Assembly: GCA_017631885.1 (NCBI GenBank) | Contig: JAGBSH010000026.1 | Coordinates: forward strand, 1 to 64,000 | Reading direction: 5' to 3' | DNA: 64,000 bases | From: Fibrobacteraceae bacterium | GTDB taxonomy: Bacteria > Fibrobacterota > Fibrobacteria > Fibrobacterales > Fibrobacteraceae | In this document: one piece after another, positions 1 through 64,000 of the stretch | How the letters are laid out: each line of letters starts with the position of its first letter | Numbering within the stretch: the first letter of the stretch is position 1 | The notes under the pieces: model-generated | Database searches by the model: none | What the model was told of the DNA's origin: nothing | The model's input: only the letters and a program-made list of their open reading frames with translations | Translations under genes and position numbers: made by a program

Positions 1-1494
1 CATTTCACTTGCTGTTTTGGGAGTAGCTACGCCGCCACCATTATTTTCGCCAAAAGGTTCTAGTGCCCCTTGTTCTAAATAATAATAATCAGCCATTGTG
101 GTATTGTAATTATACCCAATCATTAAACCAACTAAAGAATCACCATCTACTTTACCCGTGGAATATGCTGCACTTGTAACGCCTTCTTTGTTGTAACTAA
201 AAACGCCCCCAACATATACTCGGCCCAAAATATTTCCTGTATTGTACATATTTTTAGATGTCACATAAGCCAACGAGCCGACTACGCCACCCGTTCCGTA
301 TTCCCCTTCAATATCCGCAACATTGCTTAAGTTTGAAATAGTTCCAGAACAGGCAACGCCCAAGACTCCACCCACATAATTTTTCCCAATAACAAGACCT
401 GTATTAGAAGCATTTGAAAAAATTCCACAAGGATTCGAAACTATAGATGTCAACGGATTGCATTGATAAGTAGCATTTCCTGTTGAATATACACTAACCG
501 AAGCCCCACAATGGCCAGAAACACCACCAACAAAATGTTGTCCTATAACATCTCCCGTATTTTTTAAATTTTTAATATCATTTTCAGAAGAACTACCAAT
601 ACCTCCAATTACTCCCCCAACTTGTATTTCTCCTTCAATAATCGCAGAATTCTCTAAGCCATCAATAGTCGCATAAGTAGCACACCCAGAAACGCCACCT
701 ACATTTTTCTTTCCAACAACAATTCCACTGTTTAAAATATTCTTCAACACAGAATTATAACGATACTGTTTCTGCGCAGTTTTTCCCACAACCCCTCCAG
801 TACACTCCTCATTTCCTATTACAGCCGCTTTATTTTTCAAATTTTCAAGAGTTCCAATATTCAACCCCACAATTCCACCAGTAAATTTTCCTCCAGTAAC
901 CCAAGAATTTTCCACAGTCAAATTAGATACACTACCAGAGACATTTCCAAATAATCCATTGTGAGAACTTGTGGTGTTAATGAACATGCCACTGATTGAG
1001 TAACCATTGCCATCAAAATGTCCAGAGAAAGCAACACTTGAATTACCTATCGGAGTCCATTTATGAAGTTTGCTTGAATCAGCGACAAGAGCGCCTTTTT
1101 GATCTATCACCTTACCATCATTTAACAAAATATCTGCACCGAGCTTATAATATTTACCAATATAGTCGGCATCATTTCCTCCTACAATAAAAGAAAGGTG
1201 GGCTAATTGTTCGGCATTCAATATCACATACGGACTAAGTTTTGTTCCAGAGCCACAAGCAAATTCTTTTGCGGTTGTTCCGTCCCAGGGAGAACCTGAT
1301 TCTCCTACACATTCTTCAGAATGTTCATCAGAACTTTGGCTAGAGCTACTTTTCCCTTCATTTTTTCCATTATTTTTTGATGATGAACTATTTTCTTCAG
1401 CAAATTGGTCTTCGCCACTTGAACCAGAAACCGTATTAGAACAACCCATAAAATAAATTATGGAAAAAAGCAACCCGAATCGAACTAAATTCAT
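1..1494 (-). CDS. GLUG-repeat surface lipoprotein (partial; 3' end beyond the window)
   Basis: The minus strand reads open for 498 codons from an ATG at 1494 to the window edge, so the C-terminus is missing. The start has a short signal peptide ending in a lipobox-like FMGC, so the mature protein is probably an outer-membrane or surface lipoprotein. A Ser/Asn/Glu-rich linker (about residues 20-60, several SSSS runs) follows, a style common in Fibrobacter lipoproteins. From about residue 75 the protein is made of imperfect 35-40-residue modules. Each has a G-G-V-x-G core preceded by LxNxG/xVxG, as in GLUG-motif repeats of surface proteins (for example IgA-peptidase-like and adhesin proteins). 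Function is inferred only as surface display or adhesion. It is divergent from recD2. Confidence 0.82.
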   Translation of the reverse strand, partial: MNLVRFGLLFSIIYFMGCSNTVSGSSGEDQFAEENSSSSKNNGKNEGKSSSSQSSDEHSEECVGESGSPWDGTTAKEFACGSGTKLSPYVILNAEQLAHLSFIVGGNDADYIGKYYKLGADILLNDGKVIDQKGALVADSSKLHKWTPIGNSSVAFSGHFDGNGYSISGMFINTTSSHNGLFGNVSGSVSNLTVENSWVTGGKFTGGIVGLNIGTLENLKNKAAVIGNEECTGGVVGKTAQKQYRYNSVLKNILNSGIVVGKKNVGGVSGCATYATIDGLENSAIIEGEIQVGGVIGGIGSSSENDIKNLKNTGDVIGQHFVGGVSGHCGASVSVYSTGNATYQCNPLTSIVSNPCGIFSNASNTGLVIGKNYVGGVLGVACSGTISNLSNVADIEGEYGTGGVVGSLAYVTSKNMYNTGNILGRVYVGGVFSYNKEGVTSAAYSTGKVDGDSLVGLMIGYNYNTTMADYYYLEQGALEPFGENNGGGVATPKTASEM

Positions 1495-1609
1495 AACTAC
1501 TCCATTATTTTTTATAAACTACATTTTTCTTTGAAGAAACGATGAAAAATGTTTAAATAACAAACCTCTAAAAACAAAGCTATATTTCAACTATTCAAAG
1601 AAGTTCACC

Positions 1610-3757
1610 ATGCAAGTTGAAGGGATAATCAAAACAATCGTTTTTAGAAATACTCAAAATGGATATTCTGTTTTGAAAGTTTCGGCTATTTCCCCTCAAC
1701 AAGTAATCACACTCACTGGGATTTTTCCAGAGCTAACTGGTGGAGAAAAAATTTCCGCACAAGGTGAATGGGTAAATCACCCACGCTTTGGAAAACAATT
1801 TGCAGTCACTTCTCACGAAATAAAAATCCCTGATTCTAACAACGCTCTGATTCATTATTTAACAAGCAAAAAATTCCCAGGTGTCGGGCCAAAAACAGCA
1901 ACGGCCTTAGTTGAAAAATTTGGTAATGACCTTGCAAACGTCATTGAAAATAATCCAGAACAATTGCGTGGAGTAGCTCGAGGTTTTTCAGAAAAAAATA
2001 TTATCAAATTCATTTCCGCCTGGTTTTTAGCAAAAGAAGAACGCGAAATTTTTTTAGCTCTTTACGAATTTGATATCAAAGGAAAAATAGCAGAAGACAT
2101 TATCAAAAAATACGGCAAAGCGATTCCTCTTATTCTAAAAGAAAACCCTTATTTTTTTTGTCATTCACAATTTCAAATTTCGTTTTTTCAAATCGACCCT
2201 ATTGCATTAAAAAAAGGTTTTAATCACTACGCTAAAGAACGTGTTTCTGCAGCTATTATTGCCTCTTTGTATTTAAGCACACAAAACGGGCACGTTTATG
2301 TTCCAGAAACAGAACTCTTTGAAAAAACGTTTTCCACATTAAATTTTTTAACAACTGATGAAGACGCTTATTGTGCCATTTTAGAATCTTACAACCAACT
2401 TTGCAAATCCCAAGAAATCATTTTAGAAAACGGAAACTGTTTTTTACCAAAACTTTATCACGCTGAAAAATACATTGCACAATTTATAAAAGAGAGAATT
2501 TGTCGACCAGAAAATACCTTACACAAAGACGTCTTAAAAGAGTTGGACAATTTTGAAAGTAGGCAAGGTTTTGCCTTTGATAAAAAACAACGCGAAGGCA
2601 TTTTATCGGCTCTCCAAAATAAATTTTCCATTTTAACAGGTGGACCGGGCACAGGAAAAACAACAATCCTCCGCGGACTTCTCTATTTAGCAGAACAATC
2701 ACAAGAGCATGTCATTCTCGCAGCTCCCACAGGGCGTGCCGCCAAGCGTATGAAAGAAGTTTGCCAAAAAGAAGCCTACACTATTCATCGCTTACTTTCT
2801 CTAGACCCAGTCTCTGGAACATTTGTCAAAAATAAAGACAATCCAATACTTGCTTCTTTCTTAATCGTTGATGAGTTCAGCATGGTTGATACTGAATTAT
2901 GCGCATCTCTTTTTGAAGCCATTCCGTGGAACTGTCGCGTACTTATTGTTGGCGATGCAGACCAGTTACCAAGCGTCGGACCAGGTAACATTTTAAAAGA
3001 GCTACTCTCGTGTAAAGAGATTCCTTCTGTAAAACTCGAACGCATATTCAGACAAGTTGGTGAAAACGATATCGCAGAAAAAGCAGACGAAATAAACCAT
3101 GGTGTTTTAAAACAACCCATCGACGGCAGAAACTTTCACTTTTGTCCGTACCAAACAGAAGAAGAAGGCTTGCAAATTTTATACAACTTAATTTTACATG
3201 AAATCCCTAAAAAGATGAAACTCGATTTATGCCGGGATTTACAAATCCTTGTCCCTATGCGAAAAGGTCCTTTTGGTACAATTACACTTAACCCAAAAAT
3301 CCGCGAACTCATAAATCAAACCCAACAAGGCATAGATTTAGGCGGCACCCACTGGCGACTTGGCGATCGTGTAATGCAACTTGAAAACAACTACGACAAA
3401 AATATTTTCAACGGAGACATTGGCTTTATTTCTGCCACATTCAAAGAAAGTAAAACTCTTCACGTTGATTTTGACGAACGCACATTACCATTCAATGCAG
3501 AAGACATCTCAGAACTCACGCTCGCCTACGCAAGCACCATCCACAAATCACAAGGTTCTGAATACCCAGCCGTCATCATTATTTTAGATTCTAGTCACTA
3601 CCGCATGCTCCGCCGAAATCTCCTTTACACAGCCGTCACACGCGCCAAAGGCCATGTTTGGATTCTTTCAGCTCCAGGTGCTCTCGACACATCGCTTAGA
3701 AACCAAAAAGACAAGCACCGTTACACAAACTTAAGTCACAATATTTCTGAAGTTTAA
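1610..3757 (+). CDS. recD2: RecD2-type ATP-dependent DNA helicase (SF1B)
   Basis: 715 aa, the usual size of RecD2, the RecBC-independent 5'-3' helicase involved in replication-fork and repair transactions. The N-terminus carries an OB-like segment (about 1-75) and helix-hairpin-helix sequence with FPGVGPKTA near 89-97. Helicase motifs are complete: Walker A GGPGTGKT at 344-351, motif Ia AAPTGRAAKRM from 371, motif II DEFS at 421-424 (DEFS where DEAS is commonest), motif III GDADQLPSVG from 448, then STIHKSQGSEYP (V) and YTAVTRAKGH (VI) near the C-terminus. The ATG at 1610 follows an AAAGAAG Shine-Dalgarno. No recB or recC lies nearby, which agrees with RecD2 rather than RecD of RecBCD. The gene appears monocistronic and is followed by a large gene-free repeat block. 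Confidence 0.95.
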   Translation: MQVEGIIKTIVFRNTQNGYSVLKVSAISPQQVITLTGIFPELTGGEKISAQGEWVNHPRFGKQFAVTSHEIKIPDSNNALIHYLTSKKFPGVGPKTATALVEKFGNDLANVIENNPEQLRGVARGFSEKNIIKFISAWFLAKEEREIFLALYEFDIKGKIAEDIIKKYGKAIPLILKENPYFFCHSQFQISFFQIDPIALKKGFNHYAKERVSAAIIASLYLSTQNGHVYVPETELFEKTFSTLNFLTTDEDAYCAILESYNQLCKSQEIILENGNCFLPKLYHAEKYIAQFIKERICRPENTLHKDVLKELDNFESRQGFAFDKKQREGILSALQNKFSILTGGPGTGKTTILRGLLYLAEQSQEHVILAAPTGRAAKRMKEVCQKEAYTIHRLLSLDPVSGTFVKNKDNPILASFLIVDEFSMVDTELCASLFEAIPWNCRVLIVGDADQLPSVGPGNILKELLSCKEIPSVKLERIFRQVGENDIAEKADEINHGVLKQPIDGRNFHFCPYQTEEEGLQILYNLILHEIPKKMKLDLCRDLQILVPMRKGPFGTITLNPKIRELINQTQQGIDLGGTHWRLGDRVMQLENNYDKNIFNGDIGFISATFKESKTLHVDFDERTLPFNAEDISELTLAYASTIHKSQGSEYPAVIIILDSSHYRMLRRNLLYTAVTRAKGHVWILSAPGALDTSLRNQKDKHRYTNLSHNISEV

Positions 3758-3771
3758 TTTCATTTAGCGTT

Positions 3772-3812
3772 CCCCGCGCATCAAACAAAAAAACAACAAA
3801 TCATGCGCGGGG
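3772..3812. repeat. Perfect 10-bp inverted repeat downstream of recD2
   Basis: Arms CCCCGCGCAT (3772-3781) and ATGCGCGGGG (3803-3812) are perfect complements separated by 21 A-rich bases. It begins 15 nt after the recD2 stop. It lacks a following T-run, so it is not a standard intrinsic terminator. It may stabilise the mRNA end, or it may be the left edge of the repeat block that follows. Confidence 0.6.
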
Positions 3813-3834
3813 CGGGCTGTCGCGTTATCTCGTG

Positions 3835-3906
3835 CCGGCACTCGTCCGTTCAGCCTCGCGACAAGTCGCGAGTCCGAACCCTGCCGGGCTTCCATCCCTA
3901 ACACAC
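3835..3906. repeat. 72-bp GC-rich structured repeat, copy 1
   Basis: About 80% identical to 4476-4548. Shared landmarks are CCGGCACTCGTCCGTTCAGC at the left and CATCCCTAACRCAC at the right. Its centre is a perfect 8-bp hairpin, CTCGCGAC-AA-GTCGCGAG. An outer pairing, CCGGCA with TGCCGG, is also possible in this copy. It is much richer in G+C than its surroundings and has no supported coding potential. Confidence 0.65.
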
Positions 3907-3965
3907 TTGTGATGGAACTTACCACATGGTTCTTGTTACTTCTCCGCGAACTTGCCGCTCGGTTC

Positions 3966-4373
3966 TTGTCATTGCGATGGAACGTAGTGACAGAAGCAAT
4001 CTCCTCACAAGCTACACTTGTTTTTGGATTACTTCGCTACGCTCGTAATGACAAAAAAAATGACCACGAGACTCAAGGTCTCTCGCCATAACAAGTTGTT
4101 TGTACACTTGTCACGCAGTTCTTGTCATTGTGCGCCATGTAGAATAAACGGCGCGGCAATCTCGTCGCAACCTACACTTGTTTTTGGATTACTTTGCTAC
4201 GCTCGTAATGACAAAAAAATGACCTCGAGACTCAAGGCCTCTCGCCATAACAAGTTGTTTGTACACTTGTCACGCAGTTCTTGTCATTGCGAGACGTGCT
4301 GAATGCACGGCGCGGCAATCTCGTCGCAAGCTACACTTGTTTTTGGATTACTTCGCTACGCTCGTAATGACAA
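3966..4373. repeat. Three tandem ~160-bp units, each holding a ~90-bp inverted-repeat-ended element
   Basis: Elements lie at 3966-4054, 4122-4214 and 4281-4373. Each starts with TTGTCATTGcgag and ends with ctcgTAATGACAA, giving imperfect ~13-bp terminal inverted repeats. Each holds GGATTACTTCGCTACGCTCG near its right end. Spacers of ~68 bp (with CTCGAGACTCAAGGCCTCTC and AAGTTGTTTGTACACTTGTC) are themselves repeated, so the period is 160 then 159 bp. Related elements occur near 49.0-49.3 kb. The look is of a small non-autonomous, MITE-like or REP-like dispersed repeat. Short open frames across it follow the repeat and are not genes. Confidence 0.8.
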
Positions 4374-4475
4374 AAAAAATGACCTCGAGACTCAAGGCCT
4401 CTCGCCATAACAAATTCTACAAATTCCCACACAGCCCAAAAACTGTTTGTTATGACAAATCGTTAAAAAAATGCT

Positions 4476-4548
4476 CCGGCACTCGTCCGTTCAGCCTCGG
4501 GGCAAGCCCCAAGTCCAAACCCTAACGGGCATTCATCCCTAACGCACT
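4476..4548. repeat. GC-rich structured repeat, copy 2
   Basis: Second copy of the 3835-3906 repeat, in the same orientation, on the other side of the tandem array. The central hairpin is kept although its sequence has changed: CTCGGGGC-AA-GCCCCAAG. Two base pairs have changed on both sides (C-G to G-C and A-T to G-C) and one pair is lost. The outer CCGGCA pairing seen in copy 1 is not preserved. Confidence 0.65.
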
Positions 4549-4675
4549 AGCCACACTTAATCCGAAAGGGCATAGTGAAAACTATCTGCTTACAAATACC
4601 GCAAAAAAACATCTTAACATATATCCTCAAAAACCCCTACATTTTTACACTAGAATTTTTTATTTTTATGCCTAT

Positions 4676-6442
4676 ATGAAACGAATTGTATTTTTCTTTT
4701 TATGCTTTGCTCTAGCGCTTCATGCAAGAATCGCTTTAGACCCCAATGTAAACAAAGACCGAATGGTAATGGGCGAAGAATTTGAATTACACATGGACGT
4801 TTTAAAACATGACCTCCAAAATTACACACCTAGAGAAATTCCACAAATAAAAGTCAACGAAGGTTTTCAATTTCTTGGTTTAGACAGTACCGATACATAC
4901 GTTCAAAACTTTTTTGACCGCTACCCCGTTCGCCGTTACATATTCAAATTAAAAGCCCCCAAAAAAACAGGTAAGCAAAATATCGGTTCAGTCACTTGGA
5001 ACATCCAAGGTTCTAATTACACCGTTTACCCCTCTTTAGGCGTTACTATCCATCGTTCATTTGACTCCCCTGCTGTAACTGTTTCTTTATCCCCAAACAA
5101 AAAAACAGTATATGAAGGTGAACAATTTTCTGTTACAATTGCCTTTCACACTTACGAGCATTTTGCAGGTTCTTTAACTCCAAAATCAATGGATTTAGGC
5201 AACGACTTCATTATTCATCGCTCTGATTTATCCAATCTTGACTTTAAACCAATTCCAAATTCAAGAGAACTCCAAGCAAGCGCAAAATTCGCTTGGCTTT
5301 CTCCAACAAAAAGTGGAACTCTAAACATTCCTTCTTTCACATTCAATTACACCAAACAAGGCGCACCTAAAATCGTAGAAGAAAAAAAATCTAATGGTGG
5401 CTTTTCAATGAGTTTCAAATCGGTCAAACAAGAAACAGAAGAAGCTGAAGCATCCACCTCTCCAGTAAGCATAAAAGTTTTACCACTGCCATCTGGCGCA
5501 CCACAAGATTTTTCTTCAATGGTCGGTAATTATTCCTTTAAAGCAGAAATTGATAAAGACACATTAAAACTTGGCGAAGCTTTAACATTATCCATTTCAA
5601 TTAAAGGCGATGGAAAACCAGGAACAATCACAGATCCCAAACTCCCTGATTTTCAAGAATTCCGTTCTGTCCCACCAGAAACAAATATTCAGAAAAAAAT
5701 TCTGAATGGTAAAACAATTACTTCTAAAGACATCAAAATATTTTTATATCCAAAACGCAAAGGGTCTTTTGAAATCCCAGAAATCACTTATTCTTGGTTT
5801 AACCCTTCCAAAAAGAAATACGAAACAGCAAAAGCAGGTCCATTCAAAATAGAAGTTGAAAAAGGAGATGCTTCTAGTGAAATTCAAAGCACATCTCTTT
5901 CAACACCACTCGTTCAAACCAAACAAGAAATAGAAACTCTTGGTTCTGATATTCGTTTCATCAAATCTGTCCCGCTTACAACAGGGGCATTAAAAATCTA
6001 CAAACTCCCAAGCATTCTTGCTTTTATTCTTTTGCCAATTCCTTTCTATTTCGTTCTAATTTTTATTTGGAAACGCCACAGGAAAAACCAAAGCGACTTA
6101 GCTTTACTTCGCCAACGTAACGCTTCTAAAAATTACAAAGCAGCTATAACACTTGCTGAAAAAGCGCTTCAAACAAAAGATTCAAAAAGTTTTTATGCGG
6201 CTTTAGAATCAGCATTAATTGGTTACTTAAGTGATAAAACCAACTTAGAATTCCGCGGCATGTTACGTAACACAAGAGAAACCGCTTTACGAGAAAACAA
6301 AGTCTCTGAAGAAAACATTTCAAAAATTGAATCCTGGCTAGAAAAATGTTCTGCAGGCCGTTTCTTACCAATGGCAGCTGAAACAGAAAACAATCGTGTA
6401 TTACAAGAATTCAAAAATTTTGTTTCAGGATTGGAGGTTTAA
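4676..6442 (+). CDS. batD: BatD-family envelope protein (oxygen tolerance)
   Basis: 588 aa. An N-terminal signal peptide (MKRIVFFFLCFALALHA) leads into a long periplasmic region of Ig-like beta domains. A single membrane helix follows near 445-465 (LAFILLPIPFYFVLIFIW) and then a cytoplasmic helical tail of about 120 residues. This is the BatD layout. Bat proteins accompany MoxR AAA+ ATPases and von Willebrand A proteins BatA/BatB, and have been linked to oxygen or stress tolerance in Bacteroides and Leptospira. Here the batA, batB and moxR partners are not in the window. No strong Shine-Dalgarno precedes the ATG. The stop is one base before the batE start. Confidence 0.85.
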   Translation: MKRIVFFFLCFALALHARIALDPNVNKDRMVMGEEFELHMDVLKHDLQNYTPREIPQIKVNEGFQFLGLDSTDTYVQNFFDRYPVRRYIFKLKAPKKTGKQNIGSVTWNIQGSNYTVYPSLGVTIHRSFDSPAVTVSLSPNKKTVYEGEQFSVTIAFHTYEHFAGSLTPKSMDLGNDFIIHRSDLSNLDFKPIPNSRELQASAKFAWLSPTKSGTLNIPSFTFNYTKQGAPKIVEEKKSNGGFSMSFKSVKQETEEAEASTSPVSIKVLPLPSGAPQDFSSMVGNYSFKAEIDKDTLKLGEALTLSISIKGDGKPGTITDPKLPDFQEFRSVPPETNIQKKILNGKTITSKDIKIFLYPKRKGSFEIPEITYSWFNPSKKKYETAKAGPFKIEVEKGDASSEIQSTSLSTPLVQTKQEIETLGSDIRFIKSVPLTTGALKIYKLPSILAFILLPIPFYFVLIFIWKRHRKNQSDLALLRQRNASKNYKAAITLAEKALQTKDSKSFYAALESALIGYLSDKTNLEFRGMLRNTRETALRENKVSEENISKIESWLEKCSAGRFLPMAAETENNRVLQEFKNFVSGLEV

Positions 6443-6443
6443 A

Positions 6444-7199
6444 ATGAAATTTTTCTTTTTCCTTTTATTCTGTGTAATATCTGCTTTTGCAAGTGATAAG
6501 CCAGAAACCATTTTAAAAAATGCTTCTATTGCTTACGAACAAAATAATTATGAAGAAGCTATTTCTCTTTGGAATTCTCAAGTAGAAAAAGGTTTAACCA
6601 ATGCCGAGATTCTTTATAATTTAGGTAACGCTTACTACAGGCTCGGGAAAATTGGAAAAGCCATATTCTATTATGAATACGCATTAAAATTTTCTCCGAC
6701 CGATAAAGACATCATTTACAATCTACATTTAGCGAAAGCTCAAACTCGTGACAAAGTAGAATCTTCAACAGAAGAAAATCCTATTCTTTCCACATTGTTC
6801 ACTCTACACCATTTTTTAAGTTTAAAATCTCAACTCATTTTGCTAGGAATTCTTCTTTGGCTTATGAGTTTATTAGCTTTCTTGAGAATAGCTCTTCATT
6901 CTCCTAAAGCAAAAAATATTTCTATCGGTTTTCTCTTTCTTTTTTCACTTGTCTTCTGTATAATTCTATCTAGTGCTGGCTATAAAATTTATCAAACTGA
7001 AACAGATTCTCGCGGAGTAGTCACTGCATCAAACACAGATGTTTTTAGTGGCCCAAATGAAAAAAATTCAACTTTAAACACAATTTCAGAAGGAACCGTT
7101 TTTCAAGTTTTATCTCTTCAGGGAAAATGGGTAGAAATATCTATCGGCGAACGCGTTCGCGGTTTTGTTTCTCTTTCTGATGTAAGTATTATCCCATGA
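6444..7199 (+). CDS. batE: BatE-like TPR/SH3 membrane protein
   Basis: Start placed at 6444 because GGAGG lies 6 nt upstream and a signal peptide follows at once (MKFFFFLLFCVISAFAS). The longer frame from 6396 would overlap batD. 251 aa. TPR repeats span about 15-95 (YNLGNAYYRLGKIGKAIFYY is a clear repeat core). Two hydrophobic helices follow (about 115-150 and 155-180), then a C-terminal bacterial SH3-like domain (GTVFQVLSLQGKWVEISI). TPR-TM-SH3 after BatD is the arrangement of BatE proteins. It is translationally coupled on both sides: 1 nt after batD, and overlapping the next start by 4 nt (ATGA). Confidence 0.82.
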   Translation: MKFFFFLLFCVISAFASDKPETILKNASIAYEQNNYEEAISLWNSQVEKGLTNAEILYNLGNAYYRLGKIGKAIFYYEYALKFSPTDKDIIYNLHLAKAQTRDKVESSTEENPILSTLFTLHHFLSLKSQLILLGILLWLMSLLAFLRIALHSPKAKNISIGFLFLFSLVFCIILSSAGYKIYQTETDSRGVVTASNTDVFSGPNEKNSTLNTISEGTVFQVLSLQGKWVEISIGERVRGFVSLSDVSIIP

Positions 7200-7981
7200 T
7201 TTCTTCTACAGCTTGGCAAGGTGCATTAGCAAGTTTAATTGCAGGGTCAGCAACTGCAATTGGGGCTGCTGCTGTTTTCATCACTCCAACCAAAAGCCAA
7301 AAATTTAAAGATGCTATGATGAGCTTTGCTGCAGGTATTATGCTTGCCGCTACATTTTTTGGCTTAATTTTACCTGGATTAGAGGCCGCCCAAGCACTTG
7401 GTTTTGAAGAAAAAATAGGAACCATCATTGTCGTAATAGGCATTTTAATGGGAACATTACTCGTTTGGCTTTTAAACCATTTAATTCCTCACGAACATTT
7501 TGAAATGGGGCATCACGGACTAGAAACAGCCAAACATTTAAAAAAAATCTGGCTCTTTGTTATTGCAATTGCCATTCACAATTTACCAGAAGGCATGGCT
7601 GTTGGTGTTGGTTTTGCTGGGAACAATGTTTCAAATGGGACATCTTTAACACTTGGAATAGCCTTACAAAATATTCCTGAAGGTCTCTCCGTTGCCATAG
7701 CCTTATTTGCCGCAGGTTACAAACGTTTCTTTTCTTTTTTAATTGCTTCTCTAACAGGCTTATTAGAATTTGTCGGTGGGTTAATCGGTGTTTTAGCCGT
7801 AGGCTTTGCAGAACTTTCTTACCCTGTTATTTTAGGGATTACTGGTGGCGCTATGCTTTTCATCATTTCTGATGAAATAATCCCAGAAACGCATCACCAA
7901 GGTAACGAGTCTTTTGCCACATTTTGTTTAATCTTTGGATTTGTTTTAATGATGCTTTGTGATGTTTTATTAGCGTTCTAA
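7196..7981 (+). CDS. ZIP-family divalent metal (zinc) transporter
   Basis: 261 aa, highly hydrophobic, about eight membrane helices. The two metal-site helices show HNLPEGMAVGVG and, some 25 residues on, QNIPEGLSVAIAL, the hallmark of ZIP/ZupT-like importers. A His-rich loop (HLIPHEHFEMGHHG) lies between helices 3 and 4. The likely role is inner-membrane uptake of Zn(II) or a related cation. The start overlaps the batE stop as ATGA, so it is probably co-transcribed with the bat genes. Its 3' end overlaps that of the convergent oxidoreductase gene by 4 nt, with no terminator between. Confidence 0.88.
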   Translation: MISSTAWQGALASLIAGSATAIGAAAVFITPTKSQKFKDAMMSFAAGIMLAATFFGLILPGLEAAQALGFEEKIGTIIVVIGILMGTLLVWLLNHLIPHEHFEMGHHGLETAKHLKKIWLFVIAIAIHNLPEGMAVGVGFAGNNVSNGTSLTLGIALQNIPEGLSVAIALFAAGYKRFFSFLIASLTGLLEFVGGLIGVLAVGFAELSYPVILGITGGAMLFIISDEIIPETHHQGNESFATFCLIFGFVLMMLCDVLLAF

Positions 7982-8778
7982 GCAGAAACCATTTTTGAAG
8001 CAATTTCTACAGCCAATTTAGCACTAAACATTTCTTCTTTTAAATCATCATACTCTTTAGAAAAAAAGACTTCATGTTCTTTTTCTAAAGCATCAAACTC
8101 ATTACAATCAGCAAAAAATATTTTTTCTTGTTTTAATCCTTTTTCTAATAAAATTTCTCGCCGTAAAGTTCTTGCATTTCTATCTACACTAAAATACCCC
8201 ACCCAAGTCCCGCAACAAATTTCTAATTCTATCGCATCATCTGAAAAAGTTCTACAAAATAAAATTTCATAATCCTTAGACTTCGTTAAAGCAAAAAACA
8301 TTTCTAAATCATGTACCATTAAATCAAGAGCTACAGAAACGTCTCTTCCTCTTTTTGAATAGGTATTGTGCCGGAAAAAAGATATTTTCCCTTCTTTAAA
8401 ATCATTAAATGCCTTTTCTAAAACACTAAATCCTGCATGATAACGCTCACTATGACCAGGGAATAAAATTCTTTTCTGTTGTATCGCTAATTGTTCCAAT
8501 TCTTCAACTTCTGTAACATCCAAGGCAACTGGTTTTTCAACAAAAACGTCAAATCCTTTTAAAAGACCTCTTTTAACATATTCAAAATGCGTATTTGCCG
8601 GAGACGCAATAAACAGTATTTTTCTTTCTAAAAATCCATTCTCATTTCCTTGAAAAAACGCAACAACTGACTCGTACGAATCCAACTCTTGAACAATTTC
8701 AAAACCTTTTTTTAACAAGCGCTCTTTATGGCGTTTTCCCATAACGCCCATTCCAATCAAAACAACTTGCCTCTTCAT
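7978..8778 (-). CDS. Gfo/Idh/MocA-family NAD(P)-dependent oxidoreductase
   Basis: 266 aa from the ATG at 8778. The longer frame to 8811 would need TTG and lie inside comF. The N-terminal Rossmann fold shows VVLIGMGVMGKRHKERL with GxGxxG at 9-14, followed by ASPANTHFEYV. The family EKP motif (VEKPVALDV) is near residue 88. It is shorter than most family members (~330 aa), mainly at the C-terminus. Members oxidise or reduce sugar, inositol or amino-acid-type substrates; the substrate here cannot be read from sequence. It is the last gene of the mre-rodA-comF run, and its start lies 20 nt after the comF stop. Confidence 0.82.
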   Translation of the reverse strand: MKRQVVLIGMGVMGKRHKERLLKKGFEIVQELDSYESVVAFFQGNENGFLERKILFIASPANTHFEYVKRGLLKGFDVFVEKPVALDVTEVEELEQLAIQQKRILFPGHSERYHAGFSVLEKAFNDFKEGKISFFRHNTYSKRGRDVSVALDLMVHDLEMFFALTKSKDYEILFCRTFSDDAIELEICCGTWVGYFSVDRNARTLRREILLEKGLKQEKIFFADCNEFDALEKEHEVFFSKEYDDLKEEMFSAKLAVEIASKMVSA

Positions 8779-8798
8779 ATTACAAAATATTAGAAATT

Positions 8799-9503
8799 TT
8801 ATAAAAGCCAATCTTCTTGTTTATCGGCAACAAAATCCAATTCTGCCGAAATAGGTTTTTCATAAAGCAAAGAACAAATCTTAATATTGTGATAACCATT
8901 TCGTTTTAACGCATAAGCACACGCTCCTGTCGTTGCTCCTGTTGTAAAAACATCATCTACTATCACCACGCAATCTTCTTTTTTCACATTCATCCGTTTT
9001 TTTAAAACAAAGGCCCCTGCTACATTCAAAACCCGTTCTGATTTAGAAAGTTTTGTTTGAGAAACTGAAAAAGAACGTCGTCCTAAAGCTTTCCAGACTT
9101 TCCCATTACAATAAGCAGCTAACGCAAGTGCAACTTTTTCTGTCTGATTATACCCCCTTTCTCTAAATCGAGATGGATGGATCGGGACAGGCACAAAAAA
9201 TACATTTCCTTCCAAAGAAAGCCATTCTTTAAAATTTTTTAATGTGTCTCCAGCAGACTTCACTAAATACGCCGCTAAACCTGGCATTGAAGAATATTTT
9301 AATCCATGAATTAAAGCGCGACTAACTGGCCCCATGTTGTAAAGAGAAAATGCATTTTCAGAAACAGCATTTCCATTACGTTCTTTTAAAAGTAATTCTC
9401 GGCAATTTTCACAAAGCCAAGGGTCTAGAGGCTTTTCGCCACAACCACAAGAAAGACAAACCGACCCAAATAAAAACCTAGAAACGATTCCTTTTAAACG
9501 CAT
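8799..9503 (-). CDS. comF: ComF-family phosphoribosyltransferase-like protein
   Basis: 234 aa. A four-Cys zinc-binding N-terminus (CLSCGCGEKP then CENC) precedes a type-I phosphoribosyltransferase fold with the PRPP loop VVIVDDVFTTGATTGAC near 180. Upstream is RERGYNQ, typical of ComF. ComF/GntX proteins are linked to DNA uptake in naturally competent bacteria; the enzymatic reaction is not established. The ATG at 9503 has GGAG 9 nt upstream. It lies 90 nt after rodA, at the tail of the shape operon. Confidence 0.9.
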   Translation of the reverse strand: MRLKGIVSRFLFGSVCLSCGCGEKPLDPWLCENCRELLLKERNGNAVSENAFSLYNMGPVSRALIHGLKYSSMPGLAAYLVKSAGDTLKNFKEWLSLEGNVFFVPVPIHPSRFRERGYNQTEKVALALAAYCNGKVWKALGRRSFSVSQTKLSKSERVLNVAGAFVLKKRMNVKKEDCVVIVDDVFTTGATTGACAYALKRNGYHNIKICSLLYEKPISAELDFVADKQEDWLL

Positions 9504-9593
9504 AAAACATCTCCTTATAAAGTAAAACTTTTAAAAGTCTTCTATATAAAGAAACGCTTAAAGAAAGAAAAAAGAATCTTTTTATTTTAAAAT

Positions 9594-10859
9594 TTAATTG
9601 CGACCTTTCATTTTATAACCTTGCAAGCGCATATTGCAAAGAAGCCCTACAAGGAACATACAAGTCATTGCAAAAGACCCACCATAAGAAAGGAATGGCA
9701 AAGGTAAACCTGTCACAGGCATTAAGCCTATAGTCATCGCGATATTAACCGTTATATGAAAAAAGAATATAGCACAAACTCCAGAAGTCACAAGCGTTAC
9801 AAATGGATGAGAATACATTTTCGCTATTTCCATCGCTCGCCATAAAAACAAGAAATAAAGTCCTAAAACAATTAAGCATCCCATTAAACCAAATTGTTCT
9901 CCAAGAACGCTAAAAATAAAATCCGTATGTTCTTCTGGTAAAAAACTTAAATTCGTCTGCGTTCCGTTTCCATAACCTTTTCCAGTTACTCCGCCAGAAC
10001 CAATTGCTGTCATAGATTGCAACACTTGATACCCATCTCCTTTCGGATCAGCCATCGGGTTAAAAAATGTTTCTACACGTTTTTGCTGGTGAGGTTCTAA
10101 ATGGTTCCATGCCATTGTACTCATATAACCTGCAAAAATATTCACTAAAAATATGACACAAGTAAAAACTATCGGCAAGCGTCTACGATAAAGCAAAAAG
10201 CCTAAAATGCAAATAAAAGCTCCCCAAAGTAACTGCGAATAAGCAATCTGGGAATGCGATAAAATGACCGAAAAAAATGGGCTTACGATAAAAAAGACTT
10301 CACTTAAATGTAACCCAGCCATAAATAAACAAGTAAGGGTAACCATTGTAAATACAAGAGCTGTACTTAAATCAGGCTGCCTTAAAACCAAAACAAATGG
10401 TACAATAAACAAGAAAAAAGGCATCAAAAAAGTTTTCAATTTTAAAAAATCAACAGGATGCCTGGAAAGCCAAGTTGAAATCATCAATAAGTATGCAATT
10501 TTTGCAAATTCAGATGGTTGTAATTTAAAGAAACCTAAATCAATCCAACGTCCAGCTCCTTTTACATCTCCTGCAAAAAATAAAACCACAACAAGCAACA
10601 CAATAGAAAGTAAATACAAGGGCAAAGCTAAATTACGCCAAAAAGTAATTTTTACTAATGTCAACCCTACAGCAACAACAACACCTGCTGTAAAATAAAT
10701 TATTTGTTTAAACCAAAAATTTTGATAAAAAGGAATCCCTGGCGTAGAGGCCGTTGCTGAATAAACAAGCAAAACCCCAATTCCCATAAGAACAAAGGTC
10801 GTTACAATAAACAACCAATCCATTTTTTTCGTTTTTCCAAGAATCGAATCTTTTTTCAT
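9594..10859 (-). CDS. rodA: Rod-shape-determining peptidoglycan glycosyltransferase RodA
   Basis: 421 aa SEDS-family protein with about ten membrane helices. SEDS landmarks include DLSTALVF (about 163), AIGSGGVTGKGYGNGTQT, LPEEHTDFIFSVLGEQFG and the C-terminal GLPLPFLSYGGS. RodA polymerises glycan strands with its class B PBP partner during elongation. The ATG overlaps the mrdA stop by 4 nt (ATGA), so the two are translationally coupled, as expected for a stoichiometric complex. Confidence 0.96.
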   Translation of the reverse strand: MKKDSILGKTKKMDWLFIVTTFVLMGIGVLLVYSATASTPGIPFYQNFWFKQIIYFTAGVVVAVGLTLVKITFWRNLALPLYLLSIVLLVVVLFFAGDVKGAGRWIDLGFFKLQPSEFAKIAYLLMISTWLSRHPVDFLKLKTFLMPFFLFIVPFVLVLRQPDLSTALVFTMVTLTCLFMAGLHLSEVFFIVSPFFSVILSHSQIAYSQLLWGAFICILGFLLYRRRLPIVFTCVIFLVNIFAGYMSTMAWNHLEPHQQKRVETFFNPMADPKGDGYQVLQSMTAIGSGGVTGKGYGNGTQTNLSFLPEEHTDFIFSVLGEQFGLMGCLIVLGLYFLFLWRAMEIAKMYSHPFVTLVTSGVCAIFFFHITVNIAMTIGLMPVTGLPLPFLSYGGSFAMTCMFLVGLLCNMRLQGYKMKGRN

Positions 10860-12718
10860 TGGTTGTTTCCTATTGCTAAAGAATCTCTTGAAAAATAAGC
10901 TTCCATTACTTGTCTTGCTATCGGCGCGGCAAGAGCACCACCGCCACCAGCCGCTTCAAGAATCACAGAAACCGCAATTTCTGGAGCATAAAGTGGAGCA
11001 ACGCCTGCAAACCAGGCATGAGTTTTTTCTCCTTTTTTCCACTCCCCAGAACCTGTTTTTCCACCAACACGGATTCCTTTTACGGCACCACGTTTTCCTG
11101 TTCCTCCTGGGTGGTTCACCACAGAATCTAACCCAGCTAAAATAACCTTATGCGTTGATTCTTTCATTGTCCCAGAGCGAATAATTTCAGGCTCAAATTT
11201 TTTAATCACCTTTCCACTTCTATCGCGTAATTCTTTCATCAAATGTGGCTTATATACGCCAGCATTTGTAGCTAATGACCCAACAAGAACAGCTTGTTGT
11301 AAAGGTGTTACTAATTGCCCCTGTCCAATTGATAAGTTCAAAATCAAGCCTCTTGCCCAACGCCAACCTGAACGTTTATTTCTTTTATTAAAACTCGCCG
11401 AATCAGGCAGCCAACCTCTTCTTTCGCCAGGAATATCAATACCTAAAACTTCTTCTCCTAAACCAAATCGACGTCCAAATTCATTAATTCGTTCCATATC
11501 AATTTCAAGCCCTGCTTGGTAAAAATAAACGTCACAAGAAAGTCTTAAAGCATTAACCACATTCAAATTTCCATGCACCCCCCAGCATTTTTGATATCGG
11601 TTCCCAAAACGATACCCTCCATCACAAAGGTGTGGGTAATATTTGTTCACAGAAAGCAAGCCATGTTCTAATCCAGCCCCAGACGTCACTAATTTAAAAA
11701 CCGAGGCTGGAGGATAAACTCCCGCAATAGCCCGATTCAACAGAGGCCTTGTAGAATCAAGAGCAACCTTTGCCCAACCACGATTCCTCTCTCGTCTTTT
11801 CAAAGAAAAAACATTCGGGTCAAGACGTGGAGAACTTACCATAGCAAGAATTTCTCCATTCCGTGGATCAATAGCAACAATAGCTCCTTTCACAGAATCA
11901 GGTAATGCTTTTTCGGCGGCTTCTTGCACACGCAAATCAAGAGTCGAAACCAAATGAAGTCCAGGCAAAGCGGGTTCTTCTCCCATACCTTTAATTTCAC
12001 TTACAATTCGCCCAAAAGCATTCACTTCAACAGTTCTTACACCATCTTTGCCGCGGAATTCTTCATCATATTGTTGCTCAAGCCCTTTTTGTCCAATCCT
12101 ATCTCCAGAATTATACTTATCCTTATATTCGGGCTTTTCAAGTTGTTTTTCAGAAATCTCACTTGTATAGCCTAACGCATGTGCTGCTAATGTTCCATGA
12201 GGGTAAGCTCTACGAGATTCTGTTATTGCATAAACTCCAGGCAATTCATGAGAATGTTCTTCGATAATTGAAACTTCTTCAGGTGAAGCATCTTCTAAAA
12301 TCCGGATAGGTCTGTTTTTTATCCATACAGAACGCTGAAAAGCCGTATCAAGCGAGGCTGAATCAATCATTCTACGCCCAGAAGAATCTTTAATTCCTAA
12401 TAACAAATTAAACAAAGAGTCTTTAGCTTCTCGCGATTTAGGCATACGTTGTGCATCAAGAACAATTTGATAAGATGGCCTGTTACGCACAAGAACTTCC
12501 CCATTCCTATCAAAAATAAAACCTCGTTCAGCCTCTATCTCCATACGTCGGATACGATTATTTTCTGACCGTGCAAAATTATCTTCATAATGCACATATT
12601 GCAAATAAAAAAGCCTTATACCTAATACACAAAACGCTCCCCAAACTAACACCAAAAAAGCCAGAACTTTCATATTCCGGTTTTGAATTTCTTCATTTCC
12701 ATTCAGTGCATTAGACAT
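10856..12718 (-). CDS. mrdA: Penicillin-binding protein 2 (elongation transpeptidase)
   Basis: 620 aa. A cytoplasmic tail and one membrane helix (about 17-40) lead into the class B PBP dimerisation domain (AERGFIFDRNG at 63-73) and the transpeptidase domain. The active-site SxxK is SVFK at 339-342, the second motif is SCD within LSCDVYFYQAG, and the third is KTG in GGKTGSGEW. This is the D,D-transpeptidase of the elongasome that works with RodA. It overlaps mreD by 8 nt and rodA by 4 nt. Confidence 0.96.
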   Translation of the reverse strand: MSNALNGNEEIQNRNMKVLAFLVLVWGAFCVLGIRLFYLQYVHYEDNFARSENNRIRRMEIEAERGFIFDRNGEVLVRNRPSYQIVLDAQRMPKSREAKDSLFNLLLGIKDSSGRRMIDSASLDTAFQRSVWIKNRPIRILEDASPEEVSIIEEHSHELPGVYAITESRRAYPHGTLAAHALGYTSEISEKQLEKPEYKDKYNSGDRIGQKGLEQQYDEEFRGKDGVRTVEVNAFGRIVSEIKGMGEEPALPGLHLVSTLDLRVQEAAEKALPDSVKGAIVAIDPRNGEILAMVSSPRLDPNVFSLKRRERNRGWAKVALDSTRPLLNRAIAGVYPPASVFKLVTSGAGLEHGLLSVNKYYPHLCDGGYRFGNRYQKCWGVHGNLNVVNALRLSCDVYFYQAGLEIDMERINEFGRRFGLGEEVLGIDIPGERRGWLPDSASFNKRNKRSGWRWARGLILNLSIGQGQLVTPLQQAVLVGSLATNAGVYKPHLMKELRDRSGKVIKKFEPEIIRSGTMKESTHKVILAGLDSVVNHPGGTGKRGAVKGIRVGGKTGSGEWKKGEKTHAWFAGVAPLYAPEIAVSVILEAAGGGGALAAPIARQVMEAYFSRDSLAIGNNQ

Positions 12719-13205
12719 GAGTTTTTCTGTGTTTACTACGGAACAAGAAATAGAAAATCAAAGTACCACAAATAACTGTATAAACACCATTCGGTATAGA
12801 ACGAGTCAAAAAGAAATGCGTCATTTCACTATGAGAAAGTGTCGTCAAAGAAAGGTAAATCAAATCATAGAACACAAAACCCAATGCTAAAATAACTATC
12901 CGTAAACTTAATCTCAGTGTTAAAAAACGAGCTTCTAATAAACCAACTAAAAAACCTAATAAAGTCATCGCAATAGTTGCAGAACCAAGCCATTCCACAG
13001 GTCCATAAATATCACAGCAAAAACCTATTAAAAAGCCCCACAAAGCAGCAACAACAGTACCTCGTTTAAATGCTAAATACACAATAAAAATCAACAAAAA
13101 ATCAGGCGTTGCTCCAAATACAGAAATCCACTTTGCAACAGTCGTTTGCAAAATAACGCAAAGCAAAAACGCAAAAATGGTAATAATCACTTGCAACTTT
13201 TTCAT
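12711..13205 (-). CDS. mreD: Rod-shape-determining membrane protein MreD
   Basis: 164 aa from the ATG at 13205, which overlaps the mreC TGA as ATGA. The longer frame to 13229 lies inside mreC and is unlikely. It is almost wholly hydrophobic, with about five to six helices, and carries the ATPDFLLIFIVYLA segment typical of MreD. Identification rests on hydrophobicity, size and the mreB-mreC-X-mrdA-rodA gene order. It is an inner-membrane scaffold of the elongasome. Confidence 0.92.
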   Translation of the reverse strand: MKKLQVIITIFAFLLCVILQTTVAKWISVFGATPDFLLIFIVYLAFKRGTVVAALWGFLIGFCCDIYGPVEWLGSATIAMTLLGFLVGLLEARFLTLRLSLRIVILALGFVFYDLIYLSLTTLSHSEMTHFFLTRSIPNGVYTVICGTLIFYFLFRSKHRKTHV

Positions 13206-14026
13206 TCTAAAAGCTCCCGAACAATCCAATCCGGTTCTTTTTGCATTATAAAGACTTCTTCTAACTGGCTCACTTCTTGAAAGGGTTGAATGACCATTGT
13301 AGAAAGTACATCCATATCATGAGGAACCATTTCTTTAACTACCCCAACGCCTATTCCTTTAGGGAAAATGCCACCTAATCCAGAAGTCACTAAAGTATCC
13401 CCTTCACGGATTCCAGCGTGTGCTGGCACTGTAGCCGCAAGCCTTTTACCATCAAACGATTCAGCAAATCCAACTGTTCGGGTTCTCACATTCAAAACAG
13501 AAAACTTTAAATTCGGGTCAACAAGAACTTGTACTTGTGCATGGTGAGAAGCTACTTTTGCCACACGCCCAACAAGGCCAGACATTGAAAAAACTGGCAT
13601 ATCTGTTTTTAAGCCATCAGCCAAACCACGATTTACAATAAGAGTTGTCACCAAACGTCCAGGATTACGTCCAATAATTCGAGAAGTCACAATAGGATAA
13701 TCCCAGTGGTTATCAAAACGCACTAACGCACGCAAACGAACTAATTCACTTAAACCATCTCTTGCATAATCCAACTCTAAACGAAGCCTTGCATTTTCTT
13801 CTTTTAATTTTTCATTTTCCCCTAAAACATTCCGAAAGTCATCAACAGAAGCCACTAAATATTGCACAGGGTAAAACACTGTTGATAAAAATGCAGAAGT
13901 CAGCCGCTCTTTTGCTGGCATTGGCAAAAGTCGCATGCCAGAAGCCACAAACAACAAAAATGCCAAAACTAAAATACCGCGCCCAAAGGCACAAAACTTA
14001 CGGAAAATTCCGCCAAGCTTTAGCAT
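13202..14026 (-). CDS. mreC: Rod-shape-determining protein MreC
   Basis: 274 aa. One N-terminal membrane helix (about 16-35) is followed by a coiled coil (about 65-95, ENEKLKEENARLRLELDYAR) and the periplasmic beta-rich MreC domain (GRNPGRLVTTLIVNRG, VSGLGGIFPKGIGVG-type segments). It bridges cytoplasmic MreB and periplasmic PBP2. GGAG lies 9 nt before the ATG. It sits 21 nt after mreB. Confidence 0.95.
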   Translation of the reverse strand: MLKLGGIFRKFCAFGRGILVLAFLLFVASGMRLLPMPAKERLTSAFLSTVFYPVQYLVASVDDFRNVLGENEKLKEENARLRLELDYARDGLSELVRLRALVRFDNHWDYPIVTSRIIGRNPGRLVTTLIVNRGLADGLKTDMPVFSMSGLVGRVAKVASHHAQVQVLVDPNLKFSVLNVRTRTVGFAESFDGKRLAATVPAHAGIREGDTLVTSGLGGIFPKGIGVGVVKEMVPHDMDVLSTMVIQPFQEVSQLEEVFIMQKEPDWIVRELLE

Positions 14027-14047
14027 TTATAAAGACTCCTATTAAAC

Positions 14048-15073
14048 CTAATTAGAAGACGCAATCAATACAGGGCGATATTTTTCCAAATCTTCCAAAA
14101 TACGTGCAGTACCTTTACATACACAAATGAGAGAATCATCTATCACATTTACAGAAAGACCGGTCACCTGTCGAATTTTAGCATCTAATCCGCGGAGAAG
14201 AGAACCACCGCCTGTCATGATAATTCCTTTATCATAAATATCGGCAGAAAGTTCTGGAGCTGTTCTGCTCAAAGTATCCTTAATAGTATCGATAATAGCT
14301 GTAATTGGTTCATTCAAAGCTTCGCGAATTTCTTCACTTGTAATGGTTACGGTGCGTGGCATGCCCGCAATATGGTCATGACCTTTTACTTCCATTGTCA
14401 ATTCTTCTTCTAGTGGGAACGCAGAACCTATTTTAATTTTAATCTGTTCAGCACTTGTAGGGCCAACTCCCAAGTTATACATTTGACGCATATAACGGAT
14501 AATAGCTTCATCCATTTCATCACCAGCTGTACGAACAGAACTCTGGCAAGCAATACCATTTAATGCAATCACAGCAATATCAGAAGTTCCACCACCAATA
14601 TCAACAACCATATTTCCAGTAGGGTCTTCAACAGGTATTCCCATACCAATTGCTGCAGCCATTGGTTCGTGTACCAAATGAACTTCTTTTGCTCCAGCAT
14701 GTGTTGCAGCATCAATCACTGCACGCTTTTCTACTTCAGTAATTCCAGATGGAACACCAACCACCACACGCGGATGAACAATAAACAAAGGATACTTTTG
14801 AACGCGCTTAATAAATGTTGTTAAAAGTGTTTCAACCAAGTCAAATTCAGCGATAACACCATCACGCATTGGGCGCACAGCACGCAGCAAATCATCTGGT
14901 GTACGGCCAAGCATTTTCTTTGCTTCAGAGCCAATCGCCGCTACACGATTGTTTTTCACATCTACAGCAATAACAGTTGGTTCGTTAATTACAAGCCCTT
15001 GTTTTGCTACATGCACAAGCGTATTTGCTGTGCCCAAATCAATTCCAATATCGCAAGAAAATAAGCCGAACAA
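14048..15073 (-). CDS. mreB: Actin-like shape protein MreB (TTG start)
   Basis: 341 aa, standard length. Actin-fold nucleotide motifs are intact: IGIDLGTANTLVHV (phosphate 1), MVVDIGGGTSDIAVI (phosphate 2) and IIMTGGGSLLRGL (adenosine). It forms membrane-bound filaments that direct RodA/PBP2. The start is TTG at 15073: the deduced MFGLFS beginning matches the family, AAGGA sits 7 nt upstream at 15081-15085, and no in-frame ATG is available. First gene of the mre operon; a TATATTTG element lies at 15107-15114. Confidence 0.97.
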   Translation of the reverse strand: MFGLFSCDIGIDLGTANTLVHVAKQGLVINEPTVIAVDVKNNRVAAIGSEAKKMLGRTPDDLLRAVRPMRDGVIAEFDLVETLLTTFIKRVQKYPLFIVHPRVVVGVPSGITEVEKRAVIDAATHAGAKEVHLVHEPMAAAIGMGIPVEDPTGNMVVDIGGGTSDIAVIALNGIACQSSVRTAGDEMDEAIIRYMRQMYNLGVGPTSAEQIKIKIGSAFPLEEELTMEVKGHDHIAGMPRTVTITSEEIREALNEPITAIIDTIKDTLSRTAPELSADIYDKGIIMTGGGSLLRGLDAKIRQVTGLSVNVIDDSLICVCKGTARILEDLEKYRPVLIASSN

Positions 15074-15106
15074 AATTGAATCCTTTTTTTAGATTTTTTA
15101 TACCTA

Positions 15107-15114
15107 CAAATATA
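15107..15114 (-). promoter_or_regulatory. Possible -7-type promoter element upstream of mreB
   Basis: Reads TATATTTG on the minus strand, an exact match to the TAnnTTTG element of Bacteroidetes-type promoters, 33 nt before the mreB TTG. No TTTG is found 19-21 nt further upstream, where the stop region of the preceding lipoprotein gene lies. Weak evidence taken alone. Confidence 0.3.
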
Positions 15115-15115
15115 G

Positions 15116-15472
15116 TTATTCCTTAAAAGTTCCATAACCCCATTCTTTCAAATATCTATCCCATTGGCGATAGTGAACATCATAACGGTATTTGCGTTTC
15201 TGAAACATCGGGACTTTATCATAAATAAAAAAATCAACTTCAGCATAAGCAGAATAAATTTCTGCAGAAGCTCCTTCAAAAAATCTCAAATCACGAATCA
15301 CATAAAACGGCGAATCTACAAGAGCAGAAGGCTTTCCACCAACCATCACTTCCGCCACCATAAATTTTAAATCTTCCTGTAAAAAATCAGACAATTTAGC
15401 TTCAAGCCTATCTTGTCTTTCAGCACAAGCACACAACATCAAAAAACTAAAAAACAACAACAAATTTCGCAT
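15116..15472 (-). CDS. Small putative lipoprotein, unknown function
   Basis: 118 aa. Signal peptide with lipobox-like MLCAC, so Cys16 is the likely lipidated residue. The mature part (about 100 aa) is mixed alpha/beta with several aromatic residues and ends in RYDVHYRQWDRYLKEWGYG. No family recognised. It lies between the outer membrane protein gene and mreB on the same strand; an intrinsic terminator immediately upstream separates it from the former. It may share a promoter with mreB, whose start is 42 nt downstream. Confidence 0.7.
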   Translation of the reverse strand: MRNLLLFFSFLMLCACAERQDRLEAKLSDFLQEDLKFMVAEVMVGGKPSALVDSPFYVIRDLRFFEGASAEIYSAYAEVDFFIYDKVPMFQKRKYRYDVHYRQWDRYLKEWGYGTFKE

Positions 15473-15483
15473 GTTCTAAAAAT

Positions 15484-15517
15484 AAAAACTCTTCGGTAAA
15501 AATACCGAAGAGTTTTT
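15484..15517 (-). terminator. Intrinsic terminator of the 15535-16824 gene
   Basis: Perfect 15-bp stem, AAAAACTCTTCGGTA with TACCGAAGAGTTTTT around an AAAA loop, 18 nt after the stop. It is followed on the minus strand by a T-rich tract. Confidence 0.9.
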
Positions 15518-15534
15518 AAAATTTTTCTCAAAAA

Positions 15535-16824
15535 TTAGAAAGCGTATGTTGCAGAAATTCTAGAGAACAAACGTCCTTCACCCTGGAATGGATTACGGAA
15601 AAGCAAATCTTCAGCAACTAAAACATCGATTTTCAATTTTTCTTCAATGTTAATTCCAAAGCCAAAGCCTACATGGTCATCAGCAGTTCCGTTAGCAAGT
15701 GGGTTTGTACTAAAGTAATTACCATCTGTTGCACAAAGACCATCTTGTTTACCTGCATTAGCCCAATGCTTATCACATTCGGTATAAAGGATAGACTTTT
15801 TACCACCAACGCGAATTACAAACCAATCCCACCAGATATTGCGTTCAATACCAAAACTGATTTGTCCGCCCATTTCTTCGCGTTCATCGCGGAATTCTCT
15901 TTCAGCAGAAGCATCATAAGATGTTTTACCCGTTTCATGGTTAAAAGCCCAATTACCAGCTTCTGTTTTGTTCCAGATAAAGTCTACGCCCAACCAGAAG
16001 AAGCCTCTATCCAAAGCCACGTTAATACCAATACCCACTTGAGAATGAATATCTTCAATACCAGGTGCTTGAATATAATGGGCAGAAACAGCAGGAACAA
16101 GTTCACCATCCAATGCATCTAAAGAGAAGAATGCACGAGCTTTACCTAAGTAAGAAAAATCGCCATCATCAAAGAAGCTTTTATGGTCACTCCCATATTG
16201 GATTCTAGCAAGGCCAAAAGCAAGTTCTAAATCCATGCTATTTCCAATTTGCCAGTTAACACCTCCATCTGCACGAACAACAGAAGCATAAGCGGTATAA
16301 TCTGGGTGATAACTACCATCGCCTAAAAGACGACCGCCATCTTGATGAGCAATAAAAATGTGTAAACCTAAAGCGTTACCATTTGCAAGAGTACCACCAA
16401 GGAAACCATCAAAATTTGTAACTGTTTCTGGAACTTCTGATTCTGTTCCATTTTCCAAAATTACACTTGTTGGCAAGAAACGACCAAGTTCTGAATCCAT
16501 ACGTCCAAAAAGACCACCTATTGTCAAACGTGGATCAGGATAATCGCCAGAACCTAAACCTAAAGAGAAAATTCCACCGAAATTAGGGTGTTGTGGATCC
16601 TTATTTTCTCCCACAGCCACATTTTCATTATAAAGGCCAAATTCGCCAATTAAATAATTCGGATAAAGGTTTATGTTAGCAGGGTTATCAAAAATGCTTA
16701 CATCATCCATAATGTAAGTAGTATTTTTACCCATAGATTCTACACGAGCAAATGTTGCAAATGCAGAGCCAACACCTAAAATGCCAAAAGCAGCACCAAC
16801 AGCTAAAGCAGACTTCAAATTCAT
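15535..16824 (-). CDS. Putative outer-membrane beta-barrel protein, unknown function
   Basis: 429 aa from ATG 16824, which has GAGGAG upstream; the longer frame would use the preceding TTG. A clear signal peptide (ALAVGAAFGILGVGSAFA) is followed by FDNPANINLYPNY, a motif of the type found at the start of PorV/FadL-like barrels. The rest alternates short polar and hydrophobic strands rich in Gly/Asp/aromatic residues and ends with the barrel-like terminal strand RLFSRISATYAF. No specific transporter family can be named. It is likely an abundant porin-like or structural outer-membrane protein. It has its own terminator and a candidate promoter at 16853-16884. Confidence 0.7.
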   Translation of the reverse strand: MNLKSALAVGAAFGILGVGSAFATFARVESMGKNTTYIMDDVSIFDNPANINLYPNYLIGEFGLYNENVAVGENKDPQHPNFGGIFSLGLGSGDYPDPRLTIGGLFGRMDSELGRFLPTSVILENGTESEVPETVTNFDGFLGGTLANGNALGLHIFIAHQDGGRLLGDGSYHPDYTAYASVVRADGGVNWQIGNSMDLELAFGLARIQYGSDHKSFFDDGDFSYLGKARAFFSLDALDGELVPAVSAHYIQAPGIEDIHSQVGIGINVALDRGFFWLGVDFIWNKTEAGNWAFNHETGKTSYDASAEREFRDEREEMGGQISFGIERNIWWDWFVIRVGGKKSILYTECDKHWANAGKQDGLCATDGNYFSTNPLANGTADDHVGFGFGINIEEKLKIDVLVAEDLLFRNPFQGEGRLFSRISATYAF

Positions 16825-16852
16825 CAAAAGACTCCTCTGATTAAACGTATAC

Positions 16853-16884
16853 TAAAGTTAAATTTATCTAAAAAAAAACGCAAT
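16853..16884 (-). promoter_or_regulatory. Candidate -33/-7 promoter for the outer membrane protein gene
   Basis: Minus strand reads ATTG (16881-16884), 20-nt spacer, TAACTTTA (16853-16860), close to the Bacteroidetes TTTG-N19-21-TAnnTTTG layout, 29 nt before the start codon. The spacer contains nine T. Motif match only. Confidence 0.3.
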
Positions 16885-17266
16885 ATTTTTTTTAGAAATA
16901 TTCATTTTTCTTATAAAAAATCCAATATTTTCTAATCAAATTTCTCTACTTTTTAAATGCACAAGCCTGATTCTTCATTCCTTTCATAATTCATGCACGC
17001 AATTTCCCAAAAGAACAATGCAAAACAAATAAAAACAAACTATCTGCCAAAATTATCATAGCACGGTACTTGTACTGTATGAATTTATATCTAGAACATA
17101 TTGAAAAATCTTAAAAAGTATGCCGTTACAACCTCTAGCAAGGCGAAATAAACTAAAAACAAGCTAGTCTTCGCAAGAAACTTTATAATTCAAGGGTATC
17201 TGTTTGTGAGCAGATTCCTTCACTTTTTCAGAATTTACAAATGATAAAATGCCATAAAATACAAAC
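16885..17266. other. Gene-free AT-rich interval
   Basis: Between the outer membrane protein promoter region and the terminator of the TolQRA-like operon. No tRNA, hairpin or coding frame with a supported start was found. A 103-codon minus frame at 17164-17475 is an out-of-frame reading of the 3' end of the neighbouring gene. Confidence 0.6.
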
Positions 17267-17299
17267 AAAAAGACCTCGCTTAAAAAGCGAGGTCTTTTT
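17267..17299 (-). terminator. Intrinsic terminator of the TolQRA-like operon
   Basis: Stem AAAAAGACCTCGC (17267-17279) with GCGAGGTCTTTTT (17287-17299), 13 bp, 7-nt loop, T-run on the minus strand, just downstream of the AgmX-like gene. Confidence 0.92.
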
Positions 17300-17314
17300 A
17301 TAAGTTCCGAACAA

Positions 17315-18271
17315 TTATTCAGAGAAGGTGAATGGGATAGTAACAGTGGTGTTACCAGATTTAACCTTGGAGAATGTCCAACGGCTAACTGCACCCTTAA
17401 TTGCTGTATCAAATTCACCGAAACCTGTTGTAGCAGAAGCAATAGAGATGCTGATAATGTCGCCACCAGGAGCAATGGTGAACTTCAGCGTTACTTTACC
17501 GCTAAATCCAGGTTTTTTCTTCAAGAACTTGTTATAGATGTGACGTAAGCCAGGAGTACGCTGACGAACCACTTTCATGATGTCTGCAGCACTACGAGAG
17601 CCACCACCAGCACCCATATCGATATCACGTTCAGACGGAGTCTTGATACGGCCCTTGGCTTTTGTGGAAACTCCACCGCCACCGCCGCCCAAAAGACCGG
17701 CCAAGCCATCACCGATACCACCGGAACCACCTTCAGCATAACCTTCATTGAAGCCACCGTCTGCTTTACCGCGACGGCCACCCATTACAGTTTTACCTGT
17801 GGTTTGGAGACCAGCAACGTCTTTAAGAACTTTGTTAATATCTTTTGCAAAGTTCTGGTTTTTCATCAAGTCGTAAGCACCAGCACTAGCGTTCTTGGTC
17901 TGAGCAGTCAAGAGTTTCAACACACCACGAGTTTGTGGAGCATTAGGTTGACCCTTACCGCGTGGTTTACCACCACCGCCAGCCTTTTTACGAGGCTTTT
18001 CTGGTTCTTTTTTCTTCTTTTCTTCTTTCTTTTCATCTTTCTTTTCTTCAATAGTCATTGAAGCAGAAAGGTCCGCAGCGGCAGAGTCTTCGAAGATAAC
18101 TTCTTCAACGACCGCTTCGTACATAGAAGCCCAAAGAGAGAAAGCCAAAGCTACTACAAGAGAAATACCAGCAATCCCAGCCATCTTCTTATCCGATTCC
18201 GGCATCAAAGACGCTACTAAAGGATCCATGCGTTCTTTTGTTTTCTTTTGTTTTGGTTGTGCTTCTGCCAT
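17315..18271 (-). CDS. AgmX/PglI-type TonB-like energy transducer
   Basis: 318 aa from ATG 18271, preceded by GGAGG; the longer frame to 18340 overlaps tolR and starts outside it. Layout: cytoplasmic tail (1-28), one membrane helix (about 30-51), Lys/Glu-rich then Gly-rich periplasmic linker (75-225), and a C-terminal TonB-like domain (229-318). That domain reads IMKVVRQRTPGLRHIYNKFL, SGKVTLKFTIAPGGDI and SRWTFSKV, the AgmX/PglI C-terminal pattern. The Cys common before the Tyr in deltaproteobacterial members is Ile here. In Myxococcus, AgmX (GltJ) and PglI (GltG) couple the AglRQS proton channel to the outer envelope. It is the last gene of tolQ-tolR-tolR-agmX. Confidence 0.85.
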   Translation of the reverse strand: MAEAQPKQKKTKERMDPLVASLMPESDKKMAGIAGISLVVALAFSLWASMYEAVVEEVIFEDSAAADLSASMTIEEKKDEKKEEKKKKEPEKPRKKAGGGGKPRGKGQPNAPQTRGVLKLLTAQTKNASAGAYDLMKNQNFAKDINKVLKDVAGLQTTGKTVMGGRRGKADGGFNEGYAEGGSGGIGDGLAGLLGGGGGGVSTKAKGRIKTPSERDIDMGAGGGSRSAADIMKVVRQRTPGLRHIYNKFLKKKPGFSGKVTLKFTIAPGGDIISISIASATTGFGEFDTAIKGAVSRWTFSKVKSGNTTVTIPFTFSE

Positions 18272-18273
18272 AA

Positions 18274-18768
18274 TTATTCCTCCCCGCCGTTTTTCATCAT
18301 AACAGCAAAGGCTATGTTGGTATAACCCGCAAAGCCACAAGTAGCCATCACTTTATACATTGCATCATAAGGAATGTTCTTGTCAATCTGAACAACGATA
18401 TTACCTGCTTCGTCAGCTGGTAAGCCAGCAGCAAGAGCATGTTCTTGTTCAGCTTTACGACGTTCCTGGAGAACAGAGTCCACTTTTGTCAACAAGAGTT
18501 CTTGTTGAGCCAAAACTTCTTCTGTTGTGATAATTTTAGCATTATCCACAAGAACATAGTTAGCATCGACAACGACTGTCAAAGAAACTTCCTTAGGTTG
18601 AACCTTGGACGTAGAAACAGGAAGAATAAGGTTTTCTGCCTGAGTCACAAGCTGACCTTCCGCATCGATATTCTTAATCATGAACACGAGAATAATGGTC
18701 ATCATGTCCATCATTGAGGTCAATGAGAACGGCACGTCCTTTGCGTATTGACGCATTTTTCTAGCCAT
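18274..18768 (-). CDS. ExbD/TolR-family proton-channel subunit (Asp present)
   Basis: 164 aa. Short cytoplasmic N-terminus, a single membrane helix (about 15-33) with Asp21 in SLTSMMDMMTIILVFMI, at the position of the proton-carrying Asp of ExbD/TolR. The periplasmic domain ends with the family pattern VVQIDKNIPYDAMYKVMATC. It should pair with the TolQ-like subunit to harvest the proton-motive force. Its ATG overlaps the preceding TolR-like stop (TAATG) and has GGAGG upstream. The downstream agmX-like start is 3 nt past its stop. Confidence 0.92.
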   Translation of the reverse strand: MARKMRQYAKDVPFSLTSMMDMMTIILVFMIKNIDAEGQLVTQAENLILPVSTSKVQPKEVSLTVVVDANYVLVDNAKIITTEEVLAQQELLLTKVDSVLQERRKAEQEHALAAGLPADEAGNIVVQIDKNIPYDAMYKVMATCGFAGYTNIAFAVMMKNGGEE

Positions 18769-19658
18769 TAGCCACCTCCGAGTTTAGCCAAGTTGACTTT
18801 GGCAAATCCTGCAGATTTGGCACGGTCCATCAAAGAGATGATCTTGTCAAACTGCGTATCATCGTTAGCAACAACAATGATGTTATCGACGTCTTCAAGG
18901 TCAATAAATTGCGTATGGATAGCAATCAAATCCTTGGCAATCAAATCATAAGCAGAGAGCGGATAAATGATGTTTTTTGCTGCATCTTCCGGTTTCAACT
19001 TACGAGCGGAGTTTGGAGTTAAAGTAGCGAGAGCTGTACCAGCACCTGGTTTTTTCAAACCAGCTGGAGCCTTTAAACCACCAGGACCTTCACCAGTCAT
19101 AGCAATAAATTCGTTATTGCCATTTACGAATGCACTATCAGGCACGTTTTCCCCTTGTGAGGAGTAAAGAGCCCAACGTACACGACCTGGATCTTCTTCT
19201 GATGTTTTTTCCAAAGCCCACAATTCAATTGTTTCAATTTCGTACAAGTATTTTTCCTTGTCCATTTCCTTGCCATCTTGGCATTTAGGACCATGGCCTG
19301 CATCTACAGCTGCTTTCACTTCTTCTGGAGAATAAGTGATGAGCTTAGCATCAGATTTGCAACGGAACGTCCACATTTCTTTAAAGTAAACGTTAGGTTG
19401 GAAACCACCACGAGCACCAATAACCAAGTATTCAGGAGTAATAGCCAAGGAGAGATTCAATGCCTGTTGATCCGGTTCCGGTGGAGCGTCGTTAGTCATA
19501 TTCATCATGCTTCTTTCAGGGAGCGTGACTTCAACAATAGCGAGCTTCTGGAAAGCGGTCATAGACAACAGCATCGGAATCAGGATCGTAAACAGACCCA
19601 TCGCCGGGAGTAGGTCCGGTTCCTCTGGATCTTTTGGCGGCTTGACTTCTTTTGCCAT
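18768..19658 (-). CDS. Second ExbD/TolR-like protein, enlarged and lacking the membrane Asp
   Basis: 296 aa, nearly twice the usual ExbD length. The only membrane helix (about 18-38, MGLFTILIPMLLSMTAF) has no acidic residue; Gly stands about where the catalytic Asp should be, and the nearest Asp is residue 15 at the border. A periplasmic insert of about 150 residues precedes a C-terminal ExbD-like fold (YDLIAKDLIAIHTQF, then VANDDTQFDKIISLMDRAK). It probably forms a hetero-dimer with the other TolR-like subunit, as AglQ/AglS are thought to do, with a structural rather than proton-carrying role. That role is inference. It overlaps the next gene by one base. Confidence 0.85.
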   Translation of the reverse strand: MAKEVKPPKDPEEPDLLPAMGLFTILIPMLLSMTAFQKLAIVEVTLPERSMMNMTNDAPPEPDQQALNLSLAITPEYLVIGARGGFQPNVYFKEMWTFRCKSDAKLITYSPEEVKAAVDAGHGPKCQDGKEMDKEKYLYEIETIELWALEKTSEEDPGRVRWALYSSQGENVPDSAFVNGNNEFIAMTGEGPGGLKAPAGLKKPGAGTALATLTPNSARKLKPEDAAKNIIYPLSAYDLIAKDLIAIHTQFIDLEDVDNIIVVANDDTQFDKIISLMDRAKSAGFAKVNLAKLGGG

Positions 19659-19704
19659 ATTTTACCACTCCATGTGTTAAACTATTAAACCAATTAATTA
19701 GAAA

Positions 19705-20325
19705 TTAGGACAAAGAGTTGATAATCTTAAGACCTTTTTCTTCCATTTCTTGAATCAAGCGTTCGCTGTTCATGTTGAGGAGACCAACGATAACGAGAAG
19801 CGGAACTGCAGAAAGAAGACCGAGAAGCGTTGTACCCATAGCGATAGCAATACCGTCAGCAAGTGCTTTTGGACGTTCAGCAGCAGGTTTGTTAGCCACA
19901 GCATCGAACGTAAAGATAAGACCATAAATCGTACCCATAAGACCAAGGAGAGTAGAGATAGAGGCCATAACAGAAATGATACTTACATAACGAGTTAAAC
20001 GAGGTGCTTCAGTGAGGAAAACGGCGTCACTTGCGTTAACCATTGCATCACGACCTTTGTCATGGTTTGCAACGATAGAAGCCATAACCTTAGCAATAGG
20101 AAGTTTTGATTTTTCAGCAAAACTCAATGCTTGATCATATTGTTGAGAGGATACCAATTGGCCGAATTTCTTCAAGAAATCTGCACGACCTTTACCGCTC
20201 TTCAACATAACATAAATGATACGTTCAATGGAAAAACCAAGGCCGATAATGAAAACGACCAAGATAATCCACATAAATTGCCAACCATCAGATTCAGGAC
20301 TGAAAGATTGTAGCATTTTTCCCAT
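19705..20325 (-). CDS. MotA/TolQ/ExbB-family proton channel subunit
   Basis: 206 aa with three membrane helices (about 17-38, 108-132 and 153-178) and a cytoplasmic loop between the first two, the TolQ/ExbB layout. The last two helices hold small residues and Thr (LGLMGTIYGLIFTFDA; GIAIAMGTTLLGLLSAVPLL), the family signature. It is the first gene of the four-gene operon and is preceded by about 580 bases of gene-free AT-rich DNA. The closest functional analogy is AglR of the Myxococcus gliding motor or TolQ; sequence alone cannot choose. Confidence 0.92.
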   Translation of the reverse strand: MGKMLQSFSPESDGWQFMWIILVVFIIGLGFSIERIIYVMLKSGKGRADFLKKFGQLVSSQQYDQALSFAEKSKLPIAKVMASIVANHDKGRDAMVNASDAVFLTEAPRLTRYVSIISVMASISTLLGLMGTIYGLIFTFDAVANKPAAERPKALADGIAIAMGTTLLGLLSAVPLLVIVGLLNMNSERLIQEMEEKGLKIINSLS

Positions 20326-20903
20326 GATAAATACTCCTTATTCGAGAGGTTAAATTAAATGATTCCTAGTCCATATTTATCTTTTTTATCCAAAATTGGA
20401 TACCCAAAAGCAGTAAAAAAATCTTTACTCCTGTAAAAAAACAAGCTTTTTTTACTCTAAAGCCCTATTTTTTTGCGAATGTTACTTTCTTTTTTCATTA
20501 CTTACTCTTTTTTACATTAAAAAAAACGTTTTTTCATTATTTTTCCCCCGTTTTTTATTCTTTTAAAAAATGACTTTTATCTCGAAAAAGAATCTGTTTA
20601 TCGCTTTTTTATAATACTTCCCTCTGTTTTTTGAACCTATTTGGGGCTTATAACTTTTGATATCATTTTAGTTTTTTATGACTCGTTTTTATCATTTATA
20701 TCGTGAATTTTATTTCTTCACGCAATTACATATAAATTAACAATTTTTTTCTTTATTTATATTAAGATTTTTTTGTTTTCATCTTGCATAAAACATCTCC
20801 CTACAGGTTCTCTTGAGCAAAACAGTATACTATCTCTTTCTCATTGCTATTTTTTCTAACCTGAACTTTAAATTACAAAAGAAGTAAAGTAACTCTTAAA
20901 CAA
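20326..20903. other. Long AT-rich non-coding interval upstream of the TolQ-like gene
   Basis: About 580 bases with many T-runs on the plus strand (A-runs on the transcribed minus strand) and no supported frame. It must contain the promoter for the tolQ-like operon; TATTATA (minus, near 20613) is a -10-like candidate, without a clear -35. The length is unusual for this compact region and could hold a long leader or small RNA, but no convincing structure was found. Confidence 0.5.
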
Positions 20904-20938
20904 AAAAAGAACGAACCCTTTTAGGATTCGTTCTTTTT
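20904..20938 (-). terminator. Intrinsic terminator after the 1253-aa TPR gene
   Basis: Stem AAAAAGAACGAA (20904-20915) with TTCGTTCTTTTT (20927-20938), T-run on the minus strand. It separates the ompA-barrel-TPR operon from the tolQ-like operon. Confidence 0.9.
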
Positions 20939-20951
20939 AAAATTATTGCTA

Positions 20952-23900
20952 CTACGGAGCTACTGGTGCAGCTGCTGCTCCTGGAGGAGGTGGAGGAGGA
21001 GCTAATTTAGCTCTCAATTCCTTGAGTTCCTTCTTCAACTTTTCAGCTTCTGCTTTGGCTTCAGCAATAATGTCACGATATGTGGCAATCTTTTCTTCTG
21101 GAGTCATAACAGTAGAAGCAGCAATCTGTTCGATACGAGCTTTCGTCTTGAAGTATGCTGGATCTTGGAAGAGCGTACTTGGGTCAAACTTTTCAATTTT
21201 AACTGCCAAGGCTTCGTTAGCTTCATCCAATGTCTTCAAAGTTTCGTAAAGTTTTGCAGTCCATTCGTTTTCAATACCATAATGAGCGGCAGCTTTAATA
21301 CCTGTTGCACATTGCGGAGCAGCAAGGTCTTTAGCAGCTTGAGAACGATTCTGCAATTCTTCTCTATAAGCTTCCAAATCTTCGTGAACAGCAAACTGAG
21401 CATCTTCAAGAGCCATACCTTCGTATTCTACGTATTCATTTACGATTGTAGCACTATCTGGCAATGGAGAATTTGCAAATGCATCAGCCACTTCTACGAA
21501 CACAGCACAACCTTGATAATACATTTCAATATAACCTGCTTCAGCCGCAATCACGTCTTCATTGTAGAAACCTTGGTCACGAGCGAGGTCAATATTTTTC
21601 TGGAAGATTGGACGAGCTTGTTCATAGTAGCTAGGGAGCTGTTGAACAATGCCAATACGTTCTGCAAAGATTTCTTCGTCTGTTTTGCCGTTCAATTCTT
21701 GTTCACGAATCTTAGCAGCCATTGTCACAAAGAGCATACCCATCTTGTTTGTTGCACGGAATGTCCACTTTTCAGATGCGTAAGTTGCAGATTTAGAGTA
21801 TTGAGACATAGCTTTCTGCAAGATATCAACTAAGCTCTTGATAATCTTAGCTTTTTCTTTTTCAGAGCCTTTCAATACAAGCGGTTCCATCTTTTCTTGT
21901 TCAAATTCACCTAAATGGAATGCGGCTTCAGCAGGAACAGATGGGTCAGCATTCTTGATCTGCAAACCGAACTTATCATAGGCTTCAAGAGTCTTTTTAT
22001 AGTATTCAGCTGCAGAAGCAAAATCCTTAAGTTCCATATAAGCACGAGCTGTACCAACATAAGCGGCAATCAACTTTTCTTTATCTTCTTGATAGTTCTT
22101 GATAAAGAACTTGTATTCTTGAGCAGCCAATTCCCATTTCTTAGCATTCTGGTAAGCAAGAGGAATACTAAATGCAGCATCAAGAGCATAAGAAGACTTT
22201 GGATAATCCTTTACAAGATCTTTAGAACAACGAATTGCTTCTTCAGTCATTTTGGCTTCGTCATAAGTCAAGCAAGCACTATAAAGCATACTTGGAGTCT
22301 TTTCGTGCTTTGGATAACGTTTGTAAGCAATTTCGTAAGTCATAGCTGCTTGTTTCTTATCTGGGATAGAATCATAAGTTGTAGCAGCGAAACCAATTGC
22401 CTGGAATGCCATAGAATCTTGTGGGAAGTTTTCTGTAATGAACAAGAAAGTCATAGCAGCATCACGCATCTTGTTATCTTTCTTGTAGTTAGAAGCCGCA
22501 CGCAAAATAGAGCGGATTGTAAGTGGAGAACTTACATAAGAGCGAGGCATCAACATAAATGTTTCAGCAGCTTTTGAATAAAGCTTTGCATTTTCGTAAG
22601 CAGCAGCAGCTTCGAAGATAGCCTTATCCGCAAATGATGCATTCGGATAACGTTTAACAAGATCTAAATAAGCAACAGCACCGGCTTCATACTGACCACC
22701 CTTAACTGCACGTTCTGCTTTCTGGAAGAGAACAGCAGCAATAGCTTTTTCAATTTCTTTTGCCATAGAGTCATTGCGAGTAGCCTTGACTTCTGTATAT
22801 TGCTTATAGAGCCATTCAAATTCCTTTTGAGAATCATCAAGTTGGTCAGATTCCAACAAGGACTGAGCAAGCATACGACTAATCAACAAAATGTATTTGT
22901 GATTCGGGAAACGTTGTTTCAAATCACGAAGCACAACAACAGCCGTTTTATGTTGCTTTGCGTTATAATGAACAATAGCAGCATTGTAAGCAAGTTCAGC
23001 AGCTTCTTCTTTTTGACCAAACTTTTTCATGTACAAGTCAACTTGAGCGAAGTAAGCTTTTGTTTCTGGTAATGCATAAGCCTTAACAGGGTCATTAGCA
23101 GCTTTATTTTTCATAGCTTCTTCACGAGCTTGATCCATCATGAGAACTGCGTTATAACCAGCTTCTTCTTTCTTGAGAGCCACATCTGTGTTAGGTGGAC
23201 GACGGCCATAACGATTAGTATCGCAATCCACAATCCAGTTAAACATTTTTGCTGCATTTGCAAATTGAGACATTTCTTGGTATACCAAAGCCAAGTTGAT
23301 ATGAACTTTGTATTCATCCCAAGTAGGTTCTTTTGCATAACGTTTCAAGAACGCATTATAACCTTCAATAGCCTTTCCAAATCTTTTCTTACCGCCTTCA
23401 GTATCACCAGATTTCATAAGCTTAGCTGCTTGAGCATGGTCATACTGAGGAATATCCAACATAGCACTGCGGATTGCAGATTCTGCATTCTTTACAGATG
23501 CTGGGTATTGTTGGTTTTTCTTATACCAAGAAGAATTGCGGTCGTAACGTTTTACAACTGTGTAACGATATTCTTGAGCTTCATCAAACTTTTGTTGTAA
23601 AATGAGAATTTCAACAATTGCGATATCAGCCAAAGGAGCATCGATGTAATTTGGGTTGATTGCCATCAAACGGCGGAAAGATTGAACTGCTTCTTCGTTA
23701 CGGTCGTGGTCTTTGTTCTTCATACCGATGCGATAGTAGAGAGAATCTTTAAATGAAACTTTCTTGTCTTTCAAGAATGTTTCTGCTTCTTCTACACCAC
23801 CACCTTCAAGGTCAGAGAAAGCTGCTGCCATAAAGTCCATAGCTTCTGCACGTAAGTCGCTAGGATATTTACCAGCATCAGCACCAACGATATAATCGAA

Positions 23901-24713
23901 ATACTTAACAGCTGCTGTTTCAAATTCAGCAATGTTATAATAAGATTCAGCTAAGTGATACATAGCAAGAGCTGCTTCTTTACCCGTAAGGTTCTGGAAG
24001 CCTGTCACCTTGTTATAAGCACTAATAGCATCTCTAAATTTACGGTTCATGAAGTGGTATTCAGCAATACGGAGCCATGCTTTTGGCACAAGACCGTTGT
24101 CTGGGAAGTTTTTAACCAACTTCATACGCAATTCATAGGCTTCTTTTTCTTTGCCAGAAGCTTCCAAAACAAATGAAGCTTGGAACATTACAACTGGAGC
24201 ACGATCTGCTTTAGGATACTTGTCGATGTATTCCAAGAAGTATGCCAATGACTTTTCATGATTTGCTTTTGGGAATTCACCAAGAGACTTACATTTTGCA
24301 GGTTCATTATCACGATCTGCGCACCATGCAGCATCTTCTTCGTATTTAGCCATTTTATCAAGATGGAGTTTTTCTTCCAATTGATACTGATAATGACCTA
24401 ATTGTTGCAAAGCACTTGCACAACGGGAACTCTGTTTACCTTTACAAAGGTTTACTTGCTTTTCCCATTGAGCAATAGCATCAGTCATACCTTTTTCATC
24501 AAGACCACCAGAACGGCAAGCCTGTTCAGCCTGATTCTTCAAAATTTTATAAGAACTCGCACAGCTCTTATAATCAGAAGAACCTTTTTTCATAGCCTTA
24601 CATTTGGCAAATAATTTTTTAGCTTCGGCTGTTTTTTCTTTACAAGGATCCGCAGCAAATGAAGTACCTATCAAAGTGGCCAAGGCTACGGTAAATAAAA
24701 ACGCTTTCTTCAT
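20952..24713 (-). CDS. Giant periplasmic TPR-repeat protein
   Basis: 1253 aa. Signal peptide MKKAFLFTVALATLIGTSFA, then a Cys-containing segment, then an almost continuous array of TPR-like helical hairpins from about residue 140 to 950. Examples are KAYALPETKAYFAQVDLYMK, AAELAYNAAIVHYNAKQHKT and YKRYPKHEKTPSMLYSACLT. A long charged coiled coil near the C-terminus (about 1180-1235) is followed by a Pro/Ala tail containing PPPPPPGAAAA. The role is probably a periplasmic scaffold for multiprotein assembly. It is the last gene of a three-gene operon. TPR proteins GltD and GltE occupy an analogous place in the Myxococcus Glt complex; homology is untested. Confidence 0.82.
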   Translation of the reverse strand: MKKAFLFTVALATLIGTSFAADPCKEKTAEAKKLFAKCKAMKKGSSDYKSCASSYKILKNQAEQACRSGGLDEKGMTDAIAQWEKQVNLCKGKQSSRCASALQQLGHYQYQLEEKLHLDKMAKYEEDAAWCADRDNEPAKCKSLGEFPKANHEKSLAYFLEYIDKYPKADRAPVVMFQASFVLEASGKEKEAYELRMKLVKNFPDNGLVPKAWLRIAEYHFMNRKFRDAISAYNKVTGFQNLTGKEAALAMYHLAESYYNIAEFETAAVKYFDYIVGADAGKYPSDLRAEAMDFMAAAFSDLEGGGVEEAETFLKDKKVSFKDSLYYRIGMKNKDHDRNEEAVQSFRRLMAINPNYIDAPLADIAIVEILILQQKFDEAQEYRYTVVKRYDRNSSWYKKNQQYPASVKNAESAIRSAMLDIPQYDHAQAAKLMKSGDTEGGKKRFGKAIEGYNAFLKRYAKEPTWDEYKVHINLALVYQEMSQFANAAKMFNWIVDCDTNRYGRRPPNTDVALKKEEAGYNAVLMMDQAREEAMKNKAANDPVKAYALPETKAYFAQVDLYMKKFGQKEEAAELAYNAAIVHYNAKQHKTAVVVLRDLKQRFPNHKYILLISRMLAQSLLESDQLDDSQKEFEWLYKQYTEVKATRNDSMAKEIEKAIAAVLFQKAERAVKGGQYEAGAVAYLDLVKRYPNASFADKAIFEAAAAYENAKLYSKAAETFMLMPRSYVSSPLTIRSILRAASNYKKDNKMRDAAMTFLFITENFPQDSMAFQAIGFAATTYDSIPDKKQAAMTYEIAYKRYPKHEKTPSMLYSACLTYDEAKMTEEAIRCSKDLVKDYPKSSYALDAAFSIPLAYQNAKKWELAAQEYKFFIKNYQEDKEKLIAAYVGTARAYMELKDFASAAEYYKKTLEAYDKFGLQIKNADPSVPAEAAFHLGEFEQEKMEPLVLKGSEKEKAKIIKSLVDILQKAMSQYSKSATYASEKWTFRATNKMGMLFVTMAAKIREQELNGKTDEEIFAERIGIVQQLPSYYEQARPIFQKNIDLARDQGFYNEDVIAAEAGYIEMYYQGCAVFVEVADAFANSPLPDSATIVNEYVEYEGMALEDAQFAVHEDLEAYREELQNRSQAAKDLAAPQCATGIKAAAHYGIENEWTAKLYETLKTLDEANEALAVKIEKFDPSTLFQDPAYFKTKARIEQIAASTVMTPEEKIATYRDIIAEAKAEAEKLKKELKELRAKLAPPPPPPGAAAAPVAP

Positions 24714-24758
24714 TTTTGATTTCCACCTATGAATTAATCAAAGAAAAGGAAAACTGGA

Positions 24759-26990
24759 TTATTCCAGTTCTCCTAAGTCTTCAAGTTCTTGAAGTTCCTG
24801 AGATGCTTCGCCAGCACCACCAGCCATTTTTGTTTTCACAGTAGCAAGAGTAAAGCCTGCGTCTTCAGCAATACGCTTGCGGTTTGATTCAAACCTATCA
24901 CTCTGAACAGAACGTTGCATAAATGCGGCGTGATCTTCAATTGCTTTATTGGCTTTATCAAAAGATGGACGCAATGCTGCACGTTTTTGTTCAACACGAG
25001 GAGTAGGAAGCTGACGAGAAAGATCCAACACTTGAGCTTGAACAGAATCAAATTCTGCAAGTTGGTTATCATATGCTTGCTGAGCACTATCACGAGCAGC
25101 AGCAGAAACTACTGGCTGATCAGTCAATTTAGAAGCTTCTGACAATGCTTTTTCAGCATTTTGGTAATCTTTCTTCATAAAGTAACAGTAACCTTGAACC
25201 AAGTAAGCTTCTGAAACCAAGAATGATTGTGGCAAATTGGAAATAATCCATTGTGCGTGTTTCTGAGCATCATCTGGTTTGTTTACCTTCAAGAAAGACC
25301 ATGCAATACCGAGTTGAGCTTCATCATACACAGGAGAACTTGGTTGAACTTGTGCATAAAGAGCGGCGGCGGCGGCAATATCTGGATTTTCACCAGAGAA
25401 GTAAATGTGGCCTAATTTAACCTTTGCAGCATCTTGCAAGTCACGTTCAGAAAGGTTAGAAGTAACTTGTTCAGTAATGTCGCGGAAACAACTTTCTGCT
25501 TCATCCCATTTACCCATACGGCTATAAGCAATACCCATTGTATAGCGAGCATAGAAGTAGTTCGCGTTACCAGGAAGAATAGCAGCAAGGAGTTCTACAG
25601 ATTCTTGATACAAACCCTGTTCGAACTTAATCTGACCAGCAATGTAGTCAGCATCTGCTTTCACATCACTTTCACCAAAACGCTTTGCAATATTTTGATA
25701 CTTCTTCATAGCTTCATCAAATTTACCTTCCTTATAGTCGATGTTCATCAACTGGAAGTGGTATTTAGCACGTTGGTCAGAATTTGGGTAACGCTTGATA
25801 GCGTCTTCATAAACGGCACGTGCAGCGGTATGCATACGAAGGTTTTCAAACGATTTAGCTTTATAGAATGCAGCCTGGTCAACCAAGTGGAATGCAGGAT
25901 ACTTTGTTTGAACCTTACCAAAGGCGTAAGCAGCACCTAAGAAGTCACGATTCAAGTAAAGACGCATTGCAGCACGATAATCGTTTTCAGGTTCGATTTT
26001 CAAACGACGATATCTTTCTTCACCAATAGCTTCTTCACGAGTATTGCCGAAGCGAGTGGTTAATTTCAATGCCCAAATGAAACCACGATTTTTCTTTTCA
26101 ATCAAGTCATCGTGAGACATTTCGAAATCTAAAGCAACATACTTCAAGAAGAATAAATCCTTGACGTTAACTGTTGCACCAACAACTGGATAACCTTCTT
26201 TTGTGAAGCGAAGACGAACGCCCAAGTGAGAAGACAAGTAGTAAGTAGCAGTAAAACTCATTTCGAGATTCATGCCATCACCACCTTCAGAGTCTTCGTG
26301 CAGAACATCAATTAAAGAAAATTCTGCTTTAACTTCGAGCATTCTGTTCAAACCACGGTAGAACAAAGAGAGGTTCAAGTTGCTAGGAATCTTGTAAGCT
26401 TCGTCTGCAGTGAAAAGCACAAACGAATAACCAGAAGATTCTGCTTCAGTGCTAACCGCTGGAGCAATAGCATTCTGGAAAGCAAGGCCAACTTGCAAGA
26501 AACCAAAACGGGAATTAGCAATCGGATTCCAACTAATACCGAAGTCGGCACCTATTGTCAACTGTTTGTTTTCTCCAAATTGGTCAATTTGCAAAATAGA
26601 AACATCTACACCAAGTGCTAAACATTGCATTAAGTTATAAGCATAACCAATCATGTAAGCATTTTCAATGTAAGACTTGCCACCATCAATGGAAGCACCG
26701 TTTTCAAAGAACGAGAAACCAAGCGTATGCTTGTAATCCATTGGTAAAGTGAAAGAAACATATTCCTGGCTAGCTTCGCCACTAATGGACTGGAAGAAGC
26801 CAATACTCAATTCCATTTGATCTGTTTCTGCAATACCAGCTGGGTTTACATACATGGAGGTATTTCCACCGAATTCCCCGAACCAGTCATTCTGCTGATA
26901 CTTGTGTGGGGAATATGTGGGAGAAGCAGCCAAAGAACTAACAAGCGCAAGCCCGAGGGCAGTTGATTTGATGAAGCTATAACGAGTCAC
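24759..26990 (-). CDS. Outer-membrane barrel-TPR fusion protein (GTG start)
   Basis: 743 aa. Starts with GTG at 26990, supported by GGAGAAGG upstream and by the signal peptide (LGLALVSSLAAS). The N-terminal ~310 residues look like a PorV/PorQ-type beta barrel: GGNTSMYVNPAGIAETD, then alternating strands. Residues ~330-640 are TPR repeats (YRAAMRLYLNRDFLGAAYAF and similar), and the C-terminus is charged, ending in a Glu/Leu-rich tail. A barrel with its own TPR arm could tie the outer membrane to the periplasmic TPR protein encoded next. It lies 13 nt after the OmpA-like gene and 45 nt before the 1253-aa gene. Confidence 0.78.
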   Translation of the reverse strand: MTRYSFIKSTALGLALVSSLAASPTYSPHKYQQNDWFGEFGGNTSMYVNPAGIAETDQMELSIGFFQSISGEASQEYVSFTLPMDYKHTLGFSFFENGASIDGGKSYIENAYMIGYAYNLMQCLALGVDVSILQIDQFGENKQLTIGADFGISWNPIANSRFGFLQVGLAFQNAIAPAVSTEAESSGYSFVLFTADEAYKIPSNLNLSLFYRGLNRMLEVKAEFSLIDVLHEDSEGGDGMNLEMSFTATYYLSSHLGVRLRFTKEGYPVVGATVNVKDLFFLKYVALDFEMSHDDLIEKKNRGFIWALKLTTRFGNTREEAIGEERYRRLKIEPENDYRAAMRLYLNRDFLGAAYAFGKVQTKYPAFHLVDQAAFYKAKSFENLRMHTAARAVYEDAIKRYPNSDQRAKYHFQLMNIDYKEGKFDEAMKKYQNIAKRFGESDVKADADYIAGQIKFEQGLYQESVELLAAILPGNANYFYARYTMGIAYSRMGKWDEAESCFRDITEQVTSNLSERDLQDAAKVKLGHIYFSGENPDIAAAAALYAQVQPSSPVYDEAQLGIAWSFLKVNKPDDAQKHAQWIISNLPQSFLVSEAYLVQGYCYFMKKDYQNAEKALSEASKLTDQPVVSAAARDSAQQAYDNQLAEFDSVQAQVLDLSRQLPTPRVEQKRAALRPSFDKANKAIEDHAAFMQRSVQSDRFESNRKRIAEDAGFTLATVKTKMAGGAGEASQELQELEDLGELE

Positions 26991-27003
26991 CTAACCTTCT
27001 CCT

Positions 27004-28521
27004 TTACTTAATGTCCGTACGTTTGAATTCGATGCGACGATTCTTCGCACGACCTTCAGCAGTCTTATTGGAGGCAATCGGTTCTGCATCTCCGACACCT
27101 TTTGTTTGAATACGACTATCGGCAATACCTTTTTCAACAAGGAATGCCTTAACGGCCGCGGCGCGGTCTGCAGACAATTCTTTATTCTTTTCTTTGCGGC
27201 CAACGTTATCGGTGTGACCAACAATTTCAAATGTCGTTTCTGGGAAAGATTCCATAATATCTACCACTTTCATCAAGGAGATATAAGAATCTTGAGTGAT
27301 TGTAGCTTTACCAGATTCGAAGTTTACACCATCAAGAACAAAGACTTTCTTTGGTGGTTCAGGAACTTCATCTGGGCAACCATCATCATCTTTATAGCTA
27401 TTGAATGCTTCTGGTTGTTCTGGGCAGAGGTCAACATTTTTACAAACGTGTGCGTATTGATCAAATTGAGCTTTAGCTTCAACCCATGGATCACAGATAC
27501 CATCACGGTCGTTATCTGCATCTGGGCAGCCATCATCATCTTGAACACCATCAAAGTCTTCGGCTTCTTCTGGGCACTGGTCTAACCCAGAACAAACTTC
27601 CATATACTTGTCAGCAACATTATCTTCTGTTACCCATGGATCACAAAGGCCATCAGCATCAGTATCTGGGTTACGTGTTTCTTCAACAACTTCTACAACC
27701 ACTTCTTTTGGCTGAGTAGTAAGACCAATATCGGATTTGCCTTTACCACGTTTCAACAAAGGAGATGTTGAAGAACAATAGAAGTCAGGATTAGAAAGAG
27801 AAGCATTATTGAACTTAGGATCTAAAGAAACATTAGTGCGGTTCACCTTAATGAAACGGTTGAACGGATAATAGTTCTTGTAGATGTCGTTGTATTCCAC
27901 TTTAGTCTGACCTGCAGCTGGGTCAGCATAGACACCATAGTAATGGTTATCCATAAAGATGTTGTTGCGTGCAACCACGTTAGATGGTCCTTTCAATGCA
28001 AGACCAGAATAACCATTGCGCATTACAACGTTATGTTCAATATTGGCATCTAGTGATTTCGCACCCCATGCCAAAATCCCAGACCAGCGGTTCCCGTATA
28101 CCACATTGTTACGAAGATCTGGTAAAGAAATAAAGGCAGCAATACCTGTTGCTTTGTTATCTAAAACAAAGCAATCGTGGATGTAAGGAGCAGCGTTTTC
28201 GCAAAGAATACCTTCTATACCATTACGAACGGTAAAGTGAGACATTTCAGCTCCAGAAGTCCCCATTACAGTAGGACCTCGACGCCCACCATCAATAATG
28301 GTTGTCTTAGGGTCTTCACCCTTCAAAACAACACCCATCACCAATGTGATGTTTTCGTTATAAACGCCACGAGCTACCTTAATGGTATCGCCAGCATCGG
28401 CATTACCGAGAGCGTCAGCAATCTTCGGATAATCACCGGGGACATTAATTATTTTCGCCACGGCTGTCCCGGAGAGGAAAACAGCCCCGGCCAATAAAAA
28501 GACCAGTTTCTTTAGGGTCAT
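27004..28521 (-). CDS. OmpA-family protein with N-terminal beta-helix and TSP3-like repeats
   Basis: 505 aa from ATG 28521 (the longer frame would need TTG), with a signal peptide ending near FLSGTAVA. Domains in order: right-handed parallel beta-helix of the NosD/pectate-lyase-like type (about 25-250; IINVPGDYPKIADAL, NGIEGILCEN); an Asp/Cys-rich calcium-binding thrombospondin-type-3-like linker (about 280-385; DTDADGLCDPW, DDDGCPDADNDRDGICDPW); and a C-terminal OmpA peptidoglycan-binding domain (about 395-505; FEIVGHTDNVGRKEKN, then AEGRAKNRRIEF). It likely anchors an extracellular or periplasmic beta-helix to the cell wall. First gene of the operon. Confidence 0.88.
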   Translation of the reverse strand: MTLKKLVFLLAGAVFLSGTAVAKIINVPGDYPKIADALGNADAGDTIKVARGVYNENITLVMGVVLKGEDPKTTIIDGGRRGPTVMGTSGAEMSHFTVRNGIEGILCENAAPYIHDCFVLDNKATGIAAFISLPDLRNNVVYGNRWSGILAWGAKSLDANIEHNVVMRNGYSGLALKGPSNVVARNNIFMDNHYYGVYADPAAGQTKVEYNDIYKNYYPFNRFIKVNRTNVSLDPKFNNASLSNPDFYCSSTSPLLKRGKGKSDIGLTTQPKEVVVEVVEETRNPDTDADGLCDPWVTEDNVADKYMEVCSGLDQCPEEAEDFDGVQDDDGCPDADNDRDGICDPWVEAKAQFDQYAHVCKNVDLCPEQPEAFNSYKDDDGCPDEVPEPPKKVFVLDGVNFESGKATITQDSYISLMKVVDIMESFPETTFEIVGHTDNVGRKEKNKELSADRAAAVKAFLVEKGIADSRIQTKGVGDAEPIASNKTAEGRAKNRRIEFKRTDIK

Positions 28522-28718
28522 ATTGCTAGTATTCTCCAATCATAAAACACATTCGTCATCACTTTGCAAAAATCACAAAATGAAATCCAAGGTGGAATAT
28601 ACCTTCAAAAAAGCCATTAGTCAAACCATTTTCACAAAATGGTGCATTTTTTTGCCTTTGTAAACAAAATTATTCATTATTCCGTTAAAAAAAACGCACC
28701 AATTTTACAGATTTTTTA

Positions 28719-28901
28719 CTATTTGGCTTCTTCGTCCTTTTTACTTTCCTGGATATAATTTCTAATATCCTGGCTGATTTTCTTAATATCTTGCAAGTTC
28801 TTGCGAGCCCGCGTACCAGCAGACTTATTGCCTCTTTCAAACTTGTCAAATTCCCTTCTGAAGGATTCGAAGGCTTGTTCTAAATCAGTAATTAACTTCA
28901 T
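28719..28901 (-). CDS. Small histone H1-like (Hc1-type) DNA-binding protein
   Basis: 60 aa from ATG 28901, which has GGAG 5 nt upstream; the longer frame lacks a ribosome site. It is helical and highly charged. The central segment GNKSAGTRARKNLQDIKK closely resembles the conserved core of the small histone H1-like Hc1-family proteins of Bacteroidetes and relatives (GNKAAGTRARKxxLE, from memory). The expected role is nucleoid-associated DNA binding. Monocistronic in appearance: 105 nt from mqnD and 198 nt from the ompA-like start. Confidence 0.72.
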   Translation of the reverse strand: MKLITDLEQAFESFRREFDKFERGNKSAGTRARKNLQDIKKISQDIRNYIQESKKDEEAK

Positions 28902-29005
28902 AAAAACTCCCATGAAGATGGTTTTTCTTGGAAAATAAATAAAATTTGGCAAAATAGCTCAAATTTTCTTTATTTTCCCCATTTTTAAACTTTTTATTAC
29001 ACTTA

Positions 29006-29803
29006 TTATAGTTTAGAAAAAGCGATTCGTTCTAATTCTTGAAGTGCCAAACGTCCTTTTTCACCCATGTCATAAGAAAAATCAGTCACAAAAGTCCGAA
29101 TATGAGCTTCAATTACTTCTTTTTCCTGAATTTGTGCTTTTTGCGCAATAAATGGCGTTATCATTTGATTTCGTTTTTTGGCAACTAAAATACTTTGACG
29201 AATTTCATTTTCGATAGCCAAACAACAGTCAAGAGATAATGATTTCCGAGCAACAGCAATCCCTAATGGAATAGGTATTCCTGTTGAGTTTTCCCAGTAT
29301 TCTCCAAGATCTTGAATCAAGAATAAACCATCTTGTTTCCAAGTAAACCGATGCTCATGAATAACAACCCCTTGATATGCTTTTTTAGCCAATAAAAAAC
29401 GATATACTTCATCAAAAAAGGCGTATTCACATAACGGAGTTTTTGATAGTTCTCTTTTTGCAAAAAATTTAAACAGCAACGCGGCTGTTGTATCTTTACC
29501 AGGTAAAAGAACGGGATTTTCAATAGAACATGTATTGTTTTTTGTTCCAAGAAATAAAGGACCACATGAATAACCAATCGCTCCACCACAAGAAAGTAAC
29601 CGATAATTTTCTGATATGGTTGGAAAAACACCACTACTTATTTTAGCCACATCCAATTCAGATCGTTTTACCATTTCATTTAATGTTTGAACATCAGCAA
29701 AACAAACATCCCATGTAAATGGAGAATTAGGTAAACCTTGCAATAAAGCCTCATAGATGTATGTATCGTTTGGGCAAGGAGAAATGCCTATTTTTAGGCG
29801 CAT
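29006..29803 (-). CDS. mqnD: 1,4-dihydroxy-6-naphthoate synthase (futalosine menaquinone pathway)
   Basis: 265 aa, a periplasmic-binding-protein-like fold enzyme. The N-terminus LKIGISPCPNDTYIYEAL matches the MqnD signature (SPCPNDT). DVAKISSGVFP and HEHRFTWKQDGL-type segments follow the family. MqnD converts cyclic de-hypoxanthinyl futalosine to 1,4-dihydroxy-6-naphthoate on the way to menaquinone. It overlaps mqnB by 10 nt, so the two consecutive-pathway enzymes are coupled. The other pathway genes (mqnA, mqnC, mqnE) are not in the window. Confidence 0.93.
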   Translation of the reverse strand: MRLKIGISPCPNDTYIYEALLQGLPNSPFTWDVCFADVQTLNEMVKRSELDVAKISSGVFPTISENYRLLSCGGAIGYSCGPLFLGTKNNTCSIENPVLLPGKDTTAALLFKFFAKRELSKTPLCEYAFFDEVYRFLLAKKAYQGVVIHEHRFTWKQDGLFLIQDLGEYWENSTGIPIPLGIAVARKSLSLDCCLAIENEIRQSILVAKKRNQMITPFIAQKAQIQEKEVIEAHIRTFVTDFSYDMGEKGRLALQELERIAFSKL

Positions 29804-30474
29804 AAAAAACCTGCTTGCTGTAAAACATTTTTCAAAGCTAAAAGTGCTTCAGAAATTTTCCATAAAGATTTTTTCCGAGTGCTAACATAATTGCTGATTG
29901 CTCGAATTTCATAACAAGGAACATCAAACGCTTTACAAACGGCAAAACTCGCAGCCCCTTCCATTGATTCTACATCGGCATCAAAAAGCAATTGACGAAT
30001 TTCTGCTAATTCTTCTGTACCTGTACAGCAATTGACGGTAATCCCAGATGCCCTTTTTAATGCTTGTAGCCATTTTGGTGCGTTTTCCAAAGAAGCGCCT
30101 GAATAAAGTTGAGGAGAACCTCCCCCAATTCTAGCCCATGGTAAAAAAGAACCATCTTTATCTTCAACGCCTAAATCACCTATGTATTCAGAATCAATAC
30201 AAACTACATCACCGATAGAAATGCCTCTATTTTTAAACGCGCCACCGATTCCAACTTGCAAAACCATTGAAAATTTTTGCTTAGCAAGTATTGCCGAAAG
30301 ATTTGTAGAAAATTCAAGCAAGCCAACACCTAGAATAGCAACATAAGCCTTTGCATTTGGCAAAAGAACTGCTGAAGACCCAGGATTTTCAATAGAAGGA
30401 AAAAGTCTAGAGAATTCCACCGTAGAAGCGAACGCAATTAATGGTAAAGATTCTTGTACTTGATTAAGCGTCAT
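29794..30474 (-). CDS. mqnB: Futalosine hydrolase
   Basis: 226 aa from ATG 30474, which overlaps the pfkB stop as ATGA; the longer frame to 30600 lies inside pfkB. Nucleoside phosphorylase/MTAN fold: LQVGIGGAFKNRGISIGDVV, then DVESMEGAASFAVCKAFDVP (active-site Glu in the SMEGAA motif) and EIRAISNYVSTR. MqnB removes hypoxanthine from futalosine. Adjacent mqnD supports this over other MTAN-family functions. Confidence 0.92.
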   Translation of the reverse strand: MTLNQVQESLPLIAFASTVEFSRLFPSIENPGSSAVLLPNAKAYVAILGVGLLEFSTNLSAILAKQKFSMVLQVGIGGAFKNRGISIGDVVCIDSEYIGDLGVEDKDGSFLPWARIGGGSPQLYSGASLENAPKWLQALKRASGITVNCCTGTEELAEIRQLLFDADVESMEGAASFAVCKAFDVPCYEIRAISNYVSTRKKSLWKISEALLALKNVLQQAGFLCA

Positions 30475-31445
30475 TCCGTAATGCTTTCCACTATCAATGA
30501 CAATTCTTTTTCCATTTCGGCTATTCTTTCCAAAGACATTTCCCAAGGTTGTTCTACTTCGCAACGTGCAGAAGCTACTGCTGTTGCTTTTACAAGACAT
30601 TCTTCAACAGAAAGTCCAAGAGAATCAGCGTAAATCCAACCAGCAAGAAAAGAATCCCCTGCACCGATACAGTTAACAACTTCAACACTTGGAGGTTGCA
30701 AGCGTAAAATCTGTAATTTACCTTCTAAGCGGTAAAAGACTCTAACGGGATTTTCTTCGTCTGTAACAATTAAATACTTGATAGGCAAACGTTCTAATAC
30801 AGCAGTAGCTGCTATTTTCCAGAATTGCGGAGAAGACGTGACTAATGGAATTGAAAGCCGTTGTAAAAGTTCACAATATTCTTCCATATTCAATTTTAAA
30901 ACTTCTACGCCCTTTTCTAATAAGCCATCAATATCTTTAACAGCATCAATATAAAGCCTTTTTCCAGAAAAATCAAAATTGACTAAAGTAGTCATATCAA
31001 AGCTTTTGGGGTTAGAACCACAAAGAGCAATGCGAGGAACACTTTCCCAAATTTCTTCTAGGCTAAAACGGAAATCTTCCATTTCTTGCGGCGTTAATTC
31101 CGGTGATGGTTCTATAAGTTCTGTTGTCTCTTTTGCCTGGATATCTTTATTGGTTACGATAGTTGTACAAATACGCGTCGGAGAAGCAATCCAGACAGGA
31201 ACTTGCCGAATGCCTGTATCTGCGATAGCATCAAAAATTTTATTGCCATAGCCAGTCCCCAAAAAATGAGACAATACAATTTTACCACCAAGCAACTGCA
31301 AAACACGTGCGCAATTAATTCCCTTTCCTGACGCAAATTCAATAGCCCGAGGTATACGCCGCACTTCACCAAGACGCAATTCATCTAGGATAAAAAGTCG
31401 CTGCCATGCTGGGTTCAAACCTAGGACTAAAGTTTCTTGATTCAT
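30471..31445 (-). CDS. PfkB-family sugar kinase (1-phosphofructokinase/tagatose-6-phosphate kinase type)
   Basis: 324 aa. Ribokinase fold with LGLNPAWQRLF at the start and FASGKGINCARVLQLLG near 38 (family signature 1). The C-terminal signature 2 NCIGAGDSFLAGW contains the catalytic Asp. The N-terminal LNPA/GKGINVA pattern resembles FruK/LacC enzymes that phosphorylate sugar phosphates; the exact substrate is unresolved. It overlaps tyrS upstream and mqnB downstream by 4 nt each (ATGA), giving a tight four-gene operon. Confidence 0.85.
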   Translation of the reverse strand: MNQETLVLGLNPAWQRLFILDELRLGEVRRIPRAIEFASGKGINCARVLQLLGGKIVLSHFLGTGYGNKIFDAIADTGIRQVPVWIASPTRICTTIVTNKDIQAKETTELIEPSPELTPQEMEDFRFSLEEIWESVPRIALCGSNPKSFDMTTLVNFDFSGKRLYIDAVKDIDGLLEKGVEVLKLNMEEYCELLQRLSIPLVTSSPQFWKIAATAVLERLPIKYLIVTDEENPVRVFYRLEGKLQILRLQPPSVEVVNCIGAGDSFLAGWIYADSLGLSVEECLVKATAVASARCEVEQPWEMSLERIAEMEKELSLIVESITE

Positions 31446-32749
31446 TGGAAATTCACCTTGAAATAATTGCGTTTACCAACTTGCACAACAATCATTGCGC
31501 CAGCAGGAACTTTAAGGATAGCCATTGCATCATCCACTTTCCATTCTGCCCATTCAGCATCAAGAGCTTTGAATTTTTCTGTTTCTTCTACAATTAATTT
31601 ATCAGCAACGCTCACTTTATCGGCATACTTAACACGGATTTTGACACCACCATTTTGTACCATTCGGCGAGCCTCGCCTTTGCTTTTAAAGGCACCGATT
31701 TCAACAAACAAATCAAGAACCGGTTTTTCACCGTTTGTAAGAGAAACTTCTTTTGCGTCACCAGGAATTGCACTTCCACTATGCACTTCGCGTTCTTTTT
31801 GTGCGGCGGCAAGGGCGGCTTCTTCACCATAGTATTGAGTTACAATATCAATGGCTAAGCGATGTTTGGCTTCATTTGGGTTCATTTTCCCAGAAGCAAT
31901 ATCTGCACTCATTTGACGAACTTCTTCTAAAGGGACTTCGGTTAAAAGTTCAAACCAGTTTTCAATTAAGGAATCTGCCAAACTATAAATTTTGTGATAC
32001 ATTACATCGGCAGGCTCGTTTAAACCTACATAGTTTCCTATGGATTTACTCATTTTGACTTTGCCATCGGTTCCAAGCAATATAGGCATAAACATACCTA
32101 TTTGAGGTTCCATTCCTTCAAAGATCTGAAGGTCACGACCACGTAATACGTTGAACTTTTGATCTGTTCCACCAAGTTCTACATCACTTGTGATAGCGAC
32201 AGAATCGTAACCCTGCATCATTGGGTACATAAATTCATGAAGGCTTATTGGTTGGTTCGAAGTGTAACGATTATTGAAATCTTCTCGTTCTAGCATTTGA
32301 GCGACAGTAAACTGCCCCATAAGCTCTGTGACTTTAGAAAAAGGTAATTTAGAGAACCACTCACCATTGTAATGAATTTCTACTTGTTCACGGCGTACTA
32401 CTTTAAAAAATTGTTCTTGGTACTCTTTAGCATTTTCGAGAACTTGTTCATGACTAAGACGTGGACGCGCTTTGTTTCTGCCACTAGGGTCGCCAATTTG
32501 CGCTGTATAATCACCAACAATTAAAACAACTGTGTGCCCTAAATCTTGGAACTGACGCAATTTGCGCATTACTACTGTATGACCAAAATGAACGTCTGGA
32601 GCAGTTGGATCTACACCAAGTTTAATTCTAAGAGGAACTCCTGTTTCATAAGATTTTTGGAGTTTCTTTTCTAGTTCTTGCTGAGGGACAATTTCTGTAA
32701 CACCTCTAAGTAAAATTTCTAACTGCTCTTTAACAGGACGAAATTGCAT
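31442..32749 (-). CDS. tyrS: Tyrosyl-tRNA synthetase
   Basis: 435 aa class I aminoacyl-tRNA synthetase. HIGH-type motif HFGH in GVDPTAPDVHFGHTVV (about 45-60). KMSKS is present in DGKVKMSKSIGNYVG. Tyr-site segments (QGYDSVAI, GGTDQKFNVLRGR) and a C-terminal S4 RNA-binding domain (SKGEARRMVQNGGVKI) are present. AGGA precedes the ATG. First gene of the tyrS-pfkB-mqnB-mqnD run and divergent from prfA across 146 bases. Confidence 0.96.
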   Translation of the reverse strand: MQFRPVKEQLEILLRGVTEIVPQQELEKKLQKSYETGVPLRIKLGVDPTAPDVHFGHTVVMRKLRQFQDLGHTVVLIVGDYTAQIGDPSGRNKARPRLSHEQVLENAKEYQEQFFKVVRREQVEIHYNGEWFSKLPFSKVTELMGQFTVAQMLEREDFNNRYTSNQPISLHEFMYPMMQGYDSVAITSDVELGGTDQKFNVLRGRDLQIFEGMEPQIGMFMPILLGTDGKVKMSKSIGNYVGLNEPADVMYHKIYSLADSLIENWFELLTEVPLEEVRQMSADIASGKMNPNEAKHRLAIDIVTQYYGEEAALAAAQKEREVHSGSAIPGDAKEVSLTNGEKPVLDLFVEIGAFKSKGEARRMVQNGGVKIRVKYADKVSVADKLIVEETEKFKALDAEWAEWKVDDAMAILKVPAGAMIVVQVGKRNYFKVNFQ

Positions 32750-32895
32750 AAATAAATCCTTTTGCTTTTTTCACACCGAATATAGCAAAAACAAATCTCT
32801 CCTTTTTGGCATTTTCTTATCAAATTTGTTTGTAATACTTAAATTGCCTCTATTCACACCCAATAATCAATGTCTAAATTACTACATTGTGCCTG

Positions 32896-33963
32896 ATGAA
32901 AGAAAAAGCTCAAAAACTAATTGAAAAATACGAAGAACTTGAATCAGAACTTGGCAATCCTGATGTTGTTGCTGATCAAGTCCGTTATTCTAAAATTCAC
33001 AAGCAATACAAGGGTATAGAAAAGGCTGTTTTAAAAGCTAGGGAATATCTACAAACCACTAGTGATCTAGAAGAATGGAAAATAGCACTTTCTGATTCTG
33101 ACCCAGAAATGGTGGCTTGTGCTAAAGAAGAAATTTCCGCTATTGAAAAAAAGCTCCCTGAAATGACAGATGAACTCCAGATTCTTATGGTTCCAAAAGA
33201 CCCTTGGGATTTTAGAAATGCGACTTTAGAAATTCGAGGTGGTACTGGAGGCGATGAGTCTGCTTTGTTTGCTGGAGACTTATTCCGTATGTATCGCGGT
33301 TATTGCGATAGAATGGGTTGGAAAATGACCATCCAAGAAGCTTCAGAAGGAACTGTTGGTGGGTTTAAAGAAATTCGCATTTTTATTGAAGGCGAAAGCG
33401 TTTATGGCACATTGAAATTTGAAAGTGGTGTGCACCGCGTTCAACGTGTACCTGAAACAGAAACTCAAGGCCGCGTTCATACATCAGCAGCAACTGTTGC
33501 TATTTTGCCAGAAGCTGAAGAAGTGGATGTAGAAATTAAAGAATCCGACATTAAAATGGATACTTATCGAGCTAGTGGAGCTGGTGGACAGTATATTAAC
33601 AAAACGGATTCTGCCGTTCGCTTAACACATATTCCTACCGGAGTTGTGGTAAGTTGCCAAACAGAACGTTCTCAGTTACAAAACCGTTTGCATGCTATGG
33701 AAATGCTTCGTTCAAAAATTCTAGACGAAGTTATTGCAAGGAAAGAAAAAGCAGAAGCTGCTAATCGTAAAGCTCTTGTTGGAACTGGTGATCGTTCTGC
33801 TAAAATCAGAACGTACAATTATCCACAAAATCGAATCACAGATCATAGAATCGGTTTGACTCTTTATAGCCTAGACCAAGCTATGACAGGTGATATTCAA
33901 GAAGTAATCAATGGGCTTCAAATGGCAAATGCCCAAGAAAAATTGGGGAAGTTTAACGCCTAA
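32896..33963 (+). CDS. prfA: Peptide chain release factor 1
   Basis: 355 aa from ATG 32896; the longer frame would start at TTG 32887. It carries the RF1 codon-recognition domain and the catalytic GGQ loop in YRASGAGGQYINKTDSAVR, whose Gln is methylated by PrmC. RF1 reads UAA and UAG. The C-terminal SAKIRTYNYPQNRITDHRI is diagnostic. No clear Shine-Dalgarno is visible. Its stop overlaps prmC by one base (TAATG), the usual coupling of substrate and modifying enzyme. Confidence 0.97.
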   Translation: MKEKAQKLIEKYEELESELGNPDVVADQVRYSKIHKQYKGIEKAVLKAREYLQTTSDLEEWKIALSDSDPEMVACAKEEISAIEKKLPEMTDELQILMVPKDPWDFRNATLEIRGGTGGDESALFAGDLFRMYRGYCDRMGWKMTIQEASEGTVGGFKEIRIFIEGESVYGTLKFESGVHRVQRVPETETQGRVHTSAATVAILPEAEEVDVEIKESDIKMDTYRASGAGGQYINKTDSAVRLTHIPTGVVVSCQTERSQLQNRLHAMEMLRSKILDEVIARKEKAEAANRKALVGTGDRSAKIRTYNYPQNRITDHRIGLTLYSLDQAMTGDIQEVINGLQMANAQEKLGKFNA

Positions 33964-34823
33964 TGCAAAAGCTCATTGATATTCTCAACAAGACTACTGA
34001 ATTTTTCAAAAAAAACGGTGTCCCTAACCCGAAACTTGATGCCCAATATATTTTGGCTCATGGATTAAATATGAAACGGATGGAGCTCTATCTTAACTTT
34101 GATAGACCTTTATCTGAAGAAGAATTAATTCTTTTACGTCCTATGGTTGCAAGGCGTGCAAAAAGAGAACCTTTGCAACATATTATTGGCAATACCAGTT
34201 TCCGCGGTCATGAAATTCAATGCGATAAAAGAGCTTTAATACCAAGGCCAGAAACAGAAATGCTTGTGGATATGTTAAAAGAGAGAATCTCTTTAGATGA
34301 ATCTTTACATTTACATATTGCTGATATAGGAACAGGTTCTGGAGCAATAGCTATTGCTCTTGCAAAAGAAATGTCTAATGTTAAAGTTTTTGCCTCAGAC
34401 ATTTCAACTGATGCATTAGAATTGGCAAAAATAAATGCTGAAAATAATGCATGTCTTGAAACATTATCTTTTTATGAAGGGAGTCTTTTAAACGCTTTAC
34501 CACAAGACGCTTTCCCCTTACATGCTTTGGTCGCAAACTTACCTTACATTCCAGAAAAAGATAAATCATCTTTACAACCAGAAGTCTGTTTTGACCCAGA
34601 ACTTGCGCTTTTTGCTGGAGATGATGGTTTACTATTAATCCGAGAATTACTTGTTCAACTTAAAGGAAAAATTGTTGCTAACGCACCTATTCTTTTAGAA
34701 ATTGCATCTGGACAAGAAATTATTTTAGAAGAAGAATCAAAAAACTATTCTCATTTAGAATGGGTTTGTTCTCACAAAGATTACTTTGGCAATGTTCGCT
34801 TTGTTGAATATCGCGCCAAATAA
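33963..34823 (+). CDS. prmC: Release factor glutamine methyltransferase PrmC
   Basis: 286 aa. N-terminal helical domain, then a Rossmann SAM-methyltransferase fold with IADIGTGSGAIAIALAKE (SAM-binding). The Gln-binding motif appears as ANLPYIPE rather than the canonical NPPY; an NLPY variant occurs in other PrmC proteins. It methylates the GGQ Gln of release factors. It overlaps prfA by one base and is convergent with the rlpA-like gene, whose stop lies one base away. Confidence 0.95.
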   Translation: MQKLIDILNKTTEFFKKNGVPNPKLDAQYILAHGLNMKRMELYLNFDRPLSEEELILLRPMVARRAKREPLQHIIGNTSFRGHEIQCDKRALIPRPETEMLVDMLKERISLDESLHLHIADIGTGSGAIAIALAKEMSNVKVFASDISTDALELAKINAENNACLETLSFYEGSLLNALPQDAFPLHALVANLPYIPEKDKSSLQPEVCFDPELALFAGDDGLLLIRELLVQLKGKIVANAPILLEIASGQEIILEEESKNYSHLEWVCSHKDYFGNVRFVEYRAK

Positions 34824-34824
34824 T

Positions 34825-35295
34825 TCATTCACCTTCAATAACTTCAGCCCGAACTTCTGCATGGCCTACTTTATCTAGGCCTATTTTTTTTCCAGCCGCA
34901 GCACTTAAATCTAAAATACGACCTTTAGCATAAGGGCCTCTATCATTTACCCGCACAACAACACTTTCTCCAGTATCCACTCTTGTGACTCGAAGCCAAG
35001 TATTGAATGGTAAAGATTTATGGGCACATGTCATTTCGCTTGAATCAAATGTTTCTCCATTTGCAGTCAAGTTGCCTTCAAAACCTGGACCGTAATAACT
35101 AGCTTCACCATATAAAACAGAACCTATTTTAGCCTTTTTTACTGTTTTCTTTTTACCTGATTTAGATACTTGTTCTGACTTTGTTGTATATGTCCCTGTT
35201 GATCTATCGTAACCACCTCGAGATGGTAAAGCACACCCGCTCAATAAAGAAAGCGTAAAAAAGAGAACTAGAAATATTGGCTTATTCGAAATCAT
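34825..35295 (-). CDS. rlpA: RlpA-like lipoprotein (double-psi beta-barrel)
   Basis: 156 aa from ATG 35295; the signal peptide from there ends in lipobox LLSGC. It overlaps the upstream TPR gene by 14 nt. A short Ser/Lys-rich linker leads to the RlpA double-psi beta-barrel: GEASYYGPGFEGNLTANGE, MTCAHKSLPFNTWLRV, VRVNDRGPYAKGRILDLS. RlpA proteins are septal or lateral-wall lytic transglycosylases acting on denuded glycans. This one lacks a C-terminal SPOR domain, which some homologues carry. Confidence 0.92.
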   Translation of the reverse strand: MISNKPIFLVLFFTLSLLSGCALPSRGGYDRSTGTYTTKSEQVSKSGKKKTVKKAKIGSVLYGEASYYGPGFEGNLTANGETFDSSEMTCAHKSLPFNTWLRVTRVDTGESVVVRVNDRGPYAKGRILDLSAAAGKKIGLDKVGHAEVRAEVIEGE

Positions 35296-37240
35296 ACATG
35301 CTGTTGTATGTGTTTTCCAAGATTTCATCTTCTTTACTCTTTACTTCAACTTGTTCTTCTTTTTTTGCCGGGATAAACGAATCATAGTATTGCTTAGAAA
35401 GTTCAGTAGTTCTCTTTTCGTTTTGTTCTATTCTTTTGCGCATTCTTACTAAATCTTCGTCAGAAATAGATACCCTGCCAGAAAGCATAATCGCGGCTGA
35501 TTTTCCCCAAGGAGACATTGGAGATAAATCACGAATTTTTCTTAATTTTGCTGCTGTGCTATCTAGCCCTTCTGGAAAACTAGCATAAAGCATAGCAGAC
35601 ATGTATAATGCTTGTATTCCAGTTTGCGTTGTAGGAAATTCTACAAAGACACTATCATAAGCATTCAAGGCTTTTGTATAAGCACTGTCCACTAAATCCA
35701 TAGATTCTAATGGTAAAGATTTTGCTTCTAACCATAAGCTTTCAGCGGCTAAAAATTTTTCATGTGCTAAATCTTCTTGTGTTTTCAATGTAACTCGCAT
35801 ACCAAGGTTTGCTTGTGCTTGCTTTGCATATTCTGAATTTGGATACTTTTCAATAACTTCCATGTAATACTCTTCGGCCGTTTCTGGATCATTTAAAAAT
35901 TCATCGTAAATAAAAGCTCGAGCATAAGAAGCTCGCAATACTTTTAAAGAATCATCTGAATTTTCAATAATCCCATTCAATCGAGCAACAGCACTATCTG
36001 ATTCAGAAAGTTTAAAAAGGAAAAGTTCTGCTATTTGAAATTCATTGTCAAAAAATGGTTTACCTGATTGCGCAACCGAATCCATAGCATCGTTATTGGA
36101 TTGCAAAACAAGCAAACGTTTTAGAGCATCATAACGTTCTTTACTTTCTTTGCCCCATTTTGAGGGAGGCCTTGCAATATAACTGCTATCATAAAAATTC
36201 AAGGCTGTTTCATAAGCTTTCAAATCCACTTGTTCATGTAAGCCTTGTTGGTAATAAGCTCGAGAAGCATCTTCTGTTTTTGGAAAGTCTTTTGTTACTT
36301 TCTGAAATACAGCACGCCCTTCATTATACTTTTTAGCCAAGAACAAAAGTTCCCCGTAACGAACAAGCAAGAATGATAATTTTTCTTGATAATCTGGGTT
36401 TTTCGCTGCTCTTAAAAATTCTTCGGCTGCTTGTTCATATTTTTCTTTATGAGCTAAACACTCCGCTGCTTGAGTTTCAGCGCTAAATCTATCTCGTTCT
36501 TGCAATTCCTTTATTTCTTTAGCCAAATAATGTTCTCTTGCTTTATCATAAGATTCTTGAGCGTAATACAATGTTGCTAAACGAAAATGAGCTTTTCCTC
36601 GCATAAATGGAGTTCCAGAGGTGTCTGCTAATAATTTTTCTAATGCAGCAATAGCAAGTCCAGGATCTTCAGAAACTTCTTCAAGTAAAGAAAGCAAATT
36701 TAAACCAGGAAAATAATAAGGATGCTCTTTTCCTTTAAGAAGAACCGGTTCTAAAGCAAATCGACTGATATTAAATTCTTTATTTTTATATAAACAATAA
36801 GCTCTTTGGTATTCAGCTGCTTGCATAGAATCGTGTTCTGGGAAATAACGTTCCAATTCATCGTATTTTTCAATGGCTTTTCCCCATTCACCTTTATGTC
36901 GATAAGATTCTGCAATTAAAAAAACGGCATCAGAGGAACGCTTTTTATTTTTAGGAAAACGTTCTAAAACTCGAGAACCTTTTTCAATTACTCTATCATA
37001 TTTTTTTGCTTCTTCGCCGATAGGTTTAGAATCTTCTCCTGCCGTAGAATCTAAACGAGCAGTGCGCATTTCTGACGCTTCTTCGTATGCTCTTTCAGCA
37101 TTAAACATGTGGTTTAAATAAGCACAACAAGTACACCCTTCAAAAAAGAAAAACACAAGTAAAAGAACAAGCAAACGGCAAGGCATACTTTTAAAATACA
37201 AAAGCTTAAACCGTGAAATTGGAATTTTACTAATAAGCAT
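35282..37240 (-). CDS. Large TPR-repeat lipoprotein
   Basis: 652 aa. The hydrophobic N-terminus LLVLLLVFFFFEGC gives a lipobox with Cys36; a second possible start (ATG 37186) would place that Cys at 18. The longer start is kept because GGA is appropriately spaced and it overlaps the upstream gene by 11 nt, but this is uncertain. The body is TPR/Sel1-like helical repeats (AVFLIAESYRHKGEWGKAIE, YYMEVIEKYPNSEYAKQAQA) to about residue 600, with a basic/acidic tail. Probably an outer-membrane-attached periplasmic scaffold, in an operon with rlpA. Function unknown. Confidence 0.78.
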   Translation of the reverse strand: MLISKIPISRFKLLYFKSMPCRLLVLLLVFFFFEGCTCCAYLNHMFNAERAYEEASEMRTARLDSTAGEDSKPIGEEAKKYDRVIEKGSRVLERFPKNKKRSSDAVFLIAESYRHKGEWGKAIEKYDELERYFPEHDSMQAAEYQRAYCLYKNKEFNISRFALEPVLLKGKEHPYYFPGLNLLSLLEEVSEDPGLAIAALEKLLADTSGTPFMRGKAHFRLATLYYAQESYDKAREHYLAKEIKELQERDRFSAETQAAECLAHKEKYEQAAEEFLRAAKNPDYQEKLSFLLVRYGELLFLAKKYNEGRAVFQKVTKDFPKTEDASRAYYQQGLHEQVDLKAYETALNFYDSSYIARPPSKWGKESKERYDALKRLLVLQSNNDAMDSVAQSGKPFFDNEFQIAELFLFKLSESDSAVARLNGIIENSDDSLKVLRASYARAFIYDEFLNDPETAEEYYMEVIEKYPNSEYAKQAQANLGMRVTLKTQEDLAHEKFLAAESLWLEAKSLPLESMDLVDSAYTKALNAYDSVFVEFPTTQTGIQALYMSAMLYASFPEGLDSTAAKLRKIRDLSPMSPWGKSAAIMLSGRVSISDEDLVRMRKRIEQNEKRTTELSKQYYDSFIPAKKEEQVEVKSKEDEILENTYNSMYDFE

Positions 37241-38933
37241 TCAAATATTCCAAATAATCACAAAGTTTTAGGCTCATTGGTAGATAACGTTTATCAAAAC
37301 GTACCATGCGAACTTCTTCTGGTTTTCCAATAACACGAGCTAAAATTTCAAAGTTATCTTGAGCATCCCAAACGGCGGCATCAATTACAACATCACCACA
37401 TTCTGTTTCCCCTGTTGCAGAACCAATACCAGAAATGCGTGAGTTTTGTTGTAAAAGACGTGTAAAGACTTCTGGTGCTCTACCGTGTTCATGCGCCACT
37501 GTAGAAGAATCAATGACTAAAACATGAACTCCGTAATAACGATCTCTTGAATCAAAAAGAACCGTATACACGTGCGTATGATGCCCATCAGTAAATGTTT
37601 CTTGCCAGATATGCTTTTTGATTTGCTTAAAATTAGTCACAGCATAATGCGAGAAAAATTCTTTCGGAGAAGCCCCATAACGAACGAGATAATGCCCTAA
37701 TCGCGTATTGAAATCATGCTTTGTCGCTGGCATAGAAACCCGTAAACTATCAGCTACTCTGTTTAAATTTTCTGCTAAACCTGTAGGCGCTTCCATCTGA
37801 CGAACGGCTGATGCTTCTTGAATCCGTAGTTGAATATCTGGATACTCAGCATCTTTTTGTTGAATTTCTAAAAATTGCATCCGTGCTAAATCAAAATTTT
37901 TCCCTTTTAGGTAAGCTCTCCCTAAAGCTTCTCGTAAAGGTAAATTGTCTGGATACTGACTGACTAATGGTTCTAAAATTTCTCGTGCCACACGAGCTCT
38001 GTCAGAAGAAGTCAACGAAACACCTAAACCATTTCCTGGAGGTAGCTTTTCACCTAATGTTGAAATAGCTTCAGAAGCTTTTTTAAAATTTGGTTTTATT
38101 GCCAAAATCTTTTGATACAAAACTTCAGCATCATCATAATTACCACGATATTCTTCTAAATAGCCTTTTAATAAAAGTAATTCGGGTGCGTTTGTAAAAC
38201 GAGAAGATGCGTATTCTAATAATGAAGAACAACTATCAAGTTGCCCTAATGCATGAAATACATTTGCAAGTAATGCATAAGCTTTTAAAGAGGTTCCTCG
38301 AGAAATACTAATCGCTGCTCTCGCTTCTTCAGCAGAACGAGTATGTTGTTCTGCTAAAAACAATAATTTTCCATACCACAAACGATACGCCAAAAAAGCT
38401 GGTGCTTTATCACTTGCAATACGAGCAAATTCAAGTGCTGTGGTTAAACTCCCTTCTGAAAAAGTTCTACGGGAATCCAAATAAGCTTTCATTGCTCCAT
38501 TTGGATAACGACGTTGCCAATCTTCCATCAAAGTTTCCAAGCGCACTTTGTGTGATGCGTCTAAAGAATCCATATCCAAAAGAGCATCCATAGAACCAAA
38601 ACGAGCTATTTCTAATGCTGGATAAGTTAAAGAGATGGCATCAAAAATTTCTAACGCCCTTGCCGGTTCTCCAGCCTCGGACAAATCAGAAGCCCTACGA
38701 ATTTCATCTCTTGTAGCAAAAGAATATTCTTCAAGTGTTTTTTGAAACTCAGGCGAATCCCCCACCAAAAGTTCGCTGCCTACAGACAAACCAAATGGGA
38801 CACTTTCTAATTTAATTGTTGACGGGCCAAAACGTTTGTAAAGTTCAAAGCCAATAAAAACAAGAATACCTGTTGCACACAAAAACAGATAAGCGAAAAT
38901 CAATTTGCGAACAAAAGATTTTTTGCTTGCCAT
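37230..38933 (-). CDS. Membrane-anchored TPR protein with novel C-terminal domain
   Basis: 567 aa from ATG 38933, which has GAGGT 4-5 nt upstream; the longer frame uses a TTG inside the sigma-factor gene. One membrane helix (about 10-32), then TPR repeats to about residue 380 (LEEYRGNYDDAEVLYQKILA; LGRAYLKGKNFDLARMQFLE). The C-terminal ~190 residues hold no repeat and look like an alpha/beta domain (HTHVYTVLFDSRDRYYGVHV) that I do not recognise. Downstream are the TPR lipoprotein and RlpA, so a role in wall or envelope assembly is plausible. It starts two bases after the sigma-factor stop. Confidence 0.78.
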   Translation of the reverse strand: MASKKSFVRKLIFAYLFLCATGILVFIGFELYKRFGPSTIKLESVPFGLSVGSELLVGDSPEFQKTLEEYSFATRDEIRRASDLSEAGEPARALEIFDAISLTYPALEIARFGSMDALLDMDSLDASHKVRLETLMEDWQRRYPNGAMKAYLDSRRTFSEGSLTTALEFARIASDKAPAFLAYRLWYGKLLFLAEQHTRSAEEARAAISISRGTSLKAYALLANVFHALGQLDSCSSLLEYASSRFTNAPELLLLKGYLEEYRGNYDDAEVLYQKILAIKPNFKKASEAISTLGEKLPPGNGLGVSLTSSDRARVAREILEPLVSQYPDNLPLREALGRAYLKGKNFDLARMQFLEIQQKDAEYPDIQLRIQEASAVRQMEAPTGLAENLNRVADSLRVSMPATKHDFNTRLGHYLVRYGASPKEFFSHYAVTNFKQIKKHIWQETFTDGHHTHVYTVLFDSRDRYYGVHVLVIDSSTVAHEHGRAPEVFTRLLQQNSRISGIGSATGETECGDVVIDAAVWDAQDNFEILARVIGKPEEVRMVRFDKRYLPMSLKLCDYLEYLNAY

Positions 38934-38935
38934 TA

Positions 38936-39781
38936 TTACCTCAGGCAATCACTGAATTTATCTTTCAATTCCTTACTTCTTTGCAATCTACGAAGCGTTT
39001 TATTTTTTATTTGACGAACACGTTCCCGACTTAATTTCATATCTTCGCCGATATCACGCAAAGTAGTATCTTCTGCGGCATCTACTCCATAGAACATCTG
39101 GATAATCTCTGCTTCTCTAGGAGGTAAAGCTTGCAAAGTTTCATGAATTAATTTTTTGCGTTCTGCTTCTTCTAATTCGGTCTCTTGGTTACCTTCTGTG
39201 CCAAGAACATCCATCAACGTGCTAACAGAATCACCTCCAGCAACTCCATCTTCACCTATTGGTGCGTCTAAAGAAATATCAACGATTTTCTCCATAACTT
39301 CAACAATATCACGTTCATATGGAGCAAATTCTGGCATAGTCATTGTTAATTCGTAATCACCATTATTTTGCATCAATGCGCGTTTGAACTTATTCACTAA
39401 CGCTAATTTATTAGGAGGAATACGAACAGAACCAATCCGTTCAAACAACGCTTTCTGGATAGATTGACGAATCCACCAAACAGCATAAGAAATGAACTTA
39501 ACATCTTTATCCATATCAAATCGTTGTGCTGCTTTAAAAAGGCCTAAATTTCCTTCATTAATTAAATCCAACAAAGGCAGACCACGTCCTTGATATTTTC
39601 TAGCAACACTCACCACAAAACGCAAATTCCCGCGAATCAAACGTTGCATCGCTAAATTCTTGATTTCATCAGATTCTTTATTTTTCTTAATAATCTCCAA
39701 AAGAACCGCTTCCTCATTCGGAGGAAGAGTCTGATGACGATTTAAATCTCGAAAATAAAGGGATTCGTTAAAATCACTCAT
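38936..39781 (-). CDS. rpoD: RpoD-type sigma-70 factor lacking region 1.1
   Basis: 281 aa. Region 1.2 starts almost at the N-terminus (LYFRDLNRHQTLPPNEEAVL). Region 2 is intact (NLRFVVSVARKYQGRGLPLL, DLINEGNLGLFKAAQRFD, FISYAVWWIRQSIQKAL), followed by region 3 and region 4.2 (DTTLRDIGEDMKLSRERVRQ). There is no acidic region 1.1, as in the short primary sigma factors of Bacteroidetes. That makes a primary sigma factor likely, but a group 2 paralogue is possible. It is the first gene of a run with the two TPR proteins and RlpA. Confidence 0.9.
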   Translation of the reverse strand: MSDFNESLYFRDLNRHQTLPPNEEAVLLEIIKKNKESDEIKNLAMQRLIRGNLRFVVSVARKYQGRGLPLLDLINEGNLGLFKAAQRFDMDKDVKFISYAVWWIRQSIQKALFERIGSVRIPPNKLALVNKFKRALMQNNGDYELTMTMPEFAPYERDIVEVMEKIVDISLDAPIGEDGVAGGDSVSTLMDVLGTEGNQETELEEAERKKLIHETLQALPPREAEIIQMFYGVDAAEDTTLRDIGEDMKLSRERVRQIKNKTLRRLQRSKELKDKFSDCLR

Positions 39782-39845
39782 AATTTAACCTGCGTGGTAC
39801 CAACAAATATTGATGGGATTAACTCTGCGCAAATATTGCTTTTTA

Positions 39846-40151
39846 TTACAATTTTGTCAATTCCTTTAGCAGAGGATAAGGATAAATTCCTGTTTTATGC
39901 CCATCTGACCATATAAATCCAACTGCATAACGACCAACAGAAAGCAAAGACTCCAACTTTATGTCTTCTGGAATAGCTTCTGGATTAACTAAACGTTCGC
40001 CTGTATGTTCATCAACGCACAAAGCACATGGACATGCTAAACGCAATTTTTTTAATGGAATAGAATTTCTTGACGAATCAGCCCATTCTACTCCTAAATC
40101 ACCCTCTGGAGTTCGAAAAAATTTTTTAGGTGCAATCATCAAAGAACTCAT
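39846..40151 (-). CDS. DUF971 (GBBH-like N-terminal domain) protein
   Basis: 101 aa. Matches the small DUF971/gamma-butyrobetaine-hydroxylase N-terminal-like family: LRLACPCALCVDEHTGERLV with three Cys, GRYAVGFIWSDGHKTGIYPY near the end. Its ATG overlaps the mrp stop (ATGA) and GAGGAGG lies just upstream. DUF971 proteins are often found next to, or fused with, Mrp/ApbC ATPases and are linked to Fe-S cluster handling. The same adjacency here supports that association. Confidence 0.9.
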   Translation of the reverse strand: MSSLMIAPKKFFRTPEGDLGVEWADSSRNSIPLKKLRLACPCALCVDEHTGERLVNPEAIPEDIKLESLLSVGRYAVGFIWSDGHKTGIYPYPLLKELTKL

Positions 40152-41260
40152 AATACCTCCTCAGGCAATTCTTCAAAAGAATAGCGGAAAGAAGAAAGCG
40201 AATCTCTAGCTATCGCAGAAAATACAGAAATTTTCCTTACGGCATCTGCTGCCACTTCAGTAAATACCTGAGCCGAAACGCTATTAGGATTATACAAAAC
40301 TCCTGGAACTCCGTTATCTCCACAAGAAGCTAGAGACGCTTCTAATGGAATTTTTCCCAACAGAGGAACTCCGAATGTTTTTGAAATTCTTTCACCACCA
40401 CCTTGTGGGAAAATAAAATGTTCTTTTTCACATTTGTCGCAAATAAAATAGCTCATGTTTTCAACAACGCCAAGTACAGGGACGCCAACTGAATCAAACA
40501 TAGAAAGGCCCTTACGACAATCTGCTAAAGCTACTTCTTGAGGGGTAGTTACAACAACAGCACCAGACAAAGGACATTCCTGTGTTAATGTTAACTGGAT
40601 ATCTCCTGTTCCTGGAGGAAAATCAATTAGCAAATAATCTAACGTTCCCCAACGAACACGATGCAAGAAATTTTTTATCATCTGACTTGCCATTGGACCA
40701 CGCCAAATTGTGGCTCTATCAGAATCAGCAAACATGCTCATAGAAACAATTGATATTCCTCCTTTCGCTAAAACTGGAGAAATCGTTTTGTCTTCATGAA
40801 CATAAGGAGCTTGATCTATACCAAACATTACGCCCATAGAAGGGCCATAAATGTCTGCATCTAAAATTCCTACTCTTGCTCCAGAAAGACTTAAAGCTAC
40901 CGCTAAATTAGCTGTAACTGTGGATTTACCAACGCCGCCTTTTCCAGAGGCTACTGCTACGATATGAGAAACTTCTTTTAAAAAGGATTCTGTATTTTCT
41001 GTTTCACTTGCAACCCGCCCTGCTTTTGCCGACAAAGTCACTTCTACAGCAGAAGCACCTAATGCCAGAATAATTTTTTCACATTGTTCTTTAAATCTAT
41101 CACGTATAGGGCAAGCAGGTGTTGTTAAAACCAATTCCATAGAAACAGAATTGTCATCTGTAATATTTAAATTTTGTACAAACCCCAATTCAACAATATT
41201 CCTGTTTAAATCAGGATCCATCACAACTTCTAAAGCTTTTAATATTTGTTGTTCGGTCAT
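40148..41260 (-). CDS. mrp: Mrp/ApbC-family iron-sulfur cluster carrier ATPase
   Basis: 370 aa from ATG 41260; the longer frame lies in polA. An N-terminal MIP18/DUF59 domain (ILKALEVVMDPDLNRNIVEL) is followed by the P-loop ATPase with deviant Walker A SGKGGVGKST, LDADIYGPSMGVMFG, and the C-terminal CxxC (ICDKCEKE) that binds a shared 4Fe-4S cluster. It delivers Fe-S clusters to apo-proteins. The window contains a radical SAM enzyme that would be a client type. Confidence 0.95.
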   Translation of the reverse strand: MTEQQILKALEVVMDPDLNRNIVELGFVQNLNITDDNSVSMELVLTTPACPIRDRFKEQCEKIILALGASAVEVTLSAKAGRVASETENTESFLKEVSHIVAVASGKGGVGKSTVTANLAVALSLSGARVGILDADIYGPSMGVMFGIDQAPYVHEDKTISPVLAKGGISIVSMSMFADSDRATIWRGPMASQMIKNFLHRVRWGTLDYLLIDFPPGTGDIQLTLTQECPLSGAVVVTTPQEVALADCRKGLSMFDSVGVPVLGVVENMSYFICDKCEKEHFIFPQGGGERISKTFGVPLLGKIPLEASLASCGDNGVPGVLYNPNSVSAQVFTEVAADAVRKISVFSAIARDSLSSFRYSFEELPEEVL

Positions 41261-41282
41261 AGGCGTAAAATTAGAAATATTT

Positions 41283-44021
41283 TTAATGTGCTTCGAGCCA
41301 GTTTTCCCCAAACCCAACAGAAGCGACTAAAGGCACTTTTAACTGCATAGCATTTTCCATTTCTTGCTTAACAATTTTACCCATTTCTTCTGCTAAATTT
41401 TTAGGGCATTCAAAAACCAATTCATCATGAACTTGAAGCATCATTTTTAATGGTAATGATTCTTTATATATCTTTTCAGAAATTCGAATCATAGCTATTT
41501 TAATCAAATCCGCTGCACTACCTTGCACTGGCGTATTTACAGCCATACGCTCAGCCATTTTGCATTCCATTTTATCCGTCGAAAAAATGCCAGGGATCGG
41601 ACGCCTACGACCTGAAAGAGTTTCAACATAACCTTTTTCATGAACATCTACAATCGTTTTAGCGATAAATTCTTGAACGCCTGAATACAAATTAAAATAG
41701 CCATCAATAAATTCTTGCGCCTGTTTCCTTGAAATTTTCAAATCACGTGATAAACGGAAAGCAGTCATCCCATACAAGACACCAAAATTCACCACTTTTG
41801 CATCACGACGTTGATCAGATGTCACTTCTTCTTGAGATACTCCATAAATTGCTGAAGCGGTTTGCGCATGAATATCTAAATCATTTAAATAAGCCGCAAT
41901 CAAATTTTTATCGCCACTTAAGTGAGCGAGCATTCGTAATTCTATTTGAGAATAGTCAACAGCTAAAATCGTATTTTCTGGATTTCCAGGGATAAAAGCG
42001 GCTCTTATTTTTTTACCATTTTCACTCCTTATCGGAATGTTTTGCAAATTCGGATCCCTACTAGAAAGCCTACCTGTCGCCGTTCCCCATTGGATAAAAC
42101 TCGTATGAATTCTATTTGTCTTTGGTAAAATCAAAGATGGCAAAACACTCACATAAGTACTTAACAATTTCTTTTGCTCTCGGTATTCCATTATAGATTC
42201 TACAATGGGGTGCGGTGCCACAACAGACAATTCTTCTAAAACAGAACTATCCGTACTGCGTTTTTTTATTTCTGGTAATCCTAAATTATCAAAAAGAATT
42301 TCTGCTAATTGTTTTGGAGAAGCTATATTAAATTTTTCTCCTGCAATCTCATGAATTTCTTTTTCAAGAAAGAACAATCTCTCTTCCATTTCTCTTGCAA
42401 GCTTTTGCATTTTTTGTTTATCAAGAGCGATACCTGTTTGTTCCATATCTAAAAGCACTTTTAATAAAGGCATTTCCATCTGGAAGAAAAATTTTTCATA
42501 ACCGGCTTCTTGCAATTTTGGGGACAATTTATTCCATAAGCGCAAAGTATAAACAGCATCTTCTGCACCATATTCAGAAGCTTTTTCAACAGAAACTTGG
42601 GTAAATGGAATTTGAGATTTTCCTCGTCCAATCAAATCCGCTATTGGAATCATAACATGATTCAATTCTATACGAACTTGTTCATCTAAGCTAAGAACAT
42701 GACTACCTGGCGAAAGCATCCAAGCCGCTATTAAAGTATCACCTATTTTTTCAGGAATACTTTCAAGTGAAAATTCTCGGCAAAGAACATGTAAATCAAA
42801 TTTGGCATTATGAAAAATCCAAAACAAATTTTCTTTTTTCCATAAATCTCTGAACCAATCTTTAACAAGTTCAAATGAAAGATTATCTTGCAGCAAACCA
42901 AAAACATCAGTATGTCCTAGAGGGATATAATATCCATTTTCTTCATCTACTGATAAACAAAGACCAGCTATAGAACATGCCATTGAATTCAATCCATCTG
43001 TTTCTGTATCTAAAGCTATCACAGATGCGGCTTCTACTTTTCTTTTTAATTCTTCAAATTTTTCACTTGTGTTTACTAAAACATAATTAGGCAATTTTTC
43101 TGGAATAAATTCTCTATCTTGTGACGGAACCCAGCCAGAACGACTTGGTATTTTTTCTAATAAACGTTCTAATTGTCTAAGTTCATTTGCTCTGAAGACA
43201 TCACTTAAAGCATCACTTGCTAAGCCTTGGAATTCTAATTGTTCTAACGTTCCTGAAAATCCTCTCGCACATTGTAAAGTAACCAATTCTCTTGAAAGGA
43301 AAGCATTTTCTTTATTTTGAGCTAAATTATCATGCAATCCTTTTTTTTCAATTTCATCTAAATGCGCATACAAGTTATCCATATTGCCAAATTTTTCTAA
43401 CAACTGTACAGCTGTCTTTGGACCTACTTTAGGAACTCCAGGCACATTATCAGAAGAATCCCCCATCAAAGCCAAATAATCTCTAATTTGTGATGGTGGT
43501 ACTCCATATTTTTTCAAAACTTCTTCTGGGCCAAAATCAATTCCATCGGCCCCTTTTTCTAAATGAAATTGATGTATAACATCTGACACAATCTGGGATA
43601 AATCTTTATCTTTAGTAATTAAAAAAACTCTTTCAAAGCCTGCTTTTTCTGCGGCACAAGCGACACTTGCCATTACATCATCCGCTTCAAAACCAGGTTC
43701 TGCCAAAAGTGGCAATCCACTCGCTACGAGAGTTTCTTGCAATAAAGGCATTTGAGCTGCCATTTCTTCTGGCATCGGGCTTCTATTCGCTTTATATTCT
43801 GGATAAAGTTCATGCCTAAATGTCGGAGCGTTAACATCTCGAACAATGGCAAAATGCGTTGGTTTATGTTTTTCTAAAATTCTTAAAACAGCTCCCCAAT
43901 AACCATGAACCATTGAAACATCTATTCCACTAGAATTATGTAATGGCGATTTTGAAAAAGCATAAAACATTCGGAATGCTAACGCATAAGAATCTAATAA
44001 AAATAATGTCTTCGTTGCCAT
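41283..44021 (-). CDS. polA: DNA polymerase I
   Basis: 912 aa with all three domains. 5' nuclease domain at 1-290 (GDSSDNVPGVPKVGPKTA). 3'-5' proofreading exonuclease at about 310-500, with active residues visible in VIALDTETDGLNS and FHNAKFDLHVL. Family A polymerase at 520-912: motif A ILAVDYSQIELRM, motif B KVVNFGVLYGM, motif C QVHDELVFECP. It functions in Okazaki fragment maturation and repair. It lies 9 nt after nnrDE and 22 nt before mrp. Confidence 0.97.
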   Translation of the reverse strand: MATKTLFLLDSYALAFRMFYAFSKSPLHNSSGIDVSMVHGYWGAVLRILEKHKPTHFAIVRDVNAPTFRHELYPEYKANRSPMPEEMAAQMPLLQETLVASGLPLLAEPGFEADDVMASVACAAEKAGFERVFLITKDKDLSQIVSDVIHQFHLEKGADGIDFGPEEVLKKYGVPPSQIRDYLALMGDSSDNVPGVPKVGPKTAVQLLEKFGNMDNLYAHLDEIEKKGLHDNLAQNKENAFLSRELVTLQCARGFSGTLEQLEFQGLASDALSDVFRANELRQLERLLEKIPSRSGWVPSQDREFIPEKLPNYVLVNTSEKFEELKRKVEAASVIALDTETDGLNSMACSIAGLCLSVDEENGYYIPLGHTDVFGLLQDNLSFELVKDWFRDLWKKENLFWIFHNAKFDLHVLCREFSLESIPEKIGDTLIAAWMLSPGSHVLSLDEQVRIELNHVMIPIADLIGRGKSQIPFTQVSVEKASEYGAEDAVYTLRLWNKLSPKLQEAGYEKFFFQMEMPLLKVLLDMEQTGIALDKQKMQKLAREMEERLFFLEKEIHEIAGEKFNIASPKQLAEILFDNLGLPEIKKRSTDSSVLEELSVVAPHPIVESIMEYREQKKLLSTYVSVLPSLILPKTNRIHTSFIQWGTATGRLSSRDPNLQNIPIRSENGKKIRAAFIPGNPENTILAVDYSQIELRMLAHLSGDKNLIAAYLNDLDIHAQTASAIYGVSQEEVTSDQRRDAKVVNFGVLYGMTAFRLSRDLKISRKQAQEFIDGYFNLYSGVQEFIAKTIVDVHEKGYVETLSGRRRPIPGIFSTDKMECKMAERMAVNTPVQGSAADLIKIAMIRISEKIYKESLPLKMMLQVHDELVFECPKNLAEEMGKIVKQEMENAMQLKVPLVASVGFGENWLEAH

Positions 44022-44030
44022 AACTTGAAT

Positions 44031-45575
44031 TTAGAAATCTTGGTTCAATTCATGAAAAACTTGTGGTAAAAATTCTACAACATCTGAAGGTAACATACTA
44101 TACACTCCCAACTTTTCTTTAGCTAAATAACCCGCTTTATAATGAATCCATGTTCCAAGAAGAGCCGTTTTTTCCACAGACAATCCAGAAGCCAAAAGAG
44201 CAAGAAGAATTCCTGTCAAAACATCACCAGAACCACCTTTCGCCATTCCTGAATTTGGCAAACCTATTCTGTAAACATCACCATTTCGCAAAGCTACATA
44301 ACTAATAGGACCTTTTAAAATTATCGTTAACCGATATGTTTGAGCAATTTCTTGCAAAAGTTTTCTTTTTTCTTCTGCTTGTTCTGGAATTTTTCCAAAT
44401 AAGCGTCCCCATTCTCGAATATGCGGAGTGATAATAACACTTGCTTTCAAATTCTTTAATAATTCACTTTTACCAGAAAAAGCATTTAAAGCATCGGCAT
44501 CTAAAACCATTGGAATAGAAACTTTTGGAATAAAATCCTGAACACATTCAACAACATCTTTTTTGCAAGAAAGCCCTGGTCCAATTGCTAAAGCTGTTTG
44601 GTGTTTTAAGAATAATTCTAATTCATTCACATTCTGAATCTGTAGGCATCCTTTTTGAAAATCTTCATAAGGTAACATAACTGGTTCATCTAATTTTGTT
44701 GCATAAACAGGATAAAGAGATTTAGGCATAGCCATGGACAAAAGCCCAATACCAGAACGCAATGCTGCTTTTGCACATAACGCAGAAGCCCCAACCATTC
44801 CTAAAGAACCACTTATTAAAAGTCCTGTACCTTGCTCTCTCTTATCACCCCATTCATTTCTAATAGGGAGTAAAAGTCTAATGTCTTTTTCTCTTATTCC
44901 AAAAATATTCTTAGTAAATTTTTCAACATTTTTTTGACTATAAGGCAAAGGCGCTATTTCCCAATCCCCATAATATTTCAGGCTCTCTTTTTCAAACATT
45001 TCATTTCTACAAAATCCCAAAACTAATGTATAAGTTGCTTTCAGGGGAATCGTTGGACAATCTATTGCAAGCACAGGCACTTTTGATTCATTTAAAAAAG
45101 CGACCAACTTTTTATAATTTTCTTTCAATTCTCCTACAGTCCCCAAGCCCAATAAAGCATCTACAATCATACTTGCATGATTTAAATCTATTCTTTCCTC
45201 ATTTGAATATAACGAGTAAACGCCTCCACTTTCTTTAAAATCTTTATAAGCCAAAGCTGCTTCATTTTTTAAATCTTCTGGATTTTTCATACAATAAACT
45301 TTAGCACGAATATTCTTCTCTAAAAGAAGTTTCGCTAAAACAAGCCCATCACCGCCATTATTTCCGCTGCCAATAAAAACAAAAATATCACCTTTCTTTA
45401 ATTTGCCTTTTTCGATCAAATTACAGAGTTTTTCAAAAATCGCTTTACCTGCGGCTTGCATTAAGACATACCCTTTTTCAATAGAGTTTTCTTTTTCAAG
45501 TCTATCTAGCTCACGCATTTCTGCCATTGATAAAATATCAAACCGCACTTTTTCAAGTATTTCATTTTTGTTCAT
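44031..45575 (-). CDS. nnr: Bifunctional NAD(P)H-hydrate epimerase/ADP-dependent dehydratase
   Basis: 514 aa from ATG 45575; the longer frame would start at TTG. The N-terminal YjeF_N/NnrE epimerase domain (about 15-225; FIGSGNNGGDGLVLAK) is fused to a C-terminal ribokinase-like NnrD dehydratase domain (about 240-510; LDADALNAFSG; MAKGGSGDVLTGILLALLA). Together they repair hydrated NADH and NADPH. The fusion is common in bacteria. It lies upstream of polA in the same run. Confidence 0.93.
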   Translation of the reverse strand: MNKNEILEKVRFDILSMAEMRELDRLEKENSIEKGYVLMQAAGKAIFEKLCNLIEKGKLKKGDIFVFIGSGNNGGDGLVLAKLLLEKNIRAKVYCMKNPEDLKNEAALAYKDFKESGGVYSLYSNEERIDLNHASMIVDALLGLGTVGELKENYKKLVAFLNESKVPVLAIDCPTIPLKATYTLVLGFCRNEMFEKESLKYYGDWEIAPLPYSQKNVEKFTKNIFGIREKDIRLLLPIRNEWGDKREQGTGLLISGSLGMVGASALCAKAALRSGIGLLSMAMPKSLYPVYATKLDEPVMLPYEDFQKGCLQIQNVNELELFLKHQTALAIGPGLSCKKDVVECVQDFIPKVSIPMVLDADALNAFSGKSELLKNLKASVIITPHIREWGRLFGKIPEQAEEKRKLLQEIAQTYRLTIILKGPISYVALRNGDVYRIGLPNSGMAKGGSGDVLTGILLALLASGLSVEKTALLGTWIHYKAGYLAKEKLGVYSMLPSDVVEFLPQVFHELNQDF

Positions 45576-45628
45576 AGCTTTAAATTTAGTGATTTTAGTC
45601 CCCAAAACCTAATCAAATTTCATATAAA

Positions 45629-45658
45629 AAACACCGAGACTAAAAAGCCTCGATGTTT
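45629..45658 (-). terminator. Intrinsic terminator of gpmI
   Basis: Arms AAACACCGAG (45629-45638) and CTCGATGTTT (45649-45658). On the minus-strand RNA the one imperfect position is a U-G wobble, and the stem is followed by a U-run. It lies 23 nt after the gpmI stop. Confidence 0.85.
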
Positions 45659-45681
45659 CTTTACATTTGTTAAATACAAGA

Positions 45682-47316
45682 TTATTTGATTATCAACATT
45701 GAATCATCCCAAGCTTCGTGTTTTTCAAAACCAAGGAGATTTGCAGTCGTTGCAGCCAAATTAGAAAGTCCCCAATCACCTTCACGCAATGCAAGCTTAC
45801 CGCCAGAAACATTATCATAAAGGATACAAGGAACTTTATTCAAAGTATGACTTGTTTTTGCTTTAAAAGAGCCATCTTTATTAACCTTAGGAAGGCCTGT
45901 CTTCTTGTCGATTTCATACATCTCATCGGCATTACCATGGTCAGCAGTAATCAATGCAACACCACCTAAAGCATCAATAACCGGCAAAAGTCTAGAAAGT
46001 CCTAAATCAACGGCTTCAATTGCCATTGTCGCTGCACGGAAACTACCAGTATGACCAACCATATCACCGTTAGGGTAATTGCAACGCAATGTCTGGTATT
46101 TACCACTCTTAAGAGCTTCTATCATTGCATCTGTTACTTCTGCAGCTTTCATCCATGGGCGTTGTTCAAATGGAACCACATCAGATGGAATTTCTAAATA
46201 AGTTTCACCATCAAATTTACTTGAACGGTTACCATTCCAGAAATAAGTAACATGGCCAAACTTTTGCGTTTCAGAACATGCAAATTGTTTAATACCTGCT
46301 TGAGAGAACCATTCACCACTTGTATTTTTAATTGCTGGAGGAGGAACTAAAAAGCGGTTTGGTAATTTTAAATCGCCATCATATTGAAGCATTCCTGCGT
46401 AGCAAACTTTTGGAAAACGAACTCTATCAAATTCAGCAAAATTTTCTTCTTCAAAGGCGCGAGTAATTTCAATAGCACGGTCACCGCGGAAATTAAAGAA
46501 TACAACAGAATCGCCATCAACAATTGGGCCTACTGGAGCGCCATCTTTAGCAATAACAAATGGAGGCAAATCTTGGTCAATCGCTTTTGTTTCGCCACGT
46601 AATGTTTCAATAGCATTAGCGGCACTTTCAAACAAACGACCTTCACCCAGTACATGAGTTTTCCAGCCGGCCTCAACCATTTTCCAGTTTGCATTATAAC
46701 GGTCCATAGTGATTTGCATACGGCCACCACCACTAGCAATGCAAACATCAAAATCTTCTGAACGAAGTTCTGAAAGGAACTGTTCAAATGGCAATACATA
46801 ATCTAATGCCGAAGTTTCAGGAACATCACGACCATCCAAAAGAATATGAATGCGGACTTTTTTCAAACCTTCTTGCTTAGATTGAGCAACCATTGCCTTT
46901 AAATGAGCAATATTACTATGAACATTACCATCACTAAACAAGCCAATAAAATGGAGAACTGTATTTTTTTCGCGAACATTACCTACGATTTCTTTCCAAG
47001 CATCGCGTGCAAAGATTTCACCAGATTGAATAGAATCCGCAACAAGCGCAGCACCTTGGTTATAGACCTGACCTGCACCAATAGCATTATGGCCTACTTC
47101 AGAGTTTCCCATATCTTCATCTGTCGGCATACCAACCGCACGACCATGTGCTTTCAATAAAACATTGCTGTAATTTGCAAGTAACCGATCAAGAGTTGGT
47201 TTACAAGCAGCAGCAATTGCATTTCCTTCGCCACTTGGGTTAAAACCATAACCATCCATTACAATAGTAACTACTGGGCCTTTCAGTCCAGCAAAATCCA
47301 AATTCTTTTTAAGCAT
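45682..47316 (-). CDS. gpmI: 2,3-bisphosphoglycerate-independent phosphoglycerate mutase
   Basis: 544 aa from ATG 47316, which has GGAG 6 nt upstream; the longer frame starts 15 nt earlier. Alkaline-phosphatase-superfamily metal ligands: IVMDGYGFNPSGEGN, the phospho-Ser motif DMGNSEVGHNAIGAG, and TADHGNADEM. It interconverts 3- and 2-phosphoglycerate in glycolysis with Mn(II). A single-gene unit with its own terminator and a promoter candidate at 47349-47379. Confidence 0.97.
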   Translation of the reverse strand: MLKKNLDFAGLKGPVVTIVMDGYGFNPSGEGNAIAAACKPTLDRLLANYSNVLLKAHGRAVGMPTDEDMGNSEVGHNAIGAGQVYNQGAALVADSIQSGEIFARDAWKEIVGNVREKNTVLHFIGLFSDGNVHSNIAHLKAMVAQSKQEGLKKVRIHILLDGRDVPETSALDYVLPFEQFLSELRSEDFDVCIASGGGRMQITMDRYNANWKMVEAGWKTHVLGEGRLFESAANAIETLRGETKAIDQDLPPFVIAKDGAPVGPIVDGDSVVFFNFRGDRAIEITRAFEEENFAEFDRVRFPKVCYAGMLQYDGDLKLPNRFLVPPPAIKNTSGEWFSQAGIKQFACSETQKFGHVTYFWNGNRSSKFDGETYLEIPSDVVPFEQRPWMKAAEVTDAMIEALKSGKYQTLRCNYPNGDMVGHTGSFRAATMAIEAVDLGLSRLLPVIDALGGVALITADHGNADEMYEIDKKTGLPKVNKDGSFKAKTSHTLNKVPCILYDNVSGGKLALREGDWGLSNLAATTANLLGFEKHEAWDDSMLIIK

Positions 47317-47348
47317 AAGATTCTCCATCAATGTTTAAATTTCAAATT

Positions 47349-47379
47349 CAAATGTAGAAAAAAAGCTTCTATCTAAAAA
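47349..47379 (-). promoter_or_regulatory. Candidate -33/-7 promoter for gpmI
   Basis: Minus strand reads TTTT (47376-47379), 19-nt spacer, TACATTTG (47349-47356). The second box is an exact TAnnTTTG match and the first differs by one base from TTTG. It lies 33 nt before the start codon. This is the best of the motif matches seen here, but unproven. Confidence 0.35.
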
Positions 47380-47432
47380 GAGCCTTAAATAAGAAAAGTC
47401 TTTTCGCAAAACATTCTCTCGCACAAAAGAAA

Positions 47433-47462
47433 AAAAATGCTCGGCTAAAGCCGAGCATTTTT
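47433..47462 (-). terminator. Intrinsic terminator after the Ser-rich lipoprotein gene
   Basis: Stem AAAATGCTCGGC with GCCGAGCATTTT around TAAA, flanked by A/T runs, 12 nt after the stop at 47474. Confidence 0.93.
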
Positions 47463-47473
47463 AAACATTAAAA

Positions 47474-48448
47474 TTACTTGTAATAAGTAATAGTTACAGA
47501 ACCAGTCTTTTCATCTTGGTATCTAACTTTTCCAAGCATCATCGGGAAATTACCTTCAGGTGTTTTGATATACAACCACATATTTCCCATTAATTCCAAA
47601 CGATTAGTCTGAGAACCAAATGCAGTTTTAAAGTTTTCTACACAAACTTGTCCTTCTGGTAAAAGACCAAAGTCTTGAGTTTCTTCTTCCCAAATTTCAA
47701 CACCTGGAGCAGCTTGGAAATAAGCCATATTATCTACAATTTCAAGTGTCAAATGCGGGTTTTCTGCCAAGCCAGTTACAAGGTTAATGGCATATTGGTC
47801 TGTTCCTAACATATTAGAAAGAGTGGCTTCTGTTGCAGCGACTTCTGTACAAACTGCTTCAACAGAAGAAGAAGATACTTCTTCTTTAGGGCAAGCTTTT
47901 ACAAAGTCAACAGAATCTATAGAAGAATAAACAGGCACTTTTGAAACATCAAGTCCACCTTCTTCAGAAGCACTTGCATAAGCCCATACATAAATACGGA
48001 AATCACCACAACCTTCTAAAGGAGCTAATTGAATTTTTGCTGTAGAAGTACCTAATGCAATACGATCTGTTGGGAAGTTAATAGTCATAGGAACTTGTAG
48101 TGGAGATTCATACACGGTTCCATTATCAACATGACCAGCAATAAAGCGCAAACTATCAATGTTAAAGAAGATTTCGTCGTCTTCTCTACCTTCAACTCTG
48201 AAACCATAATCCAAGCTAATAGTTCCCTTAAGTTGAACCATTTCACCGCCCTGGCCATCAGACATTACATCGGCGCCTAATTTATCCATAACAAGTGGAG
48301 AAACTTCTGAAGCAGAAGACATTTCAATTTGTGCCGCAGAAGAAGATGAAGTAGATTCTTCTGCATTTGAAGAACTATCTTCAGAACAAGCAGAGAGGGC
48401 AAACATAGACGCTGCTAGTAAGCCATATTTCCAGAACATTTTATTCAT
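47474..48448 (-). CDS. Ser-rich-linker lipoprotein, unknown function
   Basis: 324 aa from ATG 48448 (AAGGA upstream); the longer frame is a read-through of the leader. Signal peptide with lipobox ALSAC, then a linker of Ser runs (SSSNAEESTSSSSAAQ), typical of Fibrobacter surface lipoproteins. The body appears to be two beta-rich parts separated by a second Ser-rich joint (KEEVSSSSVEAVC near 200). No enzymatic motif seen. It lies in the same direction as the SPOR gene, 61 nt after its stop. Confidence 0.75.
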   Translation of the reverse strand: MNKMFWKYGLLAASMFALSACSEDSSSNAEESTSSSSAAQIEMSSASEVSPLVMDKLGADVMSDGQGGEMVQLKGTISLDYGFRVEGREDDEIFFNIDSLRFIAGHVDNGTVYESPLQVPMTINFPTDRIALGTSTAKIQLAPLEGCGDFRIYVWAYASASEEGGLDVSKVPVYSSIDSVDFVKACPKEEVSSSSVEAVCTEVAATEATLSNMLGTDQYAINLVTGLAENPHLTLEIVDNMAYFQAAPGVEIWEEETQDFGLLPEGQVCVENFKTAFGSQTNRLELMGNMWLYIKTPEGNFPMMLGKVRYQDEKTGSVTITYYK

Positions 48449-48509
48449 AATGATTCCTTTTCTAAGTTTTTCTTGAAAATACTTTTTTTTCAGAAAAAAG
48501 TACACATTT

Positions 48510-48914
48510 CTAGCGAACTTTTACAACAAATGCTGAAATATTATATGCTGATAATTCTCGGGCTTTATCTTCAGCTTGAGCTTTTGTTGGCCAACCACCC
48601 GCACGCAATTTATAAAAAGGAGTATCAAAGACTACTTGGATAGAGTAACCAGTACTAGCTACTAATTGATCGCGGCGTCTTTGAGCAGCATCAAAATCAG
48701 CTAAAGCCTCAAATTGTAAAACAAACCAAGATTTTCCTTTTGCTTGTTTGTCTGTTTCTTGAGCAATTTGTGATTCTTGCGTTTTATAGCGCAAAGAATC
48801 ATTCAATTGAATTTTGTATTCTTTTCCCTGGAAAAGAGTGTCTAAATCTGTTGGTGTTTGAGCAAAAGAGAAAAACACACAAAATAAAAAGAAGATAGCT
48901 GTTTTCTTTATCAT
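48510..48914 (-). CDS. Secreted SPOR-domain protein
   Basis: 134 aa. Signal peptide (about 1-18, FFLFCVFFSFA), a short linker, and a C-terminal SPOR domain (about 60-134: WFVLQFEALADFDAAQRRRD, YKLRAGGWPTKAQAEDKARE). SPOR domains bind glycan strands stripped of stem peptides at division sites. It is the second such denuded-glycan link in the window, after RlpA. It probably begins the transcription unit ending at 47433. Confidence 0.85.
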   Translation of the reverse strand: MIKKTAIFFLFCVFFSFAQTPTDLDTLFQGKEYKIQLNDSLRYKTQESQIAQETDKQAKGKSWFVLQFEALADFDAAQRRRDQLVASTGYSIQVVFDTPFYKLRAGGWPTKAQAEDKARELSAYNISAFVVKVR

Positions 48915-49408
48915 AAAAGTAAAAATAGCATTTTCCTGAAATTCCGTTATTCTTTCTTATGAATTTTCTCCTTTCTTAGACAGCTTCTTAGAAATAAGCT
49001 GTCATAGTAAGCAAAGTACTACCATCTCTTGTAACTTGCAAGGAGATTGCCGCGCCGTGCATTCTGCACGGCGCGTAATGACAAGTTACGGGCAAGAACT
49101 GCGGGCTAGTTCAAGTTGTCATGGCGAGGAGTCTTGTAAGACGACGTGGCCATCTGTTAGCAAATTGTCATCGCGAGTAGATTGCTTCACTCTTTCAGAG
49201 TTCGCAATGACAAGAGGTGCGCGGCAAGTTATAAGCAATGACAAGTTCAGGATTGTCATCGCGAACGCAGTGTGGCGATCTGTTAGCAAGTAGATTACTT
49301 GCAACTGGCAAGCAGATTGCTTCCACCACGCCACCCTTGGAACAAGTGTGGCTCGTGGCAGGCTCACATTTAGGTTTTTCAATGGAAAGACTTTTCAAAG
49401 TAAAAACA
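48915..49408. repeat. Gene-free interval with dispersed inverted repeats
   Basis: Contains several relatives of the 3.97-4.37 kb elements. 48979-49003: hairpin GACAGCTT/AAGCTGTC. 49051-49075: perfect 11-bp hairpin CGCGCCGTGCA-TTC-TGCACGGCGCG, matching the reverse complement of the 4290-4315 area. 49165-49213: 49-bp unit beginning TTGTCATCGCGAG and ending TTCGCAATGACAA. Further GTCATCGCGA/GCGATCTGTTAGCAAG fragments run to about 49360. Short frames here follow the repeats; no gene is supported. Confidence 0.75.
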
Positions 49409-49438
49409 AAAAAAAGGCTCTCAAGAGAGCCTTTTTTT
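49409..49438 (-). terminator. Intrinsic terminator of the fibro-slime gene
   Basis: GGCTCT/AGAGCC stem within A-run and T-run flanks, starting 13 nt after the stop at 49452. Confidence 0.88.
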
Positions 49439-49451
49439 AGAAAAATCACTT

Positions 49452-52400
49452 TTACTTCTTCTGGATTCGACGCATACCAAAGACATTTGTCTGGTCTTGT
49501 TTTGCATCTTTTTTCTTACCGGCCACTAAGACAGAAGTCATCTTAGAAATGTAAGCTCCAGAAGAAACTAAGCGACCATCATTTGAAATACCATTCCAAC
49601 CCACATAAATGTAGCCAGGGTTAGTAATACAACTTTCACCTGTTCCGAAGATCTTTTCATCTGTACATCTAATTTCGCCACTTTCATTGGCCACAAATGC
49701 ACCTAAGTTAGTGAAGTAATCAACTTCATACTTGAGAACAACATCTTCTGGTTTTAAGTTCGGATTGCTTGCTTGATATTTTTCAAACAAGTTAGCCATA
49801 TCGGTTTGAATCCAATGACCTACTGTATATGGCAAAGAATCTTTAATACGGCCAAGACTATCGTAAGGGCTAAACAATACAACCGTTACAATTTTCTTGT
49901 CTTCAAGATTTTTCTGAACTTGTGGATCAGATGGGTCTAATTCAGCATAGTTGATAGTACGAACAATGGAACGCACGTCACCAGTAATTGTATACCAAGG
50001 AGAAGGAATTTTTTCATCATAATCCAATGGTTTATTACCCGATGTATCAGATACAGCAGAAGCAACGAAGCGGACATAATCACCTACTTGAGGAGTTTTC
50101 AAAATCTTTTCACCTTGCAAGTGACGATAGCTTACTGTAACGGAATCTTTTCCAAGAGTCATGTTCTGCAAAGCATCTGGAGAAGCATAACGTTCGTCTA
50201 CAGCGTATTCTGTTGCTGAAGGCATATAGTAAGCAAGCATGTTTTTCAACTTTGAAGAATCTTCTGCAGCTAGTGGCTCTGAGAACACAAAGCGGATATC
50301 ATCAAATTCTTTATTGGTTTTGTTAGTTGTAAGACGAGCTTTCAAAACAACAGGAGGCATGCGATCTGTTGTTACCCTATCAAAAGATTGTACAGACACT
50401 TGCTTTCTATCTTCGAAAGTAGCCCAGGAACGGACTTTACCATCACCAGCCGTTTTTACTTTCTTAGAGAATTCAAAACCACCAAAGACAAGAGTGCTGT
50501 CATCTGGGCGATCCTTATAAGCAGCTAAAATTTGAGCACGCCCAATAGAATCGGAGCAAGTAACCAAGGTATCTTTCTTTACAGAAGATTCCAAACCTTT
50601 TTCACTATCAAATTTGAAGTGTTTCAATTCAAATTCTTTATCTTCATCCCATTCTAAGCAAATGAAATTTGGTAAAGAGTCTTTATGGAATGCTCTGTGG
50701 TAAGTGATAGAAATGGAATCAGCAATACCATCAAGATATTCTCTTGATTCTTCATGATAAGGTGTCGGGATACGTAAAGAAGTTTGTGCTGGAGCACCCT
50801 TTGTATCAAAGAGCTGAACAAGTGTCGGGTACGGGACCGGTGGGTCACGGAACTTCATATTATTGTAAAGAACCATTACAAGAGCTGGGTTTTCTGCACT
50901 TGCCATTGTAATAGCTGCTGTTGTATCCATGTATTCCTTGAAAGAACGAACACGAACTGTTGACATACCTTTTACAAATTCAGAAGCCACAACTTCCATA
51001 CGTGGAGATGTTTCAACAGCATCTACAACAAAATTACATTCAGTGCAAACAGTTGATGTAATCGGGTTTACTACAAGGAGATAAAGTTCTACGTCTGAAC
51101 CAACCCAGTTATAGTATTCAACACCGTCTAAAGTATCCGGGTCACCAGTTACAGGTGTGAAAGAAGCAATATTACCAGTAGAATCAGTAACAATATCGGT
51201 AGCAAAGTGTAATTGTGGAGCGTAGAATTCTATTGTAGCAACAATAGAACGAACTTGAGCTGTTTTAACTTCTACTGGAGCAGTCATACCAGCAAGAGAA
51301 ACAGAAGCCCAAACGGTGTCCACACCGGATTCACCAATTGTTCTTGGGAATACAGCCACTTCGTTACCATCTTTAGAAGTGTAAAGATTCATACCAGCAG
51401 CAACTGTCAAAGAATAATTTTGACCAGCAGCAGAAAGCAAGTCTATATCACCATCGGCGACGGCAGAAACATAAAGAGGAACACGTGTGCCAGCAAGAGC
51501 TTGACCAACAAATTCCCACTTGGTTCCTGCTGGGTAATGAGCGCTGACTGAGTCACCAGTTACAGGTTGATAAGTAACAGTTTGGTTAACAATGTCCAAG
51601 TTACCTTTTACACGGAAGTTGACATAAGTCTTTTTGCCTTGGATTTCAACAACCAAACGATAAGCACCAGGATTCAACCCACCAACCTTGTTTGTATTGA
51701 TTATTGGATTGTATGGGTCTGTTAAATCAAAGCCACCATACCAAACTTTTCCACCAGGAAGGTCAGCAATTTTATCGCCACCACGTGTAGTGATGTAATA
51801 ACTAATTACACCTGCACCAAGAGCGTTTTCAATTTCTTTACCACAGAAACGTTGAGAGCCACCACTAGCACCACCTGAGCCCATAGCTACAGCAGCACAG
51901 TCAGAGTCGCCAGATTTTTCCCAACAAACTTCATACGAAATGCCACCACTCTGGTCTTTACCCGTTGGTGCAATATCAAGACCTGTAGATTGCTTGATAT
52001 ACATGTTTGTCTTAATAATAACGTTAGACATTGTGGTACGGCGGTCACAGAAGAAGATATCAATGTTGTACTGTTGACCCGCAACGAGAGGCTTACCATC
52101 TTTATCTAAAATTTTATCAAGAACAACGTGACCAGGAGCAGCCAAGTGAGCGCCACCATTATCAACAGCTAATCTGCCAGCTATAAATACCCAAATATCA
52201 TCGTCACCACGGAATGTAAATTCTTGTCCTGGTTTGTAAGTAAATGTAGCATGGCTTTCAAAGCAGAAATGCTGGTTACGAGACACAGCAGGAGAAGACC
52301 CCCAACGTGTACCACCTGTAGGAGACTTATCCCATTGCCAACTTACGCCAGTAGGATCATCAGAAACAAAGAATCCTTCACAATCAATACCCCCATCCCA

Positions 52401-53729
52401 ACCTGGGCCATTACATACATAGTCAATGTTTGCAATACCAGCAGGCAACTTAGCAACATCTACAGGACCTTCAGCACGGCGTTTCATTCTTGCAGCCATC
52501 AAAGGACCTTGTTTAACACCACCTAATGTGATAACACTTTCATCTGTTGTATTTTCAACTGGATAGAAACCACCTACTGTAGTCCCCGTGACAGCTTCAT
52601 CAGAGTTATAAGACCAACGACCATCCTTTGCACGAGAGAATGGTAAGTCATAACACACCACTTCGTTTTTACCTGGAGTATAATTAAATAAGGTATTAAA
52701 CAAAGAAGGGTCATTACCAAAACACTGGAGAGCATTCTGACTATTAAGATTTAACTGAGGTTTATTGTCAGCGCCGAGCACATCAGCCACTACCCCACGA
52801 CGGACACCAGTACAAGTTTCTGTATAAGGACCTGTAATCCCTTGGTATTCAGAGAATAGATTGTTTACTGCAGCATCAGAGTCATAAATGATAGCTGCAA
52901 GTGTATAAGTACATACGCCTTCAACGCCATTATCTGTAGTGTACCAACCATAAGTAGAGCCATCATCAGGCCAAGCGGCATCATCTGGGATAAAGAACAA
53001 TTCGTTAGTTCCTAAAGAATCAAACATTTGTCTTAAAGGAATAGGCGTAGCTACTTCTTCTGCTCCCCATAAGCCATTGATACCTATTTGGTCTGCAGGG
53101 TCGTCATCACGATAAATAACAACTTCTTCAGGAACAGGTTGGCTTCCAAAATAAACAGCATAATACCAACCGCAACGTTTGGAATCTGCTATCAAATTCG
53201 AACCTGTTACACCTCCATCAAAGCTAATCATTGGCAAAGAAGATTGCCAATCTTTATCTTCTGGGATTAAAACATAAAGATATTTTGCGTTAGGTGGGTC
53301 AAATGAAATGTAAGACGCACCTTCTGTTTCTGGGTGCTCTGTTACATAAACTGGTTTATCTTTTCCTGGGCAAGGAATATCTGCAGCAGTAGGACGACCT
53401 GAGAAATTTTGGTTATAAACAGAACCATTTATACCTAAAACACCTGGATAGTCAATGTTTCCAGTGCCTGTATAGACAATAAATGTTGTAGCATCATTAC
53501 CAATGATTGTTGATAAATCTATAACATAAAAGCCAGTTGTTGGATCCAAGCTTGTCGCTGGGACAGGATTTGCTTGGTTTCCATAATAAACAGTTAAATC
53601 AGTCCAAGTCTCTGGAACCTTGATATATGCAGTACCTAGGCAATTTTGAGCCGCACTTTCAGAAACAAATGCCGTGCATGCAAGCACTGTTCCACATAGA
53701 AGACCTTTCCATTTGTGCATCATTGACAT
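49452..53729 (-). CDS. Giant secreted fibro-slime domain protein
   Basis: 1425 aa. Signal peptide (about 1-27), a beta-rich N-terminal region, then a fibro-slime domain (about 340-590), recognised by FTYKPGQEFTFRGDDDIWVF, IAGRLAVDNGGAHLAAPGHV and YNIDIFFCDRR. This domain is known from Fibrobacter surface proteins and slime-mould proteins and is related to PA14-like carbohydrate-binding folds. Further Ig-like domains follow, with a FlgD-like C-terminal element (GWNGISNDGRLVSSGAYISK) and a basic tail. In F. succinogenes such proteins have been connected with outer-membrane adhesion to cellulose; the ligand here is unknown. The ATG at 53729 has GAGAG 7 nt upstream. Confidence 0.9.
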   Translation of the reverse strand: MSMMHKWKGLLCGTVLACTAFVSESAAQNCLGTAYIKVPETWTDLTVYYGNQANPVPATSLDPTTGFYVIDLSTIIGNDATTFIVYTGTGNIDYPGVLGINGSVYNQNFSGRPTAADIPCPGKDKPVYVTEHPETEGASYISFDPPNAKYLYVLIPEDKDWQSSLPMISFDGGVTGSNLIADSKRCGWYYAVYFGSQPVPEEVVIYRDDDPADQIGINGLWGAEEVATPIPLRQMFDSLGTNELFFIPDDAAWPDDGSTYGWYTTDNGVEGVCTYTLAAIIYDSDAAVNNLFSEYQGITGPYTETCTGVRRGVVADVLGADNKPQLNLNSQNALQCFGNDPSLFNTLFNYTPGKNEVVCYDLPFSRAKDGRWSYNSDEAVTGTTVGGFYPVENTTDESVITLGGVKQGPLMAARMKRRAEGPVDVAKLPAGIANIDYVCNGPGWDGGIDCEGFFVSDDPTGVSWQWDKSPTGGTRWGSSPAVSRNQHFCFESHATFTYKPGQEFTFRGDDDIWVFIAGRLAVDNGGAHLAAPGHVVLDKILDKDGKPLVAGQQYNIDIFFCDRRTTMSNVIIKTNMYIKQSTGLDIAPTGKDQSGGISYEVCWEKSGDSDCAAVAMGSGGASGGSQRFCGKEIENALGAGVISYYITTRGGDKIADLPGGKVWYGGFDLTDPYNPIINTNKVGGLNPGAYRLVVEIQGKKTYVNFRVKGNLDIVNQTVTYQPVTGDSVSAHYPAGTKWEFVGQALAGTRVPLYVSAVADGDIDLLSAAGQNYSLTVAAGMNLYTSKDGNEVAVFPRTIGESGVDTVWASVSLAGMTAPVEVKTAQVRSIVATIEFYAPQLHFATDIVTDSTGNIASFTPVTGDPDTLDGVEYYNWVGSDVELYLLVVNPITSTVCTECNFVVDAVETSPRMEVVASEFVKGMSTVRVRSFKEYMDTTAAITMASAENPALVMVLYNNMKFRDPPVPYPTLVQLFDTKGAPAQTSLRIPTPYHEESREYLDGIADSISITYHRAFHKDSLPNFICLEWDEDKEFELKHFKFDSEKGLESSVKKDTLVTCSDSIGRAQILAAYKDRPDDSTLVFGGFEFSKKVKTAGDGKVRSWATFEDRKQVSVQSFDRVTTDRMPPVVLKARLTTNKTNKEFDDIRFVFSEPLAAEDSSKLKNMLAYYMPSATEYAVDERYASPDALQNMTLGKDSVTVSYRHLQGEKILKTPQVGDYVRFVASAVSDTSGNKPLDYDEKIPSPWYTITGDVRSIVRTINYAELDPSDPQVQKNLEDKKIVTVVLFSPYDSLGRIKDSLPYTVGHWIQTDMANLFEKYQASNPNLKPEDVVLKYEVDYFTNLGAFVANESGEIRCTDEKIFGTGESCITNPGYIYVGWNGISNDGRLVSSGAYISKMTSVLVAGKKKDAKQDQTNVFGMRRIQKK

Positions 53730-53966
53730 AAAAATCTCTCTATTTTTATACTATACCCACAAAAACAATAAGCTATTCAGCCTACTGTCCAAACACCACC
53801 GAAATCTATGCTATTCTTTTAAGAAAAGCAATTATTTTCTAAAATTTTTTGATTTTTAAAGAAATTCTGTGAATTTTCGTTCATTTTTTTGACTTATTCA
53901 CAGTAGAGGGTAAAATTTTATTTACACTTTTGCGAGAATATTTAATTTTTTAAATAATCTTCTCAA

Positions 53967-54797
53967 TTATTCTTCTAAATCGGAGTCTTCTTCAGCTACA
54001 CAAGAAACGCCATACAAAGCTACTTCACGCACACCATGTAAAGTTAAAAATGGATCGTATTTATCAATCAAGGAAGTTCGTTTGGCAATCATTTTACCCC
54101 AGCCACCAGTTGCAAAAACAGGCACATTTTCTTTGCCTAATTCGCTTTTAAACTTAGCAATCAAAACCTCAAGTTCTGCCATAAAACCAAATAGAAGCCC
54201 AGCACGCAAAGCGTCATCAGTATTATCAGCAATTACTTTACTTGGCCATTCAATAGTAACTGGTAATAATCTTGCGGCTTTTTCTGTTAAAGCATCTAAA
54301 GCAGCGTTAATACCAGGAATAATACAGCCACCAACAAAAGCCCCATCTTTTAAAACATCAAATGTTGTGGCTGTCCCCATATCAACAACAATTGCATTAT
54401 CTATACCACGAGCACGTAAAGCGATTACATTACAAAGTCTGTCACTACCAGCTGCAGCCGGATTTTGATAAGCTATGGGTAAACCATTACAATTTTTAGC
54501 ATTCACCACTAACACATTGCGATGAAGAAGTGTTTGTAACGCTTTTACCCAAGGGCGTTCTAATGCAGGCACCACTGTACTTAATCCAACATGCGTAATG
54601 TCTTTTGCTGGGATTTCTGAGAAACGCAATAAGCCGCTGATGCGATTTATGACTTCATCTGAAGTCGTTTCTTTTCTTGTCGTGAGTCTCCAATGGTGAA
54701 CTAATTTTTCATCACGAAAAATTCCAAGAACGGTATGAGTATTACCTACATCAACAACAAAAATAATTGAACTTGTCTGCTGCTTATCGCATGCCAT
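53967..54797 (-). CDS. coaX: Type III pantothenate kinase
   Basis: 276 aa. ASKHA-fold motifs: FVVDVGNTHTVLGIF near 14-28 and VDMGTATTFDVL near 140, with AAAGSDRLCNVIALRA in between. It phosphorylates pantothenate as the first step of CoA synthesis without feedback inhibition. It lies 17 nt after nadC in the hom-sugar transferase-nadC-coaX run. A weak imperfect hairpin at 53934-53964 may end the transcript. Confidence 0.95.
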   Translation of the reverse strand: MACDKQQTSSIIFVVDVGNTHTVLGIFRDEKLVHHWRLTTRKETTSDEVINRISGLLRFSEIPAKDITHVGLSTVVPALERPWVKALQTLLHRNVLVVNAKNCNGLPIAYQNPAAAGSDRLCNVIALRARGIDNAIVVDMGTATTFDVLKDGAFVGGCIIPGINAALDALTEKAARLLPVTIEWPSKVIADNTDDALRAGLLFGFMAELEVLIAKFKSELGKENVPVFATGGWGKMIAKRTSLIDKYDPFLTLHGVREVALYGVSCVAEEDSDLEE

Positions 54798-54814
54798 TTT
54801 TAACCAATCACCTT

Positions 54815-55678
54815 TTAAATTCTCATTGAAATATCAAGAGCTTTTACGCTATGGGTGAGAGCCCCAACAGAAATATAATCAAGACCAAGAGTTGCAATTT
54901 CTTTTGCACGTTCAAGAGTCATATTCCCAGAGCCTTCAACAAGAACTTTATCACCGCTTTCTTTAATGATTTCTAATGCTTCTGCCATCATTTCATTACT
55001 CATATTATCAAGCATAATGACATCAACACCTTTATGGAGAAGTTTTTTCAAATCTTCTAATGATTCAACTTCCATTTCAACCATTAAATTTTCAGCATTG
55101 TTCTTTTTTACAACTTCAAGTGCTTCTAAAACGCCACCGGCTGCTGCAATATGGTTATCCTTTACAAGAACCATATCAAAAAGTCCCATACGGTGATTAC
55201 TACCTCCACCAACACGTACAGCATACTTTTGTAATGTTCTAAAACCAGGTAAAGTTTTACGAGTATCTAAAACTTTTGTTTTACCACCTTTCAATGCTTC
55301 TTGGAAAACATGCGCTACAGTTGCAACTCCAGAAAGCTGCTGGATAAAATTCAAAAGTGTTCTTTCACCTGTTAAAAGTTCTCTGGTAGAACCAGAAAGT
55401 TCAGCTATCAAATCGCCTTTTTTTACACAATCACCATCTTGTTTATGCAAAACAACATTTACATTTGCTTTTAATTCATTAAAGACAAGTTCAATAATAG
55501 GAAGCCCCGCTAAAACACCATCTTCTTTAGCAATTAAACGAGCGTGCTGATTTTGATTTTCAGGAATCGTCCAAGCACTTGTAACATCACCTGTACGCAC
55601 ATCTTCGGCTAACGCTAAACGAATCATTGTTAAAGCATCTTCTTTTGGAAATACTGGCAAAGAATTATCACCGTACAT
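54815..55678 (-). CDS. nadC: Nicotinate-nucleotide pyrophosphorylase (carboxylating)
   Basis: 287 aa. Quinolinate phosphoribosyltransferase motifs: LLTGERTLLNFIQQLSGVAT, TRKTLPGFRTLQKYAV, GGGSNHRMGLFDMVLVKDNH, then VEMEVESLEDL and VIMLDNMS. It makes NaMN from quinolinate and PRPP in NAD synthesis. The start overlaps the stop of the sugar transferase gene by one base (TAATG). Confidence 0.96.
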   Translation of the reverse strand: MYGDNSLPVFPKEDALTMIRLALAEDVRTGDVTSAWTIPENQNQHARLIAKEDGVLAGLPIIELVFNELKANVNVVLHKQDGDCVKKGDLIAELSGSTRELLTGERTLLNFIQQLSGVATVAHVFQEALKGGKTKVLDTRKTLPGFRTLQKYAVRVGGGSNHRMGLFDMVLVKDNHIAAAGGVLEALEVVKKNNAENLMVEMEVESLEDLKKLLHKGVDVIMLDNMSNEMMAEALEIIKESGDKVLVEGSGNMTLERAKEIATLGLDYISVGALTHSVKALDISMRI

Positions 55679-57129
55679 TATTGAGCTCCTTTTCCTGTCA
55701 AAACCACATAAATTGTTCTAAACAAAATTTGGATATCTAACAAGAGAGACATATTTTCATAATAATAAAGGTCATACTGAAGTTTTATTTTTACATCTTC
55801 AGTACTTGTATCATAATGATGACGAACCTGAGCCCAACCAGTTAAGCCTGGTTTCATTTTTAAACGACTCATATAAAATGGTATTTCTTCGCGTAACTGC
55901 TCAATAAAAACAGCTCGTTCAGGCCTTGGGCCTACCATAGACATATCACCTTTTAAAACGCATAAAAGCTGGGGTAGTTCATCAATGCGCGTTTTTCTTA
56001 AAAATAGTCCAACCCTTGTAATACGCGGGTCATTTTTTGTAGCCCATTGAGCTCCATTTTTTTCAGCATCTGTCCGCATAGTGCGGAATTTATGAACGAT
56101 AAAACGTTGACCATAAAGACCAACACGTTCTTGGCTATAAAAAACAGGGCCTTTTGAATCAAGTTTAATAGCAAGAGCTGCTAAAAGCGAAATCGGAAAA
56201 GATAAAAGCAAAAGCGTTGAAGCGATGACAACATCCATAACACGCTTTACCCGAACTTGCCATGGTGGCATTGTGAATGGGAACAATTCGCGCAATTCAA
56301 ATCCATGAACTAAGTTTGCTTTAAAATGACCGTCCACAACAGAATAAAGGTCTGGTACAACATAAATATGAATTTGTACTTCACCAAGCCAGACAAGAAC
56401 TCGCGTGATTTCCTGGACAGAACTACTATCGTGTGCAATAACAACCCCATTGACCTTTAATTCACGAACGAGTTTAGCTAAATCCGCATATTTACCAAGA
56501 ACTGGCAAACCAGCAAATTCATGCTCAATAACTTGATAACGTTCATCAACAAAGCCTACTGCAAGTTGCCCTCGTTCAGGAGATTTTTTCAATTCTTCTG
56601 CTACGCGTTTACCTGTTTCTGTTGCTCCTAAAATTAAAAGCCTATGCGCACCAAAGCCTTTTTTGAGTAAAGCTCGCAAACCTAAATAAAGAACCATGCG
56701 AAAGAAGATTACTAAAAAGATTCCAGCAAATAAAAAGGCTAAAATCCACAAAAAACGCGAGCCATAAACATAGCCCGATGAAATGGATTTCTCTGCCACA
56801 ATTTTTGCAATAAATTCAGAACCAAAAAGAGCAACTATCGCAAAAAGGCCACCCACTAAAATGGCTCTAGCCACACGAAAAGCCTGATGAGTTCTAGAAA
56901 GCAACAACCAAGAACGATAAAGACCAGCTAATGAAAAAAGAAAAAAGAAACCAACATAAAGCAAAACGCCTACTTGTATAAAATCAGAAAGATTCTTGTT
57001 GTAATTAACAAGATCTGGGATCCAGCCACTTCTGAACTGAACCCAGAACGCCAAAACAAAGCAGATGAGAAAAGCTAGCGCATCTGAAAAAATTAAAAGT
57101 AAACGTTCTAATGTGGATGAGCGAAACAT
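55678..57129 (-). CDS. Polyprenyl-phosphate sugar-1-phosphate transferase (exopolysaccharide initiation)
   Basis: 483 aa, PNPT-distinct WbaP-like family. Four N-terminal membrane helices (to about 135), a Rossmann-like central region (RLLILGATETGKRVAEEL), a fifth hydrophobic segment, and the C-terminal sugar transferase domain (about 290-483). The catalytic signatures are KRVMDVVIASTLLLL, FIVHKFRTMRTDAEKNG, TRIDELPQLLCVLKGDMSMV and GPRPER. It transfers a hexose-1-phosphate to undecaprenyl phosphate to start exopolysaccharide or O-antigen repeat assembly. A second initiating enzyme is encoded 1.5 kb away at 58609. Confidence 0.92.
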   Translation of the reverse strand: MFRSSTLERLLLIFSDALAFLICFVLAFWVQFRSGWIPDLVNYNKNLSDFIQVGVLLYVGFFFLFSLAGLYRSWLLLSRTHQAFRVARAILVGGLFAIVALFGSEFIAKIVAEKSISSGYVYGSRFLWILAFLFAGIFLVIFFRMVLYLGLRALLKKGFGAHRLLILGATETGKRVAEELKKSPERGQLAVGFVDERYQVIEHEFAGLPVLGKYADLAKLVRELKVNGVVIAHDSSSVQEITRVLVWLGEVQIHIYVVPDLYSVVDGHFKANLVHGFELRELFPFTMPPWQVRVKRVMDVVIASTLLLLSFPISLLAALAIKLDSKGPVFYSQERVGLYGQRFIVHKFRTMRTDAEKNGAQWATKNDPRITRVGLFLRKTRIDELPQLLCVLKGDMSMVGPRPERAVFIEQLREEIPFYMSRLKMKPGLTGWAQVRHHYDTSTEDVKIKLQYDLYYYENMSLLLDIQILFRTIYVVLTGKGAQ

Positions 57130-57130
57130 A

Positions 57131-58414
57131 TTACATCAAGAATCGAATCATTCTGCTTTTATCAACCACATTTGGCAAAGCATCTATTGCTTCAAGAGCG
57201 GCAATTGCTTTACGTTCAAGAATTTTTTCTGTGATAACCACGATACTTACTTTGCCTGGATCATTGACATTTTTTTGTACAATGGATTCAATTGAAATTT
57301 CATTTTGTGCAAGAATTCCTGTAATGGAAGCCAAAACTCCACAACCATCTTTTGCGGCAAAACGGAAATAATACCTAGCACAAGTTTCTTCCATCGGCAC
57401 AAGAGAAGCTTCGTTTTCTTTGCAGAACCAACCCATTGGTAAAACTGCTCGTGATCCAGAATCTGTAGAACGAGCTAAAGAAACCAAATCAGCAACAACT
57501 GCTGAAGCCGTTGGCAAGCGACCAGCACCCGCACCTGTTTGCAATGTTGGGCCTAAATTATCACATTCTAAGAATACGGCATTCAAAACACCATTCACAC
57601 TTGACAATAAATGATCTTTTGGCAAAAGACATGGATGCACTCTTGCGTCCACTCTGTCGCCTACTCTGTGATAAATGCCAAGCAACTTAACAGTACAACC
57701 AAAATCAGCAGCTGTAGCAATATCTTCGGCAGTAATCTGAGATATACCTGTTACATGAATTTTTTCAAAATCAACATGTTTATCGCTACAAAGGCTTGCA
57801 AGCAAAGCCGTTTTGTGAGCAGAGTCAATACCTTCTATATCAAAGGTCGGGTCAGCTTCAGCAAAACCTTTTGCCTGAGCTTCTTTTAAGGCATCTTCAA
57901 AAGAAAGACCAGCTTCGGACATTCTGGACAAAATGTAATTACAAGTTCCGTTGATAATACAACTCAAACGTTCTACAGAACTTCCCAACAAAGCTTCTTG
58001 AAGACTACGAATAATAGGAATACCGCCACCAACAGCCGCTTCAAACAAAATGTGACAATCTTTTTCTTCTGCTAACGGAAATAATTCATGACCATATTTT
58101 GCAAGCAAAGCTTTATTTGCTGTAACCACGTGTTTACCGTTATTTAAAGCTGCAGTCAGCCAACGACGAGGCATTTCATAACCGCCAGCAAGTTCAACAA
58201 CAACATCAATAGAAGAGTCTTCTATCATGGCAAAAGCATCTGTTGAAACATTATATTTATCGCGGAAGGGAGCAAGTTCTTCATCTGTTTTGGCACAGAT
58301 GCAAGCAAGTTCTAAATTAACGCCTAAAGCTTCACGGAAATATTCCACTTTTTGCTCAAGAATTTCAATAACGCCACCACCGACAGTTCCTGTTCCAATC
58401 AAACCAATGCGCAT
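57131..58414 (-). CDS. hom: Homoserine dehydrogenase
   Basis: 427 aa. N-terminal NAD(P)-binding IGLIGTGTVGGGVIEILEQK, ANKALLAKYGHEL, EAAVGGGIPIIRSLQEAL with catalytic residues, and ADPTFDIEGIDSAHKTALLA. A C-terminal ACT domain (about 345-427, FRFAAKDGCGVLASITGILA) allows allosteric control, probably by threonine. Aspartate-family amino-acid synthesis. Single gene upstream of the sugar transferase with one intervening base; divergent from 58609. Confidence 0.96.
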   Translation of the reverse strand: MRIGLIGTGTVGGGVIEILEQKVEYFREALGVNLELACICAKTDEELAPFRDKYNVSTDAFAMIEDSSIDVVVELAGGYEMPRRWLTAALNNGKHVVTANKALLAKYGHELFPLAEEKDCHILFEAAVGGGIPIIRSLQEALLGSSVERLSCIINGTCNYILSRMSEAGLSFEDALKEAQAKGFAEADPTFDIEGIDSAHKTALLASLCSDKHVDFEKIHVTGISQITAEDIATAADFGCTVKLLGIYHRVGDRVDARVHPCLLPKDHLLSSVNGVLNAVFLECDNLGPTLQTGAGAGRLPTASAVVADLVSLARSTDSGSRAVLPMGWFCKENEASLVPMEETCARYYFRFAAKDGCGVLASITGILAQNEISIESIVQKNVNDPGKVSIVVITEKILERKAIAALEAIDALPNVVDKSRMIRFLM

Positions 58415-58537
58415 AAAAACCTCTTTTTGAATAAAAAGTCAAATTTTTACGCATAAGATAACAATTTGTAAAAAAAAGATTCAATCAAAACACTAAAGAA
58501 AGCTACAATATTGACAACAACTTAATAAGCTGGCTTA

Positions 58538-58545
58538 TATGTTTG
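58538..58545 (+). promoter_or_regulatory. Possible -7-type element upstream of the second sugar transferase
   Basis: TATGTTTG, an exact TAnnTTTG match, 63 nt before the start at 58609. TTGACA lies at 58511-58516, 21 nt upstream, so a classical -35-like box is also present, but spacing to either box type is imperfect. Confidence 0.25.
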
Positions 58546-58608
58546 TTTATTTTTACATTTTTAAAAGTAAATTAACACTCTTAAATAAGAAAAACTATAT
58601 TTCTTTTT

Positions 58609-59781
58609 ATGGATGAATTTACCCCGCACGTTTCTTTACAAGAAATTCTTTCTTCTTCTGATTTTAATCATTTTATCTACCCTGTAGATTTATTCCAGTT
58701 GCGCTTAAAAGAAGAATTTTTTAGAACCCAGCGTAATAATAAGCCTTTTGTCTTTATAAAAATATTCATTAAACCATTTGAAATTTTTGGGGATTGGAAC
58801 AAAAACGTTAAAGCGATTCGTGCATGGAAAATAAGTACCCTTACCATGCTTGCTGAATTAGACTTTATTGATGTTATTGGTTTTTTACCAAATGGTGGCA
58901 TTGGCTTAATTTTTCTAGATACTGATATTAGCAAATTACAAGAAATTCGAAAAAAAATCCTGAGAAACTTAAGTGAAAGCAAAACTTTTGATATTCTGCG
59001 TTTCAAAAACAGAAGAGGCCCTATTTTTGAAGCATTTATCCATAATGGAAAAGTCAAAGACAACTCCCCAGAAGAAGATAAGGCCATAAAAAAATTCAAC
59101 AAAGAAAGTAAGCCGTTCTTTGCGCTATCAAGGCTTCTCTACACAGAAAATATTTTACCAAGAACAAAAACTAGAGCACTCCAGATGTTTGTTAAAAGAG
59201 CTATTGACATTGGATGTACTGGATTAGCCTTAATCGTTCTTTCCCCCATTCTTTTAGCTATTGCAGCTATTGTTAAATTCAGTGACCCGAAAGGCCCTGT
59301 TATTTTTAAACAAACTCGAGTTGGTCAGCATGGTAAATTATTTACGATGTATAAATTCCGTAGCATGTATATTGACGCTGAAGAACGCAAAAAAGCTTTA
59401 GAACATTTAAACGAAACATCTGGCCCAACGTTCAAAATGAAAAATGACCCTAGAATTTATCCAATGGGTAGGATCCTTAGAAAATTCAGCCTAGATGAAT
59501 TGCCACAACTTTTCAATATTTTACGTGGTGACATGTCTATTGTAGGGCCTCGCCCACCGATTCCGGCAGAAACCGCAACTTATTCGCCATGGCATAATAT
59601 GCGCTTAGCAGTTAAACCTGGTTTGACATGTATTTGGCAAGTTTCTGGCCGCAGTAATATCAGTTTTGAAGATTGGATGCGTTTGGACAACCAATATATA
59701 CAACAAGCTTCTATTAAAAATGATATTTCTTTAATTGCTAAAACATTTAAAGTCGTCTTTAAAGGCGAAGGCGCTTACTAA
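58609..59781 (+). CDS. Bacterial sugar transferase with GGDEF-like N-terminal region
   Basis: 390 aa. The C-terminal half (about 190-390) is a polyprenyl-phosphate sugar transferase: VKRAIDIGCTGLALIVLSPI (membrane hairpin), FTMYKFRSMYIDAEERKK, FSLDELPQLFNILRGDMSIV, GPRPPIP and GLTCIWQVSGRSN. Instead of four membrane helices, the N-terminal ~165 residues are soluble. They end in DVIGFLPNGGIGLIFLDTD-ISKLQEIRKKIL, which resembles a degenerate GGDEF domain without the catalytic motif. This may regulate the transferase, perhaps by nucleotide binding; that is inference. It is convergent with the radical SAM gene. Confidence 0.88.
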   Translation: MDEFTPHVSLQEILSSSDFNHFIYPVDLFQLRLKEEFFRTQRNNKPFVFIKIFIKPFEIFGDWNKNVKAIRAWKISTLTMLAELDFIDVIGFLPNGGIGLIFLDTDISKLQEIRKKILRNLSESKTFDILRFKNRRGPIFEAFIHNGKVKDNSPEEDKAIKKFNKESKPFFALSRLLYTENILPRTKTRALQMFVKRAIDIGCTGLALIVLSPILLAIAAIVKFSDPKGPVIFKQTRVGQHGKLFTMYKFRSMYIDAEERKKALEHLNETSGPTFKMKNDPRIYPMGRILRKFSLDELPQLFNILRGDMSIVGPRPPIPAETATYSPWHNMRLAVKPGLTCIWQVSGRSNISFEDWMRLDNQYIQQASIKNDISLIAKTFKVVFKGEGAY

Positions 59782-59782
59782 T

Positions 59783-60646
59783 TCATTTCATTACACAAGT
59801 TTTACAAGACACTTGTTTTGAATCACCAAATCGGTTTTCTGGGTTAGGACAATGAGATTTTGTCCCATCGGGATAAATCCATACTTCTTTTGCAAAGGGA
59901 CAATCTAGTGAAGTTTCTTTTTCAAAGAATAAACTCCCCTTTGCTTGGATTGAAAGTCGTTCGCTTTCTGTTTTGATTTTTTCTTGTAATTCTAAATACA
60001 AATCAGGTGAAATTGCATACTTTACTTTATAAGAATCAGAAGCTAAAGAAAGAAATACCGGCAAATTCCATTTAATTCTTGAAACCTGGCATTCACTTGC
60101 AAATTCTAATATGTCTTGAATAGAATATACATTTAAAGCATTTAAAGTAACTTGTAAAGATAATGTGGCCGTAGATTCTCCATTTGAAATCAATTCTTTT
60201 CTGACTTGTGCGTAAGAAGACACATTCTTTTTCCAATTTTCAAAAGTCAACCCAGGCATTAAATTTTGGAAATGCTCTTGTGAAAAACCCATCAAACTAA
60301 TTTTTATATCTGAACAAGATTGCAACAATTTTTTTTGTTTTTCAAATTCAAGATAATTAGGGAATGTTCCATTTGTTGTTAAATTCAGCGGAATATTTTG
60401 ATTAAAACAAAATTCTCGCAAGCTTTCAAAATGCGAATAAAGTAAAGGCTCTCCCATAGTAGAAGGTATTACTTCTTTCAATGTTTTCTTGTATTCCGTA
60501 ATACTTTTTAACGCTAAAGCTAAAGGCATTTCCCCCATTCCAAACGGAATGCCTCTTTGCCGCATAAAGCACAATGGACAAGATAAGTTACACTTATCTG
60601 GATTGGTCAATAAAGTTATTCGCCAAATATTTTTTTTATTCAGCAT
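59783..60646 (-). CDS. Radical SAM protein with SPASM-like C-terminal Cys cluster
   Basis: 287 aa. The N-terminal radical SAM cluster motif is CNLSCPLC (Cys19, Cys23, Cys26), which coordinates the catalytic 4Fe-4S. STMGEPLLYSHFESL is the GGEP-like SAM-binding strand and LTTNGTFPNYL follows. The C-terminal ~40 residues add Cys249, Cys266 (SHCPNP), Cys281 and Cys284 (CKTC), with DG before the second, as in SPASM/twitch domains holding an auxiliary Fe-S cluster. Such enzymes modify peptides, proteins or cofactors. No precursor peptide gene is visible nearby. The start abuts the stop of the TrxR-like gene, so the two are one operon. Substrate unknown. Confidence 0.85.
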   Translation of the reverse strand: MLNKKNIWRITLLTNPDKCNLSCPLCFMRQRGIPFGMGEMPLALALKSITEYKKTLKEVIPSTMGEPLLYSHFESLREFCFNQNIPLNLTTNGTFPNYLEFEKQKKLLQSCSDIKISLMGFSQEHFQNLMPGLTFENWKKNVSSYAQVRKELISNGESTATLSLQVTLNALNVYSIQDILEFASECQVSRIKWNLPVFLSLASDSYKVKYAISPDLYLELQEKIKTESERLSIQAKGSLFFEKETSLDCPFAKEVWIYPDGTKSHCPNPENRFGDSKQVSCKTCVMK

Positions 60647-61531
60647 TTACTTTAAATTTTCCCTTAAAAATTTATTTGCAGCCAAAGCCGCTTTAGCACC
60701 TTCAGCCACAGCAACTGCTATTTGTAAAGTTCCTCCAGTACAATCCCCTGCTGCAAACAATCCTGGGATAGACGATTGAAAATTTTCGTCTAACACTAAT
60801 TTAGCATTTTCAAATGCAGCTCCTGCTTTACGAGCTAAATCTGTGGCAGAGGCGCTACCTATAGCAACAAACAAACCATCATAAAGATTTTCAGTATTAT
60901 CTGCAAAACGAATACCTTCAAATTTTTCATTTCCAAGAAGAGATTCTATTTTACGATTTTCAATAATAAAACCTTCGGTATTTTCAAATTCAAGTTCATT
61001 TCCATTTGTGAGAATAGTAACAGAAGCCGCTACTTGTTTTAATTCAGAAGCTTCGTGCAAGGCATATTCCCCAGAGCCTAAAACCGCAACATTTTTTTTA
61101 CGATAAAAGAACGCATCACACACTGCACAATAACTAACACCATGGCCTTCTAATTTTGACAACCCTACAAATGGTTGCTTTTTACGAGCTGCACCTGTCG
61201 CTAAAATACAAACGCTCCCTGAATATTGTTTTTCTTTAGAACTTGCAACAAACACATTGCCATCAAAAAACAAATCAGTGATTTCGTCTTCACTAATTTC
61301 TGCCCCTAATTGACGAGCTTGCGATTTGCCTATTTCTAAAAGTTCTTTACCTGAAACAGGAGTAGCTAAACCATAATAATTTTCAATCAAATGCGCTTTC
61401 GCTAAAGCGCCGCCATCATAGCCAACAATTTGAACAGAATGCCCGGAACGTAAAGCATATAAAGCTGCTGAAATTCCTGCAGGGCCATACCCAATAATCA
61501 AAAAATCATAAACTTTTTTTTCCATGTTCAT
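60647..61531 (-). CDS. Thioredoxin-reductase-like FAD flavoprotein with atypical NADPH site
   Basis: 294 aa. FAD-binding FLIIGYGPAGISAALYALRS and the redox-active CAVC at 135-138, as in TrxR (CATC). The C-terminal FAD motif is LFAAGDCTGGTLQIAVAVAEG. The pyridine-nucleotide domain has GSGEYA (152-157), but the HRRxxxR motif that grips the NADPH 2'-phosphate is absent (TNGNELEF in that region). It may therefore use NADH or another donor such as ferredoxin, as known for some TrxR-like enzymes. First gene of the two-gene operon with the radical SAM protein. A 10-bp inverted repeat lies 8 nt upstream of the start. Confidence 0.85.
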   Translation of the reverse strand: MNMEKKVYDFLIIGYGPAGISAALYALRSGHSVQIVGYDGGALAKAHLIENYYGLATPVSGKELLEIGKSQARQLGAEISEDEITDLFFDGNVFVASSKEKQYSGSVCILATGAARKKQPFVGLSKLEGHGVSYCAVCDAFFYRKKNVAVLGSGEYALHEASELKQVAASVTILTNGNELEFENTEGFIIENRKIESLLGNEKFEGIRFADNTENLYDGLFVAIGSASATDLARKAGAAFENAKLVLDENFQSSIPGLFAAGDCTGGTLQIAVAVAEGAKAALAANKFLRENLK

Positions 61532-61539
61532 AAATTAAA

Positions 61540-61562
61540 TATTCTTTTTCTAAAAAAGAATA
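61540..61562. promoter_or_regulatory. Inverted repeat upstream of the TrxR-like gene (possible operator)
   Basis: TATTCTTTTT (61540-61549) and AAAAAGAATA (61553-61562) are perfect complements around a 3-base centre, in the leader of the TrxR-like gene. It could be a dimeric repressor site or simple AT-rich dyad; there is no T-tract placement suited to terminating rpsA, which has its own terminator next to it. Confidence 0.4.
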
Positions 61563-61580
61563 CTTCTTGTTTAGTTATTA

Positions 61581-61615
61581 TAAAAAAGCCTCGGAAGTTG
61601 GAACAACTTCCGAGG
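61581..61615 (-). terminator. Intrinsic terminator of rpsA
   Basis: 12-bp stem CCTCGGAAGTTG (61589-61600) with CAACTTCCGAGG (61604-61615), loop GAA. On the minus strand it is followed by CTTTTTTATAA. It lies 40 nt past the rpsA stop. Confidence 0.93.
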
Positions 61616-61654
61616 ACATTTTACGCAAAAGCGAATTTAGCTTTTCAAGAAAAA

Positions 61655-63403
61655 TTATTCAGCAGCTTCTTCGTTAGCTTTTTTCTTGGAAGCTTTTTTC
61701 TTAGGAGCTTCAGCATTTTCGCCAGGCTTATGAGCATTCATCCATTCCTGAACTTCTGCTTCATCGCGGTTTTTGAAATAATCGGCAACAGACAAATAGA
61801 GTTTGCGGTTGTCCATATCAATTTCAGTAACCACAGCAGGAACATCATCGCCTACTTTGAAAGCGTCTGCTGGAACCTTGATGAATTCAGCAGAAAGCTT
61901 AGAAACAGGGATAAAGCCTTCTAAACCGTCATCTAATTCAACCACGACACCGCGGTCTAAAAGACGAACGATTTTACCTTTCACTTCAGAATCAACTGGG
62001 TGAGTTGTTTCTACTACATCCCATGGATCTTCTGTGAGGTGTTTCATAGAAAGAGAAATGCGACGTTTTTCACGGTCTACAGCTAAGACAACACATTCAA
62101 CCTTATCGCCCTTCTTAACGAGTTCGTTAGGGTGAGTGATTTTCTTTGTCCAAGACATATCAGAAACGTGAATCAAGCCATCAACACCTTCCTTGATTTC
62201 AACGAATGCACCGAAAGAAGCAAGGTTGCGGATTTCACCAACAACACGAGCGCCTGGTGGCAATTCAGCATCAATAGAATCCCATGGATCAGATTCAAGC
62301 TGTTTCATACCAAGAGAAATGCGTTCTGCATCTTCTTCAACTTTAAGAACGACAGCTTCAACTTCTTGACCAACAACCAAAATTTTGGAAGGGTGTTTAA
62401 CATGTTGAGTCCAAGACATTTCAGAAACGTGAATAAGGCCTTCAATGCCACTATCAAGTTCAATGAATGCACCATAATCAGTGATGGAAACAACTTTACC
62501 TGTAGCAATCATACCTTCTGGGTAACGAGCTGCAACGTCTTTCCAAGGATGTGGTTTCAATTGTTTCATGCCAAGAGAAATGCGTTCCTTCTTGTCGTTA
62601 AAGTCAAGAACCTTAACTTCAACTTCTTGACCGAGTTGGAGCATTTCAGATGGGTGATTGATGCGCTTGTAGCTCATATCGGTGATATGGAGAAGACCAT
62701 CTACGCCACCGAGATCAATGAAGGCTCCGAAATCTGTAATATTCTTAACGATACCCTTACGAACTTGGTCTTTTTCAAGAGTATCCAAGATGTCTCCACG
62801 TTGACGATTGCGTTCTTCTTCAAGAACAACACGGCGGGAAACAACAATATTGCGGCGAGTCTTATTTACCTTGATAACCTTAAGGTCAAATTCTTGGCCA
62901 ATCAAAGCATTGATATCTGGAATCTGGCGTAAATCGATTTGGGAACCTGGCAAGAAAGCATCAATGCCAAAGAGATCCACAACAACACCACCCTTGATAC
63001 GCTTTGTAAGAGCACCGCGGACAATTTCATTATTTTCGAAAGCTTCGTGAATGCGATCCCAAACGCGGACAAAGTCTGCTTTTTGTTTGGAAAGAACCAA
63101 ACGGCCATCGCCATCTTCGAGTTTTTCCACGAATACTTCAATTTCGGACCCAACTTCTAAAGTATCGGAATCCTTAAATTCTGCACGGTCAATAACGCCT
63201 TCAGACTTGAAGTTCACATCGATAAGAACTTCTTGGTCATCAACATGACTGATTTTACCTACAACGAGCTTGCCTGGTTCGAGGCAATCCATAACGGCGT
63301 AAACATCAGCGGCTTCAGAAGATTTAATCTTGCCGAGTTCCGCTTCAGCGGCGAGAATTTCGTCCAGGTCTTCCTGGGAACCGAAAAGAATTTTGTTGGA
63401 CAT
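61655..63403 (-). CDS. rpsA: 30S ribosomal protein S1
   Basis: 582 aa. Six S1 RNA-binding repeats; the last four show the FGAFV/LIHVSDMSWTK pattern (GVDGLLHITDMSYK, GIEGLIHVSEMSWT, GVDGLIHVSDMSWT, GLEGFIPVSKLSA). The C-terminus is Lys/Ala-rich. S1 unwinds and anchors mRNA on the 30S subunit. It lies 2 nt after cmk, the widespread cmk-rpsA arrangement. Codons look highly biased, as expected for a ribosomal gene. Confidence 0.97.
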   Translation of the reverse strand: MSNKILFGSQEDLDEILAAEAELGKIKSSEAADVYAVMDCLEPGKLVVGKISHVDDQEVLIDVNFKSEGVIDRAEFKDSDTLEVGSEIEVFVEKLEDGDGRLVLSKQKADFVRVWDRIHEAFENNEIVRGALTKRIKGGVVVDLFGIDAFLPGSQIDLRQIPDINALIGQEFDLKVIKVNKTRRNIVVSRRVVLEEERNRQRGDILDTLEKDQVRKGIVKNITDFGAFIDLGGVDGLLHITDMSYKRINHPSEMLQLGQEVEVKVLDFNDKKERISLGMKQLKPHPWKDVAARYPEGMIATGKVVSITDYGAFIELDSGIEGLIHVSEMSWTQHVKHPSKILVVGQEVEAVVLKVEEDAERISLGMKQLESDPWDSIDAELPPGARVVGEIRNLASFGAFVEIKEGVDGLIHVSDMSWTKKITHPNELVKKGDKVECVVLAVDREKRRISLSMKHLTEDPWDVVETTHPVDSEVKGKIVRLLDRGVVVELDDGLEGFIPVSKLSAEFIKVPADAFKVGDDVPAVVTEIDMDNRKLYLSVADYFKNRDEAEVQEWMNAHKPGENAEAPKKKASKKKANEEAAE

Positions 63404-63405
63404 AT

Positions 63406-64000
63406 TTATTTCTTTTGGTTGTGTGAAGGTGATTCAAGTGTCGCACCTACGCTTACGGCAGCACGAATCTTCTCCACTTGTTGTTCTATGGTTAAGTGCG
63501 TAGTATCAATTTCAACAGCGTCTTCTGCCTTACGCAAAGGCGCCACTTTCCTGTTAGAATCTTGTTCATCACGTTCAGCTAAACTTTCCATCACTTCTTC
63601 AAGGGAAACATTTTCTCCACGCAAAAGAAGCTCTTCCATACGACGTTTAGCACGAACTTTAAGATCGGTCACAAGAAAAAACTTAAACTGTGCATTAGGA
63701 AACACAACTGTCCCGATATCTCTGCCATCCAAAACACAAGAAGCTTTAGAGCCAAATTCTCTTTGCTTTTCTGTTAAAGCCTCTCTAACTTCTGGGATAG
63801 CGCTATACAAACTCACTGAACCAGACACTCTAGAGCTACGAATATCTGTTTCTCTAGAAACTCCATTTATCAAAATATGATTTTCGCCATCAAAAGAAAT
63901 TTCTGTCTTTTGAAGAACATTTTTTAAAGCATCTGTATTTTCAGGAGAAATATTTGCGTCTAATGCAACAAGTGCAATTGCACGATACATAGCTCCGGTA
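63406..64000 (-). CDS. cmk: Cytidylate kinase (partial; 5' end beyond the window)
   Basis: About 198 codons visible. The frame stays open through the right edge with TGAMYRAIAL, the internal (D)TGAMYRA motif of Cmk, so the N-terminal P-loop is missing and the MYRA Met is not the start. LDGRDIGTVVFPNAQFKFFL and AKRRMEEL (nucleotide-binding and lid region) are present, as is the C-terminal VEIDTTHLTIEQQVEKI. It phosphorylates CMP and dCMP. Located directly upstream of rpsA. Confidence 0.95.
   Translation of the reverse strand, partial: TGAMYRAIALVALDANISPENTDALKNVLQKTEISFDGENHILINGVSRETDIRSSRVSGSVSLYSAIPEVREALTEKQREFGSKASCVLDGRDIGTVVFPNAQFKFFLVTDLKVRAKRRMEELLLRGENVSLEEVMESLAERDEQDSNRKVAPLRKAEDAVEIDTTHLTIEQQVEKIRAAVSVGATLESPSHNQKK

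Follow-up and report, generated by a model that had tools for sequence, protein, structure and literature searches.

Locus organization

The window analyzed here, a 64,000-nucleotide stretch of a Fibrobacteraceae contig, carries on its minus strand a gene for a thioredoxin reductase (TrxR) and, downstream of it, a gene for a radical SAM (rSAM) protein (Table 1). The rSAM start codon (ATG at 60646) directly follows the end of the TrxR open reading frame (ORF), leaving a gap of 0, and both minus-strand ORFs lie where a preliminary description of this DNA had placed them when it reported that the two genes abut. A single base (59782) separates the rSAM stop codon from the end of a convergent sugar transferase gene; for the ~190 N-terminal residues of its product, Pfam gave no match at E up to 1. 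On the other side, a terminator-like hairpin sits between the operon and a gene at 61655–63403 that we read as rpsA from its repeats. A terminator scan of the stretch returned 3 sites against 1.5 expected in shuffled sequence, this hairpin being the longest, and the same scan turned up no convincing promoter ahead of the TrxR gene. By its anatomy the operon is predicted to be two genes long.

Table 1. Features of the TrxR–rSAM locus (positions in the window)
Feature	Position	Strand	Remarks and basis
TRi-like atypical thioredoxin reductase (TrxR)	60647..61531	-	294 aa; operon gene 1
Redox-active CAVC (C135-C138) of the reductase	61118..61129	-	sequence, 5nii alignment, motif tally
TNGN (residues 175-178) replacing the HRR 2'-phosphate motif	60998..61009	-	alignment, motif tally
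Half-SPASM (twitch) rSAM protein	59783..60646	-	287 aa; operon gene 2
CNLSCPLC, radical SAM [4Fe-4S] motif C19-x3-C23-x2-C26	60569..60592	-	alignment
Four-Cys motif C249-x11-G-x4-C266...C281-x2-C284	59795..59902	-	putative auxiliary Fe-S cluster site
Bacterial sugar transferase gene	58609..59781	+	convergent; bounds the operon, membership judged by position only
Terminator-like hairpin	61589..61615	-	12 perfect pairs, then a T run; consensus match only

Conservation of the gene pair

A profile built on 25 proteins, applied with a threshold of E up to 1e-25, detected homologues of the rSAM protein in 98 of 167 phylum genomes, all 98 belonging to the window's own family; weaker matches outside the family (e.g., 1.2e-9 in G049) were not counted. 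The wider coverage of the rSAM family comprised Fibrobacterota, collections of plasmids, phages, and viral contigs, and one narrow genome scan. TrxR was present in 91/167 genomes at E up to 1e-60. Genera are numbered here; the term Fibrobacter-like for g2 rests on six named records, all Fibrobacter metagenome-assembled genomes (MAGs), with 42–45% identity to the window protein.

The survey of conserved pairing proposed in the preliminary description bore it out: in 78 of the 85 genomes that hold both genes, TrxR precedes rSAM on the same strand and no more than 400 bp separate the match ends; these adjacent pairs fall in four genera (74 in g2, 2 in g1, and 1 each in g3 and g4). ORF clustering recovered the same order in two Fibrobacter MAG loci (L065 and L067); at the other named Fibrobacter loci the TrxR gene was hidden by an antisense frame. 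The seven non-adjacent cases are six g10 genomes and G002. Five of the g10 genomes have the genes on different contigs, and they lie ~31 kb apart in the single-contig genome G017. In G002, TrxR ends ~70 bases from a contig end and rSAM starts 195 bases from the end of another contig, a separation compatible with an assembly break. The rSAM gene occurs without TrxR in 13 genomes and TrxR without rSAM in six, several of them incomplete. One g2 genome (G013) has the slot after TrxR taken by a lipoprotein gene, whose product we read as a Fib_succ_major protein, and in five of the six g10 genomes, the five inspected, TrxR is directly followed by a gene that we take to be coaBC-like.

Eight other ORFs of the window surround the pair. 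Six have no homologue in the other neighborhoods and two have one only in G001, of the same genus, so that 0/8 has a homologue near the pair outside the genus. The pair has thus outlived its surroundings. Its adjacency is beyond chance and represents an old pairing. We found no description of a TrxR–rSAM pair in the literature retrieved on Fibrobacter radical SAM proteins or thioredoxin.

An atypical thioredoxin reductase

The partner gene had been described as encoding a CxxC flavoprotein, in agreement with its CAVC motif and a Pyr_redox_2 match of 3.7e-34. Its best solved relative is the atypical TrxR of Desulfovibrio vulgaris (5nii, 7.8e-56), which scored 192.8 bits versus 136.8 for the next solved relative. 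Two structures that we take to be clostridial ferredoxin-dependent flavin TrxR (FFTR), 6gnc and 6gna, are weaker relatives (7.1e-35 and 2.6e-32). The sequence reads VTILTNGN where the VxxxHRRDxxRA motif would be expected, and among 71 parsed relatives this site holds TNG in 68, TND in 2, TNN in 1, and HRR in 0. Assignment to the NADPH-dependent TrxR family (TIGR01292) was rejected, the protein scoring 213.7 of the 343.45 bits required and HRR being found in 0/71 relatives, the window protein included.

The TRi type is defined by T-[QN]-G in place of HRR, a degenerate pyrophosphate motif, VSY-CxxC, a Phe pair, and G[RK]G (PMC5627308). The window TrxR has TNG, VSY, CAVC, and FF, sharing with DvTRi, as presented in the available part of that paper, the VSY-CxxC-D..FF arrangement and the T-[QN]-G substitution; the TRi proteins treated there carry TQ/NGK at the HRR site. 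It differs in having GHG instead of G[RK]G and in a pyrophosphate motif (GSGEYALHE) that is only partly degenerate and so partly retained. With TNG and no HRR, the protein is similar to the NAD(P)H-independent Desulfovibrio TRi, though not in every sign. The DvTRi gene is given as monocistronic in the same excerpt, whereas the TrxR gene here heads a two-gene operon. DvTRi was reduced by neither NADPH nor NADH, and its reductant is stated to be unknown in the accessible text of PMC5627308; clostridial non-NADPH TrxB proteins are treated as probable ferredoxin enzymes in the portion available of PMC10880999.

At E up to 1e-15 this protein is the sole TrxR detected in the window genome, and the same holds for the other two genomes of its genus (one 71% complete), 11/11 sampled genomes of Fibrobacter-like g2, and two g10 genomes. 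A TrxR above the canonical cut-off is held by 16/41 family genomes, and a thioredoxin reductase is encoded by all Fibrobacteres genomes but one according to the available part of PMC4704652. As the only TrxR detected in its genome, the enzyme is most likely the housekeeping reductase, and presumably not a private electron donor. Most TRi genomes in the accessible text of PMC5627308 also have the NADPH type, in contrast to the situation here. Dependence on one TRi-like TrxR that lacks the NADPH motif is apparent in Fibrobacter-like genomes, as in the three thermophilic cellulolytic clostridia that hold TRi only in that text.

A half-SPASM radical SAM protein

The second gene product belongs to the radical SAM superfamily, which is defined by CxxxCxxC within a partial TIM barrel, by its CxxxCxxC motif, its Pfam Radical_SAM match (1.9e-12; 48.1 bits against a cut-off of 29.5), and structural matches with Z up to 18.1. 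The C19/C23/C26 motif is invariant in 25/25 aligned proteins, the window protein among them. The three N-terminal and four C-terminal cysteines counted in the preliminary description are C19, C23, and C26, and C249, C266, C281, and C284. Its term "SPASM-like" fits as far as the four-Cys C-terminus goes but needs to be narrowed to half-SPASM, since Pfam SPASM (PF13186) gave no match to the protein at E up to 1. A full SPASM domain has seven Cys for two auxiliary clusters and was rejected on the four C-terminal Cys and the lack of that match. The half-SPASM (twitch) domain is defined by C-x(9-15)-G-x4-C plus further Cys, a pattern to which C249-x11-G-x4-C266 with C281 and C284 conforms at the level of sequence. 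MoaA and BtrN, which we take to be half-SPASM enzymes, likewise have one C-x11-G-x4-C motif and two further Cys, and MoaA is also a fold neighbor (Z 16.2); the Cys spacing in MoaA differs from that of the rSAM protein here.

That the protein has no nameable subfamily, as had been noted, agrees with superfamily classification: 0/25 NCBIfam families matching at E up to 1 exceeded their own curated cut-offs, and the best, TIGR04317, reached 48.3 of 380 bits. Two named candidates were rejected, moaA at 23.4 of 284.05 bits and viperin at 25 of 180 bits; the padloc pVip match (3.4e-8) covers the common core only. The available part of PMC5442110 gives locus tags for six F. succinogenes radical SAM genes that respond to acid, none of which could be matched to the rSAM gene of the window.

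An AlphaFold2 model built from 8 sequences (mean pLDDT 75.5, pTM 0.79) is weak at residues 269–287 (pLDDT under 50), the stretch that holds C281 and C284. Its fold neighbors, for which Foldseek was also used, have Z of 16–18 and comprise SuiB, DesII, BlsE, viperin, SkfB, PqqE, and MoaA. The peptide enzyme SuiB ranks highest (18.1), followed closely by DesII (18.0), BlsE (17.5), and viperin (17.4); these last three and MoaA are, we assume, small-molecule enzymes. With peptide, sugar, and nucleotide enzymes tied, the fold does not choose a substrate, and the top rank of SuiB, tied with DesII in the predicted model, would reflect a common fold that shows no function. Profile matches to solved structures were mainly to the core and gave no choice of substrate either.

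Putative auxiliary-cluster cysteines

Matches occurred in 98 genomes, from which 89 rSAM loci yielded 87 parsed proteins (G009 and G155 were left out). None of the 87 has fewer than four Cys in the C-terminal region, where Cys density is 0.071 per residue versus 0.021 mid-protein. The terminal CxxC is kept in 44 and missing in 43. Among the latter, 39 have at least two upstream Cys besides the conserved one, counted over the 30 residues before an E-x-W motif and arranged as CxxC in 24 of the 39. Zero tail Cys are left in 35 of the 43, and the four not among the 39 (G022, G110, G123, and G142) have one or two tail Cys. Since 16 of the 44 CxxC-keeping proteins also have upstream Cys (at least two in 10 of them), upstream Cys alone are no proof of ligand relocation.

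The parsed proteins are related, so the 43 lacking CxxC do not represent 43 events. A tree for which those columns were omitted requires at least three changes in whether the terminal CxxC is present, and it is compatible with a single origin of the change. We read the conserved Cys count as probable pressure for keeping four cluster ligands, and the pattern as a whole supports one putative auxiliary Fe-S cluster in the rSAM protein. In g2 proteins, of which L082:9379-10212 and L084:9270-10295 are examples, the terminal CxxC is gone and extra Cys occur a little before the conserved Cys, an apparent relocation of cluster ligands.

Kinship with glycosyltransferase–radical SAM fusions

Besides Radical_SAM, the best match among PHROG, Pfam, and NCBIfam profiles was phrog_21308 (8e-29), aligned at profile positions 407–661 of 735, the rSAM half of a glycosyltransferase (GT) fusion. 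The window protein aligns over 91–92% of its length with the rSAM halves of two fusions, a GT4 fusion of Fibrobacteraceae (P0001, genome G017; 34% identity, 5.5e-30) and one of Wolbachia phage WO (30% identity, 3e-28). The available part of PMC9203015 describes UC3 (WD0613), of the Undecim Cluster of phage WO, as a GT4–radical SAM/SPASM fusion. Similarly long frames in G110, G113, and G158 gave further matches, and relatives include a GT4–rSAM fusion on a phage contig (L124) and an rSAM gene next to, but not fused with, a GT4 gene on a viral contig (L125). Radical SAM proteins of Lawsonia and a few other plasmid-borne ones matched weakly (E about 1e-4).

The phrog_21308/UC3 fusions share with the window protein a homologous rSAM domain with PSTMGEP and TTNGTFP stretches. 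They differ in carrying an N-terminal GT4 domain and in matching Pfam SPASM, whereas the window protein stands alone as 287 aa of rSAM with a half-SPASM C-terminus only. The fusion loci carry epimerases, methyltransferases, or a carbamoyltransferase. In a tree of 38 proteins, the standalone Fibrobacteraceae proteins, genus g5 included, are set apart from the fusions (31 rows, 99/96), and the G012 protein lies outside both groups. Clustering of neighborhood ORFs found no glycan gene as a conserved neighbor of the standalone branch. With a separate branch and no such neighbor, substrate kinship with the fusions may not carry over.

A recurring cassette was observed in a Fibrobacteraceae genome (L080:7744-15852) and on two viral contigs (L125:4728-9345 and L124:4531-7748), with GT4 fused or adjacent to rSAM/SPASM and a WG-repeat protein close by (by Pfam in two, by sequence in L124). 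Two of the three cases include a tyrosine phosphatase, and an epimerase and an O-methyltransferase each occur once; Pfam GT4-conflict also matches weakly in the cassette. Positions 8001–8864 of an Arsenophonus plasmid (L126, CP132904.1) contain a homologous rSAM frame for which PLSDB, whose gene table is incomplete, lists no feature. Its neighbors are an epimerase gene, a gene for an O-methyltransferase, and one resembling phytanoyl-CoA dioxygenase, a set similar to that of phage WO.

Electron donors and precursor peptides

Five Fer4_7 matches were obtained in the window genome, among them a frame of 64 aa that we read as a ferredoxin and one of 1209 aa that we read as pyruvate:ferredoxin oxidoreductase; thioredoxin-like matches number eight. 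For the co-occurring ferredoxin that the preliminary description proposed to look for, the 64-aa frame is a candidate, and the radical cluster is likely to take its electrons from a ferredoxin. Flavodoxin as a shared donor was rejected, Flavodoxin_1 (PF00258) having no match in the window genome. This absence is not general, as 11 of 12 other family genomes tried have the domain, that of G001 being weak (2.4e-4, under the cut-off); G002 has none. Frames of 150–175 aa match Flavodoxin_1 in six of seven g2 genomes tried, and none was detected in G000 and G002, of the window's genus.

A survey of small ORFs in 19 neighborhoods, excluding ORFs inside larger ones, agreed with the earlier remark that no precursor peptide is evident. 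No small ORF beside the pair was conserved across genera apart from one multi-genus cluster, antisense to an RRM gene, and none of 15 ORFs with at least four Cys near the pair belonged to a multi-genus cluster. A RiPP maturase recognizable by a nearby conserved precursor gene was thus rejected for these neighborhoods.

Interpretation of the gene pair

The explanation that we favor, tentatively and with somewhat less than even confidence, is a two-gene operon of a TRi-like TrxR and an rSAM enzyme with one auxiliary cluster, acting on a small or envelope-glycan substrate, the two being tied by shared regulation. The TRi-like TrxR would reduce the thioredoxin of the cell, probably from a donor other than NADPH. 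The rSAM enzyme would hold a radical-generating [4Fe-4S] cluster, reduced by ferredoxin, and an auxiliary cluster in its half-SPASM region. The 5'-deoxyadenosyl radical would abstract hydrogen from a small or envelope-glycan-linked substrate, and the auxiliary cluster may take up the resulting electron, in an oxidation or dehydrogenation, or bind the substrate. The tie between the genes would lie in the regulation of an anaerobe in which thiol state and Fe-S enzymes are needed together, with no direct electron transfer. The substrate class is suggested by the company kept by distant relatives, and most of the doubt attaches to that step.

The preliminary description had instead suggested that the pair could be an electron-supply/modification system, and had pointed to Cys- or disulfide-containing substrates as frequent among radical SAM enzymes. 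In a dedicated pair of this kind, the flavoprotein would donate electrons to the auxiliary cluster or to the radical SAM cluster. The zero gap and the adjacency in 78/85 genomes would suit such a pair, as would the missing NADPH motif, which leaves both donor and acceptor of the TrxR open. However, the proposal does not sit well with a TrxR that is the sole one detected, in 11/11 g2 genomes as well, and that keeps its CxxC and the nearby VSY and FF residues, nor with the genes occurring singly in 13 and six genomes and apart in six g10 genomes (on different contigs in five), where TrxR precedes the coaBC-like gene in the five inspected. A TrxR disulfide is moreover too oxidising for direct reduction of a radical SAM cluster, and we regard this arrangement as improbable. 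A converse role, in which the rSAM protein delivers electrons to the NAD(P)H-independent sole TrxR or matures it, as part of the thioredoxin system, we consider very improbable indeed.

Modification of a peptide, perhaps Cys-rich and encoded elsewhere, by the rSAM protein as a RiPP or protein maturase draws on the SPASM-type SuiB and SkfB and the epimerase YydG, which rank near the top of the solved structures in fold or profile comparisons. The 19 neighborhoods offered no small ORF conserved across genera, and a length of 287 aa, with the first strand already at residue 9, leaves too little room for a leader-binding domain at the N-terminus, making a maturase unlikely. More serious, if still doubtful, is mere adjacency, in which the genes for a housekeeping TrxR and for an rSAM protein unrelated to it would share an operon through inheritance and be functionally independent. 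Each gene is found without the other, the g10 TrxR has a different downstream gene with rSAM elsewhere, and a lipoprotein gene fills the rSAM slot in one g2 genome, all as unlinked functions would allow; yet the pair has been kept in four genera while none of the eight flanking ORFs has a homologue near the pair outside the genus.

The source bacterium is a relative of the cellulose-degrading Fibrobacter, and the locus gives a handle on an uncharacterised rSAM branch found in 98/167 genomes of the phylum, all of one family, with apparently relocated auxiliary-cluster Cys. In Fibrobacter-like bacteria, a TRi-like reductase seems to be the only one serving thioredoxin; the donor for this type is left open in the available text of PMC5627308. 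If the rSAM protein were indeed part of the thioredoxin system, it would answer who reduces TRi.
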